A program made the position numbers and the translations under genes. Of a stretch of DNA of 64,000 bases, positions 1-64,000 are shown piece by piece. Origin of the DNA: Calditrichota bacterium (GTDB lineage: Bacteria; Calditrichota; Calditrichia; RBG-13-44-9; J042); assembly GCA_013150955.1 (NCBI GenBank), contig JAADJD010000020.1:142066-206065 (forward strand), given 5' to 3'. The notes beneath the pieces are model-generated. The model saw only the letters and a program-made list of their open reading frames with translations, did not search any database and had not been told where the DNA came from. Each line of letters opens with the position of its first letter. The stretch's first letter is position 1.

Positions 1-1
1 G

Positions 2-1687
2 GAGATCACCGGTCGAACCCCCATGCCACCGAAATGGGCGCTGGGATATCAGCAATGCCGCTGGAGTTATTTCCCGGATCGGGAGGTGCTCCGGGTGGCG
101 CGGACGTTCCGGGAGCGAAATATCCCGGCAGATGTGATTTATTTAGACATTCACTACATGGATGATTATAAAGTGTTTACCTGGCATCCCACCCGTTTTC
201 CCGATCCCGCAGGGCTCATGCAACAACTGGAGCAAATGGGATTTAAGACGGTGGTGATTGTGGATCCGGGCGTCAAAGCCGATCCGAACTATGCTGTAGC
301 ACGGGAAGGCCTGGAAAACGGCTATTTTTTGGAATACCCGGATGGGCAGGTTTACGTGGGAGAAGTATGGCCGGGCCCATCGTATTTTCCGGACTTTAGT
401 TATGCGGAAGCAAGAGGATGGTGGGGGCGATGGTTGAATCGCCTTTTCCAGGTGGGTGTCAAAGGCATCTGGAACGATATGAACGAACCGGCCGTCTGGG
501 GAAAAGCGTTTCCCCTGGAGGTATTGTTTCAGGATGAAGGCCGCTGGAAGAATCAGAAAAAGATGCACAATTTGTACGGTTATTTGATGGCACAGGCCAC
601 CTTTGATGCATTTCGACGCTTTCGTCCGCGGGAGCGCCCCTTCATTCTTACCCGCGCTGGATTCGCTGGCATTCAGCGATATGCTGCGGTATGGACTGGA
701 GACAACGTGGCCTCCTTCGAGCATCTGGCGCTGGGTATTCGGATGATGCTGGGCATGGGGCTTTCCGGACTGACTTTTATTGGCACCGATGTGGGAGGAT
801 TTATTGGAACGCCTTCTGGAGAACTATTCGCCCGCTGGATGCAAATCGGAGCGGTTTCGCCATTATTCCGGGGACACACCCATTACGGTTCGGTACGCCA
901 GGAACCCTGGATATTTGGGGAAGAAATTGAACGCATCAGTCGCAAGTTTGTGCGCTGGCGATATCGACTCTTTCCTTACTTGTACACCCTGTTCTGGGAA
1001 GCCAGCGAATCCGGTGTTCCCATTCTGCGCCCGCTTTTCTGGGAGTTTCAGGAAGATGAGCAGGCATACAACCCGGCCTATCAGCATCAATTTCTGGTGG
1101 GCAGTCATCTGATGATTGCGCCCGTATTGAAAGAAGGCCAGCGCATTTTGAAGGTCTATCTGCCCGATGGAAAATGGCTGGAATTGAATTCCCTGAATGT
1201 GTACGAGGGGCCAGGAACGATTTTTATTGAAGCCCCACTGGATCAGTTGCCCACGTTCCTGCGGGAAGGCGGAATGCTTCCGTATTATCCCGTGCGACCG
1301 TATATTGTGGATCAAACCCCGGATTCCCTGCAGCTGTCCATCTACCCGGCCGGACGATTTGGCCGATTTGTCCTTTATGAAGATGACGGCTCGTTTCGGG
1401 CTGGAGAAGACGGAAATTATCGGTTGACCGCTTTCGAATTCCTCCGCAGTGGCGGAAAATTTCAATTTAATCTTGAGTTGATTGCCAGTGGTCTTGCCGA
1501 AGGAAAGGGGCCACTGATCTTAACGTTCTATGACTGGAAGAAAGCTCCCCGAAAAATACGGCTGAATGGGCGAAAATTGTCTTCAAGCCGATCCGCTGCA
1601 AACGGATATACATACGATCCCGATACCCGAAAGCTGATCGTCTGGCTGGAACGGCGCGACCGTCCCCAGGCACTGGAGATTCAGTGA
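2..1687 (+). CDS. Glycoside hydrolase family 31 (alpha-glucosidase-like), 5' partial
   Basis: Retaining alpha-glycosidase of family GH31, which removes terminal alpha-linked glucose or xylose from oligosaccharides. The reading frame is open through the left edge: codons before the track's ATG read EITGRTP, running into the family's MPPKWALGYQQCRWSY block. The N-terminal beta-sandwich therefore lies outside the window and the ATG at 23 is internal. The nucleophile motif WNDMNEP is at about residues 150-156 of the track ORF (nucleophile Asp152), and WTGDN with the acid/base Asp is at about 224-228. The C-terminal beta-sandwich is complete. No downstream partner lies close; the next gene is 640 bp away. 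Family assignment is firm; substrate is unknown. Confidence 0.95.
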   Translation, partial: EITGRTPMPPKWALGYQQCRWSYFPDREVLRVARTFRERNIPADVIYLDIHYMDDYKVFTWHPTRFPDPAGLMQQLEQMGFKTVVIVDPGVKADPNYAVAREGLENGYFLEYPDGQVYVGEVWPGPSYFPDFSYAEARGWWGRWLNRLFQVGVKGIWNDMNEPAVWGKAFPLEVLFQDEGRWKNQKKMHNLYGYLMAQATFDAFRRFRPRERPFILTRAGFAGIQRYAAVWTGDNVASFEHLALGIRMMLGMGLSGLTFIGTDVGGFIGTPSGELFARWMQIGAVSPLFRGHTHYGSVRQEPWIFGEEIERISRKFVRWRYRLFPYLYTLFWEASESGVPILRPLFWEFQEDEQAYNPAYQHQFLVGSHLMIAPVLKEGQRILKVYLPDGKWLELNSLNVYEGPGTIFIEAPLDQLPTFLREGGMLPYYPVRPYIVDQTPDSLQLSIYPAGRFGRFVLYEDDGSFRAGEDGNYRLTAFEFLRSGGKFQFNLELIASGLAEGKGPLILTFYDWKKAPRKIRLNGRKLSSSRSAANGYTYDPDTRKLIVWLERRDRPQALEIQ

Positions 1688-1729
1688 TGGTAATGTTCAT
1701 TCATTTTAAGCGCAGATGATAAATCCGCC

Positions 1730-1975
1730 TGGGAATTCCACAAATTCACACGAATGAAAATAATAAACCTGGATTATGCAATAGACCACGAATTACACGA
1801 ATTAACACAAATAAAATTGATAAAATAAATTGGGTAGCGCCTGGATGAAAAACTTGTTTTGGTGATTTATTGGCTATTTTGTGGATGTATTTTGGTTTCA
1901 TTCGTGTGATTCGTGGTTTAGCGCAATATTTGGCTTTATTTGCGATTATCCGTGTAATTCGTGGTCCAAGGTATA
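1730..1975. repeat. Dispersed palindromic element, copy 1 (with extra outer halves)
   Basis: The left arm (about 1766-1820) contains ACCACGAATTACACGAAT and the right arm (about 1885-1935) contains ATTCGTGTGATTCGTGGT. The arms are imperfect inverted repeats around an AT-rich centre with a TGGATGAAAA motif. Further partial arms occur outside these (ATTCACACGAATGAAAATAAT near 1743, and CCGTGTAATTCGTGGTCC near 1950), suggesting one copy nested in another. Related copies lie at 30921, 38696, 39795, 54588 and 57236. It is non-coding. Confidence 0.85.
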
Positions 1976-2328
1976 ATTTGGGATAATGTGTGGATTTTTA
2001 CACACCGGGGTGGAAAAAGTCCCACAAGGCACTCGCGGTTGCGCGGATTCCTTCATTTTCAAAACTCGCGCCAGCCTTCCCGATGTTTCTGAATTGCAAC
2101 GTTACAACACCTGGCGTTTCCAAATAGCAACGATTTTCCTCCTTTTCGTTCAACAATAAACTTTCCCTATCTTTAAAAAATTCAATGAGATAATTGGCTT
2201 CCCGCTACCCGTGGCATTGAATTTGTAAAACTTATCGGAAAATTCGACTGATTTCAGGAATTGATCACAGGAATGTGCGACGGGGATGAGGGTAACATTT
2301 CAATGAGGTAAATTGTGGGGAGGCAATC
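1976..2328. other. Intergenic region upstream of the envelope gene cluster
   Basis: About 350 bp with no credible ORF. It must contain the promoter of the long plus-strand cluster, but I see no unambiguous -35/-10 pair. The only clear signal is the Shine-Dalgarno GGGGAGG just before the ATG at 2329. Confidence 0.5.
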
Positions 2329-3201
2329 ATGCAATTCCGGGTGAGTCTTTCCCTGTTTGTATTTTTTCTGGGCCTGTACCTTTCCGGTTGTGGTGGGGGA
2401 TATCGGCTAACGGGTAAGGTGCAGGATGCGGCATTTGTTCCCCTGAACGGTGCCCGGGTGGTGGTGAAATATATGCAGCGGACCGATTCCATGGCCACCC
2501 GCACGGACGAAACCGGTATGTTTGTTTTTGAAGGGATCAAGGAACCCCGGGTGGTGGTCAGGGCCAGCGCACCCAAGTACGTCCCCCAGGAAAAAGTCGT
2601 TCGCTTCCGGAAAAAGGAACAATCCGAAACATTCATTCTGGAATACAAGTCGGCCAGTATCACCGGCAAGGTGGTGGATAGTCGCACGCAGGAGCCCATT
2701 GCAAACGCACGGGTGATGAGTGTGGATGGGGCCTTTCAAACCATGACCGATATCGACGGAAAGTTTACCATCAGTGGGCCGGGTTTAACGCCGGGTATAA
2801 CTTACGTGCTTGAGATCTGGAAGGTGAACTACAAGCCGGAGCAGCGCACCGTTCAGGTGGCAGAGGCAGAAGATCGTGATATCGGGGTAATCCCCCTGAT
2901 CCGCATGGCCGGTGCCAGCGCCGTTAAAATTGAAGTGGGGGCAGAACACGGCCTGGCCAGCGAGGAAGATGTGGAAGTCAGCACCGTGATTGGACGGGGG
3001 TTTTACAATCGGAAAATCGATGAATTTTTGCTGGAAAAGGAAAATTTCAGCTACCTGGAATTCAAGCAGTTGTTTGGCAAAGACCAGTCGGATGAGGCAA
3101 TCCGGCTCAATCTTCAATCGCTGATTGAACAGAAACGGGTAGAGCAGATCGACCGCAATCGATATCGCAGCCTGGATTATGTGCGGAAATATCAGAAGTA
3201 A
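2329..3201 (+). CDS. Lipoprotein with two carboxypeptidase regulatory-like domains
   Basis: A predicted lipoprotein: a hydrophobic signal ends in lipobox LSGC (Cys21). Two carboxypeptidase-regulatory-like (Ig-fold) domains follow at about 24-105 and 108-190, each with the usual GARV/NARV and TDETG/TDIDG turns. The last 65 residues (from about FYNRKIDEF) are helical and resemble a small winged-helix module; that part is only a guess. It is the first gene of a long same-strand cluster, with a strong SD (GGGGAGGCAATC) before the ATG. Domains of this type often act as rigid spacers in surface proteins. No enzymatic function is visible. Confidence 0.75.
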   Translation: MQFRVSLSLFVFFLGLYLSGCGGGYRLTGKVQDAAFVPLNGARVVVKYMQRTDSMATRTDETGMFVFEGIKEPRVVVRASAPKYVPQEKVVRFRKKEQSETFILEYKSASITGKVVDSRTQEPIANARVMSVDGAFQTMTDIDGKFTISGPGLTPGITYVLEIWKVNYKPEQRTVQVAEAEDRDIGVIPLIRMAGASAVKIEVGAEHGLASEEDVEVSTVIGRGFYNRKIDEFLLEKENFSYLEFKQLFGKDQSDEAIRLNLQSLIEQKRVEQIDRNRYRSLDYVRKYQK

Positions 3202-3268
3202 GTCAAAGTGCTCACAAGGGTCAATGGCCCATTGATCTATTAATGGACTGAAAGTACAGGATGGGGGT

Positions 3269-5305
3269 ATGGGAAACAAATTACTCATTGTACTCAACCT
3301 GATTTTGATTTTCCTGTTGCTCATTGTGGTGGGGTTGTTGTTTCTGGTATTGCTGGATGGTCAGATTGAGCTTCCCATCTCGTTCCAACGGATGGCCCGG
3401 GAAGCGCCTTCCGAACGGGTTGAAGAACGGCCGGGCTCCCTGGAATCGCTTCCCCGGGATGAACGGGCGGCGACTCTAACTCCCGGAAAACGCATTCATT
3501 ATAATCTGGAAGTGATTACAACTTCTCCCGATGCCCGTCCGCTGCCGGGTGTGGATGTTTTCATTAACGATCAGCGAGTGGGGCAGACCGATGAATCGGG
3601 AATGCTGATCATTGGTCGTCAACTAACCGAGGATGAAATTTACCAGCTCCGGGTGGCTCCTCAGCTGGCCGGCTACCGGCTGAGCAATCGGGAAGGCCCG
3701 ATTGTGGTGCCAGAACAGAATTCCATCACTTACCGATTTACTCTGGTTCCTGCCCGGAAAAAGAATGCCGTTCAGATTCGACTATCCCTGCAAACGAACG
3801 GATACCCCATCCTTGCACCACTGAAGTTGTACCACGGATCGGAGTCGATTGCGGTGGTGGATCGTCCGGAGGTGACCATCTCGGTGGATATGGAGCGGTT
3901 GAGCGATCCCCTGCGAATCGAAGGGCCTTATTTTAAGCCTCAGAATTTTCAGGTGGATCCGGAAAATCCAGACGTAACCTTACCTCTGGAACCCCTGTTG
4001 GTGCAAATTCAGTGTGCCGATAGTGTGGGCATCTACAACGATCGTCTGGAAGGGATAGAGATTTATTACCGGGGGCAGCGGGTGGCAGTGTCCAAAGCGG
4101 AAGGCAGGGCGCTGGTACACATCCCCCGACCCGGTTTCCTGGAACTTGTTTTTTACAAACCGCATGTATTCCCCAGGCAGAAGAAACGATTGCAAATTAC
4201 CGATCTGTCTCAAGTTTATAAAGTCAATCTGATTCCCACCCCGCATTACTGCTACGTGCAATTTGTGGATCAGAATGAAAATCCCATTGCCGGTCAGGAA
4301 GTGTTTCTGGTCGGGCGCCGGGTATCCGAGAATCGACGGACGAATGAGAAGGGGATTGTCAAATTTACCAGCTGGTTCCTGCGACCGGGGGTAAAGTATA
4401 ATCTCCGCTTCCCTTCGTTCAACTACACCACCTCGGAATTTTCCATTGATGAGAGTTATTTCGATGCGGATCAGGTGATGGTTTATCAGGTGAATCTGGA
4501 GATTGAATGCCTGGTGGAGGCGGATCAGGCCGATGCGCAGATCGAAGTCTACGATCCCAGAGGACGGCTGGTGGCTTCCGGGACGGGCAAAGTCTCCACC
4601 CGTCTGGCCATGGGAAATTACAAGGCCGTGGCCAAAGTCAAAGGCGAAACCTATCGGAAGATATTTAATCCCGCGCGCGATCAGTATGTAAAGATCCGTA
4701 CCACCGATATCGTTCAATTCTTAAAGAAAAAATTGCCCAGGGGATACAAACCAACTGAAGAGGACTATCAGGCGCTTAAAAATTACCCGGTTACCGATCC
4801 ATTTTACAACGAAAGCCTGAAGTTACTGGGCCAGCTGGCCATGGAGCGGGAAGAATACGTGGTGGCCTATCAGGCATACAATCGGTATTACCAGGCCGTT
4901 ACATTGTCCCGCTACGATCCCCAGTTTTTAACCCACTTTGGCGAGGCCGCCTTGAAGATGGCCAAACGCGGTTCGCGGGAAAACCGGATGAACTTTCTAT
5001 TGCGAGCAAAAGAACATCTGGAAGCCGCCCGTACCTACTACAAAGAAAAAATTGCCATGAAATATCGCGATGACTATGCCCTGCGCATTTTCTACGACCT
5101 CAGCGAAGTGAACTATCAGTTGTACATCATTTATCGCGATCTGGAAAATCCGGAATACGAGCGCATTGCCGAGGATGCCCAAATTGCCATCGAGGATTTT
5201 CTGTTTCGGTATGAAAAACTGTCTTCCGGTTCGCCTTTGAAGCGAAAGTACGAAAAGCAGTACCTCAGGGTAAAAGACATATACGAAAATCTAACCATTT
5301 ACTGA
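3269..5305 (+). CDS. Membrane-anchored protein with Ig-like regulatory domains and C-terminal TPR-like helices
   Basis: One N-terminal membrane segment (residues about 4-31, very Leu/Ile/Val-rich) with no cleavage site points to an inner-membrane anchor with the rest in the periplasm. The middle carries several carboxypeptidase-regulatory-like beta domains (for example PGVDVFINDQRVGQTDESG at about 92-110 and IAGQEVFLVGRR at about 340). From about residue 495 the protein becomes helical with TPR-like pairs (YNESLKLLGQLAMEREEYVVAYQAYNRYY). It follows the lipoprotein gene by 67 bp and precedes another lipoprotein by 22 bp, so it is probably co-transcribed. The role is unknown; a periplasmic scaffold is my inference. 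Confidence 0.7.
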   Translation: MGNKLLIVLNLILIFLLLIVVGLLFLVLLDGQIELPISFQRMAREAPSERVEERPGSLESLPRDERAATLTPGKRIHYNLEVITTSPDARPLPGVDVFINDQRVGQTDESGMLIIGRQLTEDEIYQLRVAPQLAGYRLSNREGPIVVPEQNSITYRFTLVPARKKNAVQIRLSLQTNGYPILAPLKLYHGSESIAVVDRPEVTISVDMERLSDPLRIEGPYFKPQNFQVDPENPDVTLPLEPLLVQIQCADSVGIYNDRLEGIEIYYRGQRVAVSKAEGRALVHIPRPGFLELVFYKPHVFPRQKKRLQITDLSQVYKVNLIPTPHYCYVQFVDQNENPIAGQEVFLVGRRVSENRRTNEKGIVKFTSWFLRPGVKYNLRFPSFNYTTSEFSIDESYFDADQVMVYQVNLEIECLVEADQADAQIEVYDPRGRLVASGTGKVSTRLAMGNYKAVAKVKGETYRKIFNPARDQYVKIRTTDIVQFLKKKLPRGYKPTEEDYQALKNYPVTDPFYNESLKLLGQLAMEREEYVVAYQAYNRYYQAVTLSRYDPQFLTHFGEAALKMAKRGSRENRMNFLLRAKEHLEAARTYYKEKIAMKYRDDYALRIFYDLSEVNYQLYIIYRDLENPEYERIAEDAQIAIEDFLFRYEKLSSGSPLKRKYEKQYLRVKDIYENLTIY

Positions 5306-5327
5306 AATTGATCAAGGGGGGTCGAGG

Positions 5328-6800
5328 GTGAGGCAACACCACTTCACCAGCCGGTTGTTGGTCGTAGGGATCATCCTGATTGGGTTCGTGGGATGCCAGC
5401 AAAAACGGTTTAAGGATGAAACCATCATTCTACCCACGGATCTATTCAATAATCAGAGGGATTACAATACGATGATATTTGAATCCCTGGTGGCCACCCA
5501 GCAAAACTCCGCAGATGTGGTGAAGATCCTGCCCGGTCTCTATGGTGCCTATCGCATGTGCGAGATCCTGTACGTGGCGAATTCGCTGTCCAATGCCATG
5601 CAGGATGAACTGGTACGTCATTTTCTGGAATATGCAGACATTCCCAATATCGGAAGTGCATTTTACCTGTATAACGCCCTCTGGTTTCTGGAACAGGGGC
5701 AAATGGCAAAGGCCCGACAGCAGGTGGAACGCTTCTTGAGAACTCCCGCAGAGAATCAATCGCCGACCAATCGGGCCATCGCCCAGTTTATTCAGAACTG
5801 GTTTCGGGAACGCAGCCAGGTTGGTCAACAGGCGAAATTGCAGGACATTCGGGATCAATTGTTAATCAGTCAAAAAGCCATCCGTCAGGTGGCTGGACAA
5901 TTGCATTCCGAACGGTTCGCTTTTTTGAACGATCTACAAAATCACTCCTTCATCAATGCCTGGCGGCGATTCCTGCGTCATGACGATCAACTGGTGGCAC
6001 CTCTGTTTCAGGAAGTGGTTCAGGACACCTCTCCCCGCGCTGCCCTGAAGGAGGTTACCAAATATTATTATCCGCCAGCATTGTACCGCATTTTGTTTGA
6101 ATTTTACCTGGAGACGTTCCAGTATCTGGCAGAAACGTATCTGAATCGGCTGGAGCCTGGCTGGATTCAGGCGCTGAAAGAGACCGATCGACTGTATTTT
6201 ATTTACCTGAATATTTATCTGAGCCAGTCCGGAAAATACTGGGAAGCCCGGAGGGCAAGGAATTTCCTGGACATCGTGGAACCCTATCTGAAAACGCCTT
6301 TTCAGGAACGGCTGGTGGCCATTCATCGATCGTGGTTGAGCCAGCAGGATGTCTCCGATGTGGATCTGGAAGACCTGAAGGACAGTTATCCCACCTTTTA
6401 CTACTATCTGGCCAGGGCCATTCGCACCTATTTCCAGAGTTTACAATTTCCGCGTACGGTTGACCTGTCGGCGCTGCAGGAGGTGGAGAAGGCACTGATC
6501 GAAACAGCGCCGGTGCTGGAGTATCGGAATTGGGGACTGGCTTATCTGGGACTGGTCTATTATCAACTGGGCAAGTGGAAGTTGTGTCTGGCCAATCTCC
6601 GGCCGGCTTTTGATTGGGGCTACGACGCCCCGGATGCCGATCCCGTAATCATGATGTACCTGAGCCATGCCTATTATATGGATCGGTTACAGATGGATGG
6701 CGGAAAAAGCATTTTAGAATATATGGTGGATTGGTATCCGTTTTTAAAGCCACTGCGGCATGAATATGTGCGTGTGCTGACGTTTGTTTACGCAAAATGA
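5328..6800 (+). CDS. TPR-like lipoprotein of unknown function
   Basis: A GTG start preceded by a G-rich SD (AGGGGGGTCGAGG). The signal sequence ends in lipobox FVGC (Cys23), predicting a lipid-anchored periplasmic or outer-membrane protein. The remainder is almost all helical with repeated tetratricopeptide-like patterns, such as YNALWFLEQGQMAKARQQVE and LGLVYYQLGKWKLCLANLRPAF. No catalytic motif is visible. It sits directly upstream of the peptide-binding protein of an ABC importer, within the same cluster. Such lipoproteins often organise partner proteins at the envelope; no specific partner can be named. Confidence 0.7.
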   Translation: MRQHHFTSRLLVVGIILIGFVGCQQKRFKDETIILPTDLFNNQRDYNTMIFESLVATQQNSADVVKILPGLYGAYRMCEILYVANSLSNAMQDELVRHFLEYADIPNIGSAFYLYNALWFLEQGQMAKARQQVERFLRTPAENQSPTNRAIAQFIQNWFRERSQVGQQAKLQDIRDQLLISQKAIRQVAGQLHSERFAFLNDLQNHSFINAWRRFLRHDDQLVAPLFQEVVQDTSPRAALKEVTKYYYPPALYRILFEFYLETFQYLAETYLNRLEPGWIQALKETDRLYFIYLNIYLSQSGKYWEARRARNFLDIVEPYLKTPFQERLVAIHRSWLSQQDVSDVDLEDLKDSYPTFYYYLARAIRTYFQSLQFPRTVDLSALQEVEKALIETAPVLEYRNWGLAYLGLVYYQLGKWKLCLANLRPAFDWGYDAPDADPVIMMYLSHAYYMDRLQMDGGKSILEYMVDWYPFLKPLRHEYVRVLTFVYAK

Positions 6801-6810
6801 GAGGGTAGGC

Positions 6811-8385
6811 ATGCAAACGAATCGTAAGATTATTGTGATCCTGCTTTTTGCGCTCACCTTACTGCTGACGGGAAAAGCTCAGATTGTTGGGCAGATTAAA
6901 AACGAGCTGGTCTATGTCGAACGGATGGATCCGGGAACCATTGATCCAATTACGTTTAGCAGCCTGGAAGCCCGGCGGGTGGTGGAAATTTTATTTGGCG
7001 CCCTCTACACTTTTGATGAGGATCGGAAACGTATTCCGGAATTTGCTCAGGATTATCCGGAATTGAGTTCAGACAATATGTCCTGCCGGGTTCGAATAAA
7101 ACCCGGATTGCGCTGGTCAGACGGGAAACCATTGACCGCCGATGATGTCATTTTTACCTATCAGGCGGTAATGAATCCGGAATCGGATTCGCCCCATCGG
7201 GAACTGTTCAATTATGTGGAAAACATTCAGAAGATTGACTCGTTGACCATTCAGGTCAATTTCATTAAACCCGTAAAAGGCCCGGAGCGCTATTTGATGT
7301 TCTTCATTGCTCCCCGCCATCTATTCATGTCCACCAAAGTCAACAAAATGCTAACCTATTGTAAGAAACCCCAGGTCACCAACGGGGGCTATGTTTACGA
7401 ACGTAGCAATCCCACAAAATACATTTTGCGCAAAAATGAGTTTTATCGGGGACGCGGTGTACCCCAGATTGAAAACATTGCCATGTATGTGCACACCGAT
7501 ACCCGGGCGCATGTGTCCAATCTGAATAGCGGACTTTACAATATGGTGCCGTTTGTGCCACCATCCTATCTTGCAGAAGCCCGGAACAACTCGAGGCTGG
7601 TGGTCAAACCGTATTCTTCAAACTCCGTGCAATCCATTGTGTTAAATTGCCAGCACCCGTTCTTAAAATTCAACGAAGTGCGGCAGGCATTGAATCTGGC
7701 CATCAATCGCCAGGATCTGTTGAGTTCCTTTTATGGAAATAATGGGGAGCTCCTCAGCGGGCCTTTTCCGTCCATGCATCGCGGCTACAATCCCGATGTA
7801 AAGCCCTATCCATTCAATCCCCGCCTGGCAGTCAATATTTTAAAAGAACTGGGTTTCCGGGATACCGATGGCGATTCGGTTCTGGAGAAGGACGGGCAGC
7901 CGTTCCGATTGCGATTTCTGGTGCCTTACACGCAGGACGCCACCCTGGATCATTTATTCCGCTCCATCGCCGAGCAATTGAAAAACATTGGCATCGATGT
8001 TCAGTTAAAGCCCATGATTGGCGCCAATTTCGAATACAACGTGAACATGCGCAATTTCGACATTGTGTATTATGACTGGTATATGCAGAATCAGGCCTCG
8101 CCGTATCCCATGTTTATTAGCACGGAGGCCCGCCTGGGGGGAAAGAACATCGCGATGTACCAGAATGATCTGGTGGACAGTCTGTTGATTCAGGCCGAGA
8201 CTCAACCCGATCTGGAATTCCAGACTAAGATCTTTCAGGAGCTGCATAAAATTTTGCATGAAGAAGCCCCCTGGATTTTCCTCTGGCATCTGGAGCACCA
8301 CGCGGCGTACTACCGCTATATCAAAGGGGTCAGTATCGAACCGTTTAACTTTTTCACCACCATCGAAAACTGGTTTATTCGCTAA
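6811..8385 (+). CDS. ABC transporter substrate-binding protein, family 5 (DppA/OppA-like)
   Basis: Periplasmic solute-binding protein of the oligopeptide/dipeptide type (SBP_bac_5). The ATG at 6811 is preferred over the track's TTG at 6784 because GAGAGGGTAGGC precedes it and translation then begins with a clean signal peptide (MQTNRKIIVILLFALTLLL). The family pattern is present: DPGTIDPITFSSLEARRVVE, a conserved LRWSDGKPLTADDVIFTYQAV block at about residue 110, and the NLAINRQDLL region. There is no lipobox, so it should be soluble in the periplasm. It heads five consecutive transporter genes. The ligand (peptide, nickel or sugar) cannot be read from the sequence. Confidence 0.9.
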   Translation: MQTNRKIIVILLFALTLLLTGKAQIVGQIKNELVYVERMDPGTIDPITFSSLEARRVVEILFGALYTFDEDRKRIPEFAQDYPELSSDNMSCRVRIKPGLRWSDGKPLTADDVIFTYQAVMNPESDSPHRELFNYVENIQKIDSLTIQVNFIKPVKGPERYLMFFIAPRHLFMSTKVNKMLTYCKKPQVTNGGYVYERSNPTKYILRKNEFYRGRGVPQIENIAMYVHTDTRAHVSNLNSGLYNMVPFVPPSYLAEARNNSRLVVKPYSSNSVQSIVLNCQHPFLKFNEVRQALNLAINRQDLLSSFYGNNGELLSGPFPSMHRGYNPDVKPYPFNPRLAVNILKELGFRDTDGDSVLEKDGQPFRLRFLVPYTQDATLDHLFRSIAEQLKNIGIDVQLKPMIGANFEYNVNMRNFDIVYYDWYMQNQASPYPMFISTEARLGGKNIAMYQNDLVDSLLIQAETQPDLEFQTKIFQELHKILHEEAPWIFLWHLEHHAAYYRYIKGVSIEPFNFFTTIENWFIR

Positions 8386-8398
8386 GCGAGAGACTACC

Positions 8399-9319
8399 AT
8401 GATGAGATCACTGCTGAAAATAGCGGTTTTTGGCATTCAGGTGATGGCGCTGCTGCTGGTGATTACCGCAATCGAATTCACCGTGTTTGTAAGTTCCCCG
8501 GCGGCTCGACAGGAAATGGGCAAATACATTCTAAAATATTATCCCGAACTGGTGGATGGGGACGTGGTGATGGCCTCTCAGGAAGTGGATACCCGGCTTC
8601 CGCTAATGGCTTACTGGCGATTCTACTTCTTATGGATGACCAATATTTTGAAGGACTGGAATTGGGGGTACAGCCAGTTCAGTGGGGAGCCATTGAGCCA
8701 TTTGTGGGGTTATCCCCTGAGAACCACGCTATTGCTGGCCGTGATGGGGTTGTTGTTTTCTACAGGAATTGCGCTGTTTCTGGTGTTTCTTCAACGCAAC
8801 TGGGGAGAAAGCCGCCCGGTGCGATGGTTTCTCCAGGGAACGCGATTTGTTTCCAGTATCCATTACATCATCCTGGCATATTTTGTCTATTATGGATTGA
8901 ATTTAAAGAATCCTCCGTTGATCATCCCCGTGTTGATCATCGCGGTGGGGAATGGGGTGTTAACCGATACCCTGGATCTCATTTCGGAGGATTTAAAGAA
9001 CATCTTTTCGTCGCGTTATTATCAGGGAATTCGGGCGCGGGGTAGCAATGTGTATCGGCATCTGGCAAAACCCTTCACCATTTCCCTGGTGCGCATCATG
9101 AATGCCAAATTTCCCATGCTGCTCGGGGGAACCTTCATTGTGGAATACATCATGAACATTCGGGCAATGGGACTGGAAACCATTCAGGCGGTGTTACAGG
9201 ATGATCATTTAAAACTCCTGGTGATTACGTTCCTGGTTACCATTTTCATACTCAGCTCCAACTTTTTCAATCGATTGGTGCAACAAAAACTGGATCCCAG
9301 ACCGGTGATTGAGATATGA
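8399..9319 (+). CDS. ABC transporter permease, DppB/OppB-like
   Basis: Inner-membrane permease of the peptide/nickel importer family (BPD_transp_1). The start at 8399 (ATGATG after GCGAGAGAC) removes a spurious 47-residue N-terminal extension that overlaps the binding-protein gene. It has an N-terminal membrane segment, a periplasmic stretch and about five further membrane helices. The cytoplasmic EAA-type loop is recognisable near residues 215-235 (YYQGIRARGSNVYRHLAKPF), the site where the ATPases dock. At 306 residues it is of normal length. Its end overlaps the next permease by four bases (ATGA), indicating translational coupling. Confidence 0.88.
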   Translation: MMRSLLKIAVFGIQVMALLLVITAIEFTVFVSSPAARQEMGKYILKYYPELVDGDVVMASQEVDTRLPLMAYWRFYFLWMTNILKDWNWGYSQFSGEPLSHLWGYPLRTTLLLAVMGLLFSTGIALFLVFLQRNWGESRPVRWFLQGTRFVSSIHYIILAYFVYYGLNLKNPPLIIPVLIIAVGNGVLTDTLDLISEDLKNIFSSRYYQGIRARGSNVYRHLAKPFTISLVRIMNAKFPMLLGGTFIVEYIMNIRAMGLETIQAVLQDDHLKLLVITFLVTIFILSSNFFNRLVQQKLDPRPVIEI

Positions 9320-10176
9320 GAAAGTTGCGTCGATTAAAATACCTGCCCATTGGGGCGTTTCTAACCGTTTACTTTCTGCTGATTCTGTGGGGATGGCTGG
9401 ATATTTTCCCCCGGCAATGGCGCGAGGTACCTCCGCGTACCATCGTTTCCCAGTATTATCCTCCCAGTGTTGCCCATCCCCTGGGCATTTTCTTTCAAAA
9501 GGATTTGTTAATCTCCTTTGTAAAAAGTGCTCCTTCGTCATTTGTTGCCGGAACCATCACGCTGCTACCATTTCTGGTGTTCGGTATTTTGCTGGGGGTG
9601 GGGTCTTCCATGAAGCAGGGAAGCTTACAGCAACTCTGTCATCGTCTGATCGAAATCATGAATGCCTTTCCTAAACTGGTGGTGCTGCTAATTTATGCCG
9701 CCCTGTTTGGAGTAAACATCTATTCTTTACTGATCCTTTTCGGCATCATTAGCGCCCCCAAACTGGCAGAGCTCATCCGGGGAAAAATCCTGGAATTGAA
9801 ACGAGAAGATTTCATCGATGCCACCATTGCCCTGGGACTGCCCATCCGTACGATCGTGTTTAAACACATACTCTGGTACCATGGGCGTAACATAGTGGCG
9901 TCTCAAATCTTTTACATCTTCGCCATGGCCGTATTGATGGAAGCCAGCCTGTCCTATTTGAATCTGGGTATACGCTATGGCTATTACAGCTGGGGATTGA
10001 TGCTCCACTATGCAACCAGTGTGGGGCACCTGTCTTTTTTCCGCTGGCCCTGGCACCCGGATTTTAATCTACCGGCCGTGCTGCCCAGCGTGGGGTTAAT
10101 CGGTCTAACCTATTGTTTGATGTACATTTCTCGCCTGATCCAGGAAAGGGAAATGCAGATGAAGGGGATTTTATGA
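9316..10176 (+). CDS. ABC transporter permease, DppC/OppC-like
   Basis: Second inner-membrane permease, of the DppC/OppC type. It starts in an ATGA overlap with the upstream permease and ends in another ATGA overlap with the ATPase gene, so the genes are translationally coupled. Hydrophobic helices are visible near 13-32, 75-97, 115-140, 195-215 and 250-270. The EAA loop is RGKILELKREDFIDATIALGLP at about residue 155. At 286 residues it has the usual family length. It pairs with the upstream permease to form the channel. Confidence 0.88.
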   Translation: MRKLRRLKYLPIGAFLTVYFLLILWGWLDIFPRQWREVPPRTIVSQYYPPSVAHPLGIFFQKDLLISFVKSAPSSFVAGTITLLPFLVFGILLGVGSSMKQGSLQQLCHRLIEIMNAFPKLVVLLIYAALFGVNIYSLLILFGIISAPKLAELIRGKILELKREDFIDATIALGLPIRTIVFKHILWYHGRNIVASQIFYIFAMAVLMEASLSYLNLGIRYGYYSWGLMLHYATSVGHLSFFRWPWHPDFNLPAVLPSVGLIGLTYCLMYISRLIQEREMQMKGIL

Positions 10177-11348
10177 AACCATTGCTGGAAGTGGAAAATC
10201 TGACCGTGGCCATTCAGCGGCAAAACCAGTTGTTGTATCCCGCTTACCGGGTACAATTCGAGGTGGAGGTAGGGGAATTCGTGGGCATTGTAGGCGAATC
10301 CGGTTCGGGAAAAACGGTGACGATTTTATCCCTGTTAGGACTGGAGAATTTTTATCCCGGCGTGATAGGTGGGCAGGTGCGGTTTCGGTTCCGGGATGGC
10401 GAGGTGTCCATTCTGGATCGCCTGGACGACTTTGTGCGCTTCCAGAACGGAATGCCCCATAAGAACGTCATTGGCTGGCGACGTTCCATCCACCGAATAT
10501 CCCGCAATTTACTGGGACGCAAAGTAGCGATCATTTTACAGGACAGCCAGAAGACCCTGAATCCATTCTTAAAAATTCACCAGCACCTGCGGGAAATGAT
10601 TTTGCATAATGTGGAAACCGCCCGGCAACCGCAAAATCCACCGGGCAGACCTCTATCGCTCATGTCATTTGTCCGGCGGCAACAACCGGCATTCGACACT
10701 CCGGTAAGCCCGGTCGCCCTGGATGCGGTGCAGGAGGAGGCCATACGGTTGTTAAGAAGGGTGCAGTTCCGGGAACCGATGCGGGTGATGAATGCTTATC
10801 CCCATGAATTGAGCGGAGGTATGTGCCAGCGAATTTCCATTGCGCTGGCGCTGGCCACCCGACCGGAATTTCTGGTGCTGGACGAACCGACCACGGGTCT
10901 GGACGTCACTCTGCAGGCTTCCTTAACCGATTTGCTTTTCGAAATCCGTCAACGGGAAAGCATGAGCGGCATTGTGATTTCCCATGACCTGCCATTCATT
11001 TCGCGGATTACCGATCGCGTGGTGGTCATGTTTTCTGGAGAAATCTGGGAAATTGGCCCGGTAAAGGAAATCATGCATCCGGAATTTCCCTGGAAGCACC
11101 CCTATACCCGGTTTCTCCTGCAGAGTGCCACCTCACATCAGGGCGCCAGGAATGGCGTGTTTGTCCCCCGGCTGGAGCAGCGAAAGCGCAAGGGCTGCAT
11201 TTTGCGTGCGGAATGTCCCCTGTATCGGCAGGTGAAGAAAGCCGCATTTCGGAAGAAGTGCGACACCCGCTGGCCAGAGTTTTTTCAGGTGTACCCCAGG
11301 CATCACATCCGTTGTTGGGCGTTTGAAAATGAAGGGAGCGTGAAATGA
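10173..11348 (+). CDS. ABC transporter ATP-binding protein, DppD/OppD-like
   Basis: Cytoplasmic ATPase of the peptide importer. The start at 10173 (in an ATGA overlap) replaces the track's earlier one. It shows Walker A GESGSGKT at residues 41-48, a Q-loop in IILQDSQKTLNPF, signature LSGGMCQR at about 213, Walker B LVLDEPTTGLD at about 234, and a switch His in VISHDLP. The C-terminal oligo_HPY-type tail with conserved cysteines is present (GCILRAECP...KC...RCW). Unusual is a roughly 50-residue, proline-rich insertion between Q-loop and signature (about residues 145-195), making it longer than typical DppD. It forms a heterodimer with the next gene product. Confidence 0.9.
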   Translation: MKPLLEVENLTVAIQRQNQLLYPAYRVQFEVEVGEFVGIVGESGSGKTVTILSLLGLENFYPGVIGGQVRFRFRDGEVSILDRLDDFVRFQNGMPHKNVIGWRRSIHRISRNLLGRKVAIILQDSQKTLNPFLKIHQHLREMILHNVETARQPQNPPGRPLSLMSFVRRQQPAFDTPVSPVALDAVQEEAIRLLRRVQFREPMRVMNAYPHELSGGMCQRISIALALATRPEFLVLDEPTTGLDVTLQASLTDLLFEIRQRESMSGIVISHDLPFISRITDRVVVMFSGEIWEIGPVKEIMHPEFPWKHPYTRFLLQSATSHQGARNGVFVPRLEQRKRKGCILRAECPLYRQVKKAAFRKKCDTRWPEFFQVYPRHHIRCWAFENEGSVK

Positions 11349-12376
11349 TCGACATTCTGGAAGTTCGGGATTTACGGAAGGATTTCTATTTAAAAGAACG
11401 CGTGGGGTGGCGGAAACGGAAACGGGTGATTCCGGCCCTGCGCGGCGTGTCGTTTACCGTTCGCCGGGGCGAGATTCTGGGAATCGTTGGAGAAAGCGGC
11501 TGTGGAAAAACCACGCTGGGGAAGCTGTTGGTACGCCTGCTGGAACCCAGCAGCGGGGACATTCTGCTAAAAGGGCGCCGCGTCACCGCAATGCCGCAGA
11601 GTCAATTCCGAAAATATCGGCGCATCATCCAGATGGTCTTCCAGAATCCTTACGCCAGTTTGAATCCCGCCATGAACATTCAAAAGCATTTTGAAGAGGT
11701 GATTGCGTTAACCGGTAAGGTGCGCCCACAGCAATTCCAATCGCGAATTTACGCCCTGCTAAAACAGGTGCATTTGCAACCCTCCGTTCTGACGCAATAT
11801 CCTCATCAACTGAGCGGGGGAGAATGCCGACGGGTGGGGCTGGCCCGCATTCTGGCCCTGGAACCCGAAATCCTTATCCTGGATGAACCGGTGGCATCCC
11901 TGGACATCTCCATTAAGGGATCCATCATTGATTTGTTACTGGAGCTTCAAAAAAAGAAGAACCTGACCTACATCTGGATTTCCCACGACATCGAGGTGAT
12001 CCAGCGCGTTTCCCATCGCATTCTGGTCATGTTTGCCGGGGAAATTGTGGAAATCTTCACCCCCAATCACGAAAGCCAGGAACATTTCAACCACCCGTAT
12101 ACGCGGGTGCTGATGGAAGCAGCTGCAAAGGTGCAGCGGCACCTGGGCCTCTGGACGCCCAATCCCGAACGTTACGAACGATTGTTCGAATCCCAATTAC
12201 CGGCAGATGCGCCCAATCAATGCATTTATCAACCCTATTGCGATCGCTTCATTCATGCCGGTTCCCCCAGCGTGTGTTGTTCGGTAAAGCCACCGTTACG
12301 GCACGTGGCCGATCAGCATTATGTGGCCTGTCATTTTCCCTGGAATGAAAAAGCGAGAGTGCGCAGTTATGCGTAA
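11345..12376 (+). CDS. ABC transporter ATP-binding protein, DppF/OppF-like
   Basis: Second ATPase of the importer, starting in an ATGA overlap with the first. Walker A GESGCGKT is at 49-56, the Q-loop in MVFQNPYASLNP, signature LSGGECRR at about 156, Walker B LILDEPVASLD at about 177, and the switch His in WISHDIEV. The cysteine-containing oligo_HPY tail is present (CIYQPYCDR...ACHFPW). With the four upstream genes it completes a five-component importer with no missing part. The downstream TPR gene overlaps its end by 8 bp, so transcription and translation run on into the envelope genes. Confidence 0.92.
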   Translation: MIDILEVRDLRKDFYLKERVGWRKRKRVIPALRGVSFTVRRGEILGIVGESGCGKTTLGKLLVRLLEPSSGDILLKGRRVTAMPQSQFRKYRRIIQMVFQNPYASLNPAMNIQKHFEEVIALTGKVRPQQFQSRIYALLKQVHLQPSVLTQYPHQLSGGECRRVGLARILALEPEILILDEPVASLDISIKGSIIDLLLELQKKKNLTYIWISHDIEVIQRVSHRILVMFAGEIVEIFTPNHESQEHFNHPYTRVLMEAAAKVQRHLGLWTPNPERYERLFESQLPADAPNQCIYQPYCDRFIHAGSPSVCCSVKPPLRHVADQHYVACHFPWNEKARVRSYA

Positions 12377-14168
12377 GCATCTGTTGATATGGTTCATGAT
12401 GGGCATGTTGTTCTCTCTGGCAATTTCACAAACGCCAGGGGATTTAACCCGAAAACAGGAAACACGCCGTCAGATCCAGTTCCTGATCGAATTGAACAAT
12501 GCCTGTCAGTATTTCCAGAAGGGAAAACCGGACATGGCGATGCGCATTCTGGATCGCCTCTATCAACGATATCCGGACAATGAGCGCGTGAATTATTTAC
12601 TGTCCATTCTGTATTACCATTACCTTGGGGATCTGGTGGCTTACAAAGACTTTTTCAACCGGGCCTATCAGTTAAACCCCTCGTTAACCGATCCTCAGTT
12701 GCTGGATCAGGATGCCATCCGGAAGGTCTTTGCACCGCGGAATTTAAATGAGGCTTCGGTAAATTTACTGTTTGTATTGATCACTGTGGATGAGCGGATT
12801 CAACGCAAGTCATTCGATGAGGCGCGGATGGCTCTCCAAAGTGCCCGGCCTTACCTGCAAAAGGCCGATCCGGCCTACCTCAGCCGCTACCATCTTTATG
12901 CAGCCATCACCTATCAGAAACTGGATAGCCTGTTTCGAGCCGCCAAACATTATCTGGAGATTCAACCGCAACATCTGGAGGGCACCGACTTCCGCCGCTA
13001 CGAGGATCTAAAAAGCAGCATGGATCGATTCATCAAGAAGTTTCATACGGAATTTCGGTCGCCCAAGTACATGCTGTCCTATCTCCATCGATTGTATCGA
13101 AAACGGGAATACCGGCAAATCCTGGATCTGGTGGATTTGTTGTTACCTCGATTTCAGTTACCCAGCCGATATTACTGGCCATTGCAAATTTATCGGCTAA
13201 AAGCCTACGAGGGCTTGGGGGATATTCGCACCGGAATTCCTTTTTACAAGCGCCTGAAAGCCCTGATGGAGGAGCGGTTTGTCTGGGATCAGTTTGAGGA
13301 TGAAGTAAACCGCATCTGGGCGCGACTGAGTTTACTGGCCACCCAGCGCAAAATTGGCCGCCAGAGTGCCCGTGCGGATTCTCTGATGCTACGGGGACAG
13401 TATGCCAGCGGCAGGATGCTGTACGAGCAAATGCTGGATGAGAACCGGGAAGATCTGAGCATTGTGGGTTATTTGTATTACCAACTCTCTCGTGTTCATA
13501 CAGAATTGGGCCGATACCGCGATGCCCGCCGATATCTGGGGAAATCCCGCCGAAAGGAATTTAATGAAATCCTGCTGGACAGTTTAAGCAAATACATCGA
13601 TGCGGCCGAGGCGTTTGAAAAGGAATGGAATCGCACCCGGGAAAAAGTTGAAAAATACATTCGCGAAGGCAATTTGCAGCTGGCAAAAGGACTGGCTCTA
13701 ACCATGCTGGTCGATCCCCGTTTGCGTTATGGCCTGAAAGAGCCCACCCTGCTGCTGATGGCCGAAATCTATCGGAAAATGGGACGTATTTCCTGGGCAC
13801 AGGAGATGGTGCGGGCGGCCATTCCCTTCAGCATTCAGCCCGATTCCCTGCTGCGGATCGATTCCACACTGGCTGCGTATCGCCAGAAGAATTACATCAA
13901 TCACTGGCCGGAACGTACCCATGCGTATCAATCCCTGAAATTGCTCTATCGCAATAATGTTGAAATGCGGATTTATCCACTGGCCGACGCCGATATTGCC
14001 GGGGGTGCCGTTCCGCTTCAACCTATATTGGCGTTTTCCAATCAGGAAGTGGACATACGGGGTGGTCATGTTTATCTGGTGGAGTTTGATGAGGAGGTCT
14101 TCTGGCAAAAGGTGCTGGCAACCCTGGGGGTTATGGGGTTTGCCCAGTTTTACCTAACCTTTCGTTGA
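12369..14168 (+). CDS. Secreted TPR-repeat protein
   Basis: The ATG at 12369 gives a standard signal peptide (MRKHLLIWFMMGMLFSLAISQ); the track's start at 12321 would add a cytosolic tail out of the ABC gene. The mature part is helical throughout with TPR-like units, including FQKGKPDMAMRILDRLYQRYPDNERVNYLLS near residue 50 and LYYQLSRVHTELGRYRDARRYLGKSRRKE near 380. The last about 60 residues hold a hydrophobic stretch (VLATLGVMGFAQFYLTF). It overlaps the ATPase gene by 8 bp. No enzyme motif is seen. A periplasmic scaffold role is inference. Confidence 0.72.
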   Translation: MRKHLLIWFMMGMLFSLAISQTPGDLTRKQETRRQIQFLIELNNACQYFQKGKPDMAMRILDRLYQRYPDNERVNYLLSILYYHYLGDLVAYKDFFNRAYQLNPSLTDPQLLDQDAIRKVFAPRNLNEASVNLLFVLITVDERIQRKSFDEARMALQSARPYLQKADPAYLSRYHLYAAITYQKLDSLFRAAKHYLEIQPQHLEGTDFRRYEDLKSSMDRFIKKFHTEFRSPKYMLSYLHRLYRKREYRQILDLVDLLLPRFQLPSRYYWPLQIYRLKAYEGLGDIRTGIPFYKRLKALMEERFVWDQFEDEVNRIWARLSLLATQRKIGRQSARADSLMLRGQYASGRMLYEQMLDENREDLSIVGYLYYQLSRVHTELGRYRDARRYLGKSRRKEFNEILLDSLSKYIDAAEAFEKEWNRTREKVEKYIREGNLQLAKGLALTMLVDPRLRYGLKEPTLLLMAEIYRKMGRISWAQEMVRAAIPFSIQPDSLLRIDSTLAAYRQKNYINHWPERTHAYQSLKLLYRNNVEMRIYPLADADIAGGAVPLQPILAFSNQEVDIRGGHVYLVEFDEEVFWQKVLATLGVMGFAQFYLTFR

Positions 14169-14185
14169 AAGGGAGGATGGAAGGG

Positions 14186-15118
14186 ATGAAACTCCGAATG
14201 GTTCTGGTTTTTGGCTGTATCCTGTTGGGGGTCTCCGTTGGATTGGCCCAGTTGAACCGCACGTTAATTCTCGATCGGGTTCGATCCTATTACAAGGCCA
14301 AGCAATTTTCCAGTGCGCTGGATGAAATCAAAAGGCTGCTGGTCTTTCAACCGGAAGATATCGAAGCCCGGTACTGGCAGACCCGTTTACTGATGGAGCG
14401 GCCTCAATTTCCCGAAGGCACCCAGTTCGATGCCATCCGGGATAATCTGGAGTTTCTGGCCCGGCAAATGGAAACCATGCCCCGACTGCGCAACGAAATC
14501 CAGGAGCTGCTCAGCCTGTACCGGAAGGACTTTGCCGAATTGACAATACGGATCACCAACGCCCCGGTCGTGGGATTTTACGTGGCCCGACTTCCCATGC
14601 GATTTCTTCCCCCCATCAAACTGTCTCCCCTGCAGCAGGCCCGTCTGGACGAAATTAATGCCTATCTGGAAAGTGAGGGGAAACTCTATTTTAATCAGAT
14701 TGAGAAACGGGATTCGGTGTATGTTTGCAAAATACGGGATTTCCCGGTGTTGCCCCAGAGAAGGCGTTCGGTAAAATATTCAGTGGCGATGTTCACCAAT
14801 CGCGATACACTGCACTTTGCTTTCAATCTTCGGAAAAAGGATCCGTTGATCGTGGAAATGAAGCATCTGGATGAGTTGTATTACCATCTCCCCGATGACT
14901 ATGCCGTGCTGCTATTCAAGCGCCATTTACGCATTCGGAATCATCGGCCAGGCCCCGGTTTTTTGTCGCGTAAGCTGGGTATTTATCAGGCCGTGTTGGT
15001 GCCACTCCATCCCACGGCCGAAGTGCAGATTGGTGAGGCTCTGGATTGGAAACGCAAAGCCATGTACTGGGGGGGACTGGCCACCGCCCTATGGCTATTG
15101 GTTCAAATGTCAAGATAG
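14186..15118 (+). CDS. Exported protein of unknown function with short helical N-terminal repeat
   Basis: Start chosen at 14186: GGGAGG lies 9 nt upstream and a signal peptide follows (MKLRMVLVFGCILLGVSVGLAQ). The earlier in-frame ATG at 14177 has no SD spacing. Residues about 30-110 form a TPR-like pair (VRSYYKAKQFSSALDEIKRLLVFQPEDIEARYW). The middle is beta-rich, and the final 20 residues are a hydrophobic segment (MYWGGLATALWLLVQM) that could be a second membrane anchor. I do not recognise a family. It sits 17 bp after the TPR gene and 8 bp before a propeller gene. Confidence 0.65.
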   Translation: MKLRMVLVFGCILLGVSVGLAQLNRTLILDRVRSYYKAKQFSSALDEIKRLLVFQPEDIEARYWQTRLLMERPQFPEGTQFDAIRDNLEFLARQMETMPRLRNEIQELLSLYRKDFAELTIRITNAPVVGFYVARLPMRFLPPIKLSPLQQARLDEINAYLESEGKLYFNQIEKRDSVYVCKIRDFPVLPQRRRSVKYSVAMFTNRDTLHFAFNLRKKDPLIVEMKHLDELYYHLPDDYAVLLFKRHLRIRNHRPGPGFLSRKLGIYQAVLVPLHPTAEVQIGEALDWKRKAMYWGGLATALWLLVQMSR

Positions 15119-15126
15119 GAGGGATT

Positions 15127-16323
15127 ATGCGGCGGACAATCTGGATTATCTTCATCTGCCTGGGTTGGATCATCAGTCTGGCTCAAAACGTACGCGTGGA
15201 GTGGCTCAAACAACTGGAAATTCCCCCGAAAAAGAATTGCCGCGTGCCCATATTTTCGCCGGATGGGAAATACCTGAGCTTTGAAATCCATGACAACGAA
15301 AATGCCTATCTGTATCTGTACGATATTGCCACGGATCGTTTTGTTCAACTGGGGAAAACCGAAGAAGCGGCGCAAACCGGCATGTTTGGTACCCTGACGC
15401 GAAGAGGCACCGAATTTACCGGCCACATCACCTGGTGGTACGATCGGGAAGAAGAATCACTGGTTTTCGATTTTGTCCACACCCCCACCTTTGGGCGGCG
15501 GGTGTTGTATCAGGGGTGGATCGATGAGGGCGAATCCATAGAAAAATTCCGTAATCGGGAATTTGATACCGATGTGTACGAGAAGTACGATCGCATGCGG
15601 GGAATTACCATTGTGCGATATCCAGGATTAAGCCATAAAAGCGTGAACGGCATCCCCTGGGTGGTATTTGCCGATAAACAGAGCCTGTATTTATTCAATC
15701 ATGGCCGTTACGATCTGCCTGTCAAAATTACCAGTCCCACAGGCCTGTGGGCCGATTTGATGGCCCAATTTTCCCCCGATGATCGGCGACTGGTCTTTAT
15801 CCGGGATTCCCGCGAAAATACCGATATTGGCCTCATTACCCTGCGTGCTACCTCTGCTGGACTATCCAAAATTAATGAGGAGTTGATCATCAGCGGGAAG
15901 GCGATTGAGGTCTCGCCGGCCTGGTCTCCCAATGGGCGCTGGATTGCTTATTTTTCCGATAAAGGCCATTCGCGAAACTTCAGCATCTGGATTTATGAGC
16001 TGGAAACCGGAAAGACCTATCCGGTGGTGGACAACGTGGAAGTGACCGAAGACCGGCGGCAAACCCCCACCTGGGTGGGCAACTACGGACTCATCTTTGT
16101 CCGACGGGATATTAAGAAAGGATATCCCATCATGTATTACGATCTGCAGACCCGACGGGAAATTCTGGTGCGCACGGGAACGGTGAACAATCTCAGTACC
16201 ACGGTGCATCAATTGTCCGGGCGGGAATTTTTGCTGGCATTTACCGCACGGGGGCAGGAAAACACCGAGCAGGAAGAGTACATCTGGACAAAATTATATC
16301 TGGCCAAGTTGATCATCGACTGA
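15127..16323 (+). CDS. Exported TolB-like beta-propeller (PD40) protein
   Basis: The ATG at 15127 follows an AGGAGG SD and opens a signal peptide (MRRTIWIIFICLGWIISLAQ). The body contains PD40/WD40-like blades seen in TolB: FSPDGKYLSFEI near residue 42, FSPDDRRLVFIRDS near 220, and SPAWSPNGRWIAYFSDKGHSRNFSIWI near 265. These are the repeated SPDGxxIAF pattern. Such propellers bind partner proteins in the periplasm. No peptidase domain follows, unlike S9 enzymes. It lies mid-cluster. Confidence 0.78.
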   Translation: MRRTIWIIFICLGWIISLAQNVRVEWLKQLEIPPKKNCRVPIFSPDGKYLSFEIHDNENAYLYLYDIATDRFVQLGKTEEAAQTGMFGTLTRRGTEFTGHITWWYDREEESLVFDFVHTPTFGRRVLYQGWIDEGESIEKFRNREFDTDVYEKYDRMRGITIVRYPGLSHKSVNGIPWVVFADKQSLYLFNHGRYDLPVKITSPTGLWADLMAQFSPDDRRLVFIRDSRENTDIGLITLRATSAGLSKINEELIISGKAIEVSPAWSPNGRWIAYFSDKGHSRNFSIWIYELETGKTYPVVDNVEVTEDRRQTPTWVGNYGLIFVRRDIKKGYPIMYYDLQTRREILVRTGTVNNLSTTVHQLSGREFLLAFTARGQENTEQEEYIWTKLYLAKLIID

Positions 16324-16345
16324 ACGGTAAAACAAGGGATAAACA

Positions 16346-18109
16346 ATGAAAACGAACGTCTTAATGCTAATTGCCGGCTTCCTTTTTGTGGTAAGATTGT
16401 CCCCTGCACAGGATTTTCAAATTCGACTGGCGGATGAATTCCAGGTACAGCCGTATTTGACGGGCGAAAAGAAAATTGAGATATTCGGGCAGGTGGTTGC
16501 CCTTTCTGAAGATGATTCGTTAACCCACATTCTTTACCGCTGGCATGCGCAAAAAAACTGGCAGGCCAGGAAGTTAGAAGGGGGCAAACCGGTAAAAAAA
16601 GAGTTTCGCTTTGAGGTAAACATCCCGGAAGAGGGCTGGAATATTCTGTACCTGAGTGCTCGCAGTAAATTGCGGAAAAATTACAAACAGGTGGTGGACT
16701 CCCTGGTGCTTTACACCGATTACCAGGCACCAACCCTGGCTCCCACGCCGGCGATTCTTACCCGCGGAATCGATTCCACCCAGCAGGTGTTCTGGAAGCT
16801 TACCATTTCTTTTACCGAGTTTCTGGCTCATTATAATCTGGAAAACTTTACGATTAAAAACCTGGTGACTTCGGAGAAGCTTCCCCTTTCTGGTGCCACA
16901 CCCGTTCCCGCGGCTAACAATCGGTTGCTGGTGTTGCGAATGGGCGATAAACACGGTGGGATACTGGAGAGCTGGGTGGAGGCGGGCGATTCGCTGCAGC
17001 TGGAAATCGAGACGGGTGGCGTTGCCGATCGGGTGGGGAACGTCAACAGCTCTTTACTGAGACGGGCCATACAGTTTATTGAAATGCAAATCGTGCAGGA
17101 AGTTCATCTGGCACAGGGGGCAATCAGTCCCAATGGGGATGGCCAGAACGACCGCCTGGAAGCCAGTTTCTTTGTCCGTTATCCGGGTTACGTGTGGGTA
17201 CAGATACTGAACGCCAGTGGTGATGTTATTTACCAGACTGCCACCCGGGTGGATCCTACCGATTCTCTGTACACCGCCGTGCGGGATAGCAGCCTGATTG
17301 AACAGCCCAATGGGAAAATGCAGTTTTACTGGCCGCCGGAAAATTACACGAAAAAAATTAAAGATGGAAAATATTACCTGGCCGTTGCGTCCCAGTTAAC
17401 CCCGGAACTGGGATCGTCGTCTTTCATTTTAAAACCGTTTTACGTGGATCGAAAGGCGCCAGAAATCGCGCGCATATCCCCGGTTTCCGGGCAAAAGCAA
17501 CACTTCATTACCCCTCAACCCCGATTTGAAATATTCACCCGCGTGGATACTACGCGGGAATCTCCCGTTGTACGCGTGGAAGGGATTATTGAAAAAGTTC
17601 GTGGAGTGGAATTTTACGAAACACTCCGGGTGCAGTTTGTTTACGACACGCTGGTTGGTGGATATGTGTTCGATTTCCGGAAGAAAGGATTACGCTGGCG
17701 ATCCGGCAATCGCAAATTGCAACTCTTGCTTTCCGACCTTGCAGGCAATGAAAGGATTTATGATCTGAAATATACCGTTGTTGCCGATACAACCGTCAAT
17801 GATGTCGCCGATCTGTACAACTATCCGAATCCGTTTAATCCCCGGCAGGGCGAGGTGACGGCGATCAGCTTTTACACCAATCTGGATAATGAACCATTAA
17901 ACCTCTACATCTACAATTTTACCGGGCAGCTGGTGTATTTTCGGAAAATACCGGCCTCCGAAATGACATTTTCCTCTCCCCGTCGCCTGTTGCTCTGGAA
18001 CGGACGGGACTTAAGCGGAAAAATTGTACCCAACGGGGTCTATTTCTGCCAGATCCAGATTGGACAGAAAAAAAGCAAGTTACTGAAAATTGCGGTTATA
18101 AATCACTAA
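16346..18109 (+). CDS. Secreted protein with FlgD-like/type IX C-terminal sorting domain
   Basis: Signal peptide MKTNVLMLIAGFLFVVRLSPAQ. Near residue 262 it has ISPNGDGQNDRLE, a motif typical of the last beta domain of many secreted FCB proteins. From about 489 a C-terminal domain begins with YNYPNPFNPRQG and runs through NFTGQLVYF to GVYFCQIQIGQKKSKLLKIAV. This is the FlgD-Ig/type A sorting pattern recognised by type IX secretion. The protein is therefore expected to be exported across the outer membrane. The N-terminal half is beta-rich without a known catalytic motif. The following gene encodes a PorV-type barrel, a known accessory of that secretion route, which makes the neighbourhood coherent. 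Confidence 0.8.
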   Translation: MKTNVLMLIAGFLFVVRLSPAQDFQIRLADEFQVQPYLTGEKKIEIFGQVVALSEDDSLTHILYRWHAQKNWQARKLEGGKPVKKEFRFEVNIPEEGWNILYLSARSKLRKNYKQVVDSLVLYTDYQAPTLAPTPAILTRGIDSTQQVFWKLTISFTEFLAHYNLENFTIKNLVTSEKLPLSGATPVPAANNRLLVLRMGDKHGGILESWVEAGDSLQLEIETGGVADRVGNVNSSLLRRAIQFIEMQIVQEVHLAQGAISPNGDGQNDRLEASFFVRYPGYVWVQILNASGDVIYQTATRVDPTDSLYTAVRDSSLIEQPNGKMQFYWPPENYTKKIKDGKYYLAVASQLTPELGSSSFILKPFYVDRKAPEIARISPVSGQKQHFITPQPRFEIFTRVDTTRESPVVRVEGIIEKVRGVEFYETLRVQFVYDTLVGGYVFDFRKKGLRWRSGNRKLQLLLSDLAGNERIYDLKYTVVADTTVNDVADLYNYPNPFNPRQGEVTAISFYTNLDNEPLNLYIYNFTGQLVYFRKIPASEMTFSSPRRLLLWNGRDLSGKIVPNGVYFCQIQIGQKKSKLLKIAVINH

Positions 18110-18153
18110 AAATAGCGTTGCACGAATTGGAAAAACCATAGAGGATGACAGCA

Positions 18154-19125
18154 ATGAGACGGATGATCCTTGGGATGGGCATCGGGTTGATGCTGATTGT
18201 GCCATTGGCCGCCATCAGTCCCGGTTATTTGCTGGAACTTTCTCCGGATGCGTCCAGCCTGGCGCTGGCAGGTGCCACCCAGGCGCTGCCATCGGGAGCG
18301 CTGGATATCTTTATCAACCCCGCGTTAATCGAACAGGATGGCGGCCTGCGATTGGCTCTGAGCAATTTTGTGGAATATCGAAACTATCAGTACATGGCAC
18401 TTGGGGTCACCTTCCCCTTTCGAAAATATGGTACCATGGGGGTCGGCATTCTGGGATTGCACGTTCCCGGCATCCAACAGTACGATGCCCTGGGCATGTA
18501 TCTGGGGGAATTTTCCCATTACAACGCAGCGGTATTTTTAAGCTTCGCCCGTAAGATCCTGCCATGGCGGTTTGGGGTGAATCTTAAATTTTTACGCTCG
18601 GGCTTTCTGGGCCTGTCGAAAAATCGAGCCGGAAATGGGGTTGGAATGGATCTGGGTGTGCACTACGCGGTCTATCCCGGGGTTCAGCTGGGTGTGGTGT
18701 ATCGCCTGGCGTTTCGCGTGTTCTGGGGAGACGGGTATTCCGAAACGATCCCCAAAAGCCTGAATCTGGCCCTTTACTGGTCGCCCAAACTACTGGGAAG
18801 TCGGTTTCTGGGAAGTGTGCTGGGTATCCAGCAGGTGAAGGGTGAACCGGCCAAATTAAACCTGGGTATCCGTCTGGCGCCGTTTCGGGATGAAAACAAG
18901 CTGGAACGTCTGGTGATTTATGGGGGCATGGGAACCGTTAATATTGAAACGCGAAATTTGCAGATTGACCTGGCTGATTATTCTCGCGCCGAAGGGGTCT
19001 ACAGCACCGGGATAACCCTGAAAGTGGGCACGCCCGGTGCATTTGTGTTTGTGCTGGATTATTGTTTCTGGTGGCATCGGGTTTTAGGGAACCGCCACTT
19101 GTTAACCACAAAACTTGAATTTTAG
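18154..19125 (+). CDS. PorV/PorQ-like outer-membrane beta-barrel protein
   Basis: The second ATG (18154) is preferred because AGAGG lies 9 nt upstream and the signal peptide MRRMILGMGIGLMLIVPLAA then starts cleanly. The mature N-terminus shows the PorV/PorQ (UPF0164) pattern: SPDASSLALAGATQALPSGALDIFINPAL, followed by alternating amphipathic strands to the last residue Phe of KLEF. PorV shuttles cargo from the type IX translocon to the cell surface in Bacteroidota. This gene is directly downstream of a sorting-domain protein. Family is probable; whether it serves secretion or something else is inferred. Confidence 0.75.
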   Translation: MRRMILGMGIGLMLIVPLAAISPGYLLELSPDASSLALAGATQALPSGALDIFINPALIEQDGGLRLALSNFVEYRNYQYMALGVTFPFRKYGTMGVGILGLHVPGIQQYDALGMYLGEFSHYNAAVFLSFARKILPWRFGVNLKFLRSGFLGLSKNRAGNGVGMDLGVHYAVYPGVQLGVVYRLAFRVFWGDGYSETIPKSLNLALYWSPKLLGSRFLGSVLGIQQVKGEPAKLNLGIRLAPFRDENKLERLVIYGGMGTVNIETRNLQIDLADYSRAEGVYSTGITLKVGTPGAFVFVLDYCFWWHRVLGNRHLLTTKLEF

Positions 19126-19127
19126 CC

Positions 19128-22100
19128 ATGAAAACAAAAAACATTGTGGGTTTCTTGTTTAGCATTCTTCTGGTAACCAGTCTGTTAGCGGAAACAACAC
19201 CGCGGGTGTTTGAGGCCATCCAGTTTGTGGATCACCGCGGTGAGCCGGTCAAGATTCATCAATATAGTCGGTGGGGGCCATATCTTTACCTGGTGTCGGA
19301 AAAGAACATTCTGTTTGAATTTAACCTCCACACCGGGGAGATGCACCGGATGATCCTTTCCGGAGCTCAGCTGGGTGCGGTAAGTGCCTTTGCCGCTTTA
19401 TCGCGCGAGAATTTCCTGTTTGCCATGGATAAAAAGTTGTTCAAATTGCGCGTTCCCGCATTTTACCTGAAAGGCCCCGAGTATCCCGTCAAGGATCAAA
19501 AAATCACCGCCATTGTCCCCGTCGATGAAGAACACGCCCTGATTTTGTATGAACGCTCCCTGATACTATACAATGTCCTTTCCGGTAAACACCGCGTGTT
19601 GTTACATCAGCAGAAGAAAGAGTATGGTCGGTTCCGGGGGCTGCGGGTCACAGCGGACGGGCACATCTGGGTGCTGGCGTTAAACGCCCTCCTGGAATTG
19701 AATCTCAGTGAATCCGGAAAATTCAATATCAAAAAGCATTCCTACTTTACGGCTCGGGATGTGACCCTGGATGCTAATGGGAATCTCTATATTCTCAGCA
19801 AAGAGGGATTACGGCAGGTTGGCCGTGAGGGAACACAGCGCTGGCCGACACCTGCCAATATCAAAGGCATTTTCGTGGATCCAGCAGGTGGAATCTGGGT
19901 TTATAGCGAGTCGAAAATATACCAGCTGGATGCCGGAAATTTCATTCACTTACCGTTACCCAAAAAAATTGCCAATGAAAAGATTCTGGGAATGGCGGGT
20001 GGGGACTGGAATGAGATATTTATTATTGGCCGGGAACATCTGTACTGTTTCCACGATATTCTTCAGCCGGATGATATTGCCACTCATCTGATCGAAAAAA
20101 TCAACCGGTTTTATACGCCGCGGGCATTGTGGTACTTTTGCCAGAGCGATATGCAACGCTTGCTGGAGTATTTGGACCGGTCGGATGATGAAGCCATCAA
20201 TCGGCGCATCCTGGCCACCATTCTACCCTCCCTTCCTCAATTGCAGCAAAAAACCGGCATGGACCTGGCCATTGAACCCCATATTCTTCGATTGTCTTCG
20301 CAACTGGAACGCAAAACGCTTTTAAAACGATTGAGCGAGCAGATGGGAATGGAAAACTGGGCGCGGGGCGTTTTTCTCCACAAAACCATTCTGAAGAACG
20401 AACGCAGTATAAAGGATAAAATTCGAACCGAATTCGAGGTCGCTCAGTTGTTTGCCCGCGATACCAGCAATTACCCACTGGCCCGGTATTTGATCGAGAA
20501 TCTCATTCGAAAATATGACAACATCATCTTTGAAGAAACCTTGAAAGATTCTCTTTATTTCCTGCTACTGAAATATTCCCGTGGTTTTCCTTTTACGCGG
20601 GATCCGGGGCTGGAACGCTACTGGAAGTATTTATTTGCGAATTCGACAGTTCCAGTGATCAGGGAATATGCCCGTCAGTATTTTTTCAAAAAACGGACCG
20701 ATGCCAAGTTTGAGATAGAGAGGGATTCGCTGGCACAATATCACATCTGGCGGCACGGGCAGACCATGCGCATGCTGGTACCGGTTGCCGAAGGGATCTG
20801 GTACCTGGATACGAATGGCCGCCTGCATTATCTGGACACGCGCAACGGTGTGATATCCTCTCCGAGGGCCCTAAAACGTTTACGCCTCGATCGGTTGCTG
20901 GCGGTTTCCGACAGGGTGCTGGGTATTACCAATCGCGGCCGATTGCTCCAATTGTCCCTGAAAGGAGCGCAGGACTTTCAACCGGCACCGCCTTTTCCGG
21001 TAAAGAATGCCTGGGTTGCCGGAGCCGATATTATCATCCTGGGTAAGCGAGGCAAACGCTGGTTGATCAGCAGTCTGGATGTGCGCGTGGGCTCCCGATG
21101 GAGCACCCCGGTCGAACTACCAATTGAACTGGCCGATCTGAGTTTCATTTATGTAAGCAAAATTACGGCGCAGGCATACTTGCTGGTAACCCGGACAAAA
21201 GCCTATCGATATGATGTTACCAGCCGTCAGGCACGTAGTATTCAGCTGCCGCCCCAAATTTTAACCATCTCTGATTGTGTTCTGGATGATCAGCGCGGGT
21301 TTTATTTTGCCACCAACAATGGGCTCTGGTATTATCGAGATCTGGATGGGAGCTGGAGTCACAAGTCGATAGAGGATGCGCTTCCGGAGACGGCCATCAG
21401 AAAATTAAGTTTTGATTACCGAAATGGGGTGCTGGCATTTGCTTCGGCAGATGTGGTGGGTATTCAGGACAGGTTCGGGTGGATGCTTTTCCGATTGCCG
21501 CCATTGAACGTAACCGCCTCTCCGCCATCCCATTTGCAATTTGATGCCCAATTGAATCTGTACGTGCTGCAGGAAACTCGCAGTGTGGTCTGGCAACGCA
21601 ATCTTAAATTGGATTTGAACAACATGGTGGCCCGGCTGATGGATGCGGAGGATTATTTCCATCAGCGCCGTGCCATCCCTCACTTTATCCAGCTACTGAA
21701 GCGGGCGGAACGCATTCAGGAATTGTCGGATTGGGCGTCCGTCTATCAGGCGCTGTTATACATTCGCATGAAAAAATACAAAGAGGCGGTGGAAATCTAT
21801 CAGTTAAAGCTGGGCGGAAGTCGGGCCCATTCTTCCGAATGGTTGAGTGATATGAATTTTCTTGTTCTGGTGGATCAGCTGTTCGATCAACAAAAGTGGG
21901 AAACGGTTCTGGATGTGAGCAAAACGTTGTTTCCTTACCTTCGGGATCAGGCGGTACGGTCTTTAAGCCGGGAATATTATTTGAAAAAAATGAGGGAGGG
22001 AGGGCCCCGGCAGTTCACTCGAGACAAACTGGAACTGGCACTCTGGCTACGGGAAACCACTGAGGATGCATCGTTTTCCAGAAAGCTGGAGTACGAGATC

Positions 22101-22361
22101 CAGCAATTGTTGATGGCCCTGTACATGGCAAGGGATGCCGAGTTTGAAAAATATCTCTCCCGGGTTGTGCGCAATTTTTCGCAGTCGACTTTTCTACCCA
22201 TCTGGTACTTTTTGTGGGCGCGATATGCCTATGACAATGGCAATTTCCAGAAAGCCGTACAGTACATCACCAATCACGTGGAGCATGGGGGAGATCGCTG
22301 GTTGGGAATACTTTCCGGGCCATTCTACCTGCGATCGTTAGTCCAGCTGGTTCTGCAATAA
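19128..22361 (+). CDS. Large exported two-propeller protein with C-terminal TPR-like region
   Basis: It starts 2 bp after the barrel gene with signal peptide MKTKNIVGFLFSILLVTSLLAE. Residues about 30-320 form a beta-propeller of two-component-sensor/NHL type (LDANGNLYILSKEGLRQ, VDPAGGIWVYSESKIYQL). A helical linker follows, then a second propeller at about 535-800 (DQRGFYFATNNGLWYYRDLDGSW). The final about 250 residues are TPR-like helices (ASVYQALLYIRMKKYKEAVEIY). No histidine kinase or DNA-binding domain is attached, so it is not a hybrid sensor. It probably acts as a periplasmic or surface binding platform. Family beyond the folds is not recognised. Confidence 0.7.
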   Translation: MKTKNIVGFLFSILLVTSLLAETTPRVFEAIQFVDHRGEPVKIHQYSRWGPYLYLVSEKNILFEFNLHTGEMHRMILSGAQLGAVSAFAALSRENFLFAMDKKLFKLRVPAFYLKGPEYPVKDQKITAIVPVDEEHALILYERSLILYNVLSGKHRVLLHQQKKEYGRFRGLRVTADGHIWVLALNALLELNLSESGKFNIKKHSYFTARDVTLDANGNLYILSKEGLRQVGREGTQRWPTPANIKGIFVDPAGGIWVYSESKIYQLDAGNFIHLPLPKKIANEKILGMAGGDWNEIFIIGREHLYCFHDILQPDDIATHLIEKINRFYTPRALWYFCQSDMQRLLEYLDRSDDEAINRRILATILPSLPQLQQKTGMDLAIEPHILRLSSQLERKTLLKRLSEQMGMENWARGVFLHKTILKNERSIKDKIRTEFEVAQLFARDTSNYPLARYLIENLIRKYDNIIFEETLKDSLYFLLLKYSRGFPFTRDPGLERYWKYLFANSTVPVIREYARQYFFKKRTDAKFEIERDSLAQYHIWRHGQTMRMLVPVAEGIWYLDTNGRLHYLDTRNGVISSPRALKRLRLDRLLAVSDRVLGITNRGRLLQLSLKGAQDFQPAPPFPVKNAWVAGADIIILGKRGKRWLISSLDVRVGSRWSTPVELPIELADLSFIYVSKITAQAYLLVTRTKAYRYDVTSRQARSIQLPPQILTISDCVLDDQRGFYFATNNGLWYYRDLDGSWSHKSIEDALPETAIRKLSFDYRNGVLAFASADVVGIQDRFGWMLFRLPPLNVTASPPSHLQFDAQLNLYVLQETRSVVWQRNLKLDLNNMVARLMDAEDYFHQRRAIPHFIQLLKRAERIQELSDWASVYQALLYIRMKKYKEAVEIYQLKLGGSRAHSSEWLSDMNFLVLVDQLFDQQKWETVLDVSKTLFPYLRDQAVRSLSREYYLKKMREGGPRQFTRDKLELALWLRETTEDASFSRKLEYEIQQLLMALYMARDAEFEKYLSRVVRNFSQSTFLPIWYFLWARYAYDNGNFQKAVQYITNHVEHGGDRWLGILSGPFYLRSLVQLVLQ

Positions 22362-22395
22362 ACCACCAGTTAATCATAAAGAGGGTGGGTGAGGC

Positions 22396-25134
22396 ATGAG
22401 CAGGACAAATCAATTGTTCCGGTATGTTGGCCTCTATGTTCTGATAGCGTGTCTGGGGACGGGCCAGATAAATGCGAGCCTGTTTCAGTGGGTTCAGCGA
22501 TTTCCTTCGGGAGGCCTAACCCCGATAAAGATTCTGTTTTCCCCCGATCAAACCATCTATCTATATGCCAATGGATTGGATGAAAACTACCGAAACGTCA
22601 ACCGCCTGTTCATGTTCGACAGATCAGGTAATTTTCTGCTAAAACAATCGGTACCTCTGGGCACATCCGTGGTCTTAACGGATGTGCTTTTGCTACCGGG
22701 TGGGGAAACCCTTTATGTGGGACAGGATGAAAATGATTTTAGCGGTTATGTGGGAATTGCCACCGGATCCCAATCGGCACAACGGTTCCCCCTGCAAACG
22801 CCGGAAAATCGTCCCCTGGCCGTCAAGTCGGCGACAATCAAGGATCGTTCTCGCGTGCTTCTGGCAGGGTGTCTGGAGTCTCCAAAGGGCATTCTGGAGG
22901 GTCGGGACGGGTACCTGGCGTTTCTGGACATTCCCAACCAAAAAGTTTTCCATCGGGTTCTGGGGAAGCCGGGCATCGAGGAAGGTCTCAATAGTGCAGT
23001 GGTGTTGTCGGATGGGCGTGTGGTTGCCGGTGGTTACGAATATCAGGATGGGCAATACAATGGCTGGTTGGTGGTGCTGGATTCCACGTTGACCCGGGTT
23101 TTGCTGGAAAAACAGTTTCCCAATGGATGGGTCAATCGCGTGTTTCGGATGCCGGATGGGGGATGGGGAATTCTGGGCTATCGTTTTTCCGAAACGCAAC
23201 GGGAAAAAAACGCCTGGTTTGTGGTGTTTGACAAAAATATGCAACTGCGATGGGAATGGCAATCCAGTCTCTGGGGGGATGATGAGTTTCGGGATGGCTT
23301 TGTGACCGTCGATCGGCGTCTGGCATTTTGCGGTTATGCCACGCTCAGTGGAAGTCGAAAGGCCATATTTATGAAGTTCGACTGGATGACACGTCAGAAA
23401 CTGTTTCAAAAACCGCTGTCCCGTTTTAAGTCCAGTGTGGCTCAGGTGTTGTATGAATTGCCCACGGGACGCATTCTGATGGCGGGTGAGCTACCCGAAA
23501 GCCATGCCGGTTTTATCCTGCAGGAACAGGGCATCAACAAACGGGCGTATCCTCCGCAAATTTTTCTGGCCTACCAGGTGCTGGATGCCAACAGCAATCG
23601 AAAGGTTGAGCCGGGCGAAAATTATTTTCTGAAGATTCAGATTGATAACCGCGGGAAAACGGCGTTGAAAAATGGCGAACTGGTCATTCAGGCGGACGAC
23701 GAGGGGCTGGGCATCCTGGAGCAGCAGGTCATTTTAATTGGGGATATTTTTCCCGGTCAAACCCGCCTGGTGCAGCGCAGTTTTCAGGCCGCCAGCTATA
23801 TCCAGCCCGGGGTTTCTCATATTTACCTGAGGGTTCGGGAGATGGGCAATACATATCTGGAACGATCGGTTAAAATCCAAAAGGCACCGGGCCGGAGTTT
23901 GCAGATTTCATTTAACGTATTTCCCGGTGTGGTTTTCCCGGAAGACACCACCACGGTCACCCTGCAGATAAGAAATAGTTCGTCCTTTGCGGCGAAAGAT
24001 TGTCGCCTGAAGATCCTGTCCAATCATCCCGCCATCAAATTGATGGGCGATGTGGATCGGTCGCAACTGGAAATCGGTTCGGGGGAGGAAATCTCTCTGG
24101 AGTTTCGGTTGTTTGTGGCCCCCACCTACACCGGGCCCGAAAAGCTGCCTCTGGTATTGTACCTGCAATCCCGGGCATCCAACCTGTCCCTTCGGCGCCC
24201 CCTGGATATTCGTCTGGAAAAAGCGCCCACGGAAATGGTGGTGACCTCACCCCCCGCCGTATCCCCAACCGCAAAGCAACTGGCCCCCATCGATGTCGAT
24301 ATGCGACTGAATCCCGAAATTGATATTGAGGCCAACATTCCCAGAATCGCAAAAAAAGATCCTCTAAAATTTGCTGTGGTTATTGGCAACCGGGATTATC
24401 GACATGGGATTGCGCCGGTAGATTATGCCATTCGAGATGCGTTTGTGTTCAAGGAGTATTTGATAAACATGCTGGGATTCGACGAAGGGAATGTGTTTTT
24501 CCTGCCCAATGCCACCAAGTCGGATTTTGAACGCTTTTTTGGGGATGAACGAAATGTACGCGGGAAATTGTACAACAGCATTGTTCCCGGAAAGTCCGAC
24601 GTGATCGTCTTTTATTCCGGTCATGGTGCACCGGGACGTTCGAAAGATGAGGACAATTATCTGGTTCCCGTGGATGCCGACCCCAATTTTCTGCGGATGA
24701 CGGGTTACCCATTAAATCAGTTTTATCAAAATATCAGCCAGATTCCCGCACGCAATATTCTGGTGATCATCGATGCTTGCTTTAGTGGGCAGGTGTATCA
24801 GGGGATCAGCCCCATTTTTGTGTATGTTCCACCGGAAGAGCGCGTTGCCCCCCATTTTATTGCGTTGACCAGTACTTCGGAAACGGAGACCTCCGTCTGG
24901 CTGGAAGACAAACGGCACAGTCTGTTTACTTACCTGTTTTTGAAGGGATTGCAAACATTTGAGGCCGATCGCAATCGCGATCTCAAGATTACCATAAAAG
25001 AAATGTACGAGTATTTAACGGATCCGATCAATCTGTCCCACAGCATCCCTTATCTGGCGCGTAAATTGCGCAATGTGGAGCAGCGACCATCGCTCTTTGG
25101 TAAGAATGTTCAGTTTATTCTGGTAGAGCGGTAA
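22396..25134 (+). CDS. Secreted caspase-fold peptidase (C14-like) with propeller and Ig-like domains
   Basis: Cysteine peptidase of the caspase/metacaspase fold. Signal sequence in the first about 30 residues; then a propeller-like region (about 40-380) with repeated GGYEYQDGQYNGWLVVLD-type blades; then Ig/CARDB-like domains (about 390-620). The caspase domain runs from about 655, opening with KFAVVIGNRDY. The catalytic His is in SGHG (His743) and the catalytic Cys in DACFSG (Cys795), both intact. Caspases of this class cleave after Asp, Lys or Arg, but specificity cannot be read here. An exported caspase with its own binding domains is unusual. The DUF4384 gene 47 bp downstream is a frequent companion of bacterial caspase proteins. 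Confidence 0.85.
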   Translation: MSRTNQLFRYVGLYVLIACLGTGQINASLFQWVQRFPSGGLTPIKILFSPDQTIYLYANGLDENYRNVNRLFMFDRSGNFLLKQSVPLGTSVVLTDVLLLPGGETLYVGQDENDFSGYVGIATGSQSAQRFPLQTPENRPLAVKSATIKDRSRVLLAGCLESPKGILEGRDGYLAFLDIPNQKVFHRVLGKPGIEEGLNSAVVLSDGRVVAGGYEYQDGQYNGWLVVLDSTLTRVLLEKQFPNGWVNRVFRMPDGGWGILGYRFSETQREKNAWFVVFDKNMQLRWEWQSSLWGDDEFRDGFVTVDRRLAFCGYATLSGSRKAIFMKFDWMTRQKLFQKPLSRFKSSVAQVLYELPTGRILMAGELPESHAGFILQEQGINKRAYPPQIFLAYQVLDANSNRKVEPGENYFLKIQIDNRGKTALKNGELVIQADDEGLGILEQQVILIGDIFPGQTRLVQRSFQAASYIQPGVSHIYLRVREMGNTYLERSVKIQKAPGRSLQISFNVFPGVVFPEDTTTVTLQIRNSSSFAAKDCRLKILSNHPAIKLMGDVDRSQLEIGSGEEISLEFRLFVAPTYTGPEKLPLVLYLQSRASNLSLRRPLDIRLEKAPTEMVVTSPPAVSPTAKQLAPIDVDMRLNPEIDIEANIPRIAKKDPLKFAVVIGNRDYRHGIAPVDYAIRDAFVFKEYLINMLGFDEGNVFFLPNATKSDFERFFGDERNVRGKLYNSIVPGKSDVIVFYSGHGAPGRSKDEDNYLVPVDADPNFLRMTGYPLNQFYQNISQIPARNILVIIDACFSGQVYQGISPIFVYVPPEERVAPHFIALTSTSETETSVWLEDKRHSLFTYLFLKGLQTFEADRNRDLKITIKEMYEYLTDPINLSHSIPYLARKLRNVEQRPSLFGKNVQFILVER

Positions 25135-25181
25135 GGGACGCAAATCGGAATCTGCAAGGAATGATGAGGAGATCCGGCTTC

Positions 25182-26006
25182 ATGAAAGTACTCATCCTTC
25201 TGTTATGTTTTGGACTGGGCATTCAGGCGCAGACCCATTCGGGGGTGGTGGAGGCGATTGGGGAAGCATCGCTGGAATATTTATCCCAGAAAGAAGCCAT
25301 CCAGCAGGCCATGATGGAAGCCCGGCGCCAGGCCATCGAGAAGGTCTGTGGTTCTCAAATTGCCGGCCAAAAAGTGGTTTCCAATTTCCGCCTGGTCGCC
25401 GATGTGATCGAAAATTTAACCACTGCGAAAGTCACGGTGCTGGATTCCGCCATCCAGATGGTGGAAAGTGGAAAGACGCCTTCTGGAATTCCCATCATGC
25501 GGGTCAGGGCACGCATTCGGGCGCAGGTAAATTGCGGAGTGCAACAGCCGGATCCGGGATTTCACCTGCGTATTCAGCTGAGCAAGACCCGTGTGGCCCA
25601 TGGGGACACCTTTTACCTGACCATCACCCCCAGCAAGGAGTGTTACCTCAACATTTTTAATGTGACCGGTGAAGGCGATGTGTACCTCTTATACCCGGGG
25701 GCAGATCCCCGATTGCGCCAGCGACAGCTGCAGGCAAATAAGCCCTGGCGCTTTCCCTATCCGCTCAAAGCGTTTTGTCCACCGGATCGATCTCAGGTGA
25801 CCGAATGGATTTATGTGGTGGGCACCCGATTTCCCATCGAGCTTTTTCCGTTAAAAGAAGGCGGCCCTTATGCCGAAACCGATGCCCGCATGGGACTGGT
25901 CTGGAAAAGCCAGCGCGCTTTTTACAACGATATTTTGTTGCAATTACTGGAAATTCCCAGGAACCAGCGTGCGGAATCCCGTGAAGCCATTACGGTTTAT
26001 CGCTAA
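25182..26006 (+). CDS. Exported LPP20-like/DUF4384 protein
   Basis: The ATG at 25182 is chosen because GAGGAGA lies 9 nt upstream and the signal peptide MKVLILLLCFGLGIQAQ follows; the track start at 25161 has no spaced SD. Residues about 18-110 resemble the LPP20/FlgT-N fold (GEASLEYLSQKEAIQQAMMEARRQAIEKVCG). From about 125 a DUF4384-type domain follows (HGDTFYLTITPSKECYLNIFNVTGEGDVYLLYP). DUF4384 proteins are secreted or periplasmic and are often encoded beside caspase-like peptidases, as here. It is the last gene of the plus-strand cluster, ending about 200 bp before a strong bidirectional terminator. Confidence 0.75.
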   Translation: MKVLILLLCFGLGIQAQTHSGVVEAIGEASLEYLSQKEAIQQAMMEARRQAIEKVCGSQIAGQKVVSNFRLVADVIENLTTAKVTVLDSAIQMVESGKTPSGIPIMRVRARIRAQVNCGVQQPDPGFHLRIQLSKTRVAHGDTFYLTITPSKECYLNIFNVTGEGDVYLLYPGADPRLRQRQLQANKPWRFPYPLKAFCPPDRSQVTEWIYVVGTRFPIELFPLKEGGPYAETDARMGLVWKSQRAFYNDILLQLLEIPRNQRAESREAITVYR

Positions 26007-26206
26007 GGTCATCGGGAACTTCATCGGTGTGAATTCCGTTTATTATTCAGAATTTTCAGAAAGTGATAGCGAACGTCCTGAAGGTATCCGATAGGTACAA
26101 CGGTTAAAGATTTCGGGAGCGGATCAAGATCGGTTCAGTACAGCGCAACCATTAAAAGGCATGTGAAAGACCGCCTCATAGCTCCTCCGTGCACCGGAGG
26201 AAAATG

Positions 26207-26238
26207 AAAAAGCCAGGGGAAGGATCCCCTGGCTTTTT
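26207..26238. terminator. Bidirectional intrinsic terminator
   Basis: A perfect inverted repeat, AAAAAGCCAGGGG with a six-base loop and CCCCTGGCTTTTT. The A-tract on one side and T-tract on the other make it functional in both directions. It lies between the convergent DUF4384 and susD genes. A smaller stem (CCTCCG-TGCAC-CGGAGG, 26184-26200) precedes it. Confidence 0.92.
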
Positions 26239-26254
26239 GGATTGGAGGGGTTAT

Positions 26255-27565
26255 TTATCCGCCGCTTTCAGGCAATTCGGTTTCTGGAATGGGCATCTTA
26301 TCCAGAATCTTGTCTTTATCCGGCCGATCGATGGGCAAGGCATCCAGCCTTCCAAAACGACGCATATCCACCCAGCGATGCCCTTCAATGAAAAGGGAAT
26401 AGCGCCGTTCGTGCAGCAATTGATTAATCGCCTGATCGGCATCGGTTAACGTGACTGGCCCCAGACCCGCAGCCTGCCGAACCACATTGATGTCCGTTTG
26501 CGCATCGGCCAGCTTACCCAGCCCAATGTTGGCCTCGGCACGGATCAGCAGAAGTTCCTCGTTGCGGATGATGGGCAAACGATCCACGTCGCTTTCGGTA
26601 ACCGTAATGGCCAGATCCGTGGTCAGATCATCGAATTTCGTGACATCGCTGCGTTTAAATACCTTGGAGGCAAAGCGCTGATCGCCGGCTTCGGCGTCCG
26701 TCTCGAAGCTGGGATGAGCCATGAACTTTACGAATGGCGCTTCAGGATTTTCGTAAATTTCGTTGGTCTGATCCCCCAGGCCGGTGCCATAAACCATATA
26801 CACGCCCAGATCCATCGGGGCGTTGGGATCAATGAAGGACGCATCGAGGGCATCCAGGGCATCCTGAAATTTGTTCTGGTAAATGGCAACCCTTGCCCGC
26901 AGTGCCCGGTTGAATTTGGCAAAGCCTTCCGGGTTGTCGAATCCGCTGAAACCCGAAGACAGCTGAAACGGAAACGCATCTCCGGCGGCCTGCAATGCGG
27001 TATACCCTTCATCCAGATTCTGTTCAATAAATGCAAACGCTTCGGCCTTGCTGGCCATAGGAGCGTTTAAGTCCCCGGAAAAGTCCAGCTTGATGCCGTT
27101 TTCGTCCAGATAGTTTAAATTCAGGAGTAACTGATAGGCCATGATGGTTTTGGCAAACCCCTCGATGCCAGCCTTTTCGGCACCCGAGAAGTTGTTGGCC
27201 TTGTCCAGCAAGAATCGACAATCCGCTACCACCCGATACCGTGCCGACCAGGGGCGGTTGACAATAAATCCGCCGGGATCGGGTCGACCGAATAACAATT
27301 CACCGGTATAGCGGGGATCTGCCGGTTCGAAGTAGTAGGCTTCGCGCCCCACCACAGACACTGCACGAAGGTAAATGGCATAATCGATGCGCATGCCGGC
27401 TTCAGCGCCCGATACCAGCGTCTGGATGGGGACATTCTCCAGATCCGGGGCATTGGGATTCGGAAAATTCAATTCCCCGCAGGACAGCATCATCAACGAT
27501 GCCAGCCCAACAAGGATCAGAATTGTCCGAAAAAGTTGCGTTTTTTGTAACGGTATATTCCTCAT
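26255..27565 (-). CDS. SusD/RagB-family outer-membrane lipoprotein
   Basis: Surface lipoprotein that forms the lid over a SusC-type transporter and captures glycans or peptides. The signal ends in lipobox MLSC (Cys29), followed by a FPNPNAPDLENVP segment typical of SusD N-termini. The helical TPR-like core is present, and the C-terminus carries the family's HERRYSLFIEGHRWVDMRRFGRL block at about 395-417. At 436 residues it is at the short end of the family. It starts 20 bp after susC ends, the standard arrangement. No SusE/F, sensor or glycosidase gene adjoins, so the substrate is open; a peptide substrate is possible. Confidence 0.92.
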   Translation of the reverse strand: MRNIPLQKTQLFRTILILVGLASLMMLSCGELNFPNPNAPDLENVPIQTLVSGAEAGMRIDYAIYLRAVSVVGREAYYFEPADPRYTGELLFGRPDPGGFIVNRPWSARYRVVADCRFLLDKANNFSGAEKAGIEGFAKTIMAYQLLLNLNYLDENGIKLDFSGDLNAPMASKAEAFAFIEQNLDEGYTALQAAGDAFPFQLSSGFSGFDNPEGFAKFNRALRARVAIYQNKFQDALDALDASFIDPNAPMDLGVYMVYGTGLGDQTNEIYENPEAPFVKFMAHPSFETDAEAGDQRFASKVFKRSDVTKFDDLTTDLAITVTESDVDRLPIIRNEELLLIRAEANIGLGKLADAQTDINVVRQAAGLGPVTLTDADQAINQLLHERRYSLFIEGHRWVDMRRFGRLDALPIDRPDKDKILDKMPIPETELPESGG

Positions 27566-27585
27566 CGTTAAGCTTCCTTTCCTGT

Positions 27586-30500
27586 TTATAATCCAAAGGA
27601 CATGTTAAAATAAAACGTTCGGGAAGAGGGATAGGGAATGGTGTCGATGGCGCGTCCGATGGCCACGTTACCAAACTGGCTCACTTCGGGGTCGTATCCC
27701 TGGTACTTGGTGAACATGAGAAGATTGCGTCCCGAAATACCGATTTTCCAGTAGGAGACGTATCCATTAAAGAAGTTGCGGAGCCAGCTGTCCGGTACGG
27801 AATAACTCACGCTTAGCTCTCTGAGTTTAATAAACGTGCCATCTTCCACGTAGGGCGCGGTGGACTTACCGAGCAGTTCCAGTCGGCAGGGTCCCAATCG
27901 CTGATCGGAACAATCGCTGGCCTTCACCACGCCGTTTGCCGGTAAGTTCAGGCTGGCATCGGTGGCCGGATCGTCGTAATCGGCGCTGGTGGCCCCCAGG
28001 TCGGTGATCAGCTTACCCAGATTGATCACGTCCCCGCCCTGGCGCCAATCCCACAGAAAATACACATTGAACTTCCCGAAACTGAAATTGAAGTTCATGT
28101 CGTTGCTGAAAGAAAGCTGAAAATCGGGCGTGGCATCTCCCAGAATGATGGTGTTGCCGTTGGCATCCACGTCTGCCCCGATGATGGTGGTGGGCGACCA
28201 GCCTTCCTGAATTCGGAAGGTTCCCAGAAATGTTGCGAAGCCGCCTTTGTTAAACGGATCCACCGTCAGTTCCGTGATTTCGGAGCGGGTTTTGTAGAAA
28301 TTCACCCGTGCATTCCACAACAGGCTGTGTGTGCGCACCGGAGTGACTCCCAGCGATATTTCCACCCCATTGGTACGCATTTTCCCCCCGTTGGTAAACT
28401 CTTCGTTAAATCCAGAAGATGGGGGAAGAGAGGCAATCAGGAACAGATCTGAAATGTTCTGGGTGTAGTAGGTAAATTCCAGGCTGGCCCGTCCATCCAT
28501 GAACAAGGCGTCAAATCCCATCTCCAGCTCTTCGGTGCGTTCCGGGCGGATGTCTTTGGAACCGCGTCGGGTGGAGGGTAACAATCCGGCGCGTCCATCG
28601 ATGTTGGACGGCACCAGCTCGGTGTATTTGGCGTTAGCCGGCGGCTGGTTTCCTGTGGCACCGTAAGCAGCCCGGATCTTAAACTCCGGTACCAGATTTT
28701 TGACGGCCCAGAAAGGAAATTCCGACAGTCGCACCGAACCGTTGATTTTGGGATACAGATAATACTTGCCAGGATCTCCATTAGCGCTGCTGGCATCGCC
28801 CCGCAGGCCGGCTGTCAGAAAAATTTTGCCCTGAATATCCACTTCTTCCTGGATGAAGAAGCCGCGATCCCGCTTAATGACCCGTTCCTGAAACGATTTG
28901 CTCACAGATGCCTGATCGATGTTTTCCTGCGTGGGGATCAATCCGCGGGATTCAATCAAGCTATTATTCAGATTGGCATTTTCAAATTGCAATCCAGCAG
29001 CAGTGGTCAGCAGCACGCTGGAACTTGCCGAAAAGTTATGTACCAGGTTCAGGTAAAGGTTGGAGTTTGTGCTCACCGTTTCCCCCAGCAAGGAGGCACC
29101 CGGAAAAGTGGCGTTGCGTTCGTACTGCAATTCCGGGGGAGAGATGACCTTGTTTTCCTGCGAGAAAAAGTCCACCCCTGCCTGCACGATAAAATTCAGC
29201 GTCTGCCGCTGGCTACGGTACAGATTCTGCTTAAACTGGCTGGAGATGATGAAGCGGTTCACCAGCTCCTTGTTCACAAACACATCGCGAGTGTGCAGGG
29301 GATTGGAGGGGTTAAACGGATGATCGGGATATTCGCCATTTTTGGGACGAATGTCCAGAAAACTGGGGGTGAAGGCCAGCGAAAAGCCATAGGTGATATT
29401 GGTGTTGTCGTTTCCGGTGACCCCACGATCGGATTCCGTGCGAATGTAATTGGTGAACACGCTAATTTCGGAGCGATCGCTGAGCTTGTGCTCCAGATTA
29501 AATCGGGTGGCATACTTCTGATATCCGGTATTTTTAATGATGCCATCTTCCGTACGGGCCAGACCGGAGACATAAAAGCGGGATTTGTTGCTGCCTCCTC
29601 GCAAGCTCACGCTGGTCTCGGAAAGGAACCCCCGTTCGCCGTACATTTCATCCTCATAGTCGATGTAAATCCCACCGTTCTGGTTGTAAATGTCCAGACC
29701 CTGCTGACCATAGGCTTCCAGAGCGGCATCGGCGGTAAAGCGTCGGGTGCCGATTTTTTTCAGCAGGGAATTGTAGCCAAAGCGCTGGCTGATGTCGATG
29801 CGCGTTTTGCCAGGAACCCCCCGTTTGGTGGTAATGATGATCACCCCATTGGTTGCTTTGGAGCCGTAAATGGCCGCTGCACTGGCCCCTTTTAATACTT
29901 CAATACTTTCGATGTCGTTGGGGTTGATGTCGGCAATGCGATTAGTAGGTTGTCCCTGAGGGTTGCGACTCCCGGCGGCCGCTGCTTTGGTGACCAGATC
30001 GATGCCGGATTGGATGGCGTCATTGTTGATAATCACCCCATCCACCACGTACAGCGGCTGGGTGGATCCCTCGATGGTGGACACACCGCGGAGGTTTACA
30101 TCAATGCCTCCACCCGGTGCACCGGTGTTCTGGGTAACCCGAATGCCCGCGAACTTGCCTTCCAGTGCCCGTTCCAGAGTCTGGGTGGGGGCGGGTAGCA
30201 ATTCCGCGGCATTAATAGTGGCCACGGCATTGGCCAGGTTCTGCCGCTTCACGGTGGTGGCAAAACCGGTCACCACGACCTCGGAAGTCTTTAAAATGTC
30301 TTCCTCCATGCCAATGACCAGGTTATCGGTATTTCCGGTGACTTTTACGGTCACCGTTTTATAGCCAATGTAGGTAATTTCCAGCTCCGCCTCGTCTACA
30401 TCCGGGATTTCGAGAATGAATACCCCATCAATATCGGAGGCAGTGCCATGGAACGTGCCTTTTACGGTGATTTCCGCTCCGGGCAGAGGATCGCCCGAAT

Positions 30501-30606
30501 TTTTGTCAATCACCCGTCCGGTTACTTTAATGCCTTCCGCCATTGCCAGTGTGGCGAAAAACAACAGCATCAACACGGAAAATGTCCATTGGTTGAATTT
30601 GCCCAT
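27586..30606 (-). CDS. SusC/RagA-family TonB-linked outer-membrane transporter
   Basis: Active outer-membrane transporter energised through TonB. The start at 30606 or 30609 (double ATG after GAGAGGAGAA) replaces the track's 30645. Order: signal peptide (MGKFNQWTFSVLMLLFFATLAMAEG), carboxypeptidase-regulatory-like domain (VTGRVIDKNSGDPLPGAEITV), plug domain with SEVVVTGFATTVKRQNLANAV and the SusC-specific VDGVIINN and ASAAAIYGSKATNGVIIITTK motifs, then a long barrel ending FYFNMSFGL. About 1006 residues is the usual size. It is paired with the downstream susD gene. A stem-loop with T-tract lies in its leader. Confidence 0.93.
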   Translation of the reverse strand: MGKFNQWTFSVLMLLFFATLAMAEGIKVTGRVIDKNSGDPLPGAEITVKGTFHGTASDIDGVFILEIPDVDEAELEITYIGYKTVTVKVTGNTDNLVIGMEEDILKTSEVVVTGFATTVKRQNLANAVATINAAELLPAPTQTLERALEGKFAGIRVTQNTGAPGGGIDVNLRGVSTIEGSTQPLYVVDGVIINNDAIQSGIDLVTKAAAAGSRNPQGQPTNRIADINPNDIESIEVLKGASAAAIYGSKATNGVIIITTKRGVPGKTRIDISQRFGYNSLLKKIGTRRFTADAALEAYGQQGLDIYNQNGGIYIDYEDEMYGERGFLSETSVSLRGGSNKSRFYVSGLARTEDGIIKNTGYQKYATRFNLEHKLSDRSEISVFTNYIRTESDRGVTGNDNTNITYGFSLAFTPSFLDIRPKNGEYPDHPFNPSNPLHTRDVFVNKELVNRFIISSQFKQNLYRSQRQTLNFIVQAGVDFFSQENKVISPPELQYERNATFPGASLLGETVSTNSNLYLNLVHNFSASSSVLLTTAAGLQFENANLNNSLIESRGLIPTQENIDQASVSKSFQERVIKRDRGFFIQEEVDIQGKIFLTAGLRGDASSANGDPGKYYLYPKINGSVRLSEFPFWAVKNLVPEFKIRAAYGATGNQPPANAKYTELVPSNIDGRAGLLPSTRRGSKDIRPERTEELEMGFDALFMDGRASLEFTYYTQNISDLFLIASLPPSSGFNEEFTNGGKMRTNGVEISLGVTPVRTHSLLWNARVNFYKTRSEITELTVDPFNKGGFATFLGTFRIQEGWSPTTIIGADVDANGNTIILGDATPDFQLSFSNDMNFNFSFGKFNVYFLWDWRQGGDVINLGKLITDLGATSADYDDPATDASLNLPANGVVKASDCSDQRLGPCRLELLGKSTAPYVEDGTFIKLRELSVSYSVPDSWLRNFFNGYVSYWKIGISGRNLLMFTKYQGYDPEVSQFGNVAIGRAIDTIPYPSSRTFYFNMSFGL

Positions 30607-30734
30607 CATTTCTCCTCTCTTAAAAAATTTGACCCTTAAACCCAAAATACCTGTTAATCATTTCCCCACGGGTTGTTCTGTGGAAGTGCATCAGGGAGCT
30701 CGGGGGAGACGAGGCAGGAGCCTGTCGAAAAGGG

Positions 30735-30766
30735 GAATAAAAAATAAGCACTCAAATTGAGTGCTT
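30735..30766 (-). promoter_or_regulatory. Leader hairpin/palindrome upstream of susC (attenuator or operator)
   Basis: A perfect 10-bp inverted repeat with a single-base centre (AAGCACTCAA-A-TTGAGTGCTT, 30746-30766). On the susC strand it is followed directly by ATTTTTTATT, the form of an intrinsic terminator. It sits about 140 bp upstream of the susC ATG and downstream of a candidate promoter, so it could be a conditional terminator. The near-perfect symmetry equally fits a dimeric regulator operator. Confidence 0.5.
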
Positions 30767-30797
30767 AAGCATTTTTCATTGTATCGTTCCATCCGAT

Positions 30798-30825
30798 AAT
30801 TTAATGAAATAAAATAAAAAGTCAA
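30798..30825 (-). promoter_or_regulatory. Candidate sigma-70-type promoter for susCD
   Basis: On the minus strand TTGACT and TAAATT are separated by 16 nt of AT-rich sequence, about 190 bp upstream of the susC start. The predicted start point would place the 30746-30766 hairpin early in the leader transcript. Motif-based only. Confidence 0.4.
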
Positions 30826-30920
30826 TACCTCAACCCCTTCTTTTATGAAAAAAAATGGAAGATTTTACCGTGTGTGCAATTATTCACAAAAAGGGTGGGT
30901 TCAGGGGATCGGATGCTGTT

Positions 30921-31111
30921 TTTAACCCGGATGATGCATCAGAACCACGAATGACACGAATGAACACGAACAAAAATAATAAAGTGCACTTGATGGCTAT
31001 CTGGATGAAAATGTTTTCCCGGATATATTCGCTATTTCGTTAATATTTTTCGAATTCATTCGCCGGATTCGTGGATTCACGTTTATTTGGGTTTATTGCA
31101 TGAGTTGGGTT
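30921..31111. repeat. Dispersed palindromic element, copy 2
   Basis: Starts TTAACCCGGATGATGCAT, with left arm AACCACGAATGACACGAATG and central ATCTGGATGAAAATG. The right arm (ATTCGCCGGATTCGTGGATT) and a terminal TTGCATGAGTTGGGTTT form the inverted partner. It lies between the divergent susC and queF genes, upstream of queF. Confidence 0.85.
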
Positions 31112-31201
31112 TATTCAGGAGCAGCGAAATTTTGGAAACCCTTTTTATCCCCGAATTTATATGATAAATTTGAAGCCAATTTTAGAAGGGGGTAGAATTA
31201 C

Positions 31202-31645
31202 ATGGGTTCCAGGTCCGAAGAATTTAAAGATTTGACGCTTCTGGGGCGGAAAGCCCAGCCCAGTAAAAAACTGGAGGCCTTTCCCAATCGGACGCCCGAT
31301 CGGTACTATCTGGTGACCTTAGAAACCAACGAATTTACCTGTTTATGCCCCATTACCGGTCAACCCGATTTTGCCACCATTCGAGTGGAATACGTACCCG
31401 ATCAGAAAATCGTGGAATCCAAGTCCTTCAAGTTATACCTGTGGTCTTATCGAAATGAAGGGGTATTCCACGAGCATGTGGTAAATCGAATACTGGACGA
31501 TCTGGTAAAAACGCTGGATCCCCACTGGTGCCGGGTGGTGGGGATATTCAACATTCGCGGTGGGATTGGCATTACAGTGGATGCAGAGCATACACGAACC
31601 CCAGAAGCACGGGAAGCGATTAAGGATCGAATCCGAAATGGCTAA
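31202..31645 (+). CDS. queF: NADPH-dependent 7-cyano-7-deazaguanine (preQ0) reductase
   Basis: Reduces the nitrile of preQ0 to preQ1 in queuosine biosynthesis, a cytoplasmic T-fold enzyme. The short (147 aa, type I-like) form is seen. The active-site block FTCLCPITGQPDFATI holds the nucleophile Cys (Cys49) and the proton-donor Asp (Asp56). The substrate-binding ESKSFKLYLWSYRNEGVFHEH block follows. An AGGGGG SD precedes the ATG. It overlaps the downstream transporter gene by 8 bp. No queC, queD or queE is in the window, so the pair may work in precursor salvage. No preQ1 riboswitch was recognisable upstream. Confidence 0.94.
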   Translation: MGSRSEEFKDLTLLGRKAQPSKKLEAFPNRTPDRYYLVTLETNEFTCLCPITGQPDFATIRVEYVPDQKIVESKSFKLYLWSYRNEGVFHEHVVNRILDDLVKTLDPHWCRVVGIFNIRGGIGITVDAEHTRTPEAREAIKDRIRNG

Positions 31646-32351
31646 TTCGGAACAAACGGAGAAATCGTTCCGCTGGTTCTTTCTGGTGACGGCCATCTTT
31701 GTGACCACACTGGTGGTTTCCAACATTATTGCGGTCAAACTCATTCAACTGGGGCCATTGACCCTGCCTGCCGGGGTGCTGGTATTTCCCATAACCTATA
31801 TTTTTGGCGACATTTTAACGGAGGTGTACGGTTACGCCCGTGCCCGACGGGTGATCTGGACAGGCTTTTTCTGCAATCTGTTGGCCGTGGGGGCAATATG
31901 GCTGGCCATTCAGTTACCAGGGGCGCCATTCTGGAATCTGAAAGACTTTGCGGATCCGGTGGCGGCTCAAAAGGCATTCGCAGCGGTTCTGGGTTTTGCG
32001 CCTCGACTTCTGGCGGCTTCATTTGTTGCTTATCTGGTGGGCGAATTTCTCAATTCCTACGTTCTGGCAAAAATGAAGATTCGCACTGGCGGGCGTTTTT
32101 TGTGGATGCGGACGATCGGCTCCACAATTGTTGGCGAAGGGGCCGACTCCTTTTTATTTATTTTCCTGGCGTTTGGCGGTGTTTTTCCTTTAGCCGTGCT
32201 GTGGGAAACTTTCCTCTGGCAATGGGTGTTCAAAACGTCCTACGAAGCGCTGGTAACTCCGGTTACATACGCGGTGGTGCGGTTTTTGAAGAAGTCGGAA
32301 GGTGTGGACGTTTTCGACTATTCAACGCGTTTTAATCCCTTAAAATTTTAA
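31638..32351 (+). CDS. Queuosine precursor (preQ0/preQ1) transporter, YhhQ/VUT family
   Basis: Inner-membrane transporter importing queuosine precursors. The ATG at 31638 overlaps the queF stop; the track start at 31560 is inside queF. About six hydrophobic helices are seen. Family motifs include VVSNIIAVKLIQLGPLTLPAGVLVFPITYIFGDILTEVYGYARAR near residues 25-70 and GSTIVGEGADSFLFIFLAF near 160-178. Overlap with queF predicts coupled translation and the same pathway. Confidence 0.9.
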   Translation: MANSEQTEKSFRWFFLVTAIFVTTLVVSNIIAVKLIQLGPLTLPAGVLVFPITYIFGDILTEVYGYARARRVIWTGFFCNLLAVGAIWLAIQLPGAPFWNLKDFADPVAAQKAFAAVLGFAPRLLAASFVAYLVGEFLNSYVLAKMKIRTGGRFLWMRTIGSTIVGEGADSFLFIFLAFGGVFPLAVLWETFLWQWVFKTSYEALVTPVTYAVVRFLKKSEGVDVFDYSTRFNPLKF

Positions 32352-32425
32352 GTATTTACCCGAAGATTAAACTTGGACTTATGCGTGTCAATTTTTTTTA
32401 ATGTAAAAAAAGGAAAATCGGAGTC

Positions 32426-35188
32426 ATGGGCAATAAATTTCCGTATTTGTTTCAGGCACATCCTCAGTTTATAGAGTCCCTTTACCAGGATTTTCAGCGG
32501 GATCCCGAGTCGATCGATCCCAGCTGGCGAAAGTTTTTTGAGGGGTATGATTTTGCCCGTCAGCATTTAAAGGCCGCCCCGGAAATTCCCGAGGACGTGG
32601 AGAAAGAATTTCGCGTACTCAATTTAATTCACGGATACCGCACGCGGGGCCATTTCTTTACCAAAACCAATCCCGTTCGGGCGCGCCGGAAGTACCGTCC
32701 CACGCTGGACATCGAGAATTTTGGTCTTTCGGAGGCGGATCTGGATAAGGTCTTTCAGGCAGGGCGAGAAATTGGGCTGGGCCCGGCGCGATTACGGGAC
32801 ATCGTCGAATATCTGCAGCAAACCTACTGCCATTCCATCGGGGTGGAATACATGTACATTCGTTACCCGGAGCGGGTGAAGTGGCTGCAGGAACGGATGG
32901 AATCCACCCGTAATCGCCCCAACCTGACCACGGAAGACAAGCGCCACATCCTGCATAAATTAAATCAGGCCGTGGTGTTCGAAAAATTCCTGCACACCAA
33001 GTATGTGGGACAGAAGCGCTTCGCGCTTTCGGGTGGGGAAACGTTAATTCCCGGTCTGGATGCCATCATCGAAAAAGGGGCCGAGCTGGGGGCCCGCGAA
33101 TTTGTCATTGGCATGGCGCACCGGGGTCGATTGAATGTGCTGGCAAATATTCTGAATAAATCGTACGAAGAAATTTTTGCCGAATTTGAAGGCGAAATGC
33201 TGGAAACCGATCTGTTTGAAGGAGATGTGAAATACCACCTGGGTTATTCCAACGATGTGAAAACCCGTTCCGGAAAAACCGTTCATTTAAGTCTGTCTCC
33301 CAATCCATCCCACCTGGAAGCGGTTGATCCCGTGGTGGAAGGAACGGCCCGCGCAAAAATCGATCATCTGTATGGTGGGGATCTGAAAAAGTTAATCCCG
33401 ATTCTCATCCACGGCGATGCAGCCATTGCGGGGCAGGGGGTTGTGTACGAGGTGGTGCAGATGGCCCAGTTGCCGGGCTACCGCACCGGTGGAACCATTC
33501 ACATTGTGATTAACAATCAGGTGGGATTTACCACCAATTATCTGGAAGGCCGTAGCAGCATCTACTGCACGGATGTGGGAAAGGTAACCCATTCTCCCAT
33601 CTTTCACGTTAATGCGGATGATGTGGAAGCCGTGGTGTGGGCCGTCCAGCTGGCCGTGGCCTACCGACAGGAATTCCACACCGATGTATTCATCGACCTG
33701 CTGGGATACCGCCGTTACGGGCACAACGAAGCCGATGAACCGCGCTTTACGCAACCCAAGTTGTACAAGATTATCGAACGCCATCCGGATCCCCGACAGA
33801 TTTACTATCAGAAGCTGCTGGAAGGGGGCGAAGTGGAACGGGGCATTGCCGAAGAGATGGAGAAGGAATTCCAGAAAATGCTGCAGGAGCGGCTGGAGAA
33901 GGTGAAAAAAGAACCGGTGAAGCCGCGCATTACGCCTTTCAGGGCTTACTGGGAAGGTTTCCGGGAACCCCGGTCTGAGGATTTTGAAAATCCACCGGAG
34001 ACTGCCGTGGAAAAATCCCACCTGAAACATCTGGCCGAAAAAATCTTTACCATTCCCCCGGACATTAAAGTGTTCCGAAAAATCCGGCGGTTATTCGATG
34101 ATCGGCGCAAGCGGGTGCTGGAAAAGGAAGAGGTCGACTGGGCCATTGCCGAATGGTTGGCGTATGCCACGTTGCTGGACGAAGGCGTTCCCATTCGCTT
34201 AAGCGGGCAGGACAGCCGACGGGGAACCTTCGCCCATCGCCATGCGGTGCTGTTGAATGAGGATACCGAGGAAGAATACATTCCATTGAACCACATCAAA
34301 GAAGGGCAACCGGCATTTGAAATCTACAATTCCCCGCTGAGTGAATATGGGGTCATGGGGTTTGAGTTTGGTTACGCCTGGGCCACCCCGCGTGGCCTGA
34401 CGATCTGGGAAGCCCAGTTTGGTGACTTTGCCAATGGGGCTCAGATCATTATCGATCAATTCCTGTGCTGCTCGTACCAGAAGTGGAAAAAGGTAAATGG
34501 TCTGGTGGTGTATCTGCCACACGGCTACGAAGGCCAGGGGCCGGAACATTCTTCCGCCCGCATTGAGCGATTTTTAACCCTTTCTGCCGGCCTGAACTGG
34601 CAGGTGGTCTATCCCACCACTCCAGCCAATATGTTCCATGTGTTGCGGCGGCAGATGAAATTCCCGTTCCGGATCCCATTGATCCTGTTTACTCCCAAGA
34701 GCTTGCTGCGACATCCGTTGTGTGTGAGTACGCTGGATGAACTGGCTGAAAAGAAGTTTCAGGAAGTCATCGACGATCCGGTGGTGCACCCGGAAGCCGT
34801 CAAAGTCGTGTTCTTCTGCAGCGGGAAAATTTATTACGATCTGATTCAGGAGCGCCAGAAACGGGAGCGTCGCGACATCGCCTTTGTGCGTTTGGAACAG
34901 TTGTATCCGTTGCCGATCCGTCAGTTGCAGCAGATCATCGATCGGTATGCACACGCAAAGAAGTTTGTCTGGGTGCAGGAAGAACCGGAAAACATGGGCG
35001 CCTGGCCGTTCCTGCGACGCAAATTCAATCTGGTACGCCTGGATGTGATCGCACGGCGGGAAAGTGCCAGCCCGGCCACCGGATTTCACCGGGTGCACAC
35101 CATGGAGCAAACAGAGATTCTGGATAAAGTTTTTCAGGTGTTGTCCACTTCCAGAAAACGCGAAAAGTCAATCACCATTTTTGGATAA
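32426..35188 (+). CDS. sucA: 2-oxoglutarate dehydrogenase E1 component
   Basis: Thiamine-diphosphate decarboxylase subunit of the 2-oxoglutarate dehydrogenase complex of the citric acid cycle. Full length at 920 residues. The N-terminal segment (FPYLFQAHPQFIESLYQDFQRDPESIDPSWRKFFEG) is the E2-binding element, followed by MAHRGRLNVLANI, HGDAAIAGQGVVYE, and the cofactor region around NADDVEAVVWAVQLAVAYR. GYRRYGHNEADEP and SGQDSRRGTFAHRHAVL are both canonical. It is followed 23 bp later by the E2 gene. The E3 (lipoamide dehydrogenase) gene is not in the window. Confidence 0.96.
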   Translation: MGNKFPYLFQAHPQFIESLYQDFQRDPESIDPSWRKFFEGYDFARQHLKAAPEIPEDVEKEFRVLNLIHGYRTRGHFFTKTNPVRARRKYRPTLDIENFGLSEADLDKVFQAGREIGLGPARLRDIVEYLQQTYCHSIGVEYMYIRYPERVKWLQERMESTRNRPNLTTEDKRHILHKLNQAVVFEKFLHTKYVGQKRFALSGGETLIPGLDAIIEKGAELGAREFVIGMAHRGRLNVLANILNKSYEEIFAEFEGEMLETDLFEGDVKYHLGYSNDVKTRSGKTVHLSLSPNPSHLEAVDPVVEGTARAKIDHLYGGDLKKLIPILIHGDAAIAGQGVVYEVVQMAQLPGYRTGGTIHIVINNQVGFTTNYLEGRSSIYCTDVGKVTHSPIFHVNADDVEAVVWAVQLAVAYRQEFHTDVFIDLLGYRRYGHNEADEPRFTQPKLYKIIERHPDPRQIYYQKLLEGGEVERGIAEEMEKEFQKMLQERLEKVKKEPVKPRITPFRAYWEGFREPRSEDFENPPETAVEKSHLKHLAEKIFTIPPDIKVFRKIRRLFDDRRKRVLEKEEVDWAIAEWLAYATLLDEGVPIRLSGQDSRRGTFAHRHAVLLNEDTEEEYIPLNHIKEGQPAFEIYNSPLSEYGVMGFEFGYAWATPRGLTIWEAQFGDFANGAQIIIDQFLCCSYQKWKKVNGLVVYLPHGYEGQGPEHSSARIERFLTLSAGLNWQVVYPTTPANMFHVLRRQMKFPFRIPLILFTPKSLLRHPLCVSTLDELAEKKFQEVIDDPVVHPEAVKVVFFCSGKIYYDLIQERQKRERRDIAFVRLEQLYPLPIRQLQQIIDRYAHAKKFVWVQEEPENMGAWPFLRRKFNLVRLDVIARRESASPATGFHRVHTMEQTEILDKVFQVLSTSRKREKSITIFG

Positions 35189-35211
35189 ATGATTAAAGGA
35201 GATGCCCATAA

Positions 35212-36456
35212 ATGAAAGTGCGCATTAAAGTACCTGAAGTCGGGGAATCGATTACAGAGGTGACCATTGGCCAGTGGTTAAAACCCGATGGCGCATATGT
35301 GGAACGAGACGAACCGGTCTGCGAGATTGAATCCGAAAAGGCCACCTTTGAAGTGCCGGCTGAGGAATCCGGTGTGCTAAAGATTCTTGTGAAAGAAGGG
35401 GAGACCGTTCGCGTTGGAGATGTCATCGGAGAAATCGATACTGCAGGGAAGGCGGAAGGTGCCGAAGCGGGTGTTGCGGAAGCGGAGGCTCCAGTGGAAA
35501 CCAGATCCGAACCGGCACCGGAGGCCAGTCGACAGGAAACGGTTGTGAAAGTCTCCCCGGTGGCCGCGCGGATTCTGGCGGAGGCCGGCATTTCCCCGGC
35601 AGACGTCAAAGGAACGGGTGCGGGAGGAAGGATTACCAAAGAGGATGCGCTTCGGGCGGTGGCAGAAAAAGAAAAGGCTTCCCGGCAGGTTGATACCGGG
35701 ACGAAAACCGCCCCAAAGGAAGCCCCGCCGACGGTTACCGACATCGGAACGGATCAGCGTCGAACAAGCCGGGAACGTATGTCCACCCTGCGACAAACCA
35801 TCTCCCGCCGACTGGTTGCTGCCAAAAACGAAACCGCCATGCTAACCACCTTCAACGAAGTCGATATGTCCGAAATCCTGCGCCTGCGAAAAGCCTATCG
35901 GGAGACATTTCAGGAAAAATTTGGGATAAGGCTTGGATTCATGTCCTTTTTTGTAAAGGCCTGCACCATTGCATTAAAAGAATTCCCGGCAGTCAATGCT
36001 CAGATTGATGGCACCGATATCGTTTACCACGATTATTGCGATATTGGCATCGCGGTTTCCACGGATCGGGGGTTGGTGGTGCCGGTCATCCGAAATGCCG
36101 AGCGCCTGTCCCTTGCTGAGATCGAAAAAGAAGTGGCTCGCCTTGCAGAAAAAGCCCGCCAGAACAAACTCACCATCGAGGAAATGAGCGGTGGAACCTT
36201 CACCATCACCAACGGGGGCGTTTTTGGATCTTTGCTGTCAACACCCTTATTGAATTATCCGCAGTCCGCCATACTGGGCATGCACAAAATCCAGGAGCGA
36301 CCGGTGGTTATTGATGGGGAAATTGGGATTCGCCCCATGATGTATGTGGCGTTGTCGTACGACCACCGAATTATCGATGGAAGGGAATCGGTTCGTTTTC
36401 TGGTGCGGGTAAAGGAATTACTGGAGGATCCCACCCGAATGCTCCTGAATGTGTGA
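35212..36456 (+). CDS. sucB: Dihydrolipoamide succinyltransferase (E2)
   Basis: Core acyltransferase of the 2-oxoglutarate dehydrogenase complex. Residues 1-75 form a lipoyl domain with the lipoylated Lys in [13 protein letters not shown] (Lys43), where many E2o proteins have ETDKV. A charged/Ala-Pro linker leads to a peripheral-subunit-binding domain ([34 protein letters not shown]). The catalytic domain from about 185 ends in [12 protein letters not shown] with the catalytic His and Asp. At 414 residues it matches E2o. An AAGGAG SD precedes the ATG, and the gene is co-transcribed with sucA. Confidence 0.94.
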
Positions 36457-36498
36457 TACTCCAACGTGCCCCTTTCCGCGATGAATTTTTGAATCCGG

Positions 36499-36528
36499 TT
36501 GATACCTTACGGTGAAGTATTCTATATT
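36499..36528 (+). promoter_or_regulatory. Candidate promoter of the S9 peptidase gene
   Basis: TTGATA and TATATT are separated by 18 nt in the gap between sucB and the peptidase gene, about 42 bp before the chosen start. No terminator is visible after sucB, so read-through is also possible. Confidence 0.4.
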
Positions 36529-36569
36529 CACGGGAAGGTAACGGAATCTTAATGAAGGAGGAGGTCGTC

Positions 36570-38579
36570 ATGAGCACGTTCCGCCCCGTACGTCTGGTGT
36601 TTTGGATTTTCCTGCTGTTATTTTCATGGGTCGGGTTAACCGCGGAAGAATTGCGTATCCTTCAACCCGAAGATGTGGTTAACCTGAAGCTGGTGACAGA
36701 GGTGCAGCTGTCGCCGGATGGAAAGCGCATTGCGTACGTGTTGCGTAAGCAGCGGGAGGAAGGAGAAAAACCTGGAGGCTATCGTTACGAAATCTGGTTG
36801 ACCGATGTTGAGGGCAAAGAAATCCGCCGATTAACCCTGGAAGGTGTCAATTCGCGGTCACCCCAATGGCATCCCGATGGAACCATTCTGTATTTCCTGT
36901 CACGCCGGGAGCCGGAAAAACACACCCAGGTGTATGCGTTGCCGTTAAAAGGTGGCGAAGCCTATCCGGTAACCAGGGCACTGAATTCTGTCAGTCGTTT
37001 TGCTGTGTCCCCGGATGGCAACTGGCTGGTTTATCGGGTGGTTGATCCGGAAACCGAAGAAGAGAAAAAGGAAAAAGAAGCGGGTCGCGATTGGGAAGTG
37101 TTCGAAAAGGATTATAAGCATGCCCGCCTGTGGTTATTGAACCTGAATAACGGAGACAGTCAGGTGTTAACCACAGACCCCATCACGGTGTGGGATTTTG
37201 TCTGGGCTCCCAATTCCCGGGAAATTATTTTCACGGCGTCGGACAAACCGTTTACCGACCATTCCTACATGTTTAAGCGTATTTATCGCATTCACATCGA
37301 ACAGAAAAAGGCAGAACAGATTTTCGATCCGGGCGCAAAGATCGGCAGCATGCAGGTATCTCCCGATGGCACCCGACTGGCATTTTTGGCCGGTGTGGAT
37401 CAACACGATCCGGCATCCGGTACCCTGTTTATTCTGGATTTAAAGAATGGGAGCGTGGTCAATATTTCGGGGGATTTTGAAGGTACCAATCGTTATGTTG
37501 AATGGTGGGATCGGAAACGGGTACTTACAGTGGCCGAACAGGGAGTTTACACAAATGTTCTGTTGTGGGATTTAAAGAAACGGCGCTATACGCCTATTCT
37601 GGCTGAAGGCCCCATTTTTTCCGCCATTTCTTTTCATCGACCAACAAAAAATTTTGCGTTTGCAGGGAATACCCCCGGACATCCCAATGAAGTCTTTTTC
37701 GCCAACCGAAAAGGTAAATATCGCCGTTTGACGGATTCCAATCCCTGGTTAAAAGAAGTGCGATTGGCTCCGCAGGAGGTCATTTCCTGGACGGCCCGCG
37801 ATGGGTTGGAAATACAGGGAATTTTAATTAAGCCGCTGGATTTTCAGGAAGGTCAGCGCTATCCCCTGATCGTTCAAATTCACGGTGGACCGGAATCGGC
37901 GTATCATCATGGATGGGTTACCTATTATAGCAGATGGTCGCAATTACTAGCCGCCAGAGGATACATGGTGCTGATGCCGAACTATCGCGCCAGCACGGGG
38001 CGCGGGGTGAATTTCGCCAAAGCGGATCACAAAGATCTGGCCGGGGCGGAATTCAACGACGTGCTGGATGGGATTGATTATCTCATCAAAAAAGGATGGG
38101 TCGATCGCGGAAAAGTGGGTATTGGTGGTGGATCTTACGGAGGATACTTTTCGGCCTGGGCGGCCACCCGCCATAGCGAGCGCTTTGCAGCCTCGGTTGT
38201 GTTTGCCGGGATCAGCAACTGGATCAGTTTTACCGGGACTACCGACATCCCCAGGGAAAATAGCCTGGTGCACTGGGCCATGTTCTGGCTGGACAGCGAA
38301 GAAAATGAGCAACTGGCCTGGGAGCGATCACCACTGGCGCATGTCCGCAATGCCCGCACCCCCACGTTGATCTGCCATGGCGATCGGGATCTGCGCGTGC
38401 CCATTGGACAGGGATATGAGCTGTATCGGGCACTGGAAATGCGCAATGTACCGGTGGAATTTGTGATTTATCCCAGGGAACCCCACGGATTGCTGGAACG
38501 GGAACATCAGCTGGACTTCATCAAACGGGTTCTGGCATGGTATGATAAGTATGTAAAAGGGCAGGGAAGTGGAGAATAG
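36570..38579 (+). CDS. Exported S9-family prolyl oligopeptidase/acylaminoacyl peptidase
   Basis: Serine peptidase releasing dipeptides or acyl amino acids from short peptides. Start chosen at 36570 because GGAGGAGG lies 5 nt upstream and the signal peptide MSTFRPVRLVFWIFLLLFSWVGLTAEE follows. Residues about 40-390 form a PD40/DPP-type propeller (LSPDGKRIAYVLRKQ, VSPDGTRLAFLAG). The C-terminal alpha/beta-hydrolase domain has nucleophile GGGSYGGYF (near 521), the Asp in CHGDRDLRVP (near 604) and the His in REPHGL (near 637). Complete and likely periplasmic. It is followed by a strong terminator. Confidence 0.93.
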   Translation: MSTFRPVRLVFWIFLLLFSWVGLTAEELRILQPEDVVNLKLVTEVQLSPDGKRIAYVLRKQREEGEKPGGYRYEIWLTDVEGKEIRRLTLEGVNSRSPQWHPDGTILYFLSRREPEKHTQVYALPLKGGEAYPVTRALNSVSRFAVSPDGNWLVYRVVDPETEEEKKEKEAGRDWEVFEKDYKHARLWLLNLNNGDSQVLTTDPITVWDFVWAPNSREIIFTASDKPFTDHSYMFKRIYRIHIEQKKAEQIFDPGAKIGSMQVSPDGTRLAFLAGVDQHDPASGTLFILDLKNGSVVNISGDFEGTNRYVEWWDRKRVLTVAEQGVYTNVLLWDLKKRRYTPILAEGPIFSAISFHRPTKNFAFAGNTPGHPNEVFFANRKGKYRRLTDSNPWLKEVRLAPQEVISWTARDGLEIQGILIKPLDFQEGQRYPLIVQIHGGPESAYHHGWVTYYSRWSQLLAARGYMVLMPNYRASTGRGVNFAKADHKDLAGAEFNDVLDGIDYLIKKGWVDRGKVGIGGGSYGGYFSAWAATRHSERFAASVVFAGISNWISFTGTTDIPRENSLVHWAMFWLDSEENEQLAWERSPLAHVRNARTPTLICHGDRDLRVPIGQGYELYRALEMRNVPVEFVIYPREPHGLLEREHQLDFIKRVLAWYDKYVKGQGSGE

Positions 38580-38607
38580 CAAATTTACCGGGATTGCCCA
38601 ATATATC

Positions 38608-38650
38608 ATTAAAGAAGCGCCTGTCCCCACGGGATGGGCGCTTCTTTAAT
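38608..38650 (+). terminator. Intrinsic terminator after the S9 peptidase gene
   Basis: Long inverted repeat ATTAAAGAAGCGCC...GGCGCTTCTTTAAT with internal TCCC/GGGA pairing. It ends in CTTCTTTAAT, about 30 bp after the stop codon. Confidence 0.85.
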
Positions 38651-38695
38651 AAATTCACATGACTTTGTGTACCACAGGTTATTAAATTTTTGCAT

Positions 38696-39055
38696 CAAAC
38701 CCAAATTATCCCAGATGATACATTAAAACCGCGAATTACACGAATTATCCCAAATAAAACCAATAAAATACATTGGATTGTGTATGTATGAAAATGTGTT
38801 CCAGGGTTTATCCCAGATTATGCATTAGCCTACGAATTACACGAATGAACACAAATAAAATTAATAAAATACCCTGGGTTAGATCTGGATGAAAATGTGT
38901 CGGTCGGAGTTTATTCGCGATTTTGTTGATATATTTTTAGTTTCATTCGTGTGATTCGCGGTTTAATGCATTATTTGGGTTTCTTCGCGATTTTGTAGAT
39001 ATTTTTTGGTTTTCATTCGCGTGATTCGCGGTTTATTGCGTTATTTGGGTTGAAT
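38696..39055. repeat. Dispersed palindromic element, copy 3 (outer, interrupted)
   Basis: The outer left half (38696-38806: AAACCGCGAATTACACGAAT, then GTATGAAAATGTGTTCCAGGG) and outer right half (38981-39055: CATTCGCGTGATTCGCGGTTT, then TTATTTGGGTT) belong together. They are split by a second complete element at 38807-38980. Confidence 0.85.
38807..38980. repeat. Dispersed palindromic element, copy 4 (inner, intact)
   Basis: A complete element: TTTATCCCAGATTATGCATTAG, left arm CTACGAATTACACGAATGAAC, centre ATCTGGATGAAAATGTG, right arm CATTCGTGTGATTCGCGG and terminal ATGCATTATTTGGGTTT. It lies inside copy 3 and so is probably the later arrival. Confidence 0.85.
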
Positions 39056-39063
39056 CAAAAAAA

Positions 39064-39636
39064 TTAGTTGCTAATGCCGTGAGGCTTGTCGGTAAGCGGG
39101 ACCCAGATTTCCCCCTGGAAGTTTTCGTCACTGGTGGATACCTTTTGGTAATCGATGACCCTTACTACCACCGGTCCATCAATCCGCAGTTGGCCATTCT
39201 TCAGGGATCGTAAAAAGCCAATATCCGGGCGGGTGATTTCATCCACCGAACCGATCCGCTCCACGGTTAACACCTGATTGTAATCCCAGGTTTTAATTTG
39301 CAGCGGCTCCTTTACCATGGTGCCTTCTGCGGTGGGAAAGCAAAATTCCATGATGATGTTGGATTCACCCGGATGCTCGGGAATCTCCCGATAAACGATA
39401 AAAAGTGGTCCGGTGGGAATAATCTGCTGCCGCTCCACCTCGTCCAGGAATGATTTTAAAGCCAGAAATTGCTCCGAGAAGTCCCCCTGAAAAGCGAAGG
39501 CTACGTAAGGGAAGGAATTGACATTCTCAACACGGGGATTAAAATGTTTGCTTAAAACACTTACGTTACCACCCTGTTGGCCAAAGAACAGAATCGCTAC
39601 AGCAGCGATGACAATGATATATATTAATTTTTTCAT
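39064..39636 (-). CDS. Membrane-anchored or exported GyrI-like effector-binding domain protein
   Basis: 190 residues. The N-terminal hydrophobic segment (MKKLIYIIVIAAVAILFFG) is a signal or anchor. The rest resembles the GyrI-like/AraC-effector-binding (SHS2-derived) fold: PYVAFAFQGDFSEQFLALKSFLDEV, PLFIVYREIPE and a terminal GEIWVPL, where the Glu is the usual ligand-contact residue. There is no DNA-binding domain. Such stand-alone domains bind small hydrophobic or cationic molecules. Its 3' end abuts repeat copy 3, and the SD is weak. Family call is moderate; role unknown. Confidence 0.72.
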   Translation of the reverse strand: MKKLIYIIVIAAVAILFFGQQGGNVSVLSKHFNPRVENVNSFPYVAFAFQGDFSEQFLALKSFLDEVERQQIIPTGPLFIVYREIPEHPGESNIIMEFCFPTAEGTMVKEPLQIKTWDYNQVLTVERIGSVDEITRPDIGFLRSLKNGQLRIDGPVVVRVIDYQKVSTSDENFQGEIWVPLTDKPHGISN

Positions 39637-39794
39637 AGAACGATTTCGTTATTTGAACAGCCAAATATTAGGGAATTTTACCCATTTTGTCAATATCCCA
39701 TTGGGATTTTTTTCGTCCTGCTGGGGGTTCGGACCCATTTTCGTTGAACATTATTCAAAATATTTTCATATTCGATTTGTATCCCAATAATGCC

Positions 39795-39967
39795 TTAAAC
39801 CCAGATTATGCATTCGCCTACGAATGACACGAATTAACACCAACAAAAATAATAAAATGCATTTGATTCTATCTGGATGAAAATGTTTTCCTGGATATAT
39901 TCGCTATTTTGTTGATTTTTTTCGAAATCATTCGCGTGATTCGTGATTTAACGCCTTATTTTGGATA
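39795..39967. repeat. Dispersed palindromic element, copy 5
   Basis: Begins TTAAACCCAGATTATGCATTCG. Left arm CTACGAATGACACGAATTAAC, centre ATCTGGATGAAAATG, right arm CATTCGCGTGATTCGTGATTT. A degenerate half may follow near 39990-40075. The 600-bp gap around it between the GyrI-like gene and the PorD-like gene shows nothing else. Confidence 0.85.
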
Positions 39968-40241
39968 ATTCAATGGATTTTAATCTGCTTGTTCATGGTA
40001 ATATGTGTAACGTGTAGGCCAATGCATCATCCGGGATTATTAATATCCATCCGCGTGCATGCGTGGTCCAATGTAAACTTCGGGCTCATTGCGAAACCCG
40101 TCGGAAAATATTGGAATTTGAAAACCAACCCATTTGCTCTTAAATTCCATTACCAAGAAAATAAAGACTTTGAGCAGGGAATCTCGGGAACTCGAGCTCA
40201 AAATCAGATAATAATGAATGAAGCAAAAATCGGGTAAAACC

Positions 40242-41102
40242 ATGAACATGAAAACAAGAGTGGTTTGTTTCTTTATGGCGCTTCTGAGTGTGGGCCTGTT
40301 AGCGAGTGGTTTGAATGCGCAGGTTGTGAAGGCCAGTGTCTCCGTGCAGGCCAATACTTTACCTGCCGAAGAACAGACGCTACTTATGAGTTTGCCCGCT
40401 CAATTGGAAGATTACATTAACACTTACGAATGGGCAGACGTTAATGATGAAATCGAAATTGAATGCACGATCCATATTCTGGTCGAGACTTACACCACAC
40501 GGGGGGCTGACAAGCTGTATCTGGCGCAATTTCTCATCAGCTCGCCTTCCGGAGAAAACTTTCGGGATCAGGCCTGGCAATTCCTCTACCAGCCGGGCCA
40601 GGCTTTTGATCATCAGCGGTCCCAGTTTGATCCGCTATTAGATATGGTCGATTATTACATCAATCTGGTCATTGCCGGAGAACTGGACACCTACATTTTG
40701 TTGGGTGGCACTCCATTTTATAACAAAGCTTTAACCATTGCGAATCAGGGAACCATCAGTCTTTATGCCCGTGGCTGGACAGCGCGGTTAGAGCAGGTGA
40801 AAGAAATCACCGACGGAGACCATCTTCCCCTGCGCCAGGCAAAATACTACTATTATGAATGCCTGTATTATATTGAAGCCGAGCAGGATGAGGAGAAGGC
40901 ACGGGAACTGTCGCGCAAAGTGGTGGATTTGCTGGAGCAGGTGTACAATCGTGTGCCAAACAGCGTTGCCCTGAAGCGCTTTATGGATGCTCACTACCAG
41001 GAATTTTGTAGCCTGTTTGTTTATGACGAGAGCCGCTATAACGTGCGGCGCCTAATATCCATGGATCCGTCTCACCGGGAGACGTATGAGGAGTGTTTGT
41101 GA
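40242..41102 (+). CDS. PorD-like (DUF4835) exported protein
   Basis: Start at 40242 is preferred (signal peptide MNMKTRVVCFFMALLSVGLLASGLNAQ), though 40218 is possible; neither has a strong SD. The pattern fits DUF4835/PorD. An N-terminal beta region (ASVSVQANTLPAEEQTLLMSLPAQLEDYINTYEW) is followed by ECTIHILVETY. A mid-section FDPLLDMVDYYINLVIAGELDTYILLGGTPFYNKAL aligns with the family's asymmetric YYxxLxxGxDxDxFxxxGG block. PorD is associated with type IX secretion in Bacteroidota. The C-terminal helical part includes FMDAHYQEFCSLF. Isolated here from other por genes. Confidence 0.75.
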   Translation: MNMKTRVVCFFMALLSVGLLASGLNAQVVKASVSVQANTLPAEEQTLLMSLPAQLEDYINTYEWADVNDEIEIECTIHILVETYTTRGADKLYLAQFLISSPSGENFRDQAWQFLYQPGQAFDHQRSQFDPLLDMVDYYINLVIAGELDTYILLGGTPFYNKALTIANQGTISLYARGWTARLEQVKEITDGDHLPLRQAKYYYYECLYYIEAEQDEEKARELSRKVVDLLEQVYNRVPNSVALKRFMDAHYQEFCSLFVYDESRYNVRRLISMDPSHRETYEECL

Positions 41103-41151
41103 TCCCGGTAAAAAATTGTGCCAGGCGAACATAAATCAATGGACAAATTCA

Positions 41152-42417
41152 ATGATTCAAAGTGTTGAAATTTTGTATTTTAAGGGGTTTAAATACAAAA
41201 AGGTTGATTTAAAATCGTATAATGTCTTGGTTGGTCCGAATGCCAGTGGAAAAAGTACCTTTATCGATGTCTTAAAGTTAATAAAGGATGTGTTGAATGA
41301 TGGCCCAATAGGAGCGGTTGAAAAACGGAGCTCTAATTTTTTAGATTTAACATGGAACAAAGCAAAAACGTATTTTGAATTTGCATTAGAATTCAAACTA
41401 CCATCTACCTATAATCATCACTACCGATTTTCACGATATGAATTAGCGATTAATCAAGACACTGAATATGGTATTTGTATTAGCAATGAGCAGCTGTGGT
41501 TGATTAAAGATGAAAAATCACTAAAGAAGGGGTATGCGCTTTTCCAGAAAACGGCGGAGGATCAATTAGAACGTTTCCCGTATGAATTTGCCGCTCCGGA
41601 TCATCTGAGCATTGGACGAAGAAAATCCCCTGCAGGTTGGAGAAAAATTTTTTCAAAGAATGAAAAGGGAACCGATTATTTTCGCTCTGAGACCACCGAT
41701 TGGAATATCACTTACCGTTTTGGACCCCATAAAGCATCATTGGCCAGAATTCCCGAAGACGAAACTCGGTTTCCAATATCACTCTGGGTAAAGCAGGTTT
41801 TAATGGAAGGAATAGAGTATATTCATTTGAACAGTGAGGCCATGAGATGGCCTTGTCGTCCAGATGCACCAACAATGTTTAAACCCGATGGATCTAATTT
41901 GCCAAAAGTGTTGAAAAGTTTGAGGATGAAGGATGAAGAAAAATACAAAATGTGGGTTAATCATGTAAAAACAGCTTTATATGATATCAAAGATATTATT
42001 ATTCGAGAAAGGCCTGAAGATCGATTCTTGTATGTTTCTATACGATATCAAAATGGAATTGATATTCCCTCGTGGCTCCTTTCGGATGGAACATTACGAC
42101 TCCTGGCATTAACCTTAATTCCATATCTTCCTGTTAAAAACAAAGTGTTTTTAATTGAGGCGCCAGAAAATGGATTGCACCCCACTGCAATTGAGACCGT
42201 CATCCAATCCCTGTCATCAAGTTATGAAAATGTGATATTCGTTGCCACACATTCTCCGATTGTACTGCGTTTGGCCAGCCCGGAAGACATTTTATGTTTT
42301 TCAAAAACGGAATCAGGAACAATTGACGTCATTAGAGGAGATCAACACCCAAGGTTAAAGGATTGGAAAAAGGATATCGATTTAGCGACTTTGCATGCAG
42401 CCGGTGTACTTCAATGA
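41152..42417 (+). CDS. AAA/ABC-type ATPase of a probable two-gene defence module
   Basis: 421 residues of the AAA_21/SMC-like family. Walker A GPNASGKS is at 28-35, a signature-like LLSDGTLRLLALTLIPYL at about 308, Walker B KVFLIEAPENGLHP at about 332, and the switch FVATHSPIVLRLA at about 366. The start at 41152 drops a 22-residue upstream stretch that overlaps the PorD gene. Its stop overlaps the start of the partner gene by ATGA. Both genes are visibly AT-richer than their neighbours, which suggests recent acquisition. ATPases of this kind, paired with a nuclease or Toprim protein (as in OLD/PARIS), act in phage defence; that function is inferred here. Confidence 0.85.
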   Translation: MIQSVEILYFKGFKYKKVDLKSYNVLVGPNASGKSTFIDVLKLIKDVLNDGPIGAVEKRSSNFLDLTWNKAKTYFEFALEFKLPSTYNHHYRFSRYELAINQDTEYGICISNEQLWLIKDEKSLKKGYALFQKTAEDQLERFPYEFAAPDHLSIGRRKSPAGWRKIFSKNEKGTDYFRSETTDWNITYRFGPHKASLARIPEDETRFPISLWVKQVLMEGIEYIHLNSEAMRWPCRPDAPTMFKPDGSNLPKVLKSLRMKDEEKYKMWVNHVKTALYDIKDIIIRERPEDRFLYVSIRYQNGIDIPSWLLSDGTLRLLALTLIPYLPVKNKVFLIEAPENGLHPTAIETVIQSLSSSYENVIFVATHSPIVLRLASPEDILCFSKTESGTIDVIRGDQHPRLKDWKKDIDLATLHAAGVLQ

Positions 42418-43034
42418 AACGATTAATTGTTCTGGTACCCGATAAAAACACAGAGCACACTTTAAAAGGGCTATTATCCAGACACCAGTCCTTTAATATT
42501 GTTCCCCTGTCATATCGGAGAGATTATGATATTTTTGTTCATCCTGAACGAGATCCAGGTGTTGTTAGAACCTCAGTGAATTTTTTAAGAGCTTTTCAAA
42601 GGCAATACGAATATGCAATGGTGTTTTTTGATTTTGAGGGAAGCGGCCTGGAAGATCAATTCCTCGACGCAATTGAAAACAATTTAAAATCGGATTTGGA
42701 ACGGAGTGGGTGGAAGGATCGGGTCGAAGTTTTTGGTTTTTATCCGGAGTTGGAGATTTGGGCCTGGGTTCAATCGAATGAAATGGCCCGGATCATTGGT
42801 TGGGAAGATGTGGATAGGATTCGTTTGTTTTTAAAAGAAAATGGTTACTGGCAAGAGCCGAATAATAAGCCGCATCGTCCTAAAGAAGCATTTGAGCATT
42901 TATTATATGAAAAAAGAATTCAAAGATCCTCTACTATTTATGAGGAAATTGCACAAAGAGTTAGTTTCCGAAATTGTTCAGACCGTACGTTTTTAAAATT
43001 TAAGCAAACACTAAACCGATGGTTTTCTATCTAA
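42414..43034 (+). CDS. Toprim-like (DUF4276-like) partner of the AAA ATPase
   Basis: 206 residues, start in an ATGA overlap with the ATPase gene. The layout resembles DUF4276/Toprim-type proteins: strand LIVLVPDKNTEHTLKGLL with a conserved Glu, then AMVFFDFEGSG (Asp73, Glu75) as the acidic metal-site candidate, and FGFYPELEIWAW (Glu112/Glu114) like the family's ELExW motif. No other domain is visible. Its tight coupling to an SMC-type ATPase suggests a sensor-effector pair. The exact family is uncertain: I infer Toprim-like from motif order, not from an alignment. Confidence 0.6.
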   Translation: MKRLIVLVPDKNTEHTLKGLLSRHQSFNIVPLSYRRDYDIFVHPERDPGVVRTSVNFLRAFQRQYEYAMVFFDFEGSGLEDQFLDAIENNLKSDLERSGWKDRVEVFGFYPELEIWAWVQSNEMARIIGWEDVDRIRLFLKENGYWQEPNNKPHRPKEAFEHLLYEKRIQRSSTIYEEIAQRVSFRNCSDRTFLKFKQTLNRWFSI

Positions 43035-43038
43035 TTCA

Positions 43039-44127
43039 TCACACATTAAACCGAATGGTCAGAATATCCCCGTCCTGGACGATGTAGTCCTTCCCCTCCA
43101 GGCGTAACGCGCCTTTTTCGCGACAGCGGGCCAGGCTCCTGTGTTTCATGAATTCCTCAAAATGAACCACTTCTGCTCGAATGAAGCCTCTCTCCATATC
43201 CGAATGAATCGCACCGGCCGCTTTTTGAGCCCGCGTTCCTCGCTTAATTGTCCACGCCCGACATTCTTCATCGCCCACGGTGAAAAAGGAGATCAGACCG
43301 AGCAATTCGTAAGATGCTCGAATCATTTTGGATAAAGCCGGCTCCTGAATCCCCAGTTCTTTTAAGAAAAGTTGCGCATCTTCAGGGGAAAGCTGCGCGA
43401 TTTCTTCTTCAATTTTGGCGCACAAAGTTACCACTGCCATGTTTGTCCGCCGGGAATATTTCTGAAATGTCTCTAAAATCTCGTTTTCCCTGCGGATATC
43501 CGTTTCCCCAATATTTACCACCAGTAATACCGGCTTGGCCGAAAGAAATTGAAAACCCCGAATCATCAACTGTTCATCATCGGTAAAGGACATTTCCCGC
43601 AAGGGACGTTCCGTCTCCAGCCACCGGTGACAACGTTTCAACAATTCCAGTTCCTTTAATCCCTTTTCATCCCGGGCTTTCATCACCTGCTTTTCCAGTC
43701 GGGCAATTCGATTTTCCACGATCTGCAGGTCAGATAACAGGAATTCGGTTTCCAGAATTTGAATATCGCGAAGCGGATCCACATTTCCATAAGGATGAGG
43801 AGCGTATTCATTCTCAAACGCTCGAATCACCATACACAGGGCATCCGTGTTTTTCAGGACTTGCAGGATCTGGGAATCAATTCCCCGGGTACGGGCGGCG
43901 TCTTTCTCGAATCCACCAACTTCAATATATTCAATGGTGGCAAAGGTGGTCTTTTTGGGGGTGAAGATTTCCGAAAGGATCTCCAGGCGCCGGTCGGGTA
44001 CCTTTACCACTCCCCGATGCACTTCCACTTTCCCAAAACGTTGCGCTGTTTCTCCACCCTCGCCGATAAGTGTTCGAAACAAAGTGGTTTTACCCGAAAC
44101 GGGCAGCCCAATGATTCCAACTTCCAT
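43039..44127 (-). CDS. YchF-like Obg-family NTPase with divergent G1 motif
   Basis: 362 residues, the usual YchF length. Family features are the N-terminal G domain, a coiled-coil insert (IVENRIARLEKQVMKARDEKGLKELELLKR, about 135-170) and a C-terminal TGS domain (AGAIHSDMERGFIRAEVVHFEEF ... GKDYIVQDGDILTIRFNV). YchF binds ribosomes and hydrolyses ATP. Here the P-loop is GLPVSGKTTLF rather than the near-universal GLPNVGKSTLF, and the nucleotide-specificity motif reads NIGETD instead of NVxE. It may therefore be a divergent paralog. It is convergent with the defence pair, 4 bp apart, and has no SD stronger than GGAT. Confidence 0.85.
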   Translation of the reverse strand: MEVGIIGLPVSGKTTLFRTLIGEGGETAQRFGKVEVHRGVVKVPDRRLEILSEIFTPKKTTFATIEYIEVGGFEKDAARTRGIDSQILQVLKNTDALCMVIRAFENEYAPHPYGNVDPLRDIQILETEFLLSDLQIVENRIARLEKQVMKARDEKGLKELELLKRCHRWLETERPLREMSFTDDEQLMIRGFQFLSAKPVLLVVNIGETDIRRENEILETFQKYSRRTNMAVVTLCAKIEEEIAQLSPEDAQLFLKELGIQEPALSKMIRASYELLGLISFFTVGDEECRAWTIKRGTRAQKAAGAIHSDMERGFIRAEVVHFEEFMKHRSLARCREKGALRLEGKDYIVQDGDILTIRFNV

Positions 44128-44308
44128 GGAGTATCCCTTTTCTTTTTTCTAACTCCATTAAATACCGGCCAAATTTAACGGTTCGCGCGGGCGAAACCAA
44201 CTGTTTACCAATTCCATATCCAGAATAATTAAGGCGTGACAGGAATTGCCTTGATATAACCACTTTTAATCCTTAAATTTCTTTGAGATAACGCCAGAGA
44301 GGAACATC

Positions 44309-44623
44309 ATGAATCGATTGCAGTGTCCCCAATGTGGGCAGACATTGAGAATAGAGAACGAATATCTGGCCATTTGTGATCGATGTGAGGAGGAATATCC
44401 CACGATTTCTCAGTGCCCGGTCTGTCAGCACGACGTGTACAAGGCCTTTCACGTGCCGTATAAATATGAAGTCCCGATTTTTGGGATTTTGTTCATCTGG
44501 ATAGATCGGTTACTGGATCGGGTTCAGGTCATCTGTCCGGAATGTTATCATCGGATTCGCATTAAGGAAATTACGTACAAGTTGATTTCCCGTCCCCGCA
44601 TTTTTCATACCATGCTGATGTAA
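44309..44623 (+). CDS. Small zinc-ribbon protein
   Basis: 104 residues with four CxxC pairs (CPQC, CDRC, CPVC, CPEC), predicting two zinc ribbons: one at 6-28 and one split around a hydrophobic segment (PIFGILFIWIDRLLDRV). A good SD (AGAGGAAC) precedes the ATG. Not a recognised ribosomal or RNA-polymerase protein. The gene is alone, divergent from ychF and 250 bp before the next gene. Function unknown. Confidence 0.7.
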   Translation: MNRLQCPQCGQTLRIENEYLAICDRCEEEYPTISQCPVCQHDVYKAFHVPYKYEVPIFGILFIWIDRLLDRVQVICPECYHRIRIKEITYKLISRPRIFHTMLM

Positions 44624-44779
44624 TCACAACAATCTGTTTGCCCCGCCTTTCCAATTCGGTAATTATCCACCGGTTAAATCCGGCAAAAATGGGTCGGTTT
44701 TTTTCAGGCGTGTGAAAAATTGAAGGCTGAAAATATTCATTTTTTCAAAAGAAAAATATTTTAGAAATTGAGTTTTATC

Positions 44780-44809
44780 TTGAATTTGATGAAAATCACA
44801 ATTTATATT
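44780..44809 (+). promoter_or_regulatory. Candidate promoter of the DUF5916 gene
   Basis: TTGAAT and TATATT are 18 nt apart within the AT-rich 250-bp gap before the gene at 44873. Motif-based only. Confidence 0.35.
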
Positions 44810-44872
44810 CATTCGAAATTAATATATAGAATAACCGTCTGCGTTTTTTGATTTTGAAATCAAGCGAGGCCT

Positions 44873-47170
44873 ATGATTTTTGTGGAGAGGAAGCTGTTCT
44901 TGCCAGGGGGATTTTATGCGCTTCTGATGACCTTTCTCTGGTTATTCGCGACCGGAAACAATCTGGCGGAAGAAAAAGACCTGTTTAAAGGACGGCGGTA
45001 TGCCGTCGCTGTTCGAACCAACCCACCTCCCAAAATCGATGGATACGTTGATCCGCTCTGGCTAAAAGCGCCTGCGCAAACGGATTTCATTCAACGCTTT
45101 CCCAATCAGGGCGAAAAAGCCATTGCCGATACCCGATTTTACATCATGTATGATGACCACAATTTGTATTTGCTCTTCATTATGATTGATCCAGAACCGG
45201 AAAAGATTCCGGCCCGGTTGGTGGAGCGTGATTACATGTTTTATCCAGACGATAGCATCAATTTTTATCTGGACACCTTTAACGATAATCAGCGGGCTTA
45301 TTATTTTTCCACCAATCCCCTGGGAGTGGAACAGGATGGCCTCATCAGCGAGAATGGGAATAAGGTGGATATGTCCTGGGATTGTGTTTTTCATGTGGCG
45401 GCACGTCGCAATAAATATGGATGGGTCGCCGAATTTGCCATCCCATTTAAATCACTGCGGTTTGACAATTCAAAAAAGTATCAGGTGTGGGGATTTAACG
45501 TCTGGCGCATTCGAAAAATTAATCGGGAAATTTCTTACTGGAGTCTGGTCGACCAAAATTACAAGATGTTTCGTCTGGACAAGGGAGGCGTACTCATCGG
45601 TATTGATCAAAAGGTCAGTTCCGGGAATCACCTGGATTTTCTCCCGTTTGCCACGCTGCAGTTACAGACCCGGGGTGGAATGGATGAATGGATTTACAAG
45701 GGGGGATTGGATCTGCGCTACGGGATCACCTCGGATGTGACGCTGAACCTGACCCTGAATCCCGATTTCGGTCAGGTGGAAATCGATGAGGAACAGATTA
45801 ATCTGGATAAACGCTATGAGCTGTATTTACAGGAGAAACGTCCATTCTTCCTGGAGAATACCAATTTATTCCAGCTGCCCATTCAAACGTTTTATTCCCG
45901 GCGCATCGGTGCACGATCCGATATTAAAGGGGGGCTGAAACTGACGGGCAAGAGCGGCCCGTATTCGTTTGGATTGATCGGTGTGGCCACGGGCGACTGG
46001 CGCAATCAGGGACTTGGGGATCCCAATCGGGATCCCCCGGAGGAGTTGTTCACCGTGTTGCGAGTGCAGCGGGATATCTTCCGCAGTTCCAATATCGGAT
46101 TCATGTTAACCGGGGTCGAACAAAATCCAGGGGGTAGGCAATACTCCTTTAACCGTTCCGCTTCGGTAGACTGGAATTTGTTCATTGGCGCCCACCAGTT
46201 TTTTACGGGACAGCTCGTTCGTTCGGCTACATATGGCCCCGGTGGTGATGGTAACGCAGCGCGGTTTACACTGGGGCATTATGATCAAAACTTTCTGTTT
46301 TACCTGGATGGGTATTTCTACGACCCTGAATTCGAAGTCAATGGCACCGGTTTTTTCTGGAAGTTGCCGGACAAAGGCCACCGTCAGTGGACGCTATATC
46401 TGGAAGCCCATCCCATCGTCAACCGTCGGTTTTTGCGCAGCTGGGGGATAAGCGCCGGGATGGCATACATCCGCGAAACCCTGGAACAGAAACCGGGATT
46501 GGGAATCAATAACCGGTTCTGGTTGGAATTTCCTGATCAAAGTCGGTTGGAGTTAACGGTGGCCAATTACCAGGATGTGGAAACGGACTATCGTCAGCAA
46601 CCGCTTAAAGATATTGTGTATCGGGGGACGGATGCCAAGCTGGCGTTGCAAACGGATATTGGCAAGCCCGTCTCGGTTCGGCTGGAAATAGGTCAGAATC
46701 GCCATTACTACTTTCAGACATACACCACAGGGTACGATCGAGGAATTCTGGCATCCGTGATGGTAAAGCCCATGTCCAACACATTCTTTGAATTAATTTA
46801 TGAACGGCGTCAGTTTCTGGACAACAACTTCCGGCTGATGCCCATCGAAGCGATTGGCCAGAATGATGCTCAGATATGGATTTTAAAAGGACGTTATTTA
46901 TTTACTCGCGATGTATTCGCCCGAGTTTTTGCCCAGTACACCAATGCGGCCGAATACTATGAATATGTGCAGGATGCTCTGGGCAATTACTATTTAAAAT
47001 ACACCGTATTTGATCGCATTAGCGCCAACTTATTGCTGGGTTGGCGATTTACCCCCTTGAGCGCGGCTTATCTGGTTTACACCGAAGAATGGGATAATTT
47101 TGGAAGACCTCAAATTGCTTCCAGTAATCGCATTTTATTTTTTAAACTGTCTTATTTGTTTAGCTGGTAG
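44873..47170 (+). CDS. DUF5916 outer-membrane protein with N-terminal CBM9-like domain
   Basis: Exported (signal in the first about 37 residues). Residues about 45-240 form a carbohydrate-binding family 9-like beta-sandwich (PPKIDGYVDPLWLKAP, ADTRFYIMYDDHNLYLLFIM, WVAEFAIPFKSLRF). The remainder is the DUF5916 region: LNPDFGQVEIDEEQINLDKRYELYLQEKRPFFLENTNLF is highly typical, followed by barrel-like alternating strands to the end (FFKLSYLFSW). Members are common in Bacteroidota and Gemmatimonadota; substrate is unknown. A GAGG SD precedes the ATG. Confidence 0.88.
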   Translation: MIFVERKLFLPGGFYALLMTFLWLFATGNNLAEEKDLFKGRRYAVAVRTNPPPKIDGYVDPLWLKAPAQTDFIQRFPNQGEKAIADTRFYIMYDDHNLYLLFIMIDPEPEKIPARLVERDYMFYPDDSINFYLDTFNDNQRAYYFSTNPLGVEQDGLISENGNKVDMSWDCVFHVAARRNKYGWVAEFAIPFKSLRFDNSKKYQVWGFNVWRIRKINREISYWSLVDQNYKMFRLDKGGVLIGIDQKVSSGNHLDFLPFATLQLQTRGGMDEWIYKGGLDLRYGITSDVTLNLTLNPDFGQVEIDEEQINLDKRYELYLQEKRPFFLENTNLFQLPIQTFYSRRIGARSDIKGGLKLTGKSGPYSFGLIGVATGDWRNQGLGDPNRDPPEELFTVLRVQRDIFRSSNIGFMLTGVEQNPGGRQYSFNRSASVDWNLFIGAHQFFTGQLVRSATYGPGGDGNAARFTLGHYDQNFLFYLDGYFYDPEFEVNGTGFFWKLPDKGHRQWTLYLEAHPIVNRRFLRSWGISAGMAYIRETLEQKPGLGINNRFWLEFPDQSRLELTVANYQDVETDYRQQPLKDIVYRGTDAKLALQTDIGKPVSVRLEIGQNRHYYFQTYTTGYDRGILASVMVKPMSNTFFELIYERRQFLDNNFRLMPIEAIGQNDAQIWILKGRYLFTRDVFARVFAQYTNAAEYYEYVQDALGNYYLKYTVFDRISANLLLGWRFTPLSAAYLVYTEEWDNFGRPQIASSNRILFFKLSYLFSW

Positions 47171-47194
47171 CTTTCGCAAATGGGTTAATCATAC

Positions 47195-47830
47195 ATGAAT
47201 GTACCCGATACGATTCCGCCGGATCTGGAGTTTGAACATTTAATCTGGCAACAGAACATTCGCTACATTGCGGGGATAGACGAGGCAGGTCGGGGCCCTC
47301 TTGCCGGGCCGGTGGTGGCTGCTGCGGTGATCTTTGAACCCTACACTTACATTGATGGGGTTCGCGATTCGAAAAAGCTTACGCCGGAACAGCGGGAACG
47401 GCTATTTGAGGAGATCCAGGCGCATGCACTCAGTATCGGGATTGGGGTGGTTTCGCCCACCGAGATTGATCGCATAAACATTCGTCAGGCAACCTTCAAG
47501 GCCATGCGCATGGCCATTGGCCGATTGAAAATCAATCCCCAGTATCTGCTCATCGATGGGGAGGAGCTTCCGGAAAATTTTTATCCCCAGGAAGCCCTGA
47601 TCGGCGGGGATGAACGTTGTTTCACCATTGCCGCGGCGTCCATCCTGGCTAAAGTTACCCGGGATCGGATGATGCTGGAATTTCACCAGCAATATCCTCA
47701 ATATGGGTTTGATCGGCATAAGGGATATGGTACCGAGCTTCATCGGGAGATGATTCTTAAACACGGCCCATGTCCCATTCACCGAAGATCCTTTTTAAGG
47801 AAGCTGTTAGGAGAGGATGGAAGTCGCTAA
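47195..47830 (+). CDS. rnhB: Ribonuclease HII
   Basis: Cleaves RNA in RNA-DNA hybrids and single ribonucleotides in DNA. The catalytic Asp-Glu pair is in IAGIDEAGRGPLAGPVVAAAV, the DSKKLTPEQRE motif follows, and the third and fourth acidic residues are in LLIDGEELP and IAAASILAKVTRDRMM. The YPQYGFDRHKGYGTELH block is present. 211 residues is typical. It follows the DUF5916 gene by 24 bp and converges with the giant surface-protein gene. Confidence 0.95.
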   Translation: MNVPDTIPPDLEFEHLIWQQNIRYIAGIDEAGRGPLAGPVVAAAVIFEPYTYIDGVRDSKKLTPEQRERLFEEIQAHALSIGIGVVSPTEIDRINIRQATFKAMRMAIGRLKINPQYLLIDGEELPENFYPQEALIGGDERCFTIAAASILAKVTRDRMMLEFHQQYPQYGFDRHKGYGTELHREMILKHGPCPIHRRSFLRKLLGEDGSR

Positions 47831-47856
47831 GTCCTTTCAAGAAGCGTGCAAAACAA

Positions 47857-47886
47857 TGCCCGGCGATGGGGGAAAATCGCCGGGCA
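47857..47886. terminator. Strong hairpin between convergent genes
   Basis: A perfect 11-bp stem TGCCCGGCGAT/ATCGCCGGGCA with an 8-base loop, 27 bp after rnhB and 33 bp after the end of the convergent giant gene. No clear T-tract follows in either direction, so it may act as a transcript-end stabiliser rather than a classical terminator. Confidence 0.6.
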
Positions 47887-47918
47887 AATGCGCATCCCGC
47901 TCTCCCTTTCCGGCACCA

Positions 47919-50900
47919 TTAGCGAATTAACATCATTTTCCGGGTTTTAATCCGATTACCAGCTTTTAATACCAGAAGGTAGATCCCACTTGCCTGGGGA
48001 ATGTTGTGATCGTTGTCCCCTTTCCAGAGCACGGTGTGGTATCCCCGGGAAAGTCGCTGGTTGGCAATCAAAGTCCGGACCTTCTGGCCTAAAAGATTGT
48101 AAACAATGACCGACACCTGTTCGTCCCCGGGCAGGGCAAATTTGATCACCGTTTCCGGATTAAACGGGTTGGGGAAGTTTTGATACAGGGTCAACTCGCG
48201 AGGCAGGATGTCTATCTCTCCAAAAACCTGCTCCACAAATTCACGGGTACCGACAATTAATTTAAAATCCCGGGCATTTTCCTGCTGCCGTAATTCAAAG
48301 GAATATTCGGGCTGTTTCTGCAAATTAATCGGGATGTGCGTGCCCTTATCCCAGAGCCAGATTTCAAACTCAGAAGGAATTTTTCCCAGGATTTCAAAAG
48401 TGAGTTGGATGGATCGGGATGGTGATTGGGTGGAAACGGTAAAATCCCATACGTCTCCGTTTTCCTTCACAGATCGCCAGTCCGTACTGAACGATCCGGG
48501 GATGTCCCAATCTGGATGAGAAAAGTACAGCGATATAAAATCCCCAATTGCCGGTGGTTCAAACCAATCCAGCGGGTCGTAACCGTCTGTGGCCACAGCC
48601 GCCATACCAGCATAATTGTCCCGATCCATCGCCGTCTCGTTGCCAGCCTGAATGCGAATAGCCCAGCCGTCCTGAATTTCAAAGGGGCTTGCCGGTTTCT
48701 GCAAACCGGCCTCGATGGGATAAAAAACCAGAGCCGCTTGATTGTCCAGCGCGTTTACAAAATAGCCTTCCCAGGGTTGTAACACTGTAGCCGCTTCGTA
48801 GCCACCGGATTGGGGATTATAACCCCACAGATCATTGGCGATATTGCCCACGCGTTTCACTGTAGACCAGTCCACCGGAAATGCAAAGGGATTACCGATT
48901 TGATTCCAGCCTTTTTGAAGCGATACAACAAACGAATCGGCAACGGGAGTGGAAATCCCGGAACCGGTATTGAATGAGGTCGCTGTTCGGGTGGCCAACC
49001 AGAAAGCCAGGCCTGGCTGGAAGGCCCCGATGGATTTGTCCTTGTCACTCAATTCCACATATTCTCCGTTGATCCAGCGGAAAAGGCGCCATTTGTATTC
49101 GTTGTATTCTCCCAGATTGTCCCCCAGAACCGCCAGTGGAGAAGGATCGTCCAGTTGAAGGGGAACGGAGACCATCTGATATCGCCCATCACTAATTAAA
49201 TTGCGATCCAGGTTTTGCATTTTTACGGGAAGATTGAACACGCCCTGTTCCGGGTAGCGGGTAACAAATTGGCCGTTAGAAATCTTGAAATAGTAGACCG
49301 CGCCGCGCTCTGAGGCCAACCATGCCGGCAGGGTTGCTCCGTATTGCTGTGGATTAATCGGCTGCAGATCGGTGGAGTCAAATTCGGTTTTGCCACCCAC
49401 ATGGTAAAAAATTCGGGCATATGCGATGGGCAAATCCGAGCGGAGTTGAATTTGAATTTCCATCTGACTACCGGGACTGGCCGAAATGGCTGTCGGATCG
49501 AACGTAACCTGTGGCGGTTCCGGTAATTTTCCGATTCCCTGCATCTGGATGGTGTAAAACCCGTTATTGGTTGCATCGGAATAGATGAAAATTTTCCCCG
49601 AATAAGTCTGAGCCTGTGTGGGATGAAATGTCACCCGCAACGTTTCCTGTTGCTGGGGTGCCATCGTTAAGGGAAGGATCCGGGAAAACTGGAAGGAAAA
49701 AGCCGGAGAGTTGCTTACGATACTGTCGATCGTAAATGAACTGTATTGATGACTATTGGCGATGGTCACCAGATAGGGCGGGGAGACGGAGTCCACCAAA
49801 ACGGTATCAAAATTGATGGTTTCAGCTGAGACCTGGATCGTTCCGCGAGAATAAATTCCCTCTCCGGAAAGCGACACCGTGATAAGCGATTGGTTGGGAT
49901 CATTACTTTTGATCTGCAACTCTCCCTGGTAGCTTGTCTCCTCTGTAGGCCTGAAAACGATCGGAATGGGGTAAACCTCCTGAGCCATCAAAAGAAATGG
50001 GAATATGCTGGTATCCAGAAAGGTTATATAGAATCGGTTTCCCTGGACGCTAATATTATCAATACGCACAGGATACATCGCATGGGTATTCGACAGCAAT
50101 ACGGTGATTGTATCCCGTTGCTGGAGATAAACCTGCCCAAAATTGACGGTTGTGGTGGAAATGCTGAGACTCCCCACATTAAAAATCCCTACTCCGGATA
50201 GATTGACCTGGGTTGGGCTGTTACTGGCGTTGCTGTAAATTGTTAGAATGCCGTAGTAATTTCGTGTGGTGTCTGGTTTAAAATAAACGTTCAGGGTAAT
50301 GGATGAACCGGGATCCAGACGGTAGGGGAAAGAAACGTCGCTTTCAAAATAGAATGCCGGTTCGTTAATGGTGATGCTGTCCAGTCTGAGATCGTACACC
50401 GAACTGTTGTTAATCAACGTGAGTTCCCAGGGTTCCGAGGTCAGCCCGATGTTTACTTCCCCAAAATTCTGTTCATTTTGCGAAAGCACCAGTTCCGCCG
50501 GGGATCGATCCACTCCCTGGCCTTTTAGCAGAACGGATACCGGATTTTCTTCTGTGTCCGGGTCATTCGAATAGATCTGCATGATGGTTTCATAACGATC
50601 CAGCGTTTCCGGAGTAAATTGAAATTCCAGCTGTGCGCTCTGTCCGGGAGCGATTTCAATGGGCAACGTCGGATTGATCAATCGAAAGGCGGTGTCCGGG
50701 ATGACGACCTGATGGATGATCAGATTCGCGTCCCCGGTGTTTTTTACCAGAAGGTTTTGTTTCACCGAATAGCCCACATAAACCCCACCGAAATCGATCT
50801 CGGTAACACCGGACAGGTCAATGTCTGCCGCCACGCCTTTTCCGGCAAGGGAAACATTATGCTGGGACTGATACACGTCATCGCTGTTGATAATCAGAGT

Positions 50901-53390
50901 TGCCGAAAAACTTCCCGTCTGATTGGGGCGAAAACGAACGGTAACTGTCTTTTGTGCACCAATGTCGATGGTAAAGGGAGTGGTTACTCCCTGCAAATAA
51001 AATGCGTTTTTTCCCGTGGTGATAATGTCCATGCCGTTGATCGTTAGCGCGGCATTACCGACGTTTGTCAGGGTGAGTTCCAGATCCGTTGAGTCTCCCA
51101 CGTAAGTATTCCCGAAATCCAGAGTATTGGTAGCAAGTTCTAACAATCCGCCGGTGCCATTACCATACAGATCGACTTGATAAACCGGTTGAGTTGGGTC
51201 GTTGGTTTGCATGGTTAATTTCACGGACAGATCACCTACCGAATCCGGCTGAAAGACCATCCGCAGGGTATCGTACTGGAATGTAGTTAATTCGAATTTG
51301 TCGGGTTGGGAAGCAAAGCTCCAGTGGGATGCATGAACACCTGTAATTTGGAAATTGGAAATGGTGAGCAACGAATTCCCGTCATTCCGGAATACAATTT
51401 CGAACGGTTGAGACTGTCCCACCGGTACACTCATGGTCGATAGCAGTGTCACTTTGTAAATTTCCGGCGCCTGTTTCATCCGGTATAAGCCCTGGTAGGT
51501 TTTATAATAAATCACCTCGGGATCGTATCGCGAAATATCTCCCCCAAGGGAACTGGTTAGTTGCAGGTTGCTTTTATCGTACATATTGTTCCAGGTTTTG
51601 CCGTGATCAAAACTTTTCATTTGACGGTAGCCGAATAAATAATGGTGCCGGCTATTGGTGGGATCAATAACCACTTCCCTCCAGTAACCGCTCTCGGAGA
51701 TTTTTGAGAATTGTGTTCCACCGTTGGTGCTCCGATAAACATAGCCGGAGTTGGTAATCACATACAACGTGTCGATGGTTTGGGGGTAAAAAGTGACTTT
51801 TTCCGGGATTTCCTGAAGATTTTCAAAAAATGTTCCACTTAAATTGACCCAGGAGATCCCGTCGTATCGGTAAAGCTCCCACATGGTGCAAACATAAAGG
51901 GATGTATTTAAGTAATTGTAGGTGGCCCCATACGCAAACGTGGGAAACCCATCTGGCACATTTAGGCGATGCCAGGTTTGTCCCCAGTCATCCGAGTAAA
52001 GGACAGGGGAACGATTCACCACCAGGGCTCGGCCGGTCAAATAAATCCGCTTATTGACCGAGTCGTAAACGATATCTTGATATTCATACAGGCTATCGGT
52101 GGCCTGGCGATTCTCCCAGCTGGATCCATTGTTTTCGCTGATGAAAAATCCTTTTTTTTCGGTGACCAATAGAATTTTTCCGGGTTCGTCTTCAGGCCAG
52201 ATCAGATCCTTCACTACCAAGTCGGTCAGGCCAATGTTTACTGGCCCCCAGGATTTGCCCCCATTTAAACTGCGATATACGCCGCCGTTGCGGGAGGCGG
52301 CAATTAAAATATCCGGATTCGTTGGAGATTCTACCACCCGCACAATGTTGGCGCCATATAGCCCTTGATTGTAGGGCAACCAGTTGTTACCTCCATCGAT
52401 GGTTTTGTAGACGCCATTTCCGTTGGTCAGGGCATAAAGGACCTGCGGATTTCGGGGATCGATGAGCACCTCCGTGATATCGGTATTCATCATGCCGTTG
52501 GTGGACAGGCGTTGCCAGGTGGCGCCGCGATCTTGCGACACATAAATGCCCCCATCCGATCCGCTTTTTCGAGCGGCAATATAGATGGTGTTGTTATCCG
52601 CCAGATACCGAATCGATTTGATGCCAATCGATGCCCCCAGGTCCACATATCGCTTTTCCCAGGTGTTCCCCTGGTCGTAGGAAATAATGATGGAGTTGGT
52701 ATACCAATCTTCATACAGAATGATCAGGCTATCATCATAAGGAGAAATGGAAATTTTGTAGAAAGTTTTATTGGTTACCTGCAGCAAATTGTTGGAAATA
52801 TCGGTCCAGGTTTGTCCACCGTCCGTGGATTTAAACAGGCTATCCGACGTGCTGAGAAATACCAGCAGGGGATTTTCCGGTGAAACGGAAATGTCGCGCA
52901 GGGTGACGTTTGGATCTTCAAAAATGATCTGCCAGGTATCTCCTTTATCATAGCTGGCAAAGGCCCGATCGTTGGTTGTGGCAATACTGTACATATAATG
53001 GGTGTTGGCAAAGCAGATGGACAATCGGCCATATGGTTGATTGTCTTTGTAGGGCTTATACTCCCAGGTAGTCCCAAAGTCCCCGCTAATCAGTAGATGG
53101 TTATAGTTGTTCACAAAAATGCTATCGCTGAATTGGGGATGGATATGGACCCCATAGATGAGCGAAAATCCATAATCAAACTTCGTCCAGCTCAATGCTG
53201 CGTCGGTAGAATAATATCCCGTTGAAGACGAGTTGAATATGATCAGGCTATCCGGAGCGGTTAATGCAATGTCTCCATAAAACAAACTGGATCCATATAA
53301 GGGGAGTCGTTCCCATGTATTGTAATTTTGTGTGTATCCGGTAACGATCAAAGCTAAGAGCATCAGGGTAGTGAAAAGGTACTTTTTCAT
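47919..53390 (-). CDS. Giant secreted propeller/ASH-repeat protein with type IX sorting domain
   Basis: 1823 residues. Signal MKKYLFTTLMLLALIVTGYTQ, SD GAGGAG 8 nt upstream. Residues about 25-635 are BNR/sortilin-type propeller repeats (SYDQGNTWEKR, STDGGQTWTDIS, SQDRGATWQRL). Residues about 640-1285 are six roughly 100-residue ASH/HYDIN-like (choice-of-anchor D) Ig repeats, marked by LDFGNTYVG, IDFGGVYVG, NFGEVNIG and NFGQVYL. A further beta-rich region follows, then a C-terminal sorting domain from about 1733 (LYQNFPNPFNPETVIKFALP ... LLGQKVRTL). It is the last gene of an operon with the CsgG/PEGA gene. Predicted to be exported and surface-attached. Adhesive role inferred. Confidence 0.9.
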   Translation of the reverse strand: MKKYLFTTLMLLALIVTGYTQNYNTWERLPLYGSSLFYGDIALTAPDSLIIFNSSSTGYYSTDAALSWTKFDYGFSLIYGVHIHPQFSDSIFVNNYNHLLISGDFGTTWEYKPYKDNQPYGRLSICFANTHYMYSIATTNDRAFASYDKGDTWQIIFEDPNVTLRDISVSPENPLLVFLSTSDSLFKSTDGGQTWTDISNNLLQVTNKTFYKISISPYDDSLIILYEDWYTNSIIISYDQGNTWEKRYVDLGASIGIKSIRYLADNNTIYIAARKSGSDGGIYVSQDRGATWQRLSTNGMMNTDITEVLIDPRNPQVLYALTNGNGVYKTIDGGNNWLPYNQGLYGANIVRVVESPTNPDILIAASRNGGVYRSLNGGKSWGPVNIGLTDLVVKDLIWPEDEPGKILLVTEKKGFFISENNGSSWENRQATDSLYEYQDIVYDSVNKRIYLTGRALVVNRSPVLYSDDWGQTWHRLNVPDGFPTFAYGATYNYLNTSLYVCTMWELYRYDGISWVNLSGTFFENLQEIPEKVTFYPQTIDTLYVITNSGYVYRSTNGGTQFSKISESGYWREVVIDPTNSRHHYLFGYRQMKSFDHGKTWNNMYDKSNLQLTSSLGGDISRYDPEVIYYKTYQGLYRMKQAPEIYKVTLLSTMSVPVGQSQPFEIVFRNDGNSLLTISNFQITGVHASHWSFASQPDKFELTTFQYDTLRMVFQPDSVGDLSVKLTMQTNDPTQPVYQVDLYGNGTGGLLELATNTLDFGNTYVGDSTDLELTLTNVGNAALTINGMDIITTGKNAFYLQGVTTPFTIDIGAQKTVTVRFRPNQTGSFSATLIINSDDVYQSQHNVSLAGKGVAADIDLSGVTEIDFGGVYVGYSVKQNLLVKNTGDANLIIHQVVIPDTAFRLINPTLPIEIAPGQSAQLEFQFTPETLDRYETIMQIYSNDPDTEENPVSVLLKGQGVDRSPAELVLSQNEQNFGEVNIGLTSEPWELTLINNSSVYDLRLDSITINEPAFYFESDVSFPYRLDPGSSITLNVYFKPDTTRNYYGILTIYSNASNSPTQVNLSGVGIFNVGSLSISTTTVNFGQVYLQQRDTITVLLSNTHAMYPVRIDNISVQGNRFYITFLDTSIFPFLLMAQEVYPIPIVFRPTEETSYQGELQIKSNDPNQSLITVSLSGEGIYSRGTIQVSAETINFDTVLVDSVSPPYLVTIANSHQYSSFTIDSIVSNSPAFSFQFSRILPLTMAPQQQETLRVTFHPTQAQTYSGKIFIYSDATNNGFYTIQMQGIGKLPEPPQVTFDPTAISASPGSQMEIQIQLRSDLPIAYARIFYHVGGKTEFDSTDLQPINPQQYGATLPAWLASERGAVYYFKISNGQFVTRYPEQGVFNLPVKMQNLDRNLISDGRYQMVSVPLQLDDPSPLAVLGDNLGEYNEYKWRLFRWINGEYVELSDKDKSIGAFQPGLAFWLATRTATSFNTGSGISTPVADSFVVSLQKGWNQIGNPFAFPVDWSTVKRVGNIANDLWGYNPQSGGYEAATVLQPWEGYFVNALDNQAALVFYPIEAGLQKPASPFEIQDGWAIRIQAGNETAMDRDNYAGMAAVATDGYDPLDWFEPPAIGDFISLYFSHPDWDIPGSFSTDWRSVKENGDVWDFTVSTQSPSRSIQLTFEILGKIPSEFEIWLWDKGTHIPINLQKQPEYSFELRQQENARDFKLIVGTREFVEQVFGEIDILPRELTLYQNFPNPFNPETVIKFALPGDEQVSVIVYNLLGQKVRTLIANQRLSRGYHTVLWKGDNDHNIPQASGIYLLVLKAGNRIKTRKMMLIR

Positions 53391-53418
53391 TGCCAGATCT
53401 CCTCACGCATTTATTGCT

Positions 53419-54279
53419 TTATTTTTGGCCAGGGGGTAATGGCGGCAATCCGATGGGTTCTTCCTGTTCCGAGGCCAGTCCGGCTCCCTGTTTGGAGCCC
53501 AGTAAAACAGCGGCCAGAATGCCACCACCGGCTACCAGGGTTCCCGCGCCTACCCAGAACCAGGTTTTCTTCCGGGAGGCCTTCTTTTCCAGTTTCACGG
53601 TTAGTTTACCGGCTTTGTTGACCTTTACTTTGCCTTTCCATTCCCTGTATCCATCGTGTTTGATGCGAACTTCGTGAACCCCTTCTTCCAGTGTGGCCAC
53701 CAACGGGGAAAGTCCCAGGTACTTCCCATCCACATAAACCGAACTATTACCGGGTTCGGAGAAAATTTTAATTTCGAAGGTTTTCAATTCAATCCGGATA
53801 CCTGCCAGCTGTTTGGCCAATCGCTCCAGTAAGGCTATCAGATTCTCCTTACTGCCGGAAACATTTTCGCTCATGGTGCGGGTAACTTTCCCGGTTTCCA
53901 CATTAACGATGCGAAGATCCACCGTGTACGTGTCCTCGATTTTCCCAATGCTTCCGGTGATGATCTGCTGCACACCCAGAAGCTTACCGGCCTGGCTGAT
54001 GGACTCTTCAGAAATCACCCCACTCATCTGCAGACCGATTTCTTCCAGGATCAGGTTGATTTTTTCCCTCTCCACCACGGTAAATTTTTGCGTTTCGACC
54101 AGGACTGAGCGAAATCGATCGGTAAGTGCGGCGGCTTCAGCTGCAGAAATGCCCTTCCCCTCGAAATCGAACACCGCAATATTTACCCGTTTTGCGGGTA
54201 CCTGCCCCATGACAAGTTGTAGGATGGGTTGGGTAATGAGCAAAAATACCAGGATAAAACAAAGTATGCATCGATTCAT
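53419..54279 (-). CDS. CsgG/LpoB-like exported protein with PEGA domain
   Basis: The ATG at 54279 follows GGAGGG by 6 nt and starts a signal peptide (MNRCILCFILVFLLITQPILQLVMG); the track start at 54351 adds an unsupported tail. Residues about 30-165 match the CsgG/LpoB-type domain (VNIAVFDFEGKGISAAEAAALTDRFRSVLVETQKFTVVERE ... GVQQIITGSIGKIEDTYTVDLRIVNVETGKV). A PEGA domain follows at about 190-245 (NSSVYVDGKYLGLSPLVATLEEGVHEVRIKHDGY). Then comes a hydrophobic segment (FWVGAGTLVAGGGILAAVLLG). It lies 28 bp upstream of the giant protein gene, so the two are probably one operon. Confidence 0.85.
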   Translation of the reverse strand: MNRCILCFILVFLLITQPILQLVMGQVPAKRVNIAVFDFEGKGISAAEAAALTDRFRSVLVETQKFTVVEREKINLILEEIGLQMSGVISEESISQAGKLLGVQQIITGSIGKIEDTYTVDLRIVNVETGKVTRTMSENVSGSKENLIALLERLAKQLAGIRIELKTFEIKIFSEPGNSSVYVDGKYLGLSPLVATLEEGVHEVRIKHDGYREWKGKVKVNKAGKLTVKLEKKASRKKTWFWVGAGTLVAGGGILAAVLLGSKQGAGLASEQEEPIGLPPLPPGQK

Positions 54280-54587
54280 AAAATACCCTCCTGCAACGGC
54301 TTGAGAATTTATGTGATAAACAGTGATTATCTGCGACGGTAGCACAGTCAATAAAGATTAAAGGGAGAGTTTAAAACAGATGGAAAATGCGCAACCCGGT
54401 TCCGTTACGGCGAAAATCGTGAGTAAACCGCTAAATCCGTGTTCAAAAGGACATTACGATTATTCCCCCTGATCCCCACACAATTTCTATTTTTTCGGAT
54501 AAATTTTTCAAAACCTTACACTTTATTTGGTAGTTTTGTGCCGGGTGTGCTGTATTTGGAATTTCGCTTCTGGGAAATGGGAGGGCA

Positions 54588-54760
54588 TTAACCCAGATTA
54601 TGCAATAAACCACGAATCACACGAATAAAACCAAAAATATCTACAAAATCGTGAATAAACCACAAAACACATTTTCATCCAGATATCATCCAATGGATTT
54701 TATTATTTTTATTCGTTTTAATTCGTGTCATTCGTAGGCTAAAGCATATTCCAGGTTTAA
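54588..54760. repeat. Dispersed palindromic element, copy 6 (inverted orientation)
   Basis: TTAACCCAGATTATGCAATAAACCACGAATCACACGAAT at the left, central CATTTTCATCCAGAT (reverse of the other copies), and TTCGTGTCATTCGTAGGCTAAAGCATATTCCAGGTTTA at the right. It sits just downstream of the ykgJ-like pseudogene. The rest of 54280-54834 holds only the presumed promoter of the CsgG/PEGA gene; I see no ORF there. Confidence 0.85.
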
Positions 54761-54834
54761 CGTGAAGCGCCCCGGCTCCGTCTGGTCTTCAAACGTGATT
54801 CGCCGTTCGAAACGGAAGTTGATGTAAAATGGCC

Positions 54835-55266
54835 TTACTCCTCTGGCATGGAACATTTTTTCATTTGATTCGCCATCTGCACGATCTCTTCTGCAGAATA
54901 GAGGCGTCCCCGATTTACGCCCGGACACTGACGCGCCACCATCTTCCATCGATAAGCAGACTTCAGGTGCTCCGGCCAGAACGGATATGTCCGACACTGA
55001 AGCGGTCGTACCGGGTAAATTTGGCACCCCTGTCCATCGAAAAAAATACAGGCCCCGTTCGGGTGAGAACGAAGTTGCCATTGATCCTGGTGACCTGGAT
55101 CCAGGTATTTATTCAAAAATGTTTCCTAGGAAATATTCAAGAACTGGCAGATTTCCAACGCCTCTTCCGCTGTGCAATTCACCACCCCTTCGGGATCCAC
55201 ACAACAGGAGCCGCATCCCGTACAGGTAAAACGCAATCCTGCCTGATAAAATTTGTTTCCCTTCAT
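54835..55266 (-). pseudogene. YkgJ-family cysteine-cluster protein, interrupted by an in-frame TAG
   Basis: Reading the minus strand from the ATG at 55266 gives a full YkgJ-type (CxxCGxCC zinc/iron-cluster) protein: GLRFTCTGCGSCCVDPEG, a conserved CTAEEALEICQFLNIS, then TAG at 55126-55128. The same frame continues ETFLNKYLDPGHQDQWQLR, GACIFFDGQGCQIYPVRPLQCRTYPFWPEHL to a stop at 54835. The family usually continues GISxxxFLxxY across this exact point, so one codon has become amber. No frameshift is needed. The ORF track shows only the downstream piece (54835-55116). It may be a recent nonsense mutation, a sequencing error, or suppressed amber. Confidence 0.9.
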
Positions 55267-55573
55267 TGCTCTACTCAAAACAAATGGCAAGGATAATTCT
55301 GGAACAAAGAGAAACCAAATTGTTTTTCATTTTTTGATCCGGGAATTTGAACCGGTTCCATCTCTGCACACTGGAATGCCAATCGTGGGAAGTCAAATTG
55401 ATTGTAAAGATGCTTTCTTTTGAATTGGCCTCTCTTTAGTCGCTTGCTTTGTTTCAGTTTGCAGAAATGCATCATTGGCAGGGTGGTGTCAGGTGGCGAA
55501 AAGGGCGAAAATATAAGGTGTAAGTCATTGTAAAATAATGAATAATACGGTATTTTGCACAAATACTTTTTTC

Positions 55574-55602
55574 TTGACAAATCATTTCCCTGTGAGTAAT
55601 TT
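55574..55602 (+). promoter_or_regulatory. Sigma-70-type promoter upstream of rpoN
   Basis: TTGACA and TAATTT separated by exactly 17 nt, 54 bp before the rpoN ATG. The rest of the 55267-55655 gap is AT-rich without a convincing gene; the 101-aa minus-strand ORF there has no SD or recognisable features. Confidence 0.55.
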
Positions 55603-55655
55603 TTTGAAGCATTTGTAAGTCAATGAAAATCTTTAAGAATAACGAGATATAAGCG

Positions 55656-57125
55656 ATGGTCAGGCTTACCCAACAGTTGTCCCTGGAACAGCGGCTCACG
55701 CCCCAGCAGATCCTGCTGTCGACCCTGCTGCAGCTACCCATGCTCAGCCTGGAACAGAAGATCAAAACGGAACTGGAGCTGAATCCGGTGCTGGAAGAGT
55801 CCGATGAACTGGAAGAAATCCAGGATGAGGAACTGGAAATTGAAGAAAACGCCGAAGAGGTCGAGGAAATTCAGGAAGAATTCGAACAGCTGGAAGAAAA
55901 CAATAAGAGCGAAGAAGAGGAAATGTATGAGGAGGTGGAAGAGGATATTAACTGGGAAGACCTGATCAACGATGAAAGTACCTACGAGCTGAAAATGCCC
56001 TCCCAGAAGGATGAAGATGAATATGAGCGTCCCGAAGTCTACCATGCCACCATGGCGGAGTATCTTTTGAATCAATTGCGGTTGCTGAATTTACAGGAAG
56101 ATGATTTCCGCATTGGGGAATACATCATTTACAATTTAAGGGACGATGGATACCTGGATCCGGAGGTGACCGTTGAAAATATTGCGCAGATATTTAATGT
56201 GACCCCGGAGCACGTGGAAAGAATCTTGAAGATGATTCAGCAGTTCGATCCGGTGGGAATTGCCGCTCGAAATTTGCAGGAGTGCTTACTGGTTCAACTG
56301 GAAGCCAAGAACGAAAACGGGGAATATGATACGGCCATCCGCATTTTAAAAGAGGATTACGAGGACTTTGTAAATAAACGCTACGAAAAAATCGCCGAAA
56401 AGCTGGACATCTCCCTGGATGAAGTCAAAAAGGCGGTGCATGAAATTAGCCGCCTGAATCCCAAACCGGGTGAGGGATTCTGGGATGTGCGTCAGAATTA
56501 TGTGATCCCGGATTTTATAGTGGAAAAAGTGGATGACGAACTGGTCATCTCGCTGAATGAATGGAACATGCCGGGATTACGAATCAGCCCGCATTATTTA
56601 AAGCTGCTCAGTCAGGCCCGGAAGCTGGGGAAGGACGTTCGGAAATTCTTACGCAAAAAAGTGGAAAGCGCGCGCTGGTTTCTCATGGCCCTGCATCAGC
56701 GGCGGGCCACCATGTTGAAGGTGATGCACGCCATTGTGGAAAAACAAAAGGACTTTTTTGAAAAAGGGCCCGAGCACATTAAGCCCATGATCATGAAAGA
56801 CATTGCTGATATGATCGGCATGGATATTTCTACTGTCAGCCGGGTGGTGAATGGGAAATACGTCCAGACGGATTATGGGGTGTTCGAGTTAAAATACTTT
56901 TTCAACGAAGGGATGGAAACCGCAGATGGGGAAGAGGTCAGTACCCTGAAAATTAAAGAGCGCTTGAAGGAAATCATTGAGAATGAAGATCCCAACAAAC
57001 CTTATAGCGATGAAAAACTGGCGGAGATATTAAACAAAGAGGGCATTCCCATCGCACGGCGGACGGTGGCAAAATATCGTGAGCAGCTGGGCATTCCCAT
57101 TGCACGACTCCGACGGAAAATTTAG
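55656..57125 (+). CDS. rpoN: RNA polymerase sigma-54 factor
   Basis: Sigma-54, directing transcription from -24/-12 promoters with enhancer-dependent activators. Region I is typical (MVRLTQQLSLEQRLTPQQILLSTLLQLPMLSLEQKIKTELELNPVLEE). An unusually long acidic linker follows at about 47-125 (repeated E-rich blocks). The core-binding domain includes LYNLRDDGYLD-type YNLRDDGYLDPEVT and FDPVGIAARNLQECLLVQL. The DNA-binding part contains DISTVSRVVNGKYVQTDYG and the RpoN box ARRTVAKYRE at 467-476. It is 489 residues and complete. It is solitary here, with no hpf or ptsN downstream. Confidence 0.97.
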   Translation: MVRLTQQLSLEQRLTPQQILLSTLLQLPMLSLEQKIKTELELNPVLEESDELEEIQDEELEIEENAEEVEEIQEEFEQLEENNKSEEEEMYEEVEEDINWEDLINDESTYELKMPSQKDEDEYERPEVYHATMAEYLLNQLRLLNLQEDDFRIGEYIIYNLRDDGYLDPEVTVENIAQIFNVTPEHVERILKMIQQFDPVGIAARNLQECLLVQLEAKNENGEYDTAIRILKEDYEDFVNKRYEKIAEKLDISLDEVKKAVHEISRLNPKPGEGFWDVRQNYVIPDFIVEKVDDELVISLNEWNMPGLRISPHYLKLLSQARKLGKDVRKFLRKKVESARWFLMALHQRRATMLKVMHAIVEKQKDFFEKGPEHIKPMIMKDIADMIGMDISTVSRVVNGKYVQTDYGVFELKYFFNEGMETADGEEVSTLKIKERLKEIIENEDPNKPYSDEKLAEILNKEGIPIARRTVAKYREQLGIPIARLRRKI

Positions 57126-57235
57126 TCGAAATCATTTTCCCCAAACCATTGTGTTACACCCTCCCACAATTTCCCGGACAAAATTTCACCCCATTGAACA
57201 ACCCAAGGGATGTTTGTTTGATTGGCTGTGTGGCC

Positions 57236-57329
57236 TGAAAATTCGTTTCGAGATTTATTCGCGATTTTATTGATATGCTTTGGCTTCATTCGCGGGATTT
57301 CGCGGTTTATTGCATAATCCGGGTTAATG
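57236..57329. repeat. Dispersed palindromic element, right half only
   Basis: Only the right half is present: TTATTCGCGATTTTATTGATATG, CATTCGCGGGATTTCGCGG and TTGCATAATCCGGGTTAAT. Its outer end covers the TAA stop codon of asd on the minus strand (57324-57326). The remaining 57126-57235 shows nothing. Confidence 0.75.
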
Positions 57330-58355
57330 CCTTTTGATTTTCAACGAAAGATCTGGACCGTGTTCATCATTGCCTTTCAGTAGCAGTTCGGCGATCTGTA
57401 CCGCATTGGTGGCCGCCCCTTTTCGCAAGTTGTCGCTCACCACCCACAGATGCAATGCACGGGGATTCCAGGGATCCTGACGGATGCGTCCCACATAAAC
57501 CGGATCGGTGTCCTGAGCGGTTACTGGCATGGGATACTGATTGCGTGGGGGATCATCGATCAAAACCACACCGGGCGCCGATTGGAGGGTATCCCGAATC
57601 GCCTCCAGCGTAAATGGCTGTTCCAGCTCCAGATAAACCGCTTCCGAATGTCCTCCCAGAACCGGCACCCGCACCGCCGTGGCAGACACCGGCAGGTGGG
57701 GTTCATCAAGAATTTTTCGCGTTTCGACAATAATTTTCCATTCCTCACGGGTAAATCCGTTGTCCAGAAATTGATCGATATGTGGGATGCAGTTAAACGC
57801 AATCGGGTGAGGATAGTAGGGAGAAGCGGCCTTTCCAGCATGAAGCTCCTCCTTCAATTGTTGAACGGCCTGTTTCCCGCTACCCGTTACGGCCTGGTAG
57901 GTGGAAACCAGTATCCGCTGAATCCGAAACTGTTGATGCAGAGGGTGGATGGCCACCACCAGCTGGATGGTGGAGCAGTTGGGATTGGCGATGAGGGTTG
58001 CATTTTTGTGAAGCGTATGTGCGTTGACTTCAGGAACGACCAGCGGAACGGCGGGATCGAGTCGCCAGGCGCTGGAATTATCAATGACGCGCGCTCCCGA
58101 GGAGATGGCCAGTGGGGCATATTGGCGGCTGATTTCAGCACCGGCAGAAAAAAGGGCCAGATCAACATCCCGGAAACTCTGCGAATGCAATGGCTGAACC
58201 TTGATCCGTTCTCCCCGGAAATGAATGTCTGAACCTACTGAATCTTGGGAGGCAATGGGGATAAGCCGATTGACCGGGAAAGATCGTTCTTCCAGAACCT
58301 GAATCATCTTTTGGCCCACAAGGCCGGTTGCTCCCACGATGGCTATGGTGGTCAT
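57324..58355 (-). CDS. asd: Aspartate-semialdehyde dehydrogenase
   Basis: Reduces aspartyl phosphate to aspartate semialdehyde, the second step of the aspartate family pathway. NADP-binding GATGLVG at residues 8-14, SAGAEISRQYA, DNSSAWRLD, and the catalytic Cys in NPNCSTIQ (Cys127). The active-site His is in GGHSEAV and a C-terminal DNLRKGAATNAVQIAELLL block follows. 343 residues is standard. SD TAGGAGGATAAC precedes the ATG. It is the last gene of the metY-thrA-metX-asd operon, 20 bp after metX. Its stop codon lies in the edge of a repeat half-element. Confidence 0.96.
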   Translation of the reverse strand: MTTIAIVGATGLVGQKMIQVLEERSFPVNRLIPIASQDSVGSDIHFRGERIKVQPLHSQSFRDVDLALFSAGAEISRQYAPLAISSGARVIDNSSAWRLDPAVPLVVPEVNAHTLHKNATLIANPNCSTIQLVVAIHPLHQQFRIQRILVSTYQAVTGSGKQAVQQLKEELHAGKAASPYYPHPIAFNCIPHIDQFLDNGFTREEWKIIVETRKILDEPHLPVSATAVRVPVLGGHSEAVYLELEQPFTLEAIRDTLQSAPGVVLIDDPPRNQYPMPVTAQDTDPVYVGRIRQDPWNPRALHLWVVSDNLRKGAATNAVQIAELLLKGNDEHGPDLSLKIKRH

Positions 58356-58375
58356 GTTATCCTCCTATTGAAAAG

Positions 58376-59659
58376 TTATAGGCATTCGGTTTGTGGGGTT
58401 TTTTCCAGCACTCTTTTTGAGGGGGAAATTCGCTCCAGAAACGGTTTCAGGATGGCCGCCAGTTGATCAAATTCAATCAGAAACGCATCGTGACCGTGAG
58501 GCGATTGAATTTCCCGATATTCGGCCATGGGCACATGGCGTGCCATTTCCTTCTGTTCTTCCACGGGATAAAGAACGTCCGATTGAATCCCGATAAACAG
58601 GGCGGGCACGGTTACTTTTTCCAGCACATCGGGAAGCGAACCTCTCCCGCGGGTGATGTCGTGCCAGTCCATGGCTCGCGTTAAATAAAGATAGCTATTG
58701 GCATCGAAGCGCAGGAAAAATTTATCCCCCTGATAATGCAGGTAGCGTTCCACCTGAAAGAAGGGATTGTCCGAGAAACCATGCGAGGGTAGGGGAAGCT
58801 CCATCATTTGCCGCGAGAATTTTTGCAGAAATGAAGAGAAACTGCGGTAAGAAATCATGGCAATCATGCGTGCCAGTTTCATTCCGTTAACCGGTGGATG
58901 CGTGTAATTTCCTTCCTGCCACGCGGGATCGTTCAGGATGGCCCGTCGGGATACCTCATTAAACGCAATTGCCCAGGGGGAGTGGCGGGCACTGGTCGCA
59001 ATAGGAATGATTGCCTGCACCTGTTGCGGAAACATCAGTGCCCATTCCAGAACCTGCATGCCACCCAGAGAGCCACCGACCACGGCATTTAGTTGCCGTA
59101 TGCCCAGGGTTTTCATCAGGAGCTGCTGCACCCGAACCATGTCGCGCACGGTGATTGAAGGGAATCGGGTGCGGTATGGGCTCCCACTTATTGGATCCCT
59201 GCTCAACGGGCCGGTGGTGCCGTAACAACTCCCCAGTAAATTGGGCACCAGAATGCAGTATTTTTCCGTGTCCAGGGCTTTCCCCGGCCCAATAAGTGCA
59301 TTCCACCATCCGGGGTAGTGTTGAATGGTGCCCAGGCGGGATGGTTCTAAAGGTGCGGCATGTTTTTCAAAAGCTTCCGCAAACAATTCAGGGGCGCGGT
59401 TTTCCAGGTCAGCGGCATGGGAACTTCCCGTTAATGCGTGGCAGACCAGAATAACGTTTGTTTTTTCTGCATTAAGATTTCCATAAGCTTCAAAGGCGAC
59501 GGTGATGCGTTTCAGCTGGCCTCCCATTTCCAGCATAAAGCCTTCTTCGGGCAGCGGTAATGAGATTGCTGAAGGCCGGAAACGAGACGGTGCAGATCGA
59601 TCGACCGTTTGCGGGCGCACCTTTTGATGCAATGAAACAGCTGTGGGAATTCGACTCAT
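58376..59659 (-). CDS. metX: Homoserine O-acetyltransferase
   Basis: Transfers acetyl from acetyl-CoA to homoserine, giving the substrate of MetY. It is an alpha/beta-hydrolase-fold enzyme with VCHALTGSSHAAD, GWWNALIGPGKALDTEKY, nucleophile GGSLGGMQVLEW (Ser near 195) and a C-terminal Asp/His pair in IQSDVLYPVEEQKEMA and SPHGHDAFLIE. The motif set (SGSPYRTRFPSITVRDMV) is typical of MetX. Acetyl versus succinyl specificity cannot be read safely, but pairing with an O-acetylhomoserine sulfhydrylase favours acetyl. The ATG directly follows the thrA stop, with the SD GAGG inside the end of thrA. Confidence 0.94.
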   Translation of the reverse strand: MSRIPTAVSLHQKVRPQTVDRSAPSRFRPSAISLPLPEEGFMLEMGGQLKRITVAFEAYGNLNAEKTNVILVCHALTGSSHAADLENRAPELFAEAFEKHAAPLEPSRLGTIQHYPGWWNALIGPGKALDTEKYCILVPNLLGSCYGTTGPLSRDPISGSPYRTRFPSITVRDMVRVQQLLMKTLGIRQLNAVVGGSLGGMQVLEWALMFPQQVQAIIPIATSARHSPWAIAFNEVSRRAILNDPAWQEGNYTHPPVNGMKLARMIAMISYRSFSSFLQKFSRQMMELPLPSHGFSDNPFFQVERYLHYQGDKFFLRFDANSYLYLTRAMDWHDITRGRGSLPDVLEKVTVPALFIGIQSDVLYPVEEQKEMARHVPMAEYREIQSPHGHDAFLIEFDQLAAILKPFLERISPSKRVLEKTPQTECL

Positions 59660-62143
59660 TTATTCCTCGATTTTTTCCGGTTGTAGAGAAACAATTTGAT
59701 CGATTGCTGCAAGCAGATCCTGGAACAATCCCTGTGCAGTGAATCGAGGGCCAGCGCCCGGCCCCTGAATAATCAAAGGCTGTTTGTAGAACCGGGAGGT
59801 GTAGATCCGGAGTTGATTCAGTACCCCTCCAGGCCAGGAATCGGCTTCGGCTTCGTCCACTGTCTGCACCCCAACGCGCGCCTCCCGTCCATTAAACGTG
59901 GCCAGGTACATCAGGCGTTTTCCCTGCTGTCTGGCGTCCGCGACACGTTGCGTCCACCGGTCATCTTCTGCAGAAAGCTGTTCCAGAAATGCAACAGGGG
60001 AGTCTACTGAAGCCAGGTCGGGGGGCGTCAGGCTTTCCACCGCAATGTCCTGCAATTCCAGAGGAATTCCGATTTCACGCAACAGGATTAGCAACTTGCG
60101 GGCCACATCCGTTCCCTGCAAATCCACGGCGGGATGGGGTTCCGTGTACCCCTGCTTCCAGGCCAGATGCACCGCTTCCGAAAAGCGCTTTCCCTGATTC
60201 AGCTGATCAAAAACGAATGACAGCGTTCCCGATAAACTTCCTTCGATTTTATAGACGGTTTCTCCACTTTCGTGCAGTTGTCGCAATATCCGAATGAACG
60301 GTGTACCCGCCCCCACGGTGGTGTGGTAAAGGTAAGGGATACCCCCTTCAATGGCCACACGCTTCAGGTGTCGATAATATTCCAGATCCAGCGTGTTGGC
60401 GATCTTACTGGCCGTGATCACACCCACGCGGTGACGGAGCAGCTCTCCATACGCCTGTGCAATTTCTGGGCAGGCTGTACAATCGATGAACAGCACTGGA
60501 ACGCCTTCTGTCTGTAGGATTCGAGATAGAAAATCCGGCCAGCTTGCGGTTTCCGAAACGGGAAAATTCCCTGTTAACGAATTGACGGGAAGCCCCTCAA
60601 CATCCCAGGCCATCCACCGACGATTAATGATTCCCATAATGCGGAGGTCGATGCCCCGCTGCTGTCGTAGATCGCGATAATGCTCCTGAATCATTCCAAG
60701 AAACTGTTGTCCAACATTTCCCGTGGCACCCGCAATGGCCAAGTAGATCGATTTAACCCGATGAAAGAAATGATCATGCAAATGGCGCATGATGCCGGGT
60801 AACTGTTCATCCGCCACTACAAAGGCCAGGTGCGTTTCCGTATTGCTGTATGAAAACACCGTGAATACCGGAGTCCAGGTTTTCATCATTGCACTGATTT
60901 TTACCGGAAGATTCAAACGGGTAATCAGGCCCTCTCCAATAATGGTGATAAGGCCAAGGGATTCCTGTGAATAGTGGAGACTAATTTCGCCGGATTTCAA
61001 CTGAAGATTGAACCGTTCCTGGAATTTTTGTAGAAATTCTTTTTGATCGGAAACGTGGGTGAGAATGCGGATACCACTTTTGGGGATCCCCAGGGGGCTG
61101 ATAAATACCTGCCCACTCATCTGGCGGGAAAGGGCGTAAACGTCCGTTAAAATCTGCTGAACGTCCAGGTGGCCGGGGAAATGGATCACCACCTCCGCCA
61201 GTTCCCGTTTCGAAACCAGGCTCCGTATTCCAGGTGTTGAAGCCGAATCTCTTGTCACCCGTGTACCCGGATGTTCGGGATGGTGCGTATTTTTGATTAC
61301 CAGAGGAATGTCCCGTTGCTCCAGCGGGTGAATGGTTTTGGGGTGCAACACCCGCGCTCCAAACCAGGCCAATTCGGCGGCCTGCATGTAAGACAATTGC
61401 GGGATGGGCAAAGCGCCGGGAACAACATCGGGGTCAGCAGTTAAAATTCCGTCCACATCCGTCCAGATTTCCACAGCACTGGCGTTTAACAGAGCACCCA
61501 GGATGCTTGCGGTGTAATCCGATCCATCTCTTCCCAGAGTCGTTGTTTCCCCCAATGCCGTTGTGCCGATGAAACCGGTAACCACAGGAACCCTATGGAA
61601 TTCCTGAAAAATTGGGTGACTCAGAATGGCTTTCTGCGTTGTCCCAAAATCCACTTCCGCCTGACCAAAATGATCATCTGTACGGATGAGCCGATCGGCA
61701 TCCACCCACACGGCAGGACTTCCGTTTAAATTAAGAAGAGTTGCGATCAATCGGGCACTGAGTTTCTCTCCGATAGCCAGAAAGGCGTCGCGATAACGGC
61801 CCTCGGGAGCATCCGGCTGAGTGGACCAGGCCGCTAAGATAGCCATGGACTCCTGTTTCAAGTGACCCCATGCCGCATACAGATCCGAAGGAACCTCTTC
61901 TGGATAAAGGGATTGGAGCATGCGGGTGTGATTGTGGAAAATATCGGTTAACTCCCGGTAGGCCTCGTGCAATGCCGTGCGGGATTGAGAAAATATCTGC
62001 AGCAAACGATCGGTGACACCACCCAGTGCCGAGACCACCACGACAATTTGCTCGTGAGCCACCTGATCCTGAATAATTTGCAGTACCCGGCGCAGTTTTT
62101 CCGGAGTATTCAGAGAACTGCCACCAAATTTCAGTATTTTCAT
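59660..62143 (-). CDS. thrA: Bifunctional aspartokinase/homoserine dehydrogenase
   Basis: Catalyses the first (aspartate to aspartyl phosphate) and third (semialdehyde to homoserine) steps. The ATG at 62143 is preferred over the track's TTG at 62146; GGGGAG lies 8-9 nt upstream. The kinase domain begins MKILKFGGSSLNTPEKL, with TLGRDGSDYTASILGALL and the ACT regulatory segment (about 320-460). The dehydrogenase part starts with AIAGATGNVGQQFLGMI (near 467) and contains CTACPEIAQAYGELLRHRVGVITASKIANTLDLEYY and EGSLSGTLSFVFDQL. Full length (827 aa). ACT domains imply feedback control by threonine or lysine; which one is not decidable. Confidence 0.95.
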   Translation of the reverse strand: MKILKFGGSSLNTPEKLRRVLQIIQDQVAHEQIVVVVSALGGVTDRLLQIFSQSRTALHEAYRELTDIFHNHTRMLQSLYPEEVPSDLYAAWGHLKQESMAILAAWSTQPDAPEGRYRDAFLAIGEKLSARLIATLLNLNGSPAVWVDADRLIRTDDHFGQAEVDFGTTQKAILSHPIFQEFHRVPVVTGFIGTTALGETTTLGRDGSDYTASILGALLNASAVEIWTDVDGILTADPDVVPGALPIPQLSYMQAAELAWFGARVLHPKTIHPLEQRDIPLVIKNTHHPEHPGTRVTRDSASTPGIRSLVSKRELAEVVIHFPGHLDVQQILTDVYALSRQMSGQVFISPLGIPKSGIRILTHVSDQKEFLQKFQERFNLQLKSGEISLHYSQESLGLITIIGEGLITRLNLPVKISAMMKTWTPVFTVFSYSNTETHLAFVVADEQLPGIMRHLHDHFFHRVKSIYLAIAGATGNVGQQFLGMIQEHYRDLRQQRGIDLRIMGIINRRWMAWDVEGLPVNSLTGNFPVSETASWPDFLSRILQTEGVPVLFIDCTACPEIAQAYGELLRHRVGVITASKIANTLDLEYYRHLKRVAIEGGIPYLYHTTVGAGTPFIRILRQLHESGETVYKIEGSLSGTLSFVFDQLNQGKRFSEAVHLAWKQGYTEPHPAVDLQGTDVARKLLILLREIGIPLELQDIAVESLTPPDLASVDSPVAFLEQLSAEDDRWTQRVADARQQGKRLMYLATFNGREARVGVQTVDEAEADSWPGGVLNQLRIYTSRFYKQPLIIQGPGAGPRFTAQGLFQDLLAAIDQIVSLQPEKIEE

Positions 62144-62157
62144 CAAAGCATCTCCCC

Positions 62158-63576
<1,419 letters not shown>

Positions 63577-63681
63577 TTACGTATGGACATCCCTTCCGGT
63601 GTTTGGCGGTGGCAAACACATCATACAACACATCAGACAGCACATTGCAGCACGAAGGGATGTCATACGTAAGTCAAACAT
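63577..63681 (-). CDS. Met/Cys-rich leader peptide of the metY operon
   Basis: 34 codons, too short for the ORF track. ATG at 63681 preceded by AGAGG and 4 nt; stop TAA at 63577-63579. Residues 13-22 read MCCLMCCMMC: five Cys and four Met in ten codons, the rest being one Leu. Total six Met and five Cys in 34. It is the kind of regulatory peptide used in amino-acid attenuators, and both amino acids are products or precursors of the downstream pathway. The peptide itself likely has no other function. Confidence 0.85.
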   Translation of the reverse strand: MFDLRMTSLRAAMCCLMCCMMCLPPPNTGRDVHT

Positions 63682-63709
63682 TAAGCCTCTGTCATTTTTA
63701 AGTTGGCCA

Positions 63710-63738
63710 ATAAAACGAAATTATTTTGTAAAAATCAA
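63710..63738 (-). promoter_or_regulatory. Candidate promoter of the metY operon
   Basis: TTGATT and TTTTAT separated by 17 nt on the minus strand, ending about 28 bp before the leader ATG. This would start the transcript just ahead of the leader SD. Confidence 0.35.
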
Positions 63739-63984
63739 GGGAAAAATTTCTTTTTGTGTTAAAAATACCATTCGTTTTTCAAAATAGATTTAAAATTTCT
63801 TGATAAAAGTTGATGTTATGATTAGATTTTTAATAACAATGATAATCTCAAAATGATTGTCGTGTGACTATACTAACTTAAAAATATTCCAGTTATCATT
63901 AATTACACAGTATCCAAGATTATAAAAATTATCCGTTGTTTAAAAATGTGACAAATAAAATTATAAAGAGGGATGTCATGAGGA
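63739..63984. other. AT-rich intergenic region between two divergent leaders
   Basis: About 245 bp, strongly AT-rich, without a credible ORF. It should carry the promoter of a rightward transcript whose leader begins at the window edge. No clear motif pair is seen for that promoter. Confidence 0.4.
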
Positions 63985-64000
63985 ATGTTTGACTTACGTA
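63985..64000 (+). other. Start of a second, divergent copy of the Met/Cys leader ORF (cut by window edge)
   Basis: Plus-strand AATGTTTGACTTACGTA (63984-64000) is identical over 17 nt to the start of the metY leader ORF on the minus strand, encoding M-F-D-L-R. It is preceded by GAGG, and by GGGATGTCAT (63971-63980), which matches part of the leader stem in inverted form. The rest lies outside the window. Confidence 0.6.

Follow-up and report, generated by a model that had tools for sequence, protein, structure and literature searches.

Two overlapping genes at positions 41,152–43,034 of the window, the 64,000-nucleotide stretch of a Calditrichota bacterium genome that we analyzed, probably constitute a portable anti-phage module, the defense function being putative here. 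We give a probability of roughly 0.65 to the reading that the two genes form a self-contained MAD3–MAD4 module that moves horizontally and in which a sensor ATPase of the OLD/PtuA class would control a Toprim-like effector, in the manner of PARIS.

The mad3-like gene (41152..42417, + strand) encodes a 421-aa ABC (AAA_21) ATPase, assigned to the OLD/PtuA class by NCBIfam NF047739, Pfam AAA_21, and fold matches. The mad4-like gene (42414..43034, + strand) encodes a 206-aa putative effector, predicted to be Toprim-like and related to DUF4276 from NCBIfam NF047734, an AlphaFold2 model, and hhalign profile alignment. The two open frames share an ATGA stop/start overlap at 42414..42417 (+ strand). 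At 37.9%, the GC content of the cassette is below that of the flanking genes (48.4% and 48.9%) and of the window as a whole (49.2%). The 1-kb GC values of the window reach their minimum at the gene pair, and the region from 38.5 to 45 kb is AT-richer in general. The upstream gene encodes a DUF4835 protein, and the downstream gene, on the other strand, encodes a YchF-type GTPase. The initial annotation, which had described two genes with an ATGA overlap forming an AT-rich island between housekeeping-like genes, was accurate in all three respects. A promoter and terminator scan of the locus returned nothing above chance. A protein of 1823 aa, encoded at 47919-53390 of the window, has repeated domains, and its C-terminal tail is sorting-like, recalling type IX secretion.

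The ATPase scored 463.9 bits against the MAD3 model NF047739 (equivalog cut-off 420) and its partner 208 bits against the MAD4 model NF047734 (equivalog cut-off 160). With PADLOC, the HEC-01A and MAD3 profiles ranked high for the ATPase, and the match of the MAD4 profile to the partner was weak (4e-4). MAD3, an ATPase, and its partner MAD4 reportedly belong to the methylation-associated defense system (MADS), an eight-gene anti-phage system said to have been described by Maestri et al. in 2024 (doi 10.1016/j.chom.2024.07.005). The mechanism of phage restriction by MADS is listed as unknown (PMC12904381). The pair had been proposed initially as a candidate two-gene defense system. The defense part of this proposal agrees with the anti-phage names of the two NCBIfam models and with the occurrence of relatives in MADS, BREX, and DUF1156/DUF499 loci (see below), but the pair already is a named family. 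Full-text literature searches returned no paper on Mad3–Mad4 as a free module; the original MADS paper, which lay outside those searches, may discuss it.

The window pair is not a MADS system, because methyltransferase, specificity, and kinase genes, mad7, and mad8 are all missing beside it and because it belongs to a separate clade. Its likeness to MADS consists in two proteins above the MAD3 and MAD4 cut-offs, in the same gene order and with the same overlap. No mad7 match was found in the genome, whereas mad7 was matched in three MADS genomes serving as controls. A search for the methyltransferase gene mad2, run without a positive control, gave no match in the genome and none beside the pair. 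Looked for at the locus only, mad1, mad5, mad6, and mad8 do not adjoin it. Our reference for a full MADS operon is L004, on a Piscinibacter plasmid. In the MADS operon of L065 (10513-13711), two mad5-like (specificity) genes lie in tandem.

By scanning one genome per species in 84,980 species with two short motifs, a procedure that gives a lower bound, we identified at least 65 loci in many phyla. Nine of these 65 lie inside MADS operons. The other 56 have no MADS component in reach, and 33 of them are flanked by 3 kb or more on either side. MAD3 adjoins MAD4 in every relative where the contig reaches, which is more than a chance association. The exact −4 overlap is present in 36 of 65 pairs counted, a set to which other searches contributed two loci. 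In the MAD4 tree, which like the MAD3 tree is not rooted, the window falls in a 49-row clade without any MADS member (support 100/100), and the other side comprises the MADS rows and three non-MADS pairs. In the MAD3 tree, a branch with a support of 100 separates MADS from the rest. The two trees have 22 of 55 splits in common, including window+L007 and window+L007+L037; the pair was therefore inherited as a unit, its two genes travelling together. MAD4 relatives were found neither in phage records nor, using close-relative patterns, in viral contigs, and the one found in plasmids is within a full MADS. On a Geoalkalibacter plasmid (L005, 9001-10224), a MAD3-like ATPase gene, with no MAD4 gene found beside it, adjoins genes for an Eco57I-type methylase and a nuclease-related protein.

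The surroundings of the relatives are diverse. The strands of adjacent genes are near random (26:23 upstream and 30:22 downstream), and no neighbor gene family recurs specially beside the non-MADS pairs, which fits an autonomous unit. Two pairs (L010 and L021) are embedded in BREX type 1 operons, in the order brxC, pglX, MAD3–MAD4, pglZ, and brxL on one strand. The nearest relative of the window pair (L007) is located between a gene for an SNF2-type helicase and genes for a DUF1156 protein and a DUF499 protein, in an anti-phage-like locus; these three matches are strong (E 1e-49 to 1e-117) yet below NCBI's own cut-offs. The pair of L024 adjoins a DNA methylase gene and that of L020 a gene for a ResIII protein. 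Several other pairs have plain housekeeping neighbors, such as argS, gltX, and yjeF. In a PADLOC tally, methyltransferase, PglX, and PglZ matches were commoner in first neighbors than further out; this is no clean enrichment test, since further genes of the same loci also include defense genes. The survey of neighbors for defense islands called for in the initial annotation thus gave a divided answer: some pairs lie in MADS, BREX type 1, or DUF1156/DUF499 loci, but most non-MADS pairs lie among unrelated genes, not beside recognizable defense genes. Homologs consistently located in metabolic operons, which that annotation had named as evidence against a defense role, are not what we found, as neighbors vary and orientation is near random. 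The genome of the window also encodes a PglZ-domain protein (L111, G000:C24:15878-16459, in a 528-aa frame), which, judging from its size, is probably a PorX-type regulator of type IX secretion rather than a BREX component.

The pair occupies a site that is empty in a relative. The DUF4835 and YchF genes adjoin each other in G001, a different species of the genus, their stop codons being 7 bp apart. The alignment to this genome skips from window position 41095 to 43037, and the flanking gene order is otherwise unchanged. The segment absent from the same place in G001 corresponds to approximately 41103..43037. The empty site is clean, and we found no MADS remnant there. The DUF4835–YchF adjacency is also present in two genomes of the same order (G005 and G004). 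The gene pair is therefore a seamless block of ~1.93 kb gained here or lost from G001, gain being the simpler account. Of 98 genomes searched, just one other yielded MAD4, which is absent from the nearest kin. There is no integrase gene and no tRNA gene near the pair. Repeats at the insertion site are short and chance-like, among them an imperfect direct repeat of 20 nt at the 3' end, and none makes a convincing target repeat. In L082, from another genome of the order (G007), the same DUF4835/YchF interval contains a different block (8660-11555) with a Ser/Thr-kinase-like gene and a gene encoding a 542-aa protein; from this block, the interval may be tolerant of insertions.

The MAD3 protein has a strong Pfam AAA_21 match and also matches the AbiLi profile (5e-20); in the comparison with AriA of PARIS, the scores of the HEC-01A and MAD3 profiles are equally high or higher. 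The structure model of MAD3 (pLDDT 93.5) matches PtuA of Septu and of type I-A retrons best, and also OLD and the heads of SMC/Rad50 proteins, PtuA and OLD being the nearest. The Walker A motif GPNASGKS (residues 28-35, 41233..41256), the signature-like motif SDGT (residues 311-314, 42082..42093), and the His switch H367 (42250..42252), all on the + strand, are intact. The Walker B region reads VFLIEAPE (residues 332-339, 42145..42168, + strand), and the residue directly after the Walker B acid is alanine (Ala337, codon GCG at 42160..42162, + strand). This residue is a glutamate in the other 58 of the 59 aligned sequences and in six further copies. The Walker and signature motifs had been described as intact, which is correct for Walker A and the signature, but the catalytic glutamate expected of an active ABC/OLD-class ATPase is replaced. 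In ABC ATPases, this Walker B glutamate serves ATP hydrolysis, and its loss blocks hydrolysis while still allowing ATP binding. Ala337 should thus impair hydrolysis, and therefore the window copy of the module may be inactive or altered, either locked or without function. The window copy otherwise shows an ordinary number of departures, with two of 60 highly conserved MAD3 columns (A337 and Q361V) and none of 20 in MAD4 differing.

The AlphaFold2 model of MAD4, built on 59 sequences, shows a confident alpha/beta fold (pLDDT 95), in the order strand 2-8, helix, strand 38-42, helix, strand 65-73, helix, strand 104-109, and helices. Twelve residues are invariant: D47, D73, P111, E112, L113, E114, W116, K152, K157, C188, W203, and F204. 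D10, just after the first strand (42441..42443, + strand), is an Asp in 57 of the 59 sequences. D73 ends strand 65-73 (42630..42632, + strand) and is aligned to the first D of the DxD motif of DUF4276. The segment PELEIW (residues 111-116, 42744..42761, + strand), with P, E, L, E, and W invariant, has the ExW register common to DUF4276, and KPHRPK (residues 152-157, 42867..42884, + strand) contains the two invariant lysines. The acidic motifs pointed out initially are present, DFEGSG at residues 73-78 and ELEIWAW at residues 112-118. DUF4276 is the family most often matched among the MAD4 relatives, weakly and in 11 of the 59 aligned proteins (best 1.3e-4); the window protein itself falls below the Pfam thresholds of DUF4276 (PF14103; no match) and of RloB. 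Profile comparison by hhalign of MAD4 with ten DUF4276-type proteins aligned 177 columns (95.2%, E 2.8e-8), with D73-x-E75 on the DxD motif of DUF4276 and E114-x-W116 on its conserved ExW motif. Conservation of E75 is not strict. Nor is the first glutamate of Toprim in register, as MAD4 has A/P-D, the D being D10, where DUF4276 has E-G. This profile relationship to DUF4276 supports the prediction that MAD4 is a Toprim-like enzyme with an altered first acidic motif.

In structure searches with the MAD4 model, Foldseek returned no significant match in the PDB (best E 9.5e-3) and none in BFVD, where an RloB-like protein ranked fourth with a probability of 0.98, and sequence searches of the PDB gave chance matches only. 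The proposal of a Toprim-like partner is thus backed by profile similarity, motif register, and a compatible fold, but not by the structure searches. A structure prediction lacking a Toprim fold, named beforehand as evidence against the proposal, was not what we obtained: the alpha/beta model is compatible with Toprim. The matches listed at E up to 10 for MAD4 and its 58 relatives do not include DUF4435, the family of AriB, nor was DUF4435 found in the genome of the window, and the initial view that the partner is not AriB holds.

Other readings of the pair must be weighed. It is highly improbable that it is the leftover of a full MADS operon whose other genes were lost in this lineage. Both genes do pass the MADS equivalog cut-offs, but they sit in a large clade without MADS member in both trees, the sister genome G001 shows no trace of MADS at its empty site, and the genome lacks matches to mad7, which was recovered in the control genomes, and to mad2. 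A cellular role, like the part in cell-cycle progression proposed for Cran1, an archaeal OLD-class ATPase (PMC12796447), would be in line with the plain housekeeping neighbors of several non-MADS pairs. This reading is quite improbable given a distribution that is patchy over many phyla, the absence from nearest kin, the lack of a fixed neighbor, and the repeated placement within BREX, DUF1156/DUF499, and MADS loci.

A plain toxin–antitoxin addiction module, with MAD4 becoming toxic once MAD3 is lost, would also account for two overlapping, mobile genes, one of them encoding an AAA_21 ATPase. We regard it as unlikely, an ATPase partner being better suited to a sensor/effector pair; a guard system such as PARIS acts as both, so these readings overlap. 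Finally, the pair could be decaying or dead cargo, its ATPase knocked out by Ala337. The uniqueness of this residue and the established role of the glutamate in hydrolysis by ABC ATPases speak for it. It remains doubtful, with a real chance of being right, as both frames are open, Q361V is the only other departure in the conserved columns of the two proteins, and a single substitution may be an assembly or strain variant.

The self-contained MAD3–MAD4 module that we favor has counterparts among known systems. PARIS (AriA–AriB) likewise consists of two genes, for an OLD-class ABC ATPase and a small Toprim-type partner, but the window partner is not a DUF4435 protein and the window ATPase is closer to the MAD3 and HEC-01A profiles. 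The proposed OLD/PARIS-type pairing logic is in keeping with the MAD3/MAD4 names, the loci of the relatives, and the MAD4–DUF4276 alignment. OLD-ABC ATPases paired with TOPRIM proteins are described as backup suicidal effectors in BREX loci (PMC12839542). In two BREX type 1 operons, relatives of the window pair separate pglX from pglZ, whereas there is no BREX next to the window copy; the main text of that study does not mention MADS, Mad3, Mad4, or DUF4276. Septu and retron I-A PtuA proteins are the best structural matches of MAD3, but the partner of PtuA is the HNH nuclease PtuB, whereas that of MAD3 is Toprim-like. AbiL, RloA–RloB, and AAA_21–DUF4276 pairs also combine an ATPase with an RloB/DUF4276-class partner, a class whose Pfam thresholds the window MAD4 does not reach. 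In the OLD nuclease and GajA, ATPase and Toprim are in one chain and not in two separate genes.

In PARIS, sensing of a phage product by an OLD-class ATPase leads to the activation of a Toprim nuclease, which cleaves tRNA (PMC12839542, PMC12409363), AriB being this tRNA nuclease (PMC12409363). By analogy, MAD3 would be the sensor and MAD4 the effector. MAD3 would oligomerize on ATP and keep MAD4 inactive until a phage trigger changes its ATP state, releasing or activating MAD4. This trigger might be the inhibition of a host DNA-modifying defense or a phage replication or recombination intermediate. MAD4 would be Toprim-like and depend on metal for its activity, relying on D10, D73, E112/E114, and its invariant lysines; once activated, it might cut nucleic acid, tRNA or DNA, and abort the infection. 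The same analogy suggests that a pair placed in methylation-based systems is a guard firing when those systems are inhibited; a free-standing pair such as that of the window, however, must sense something in their absence.

At the level of the family, we put at even odds that MAD3–MAD4 is an autonomous, widespread immune module broader than MADS, plugged separately into MADS, BREX, and DUF1156/DUF499 loci to serve there as a guard effector whose Toprim site has diverged, and that public "MAD3/MAD4" labels mostly designate the free module. If so, automatic annotation by the MAD3 and MAD4 models overcalls MADS. With its unique alanine at the Walker B glutamate, the window copy is a naturally occurring example of a pair that is probably disabled or locked. 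Should two of the eight MADS genes indeed form a free module able to enter BREX and related loci as well, this would point to a self-contained effector unit, and the question of how MADS restricts phage would become testable with two genes instead of eight.
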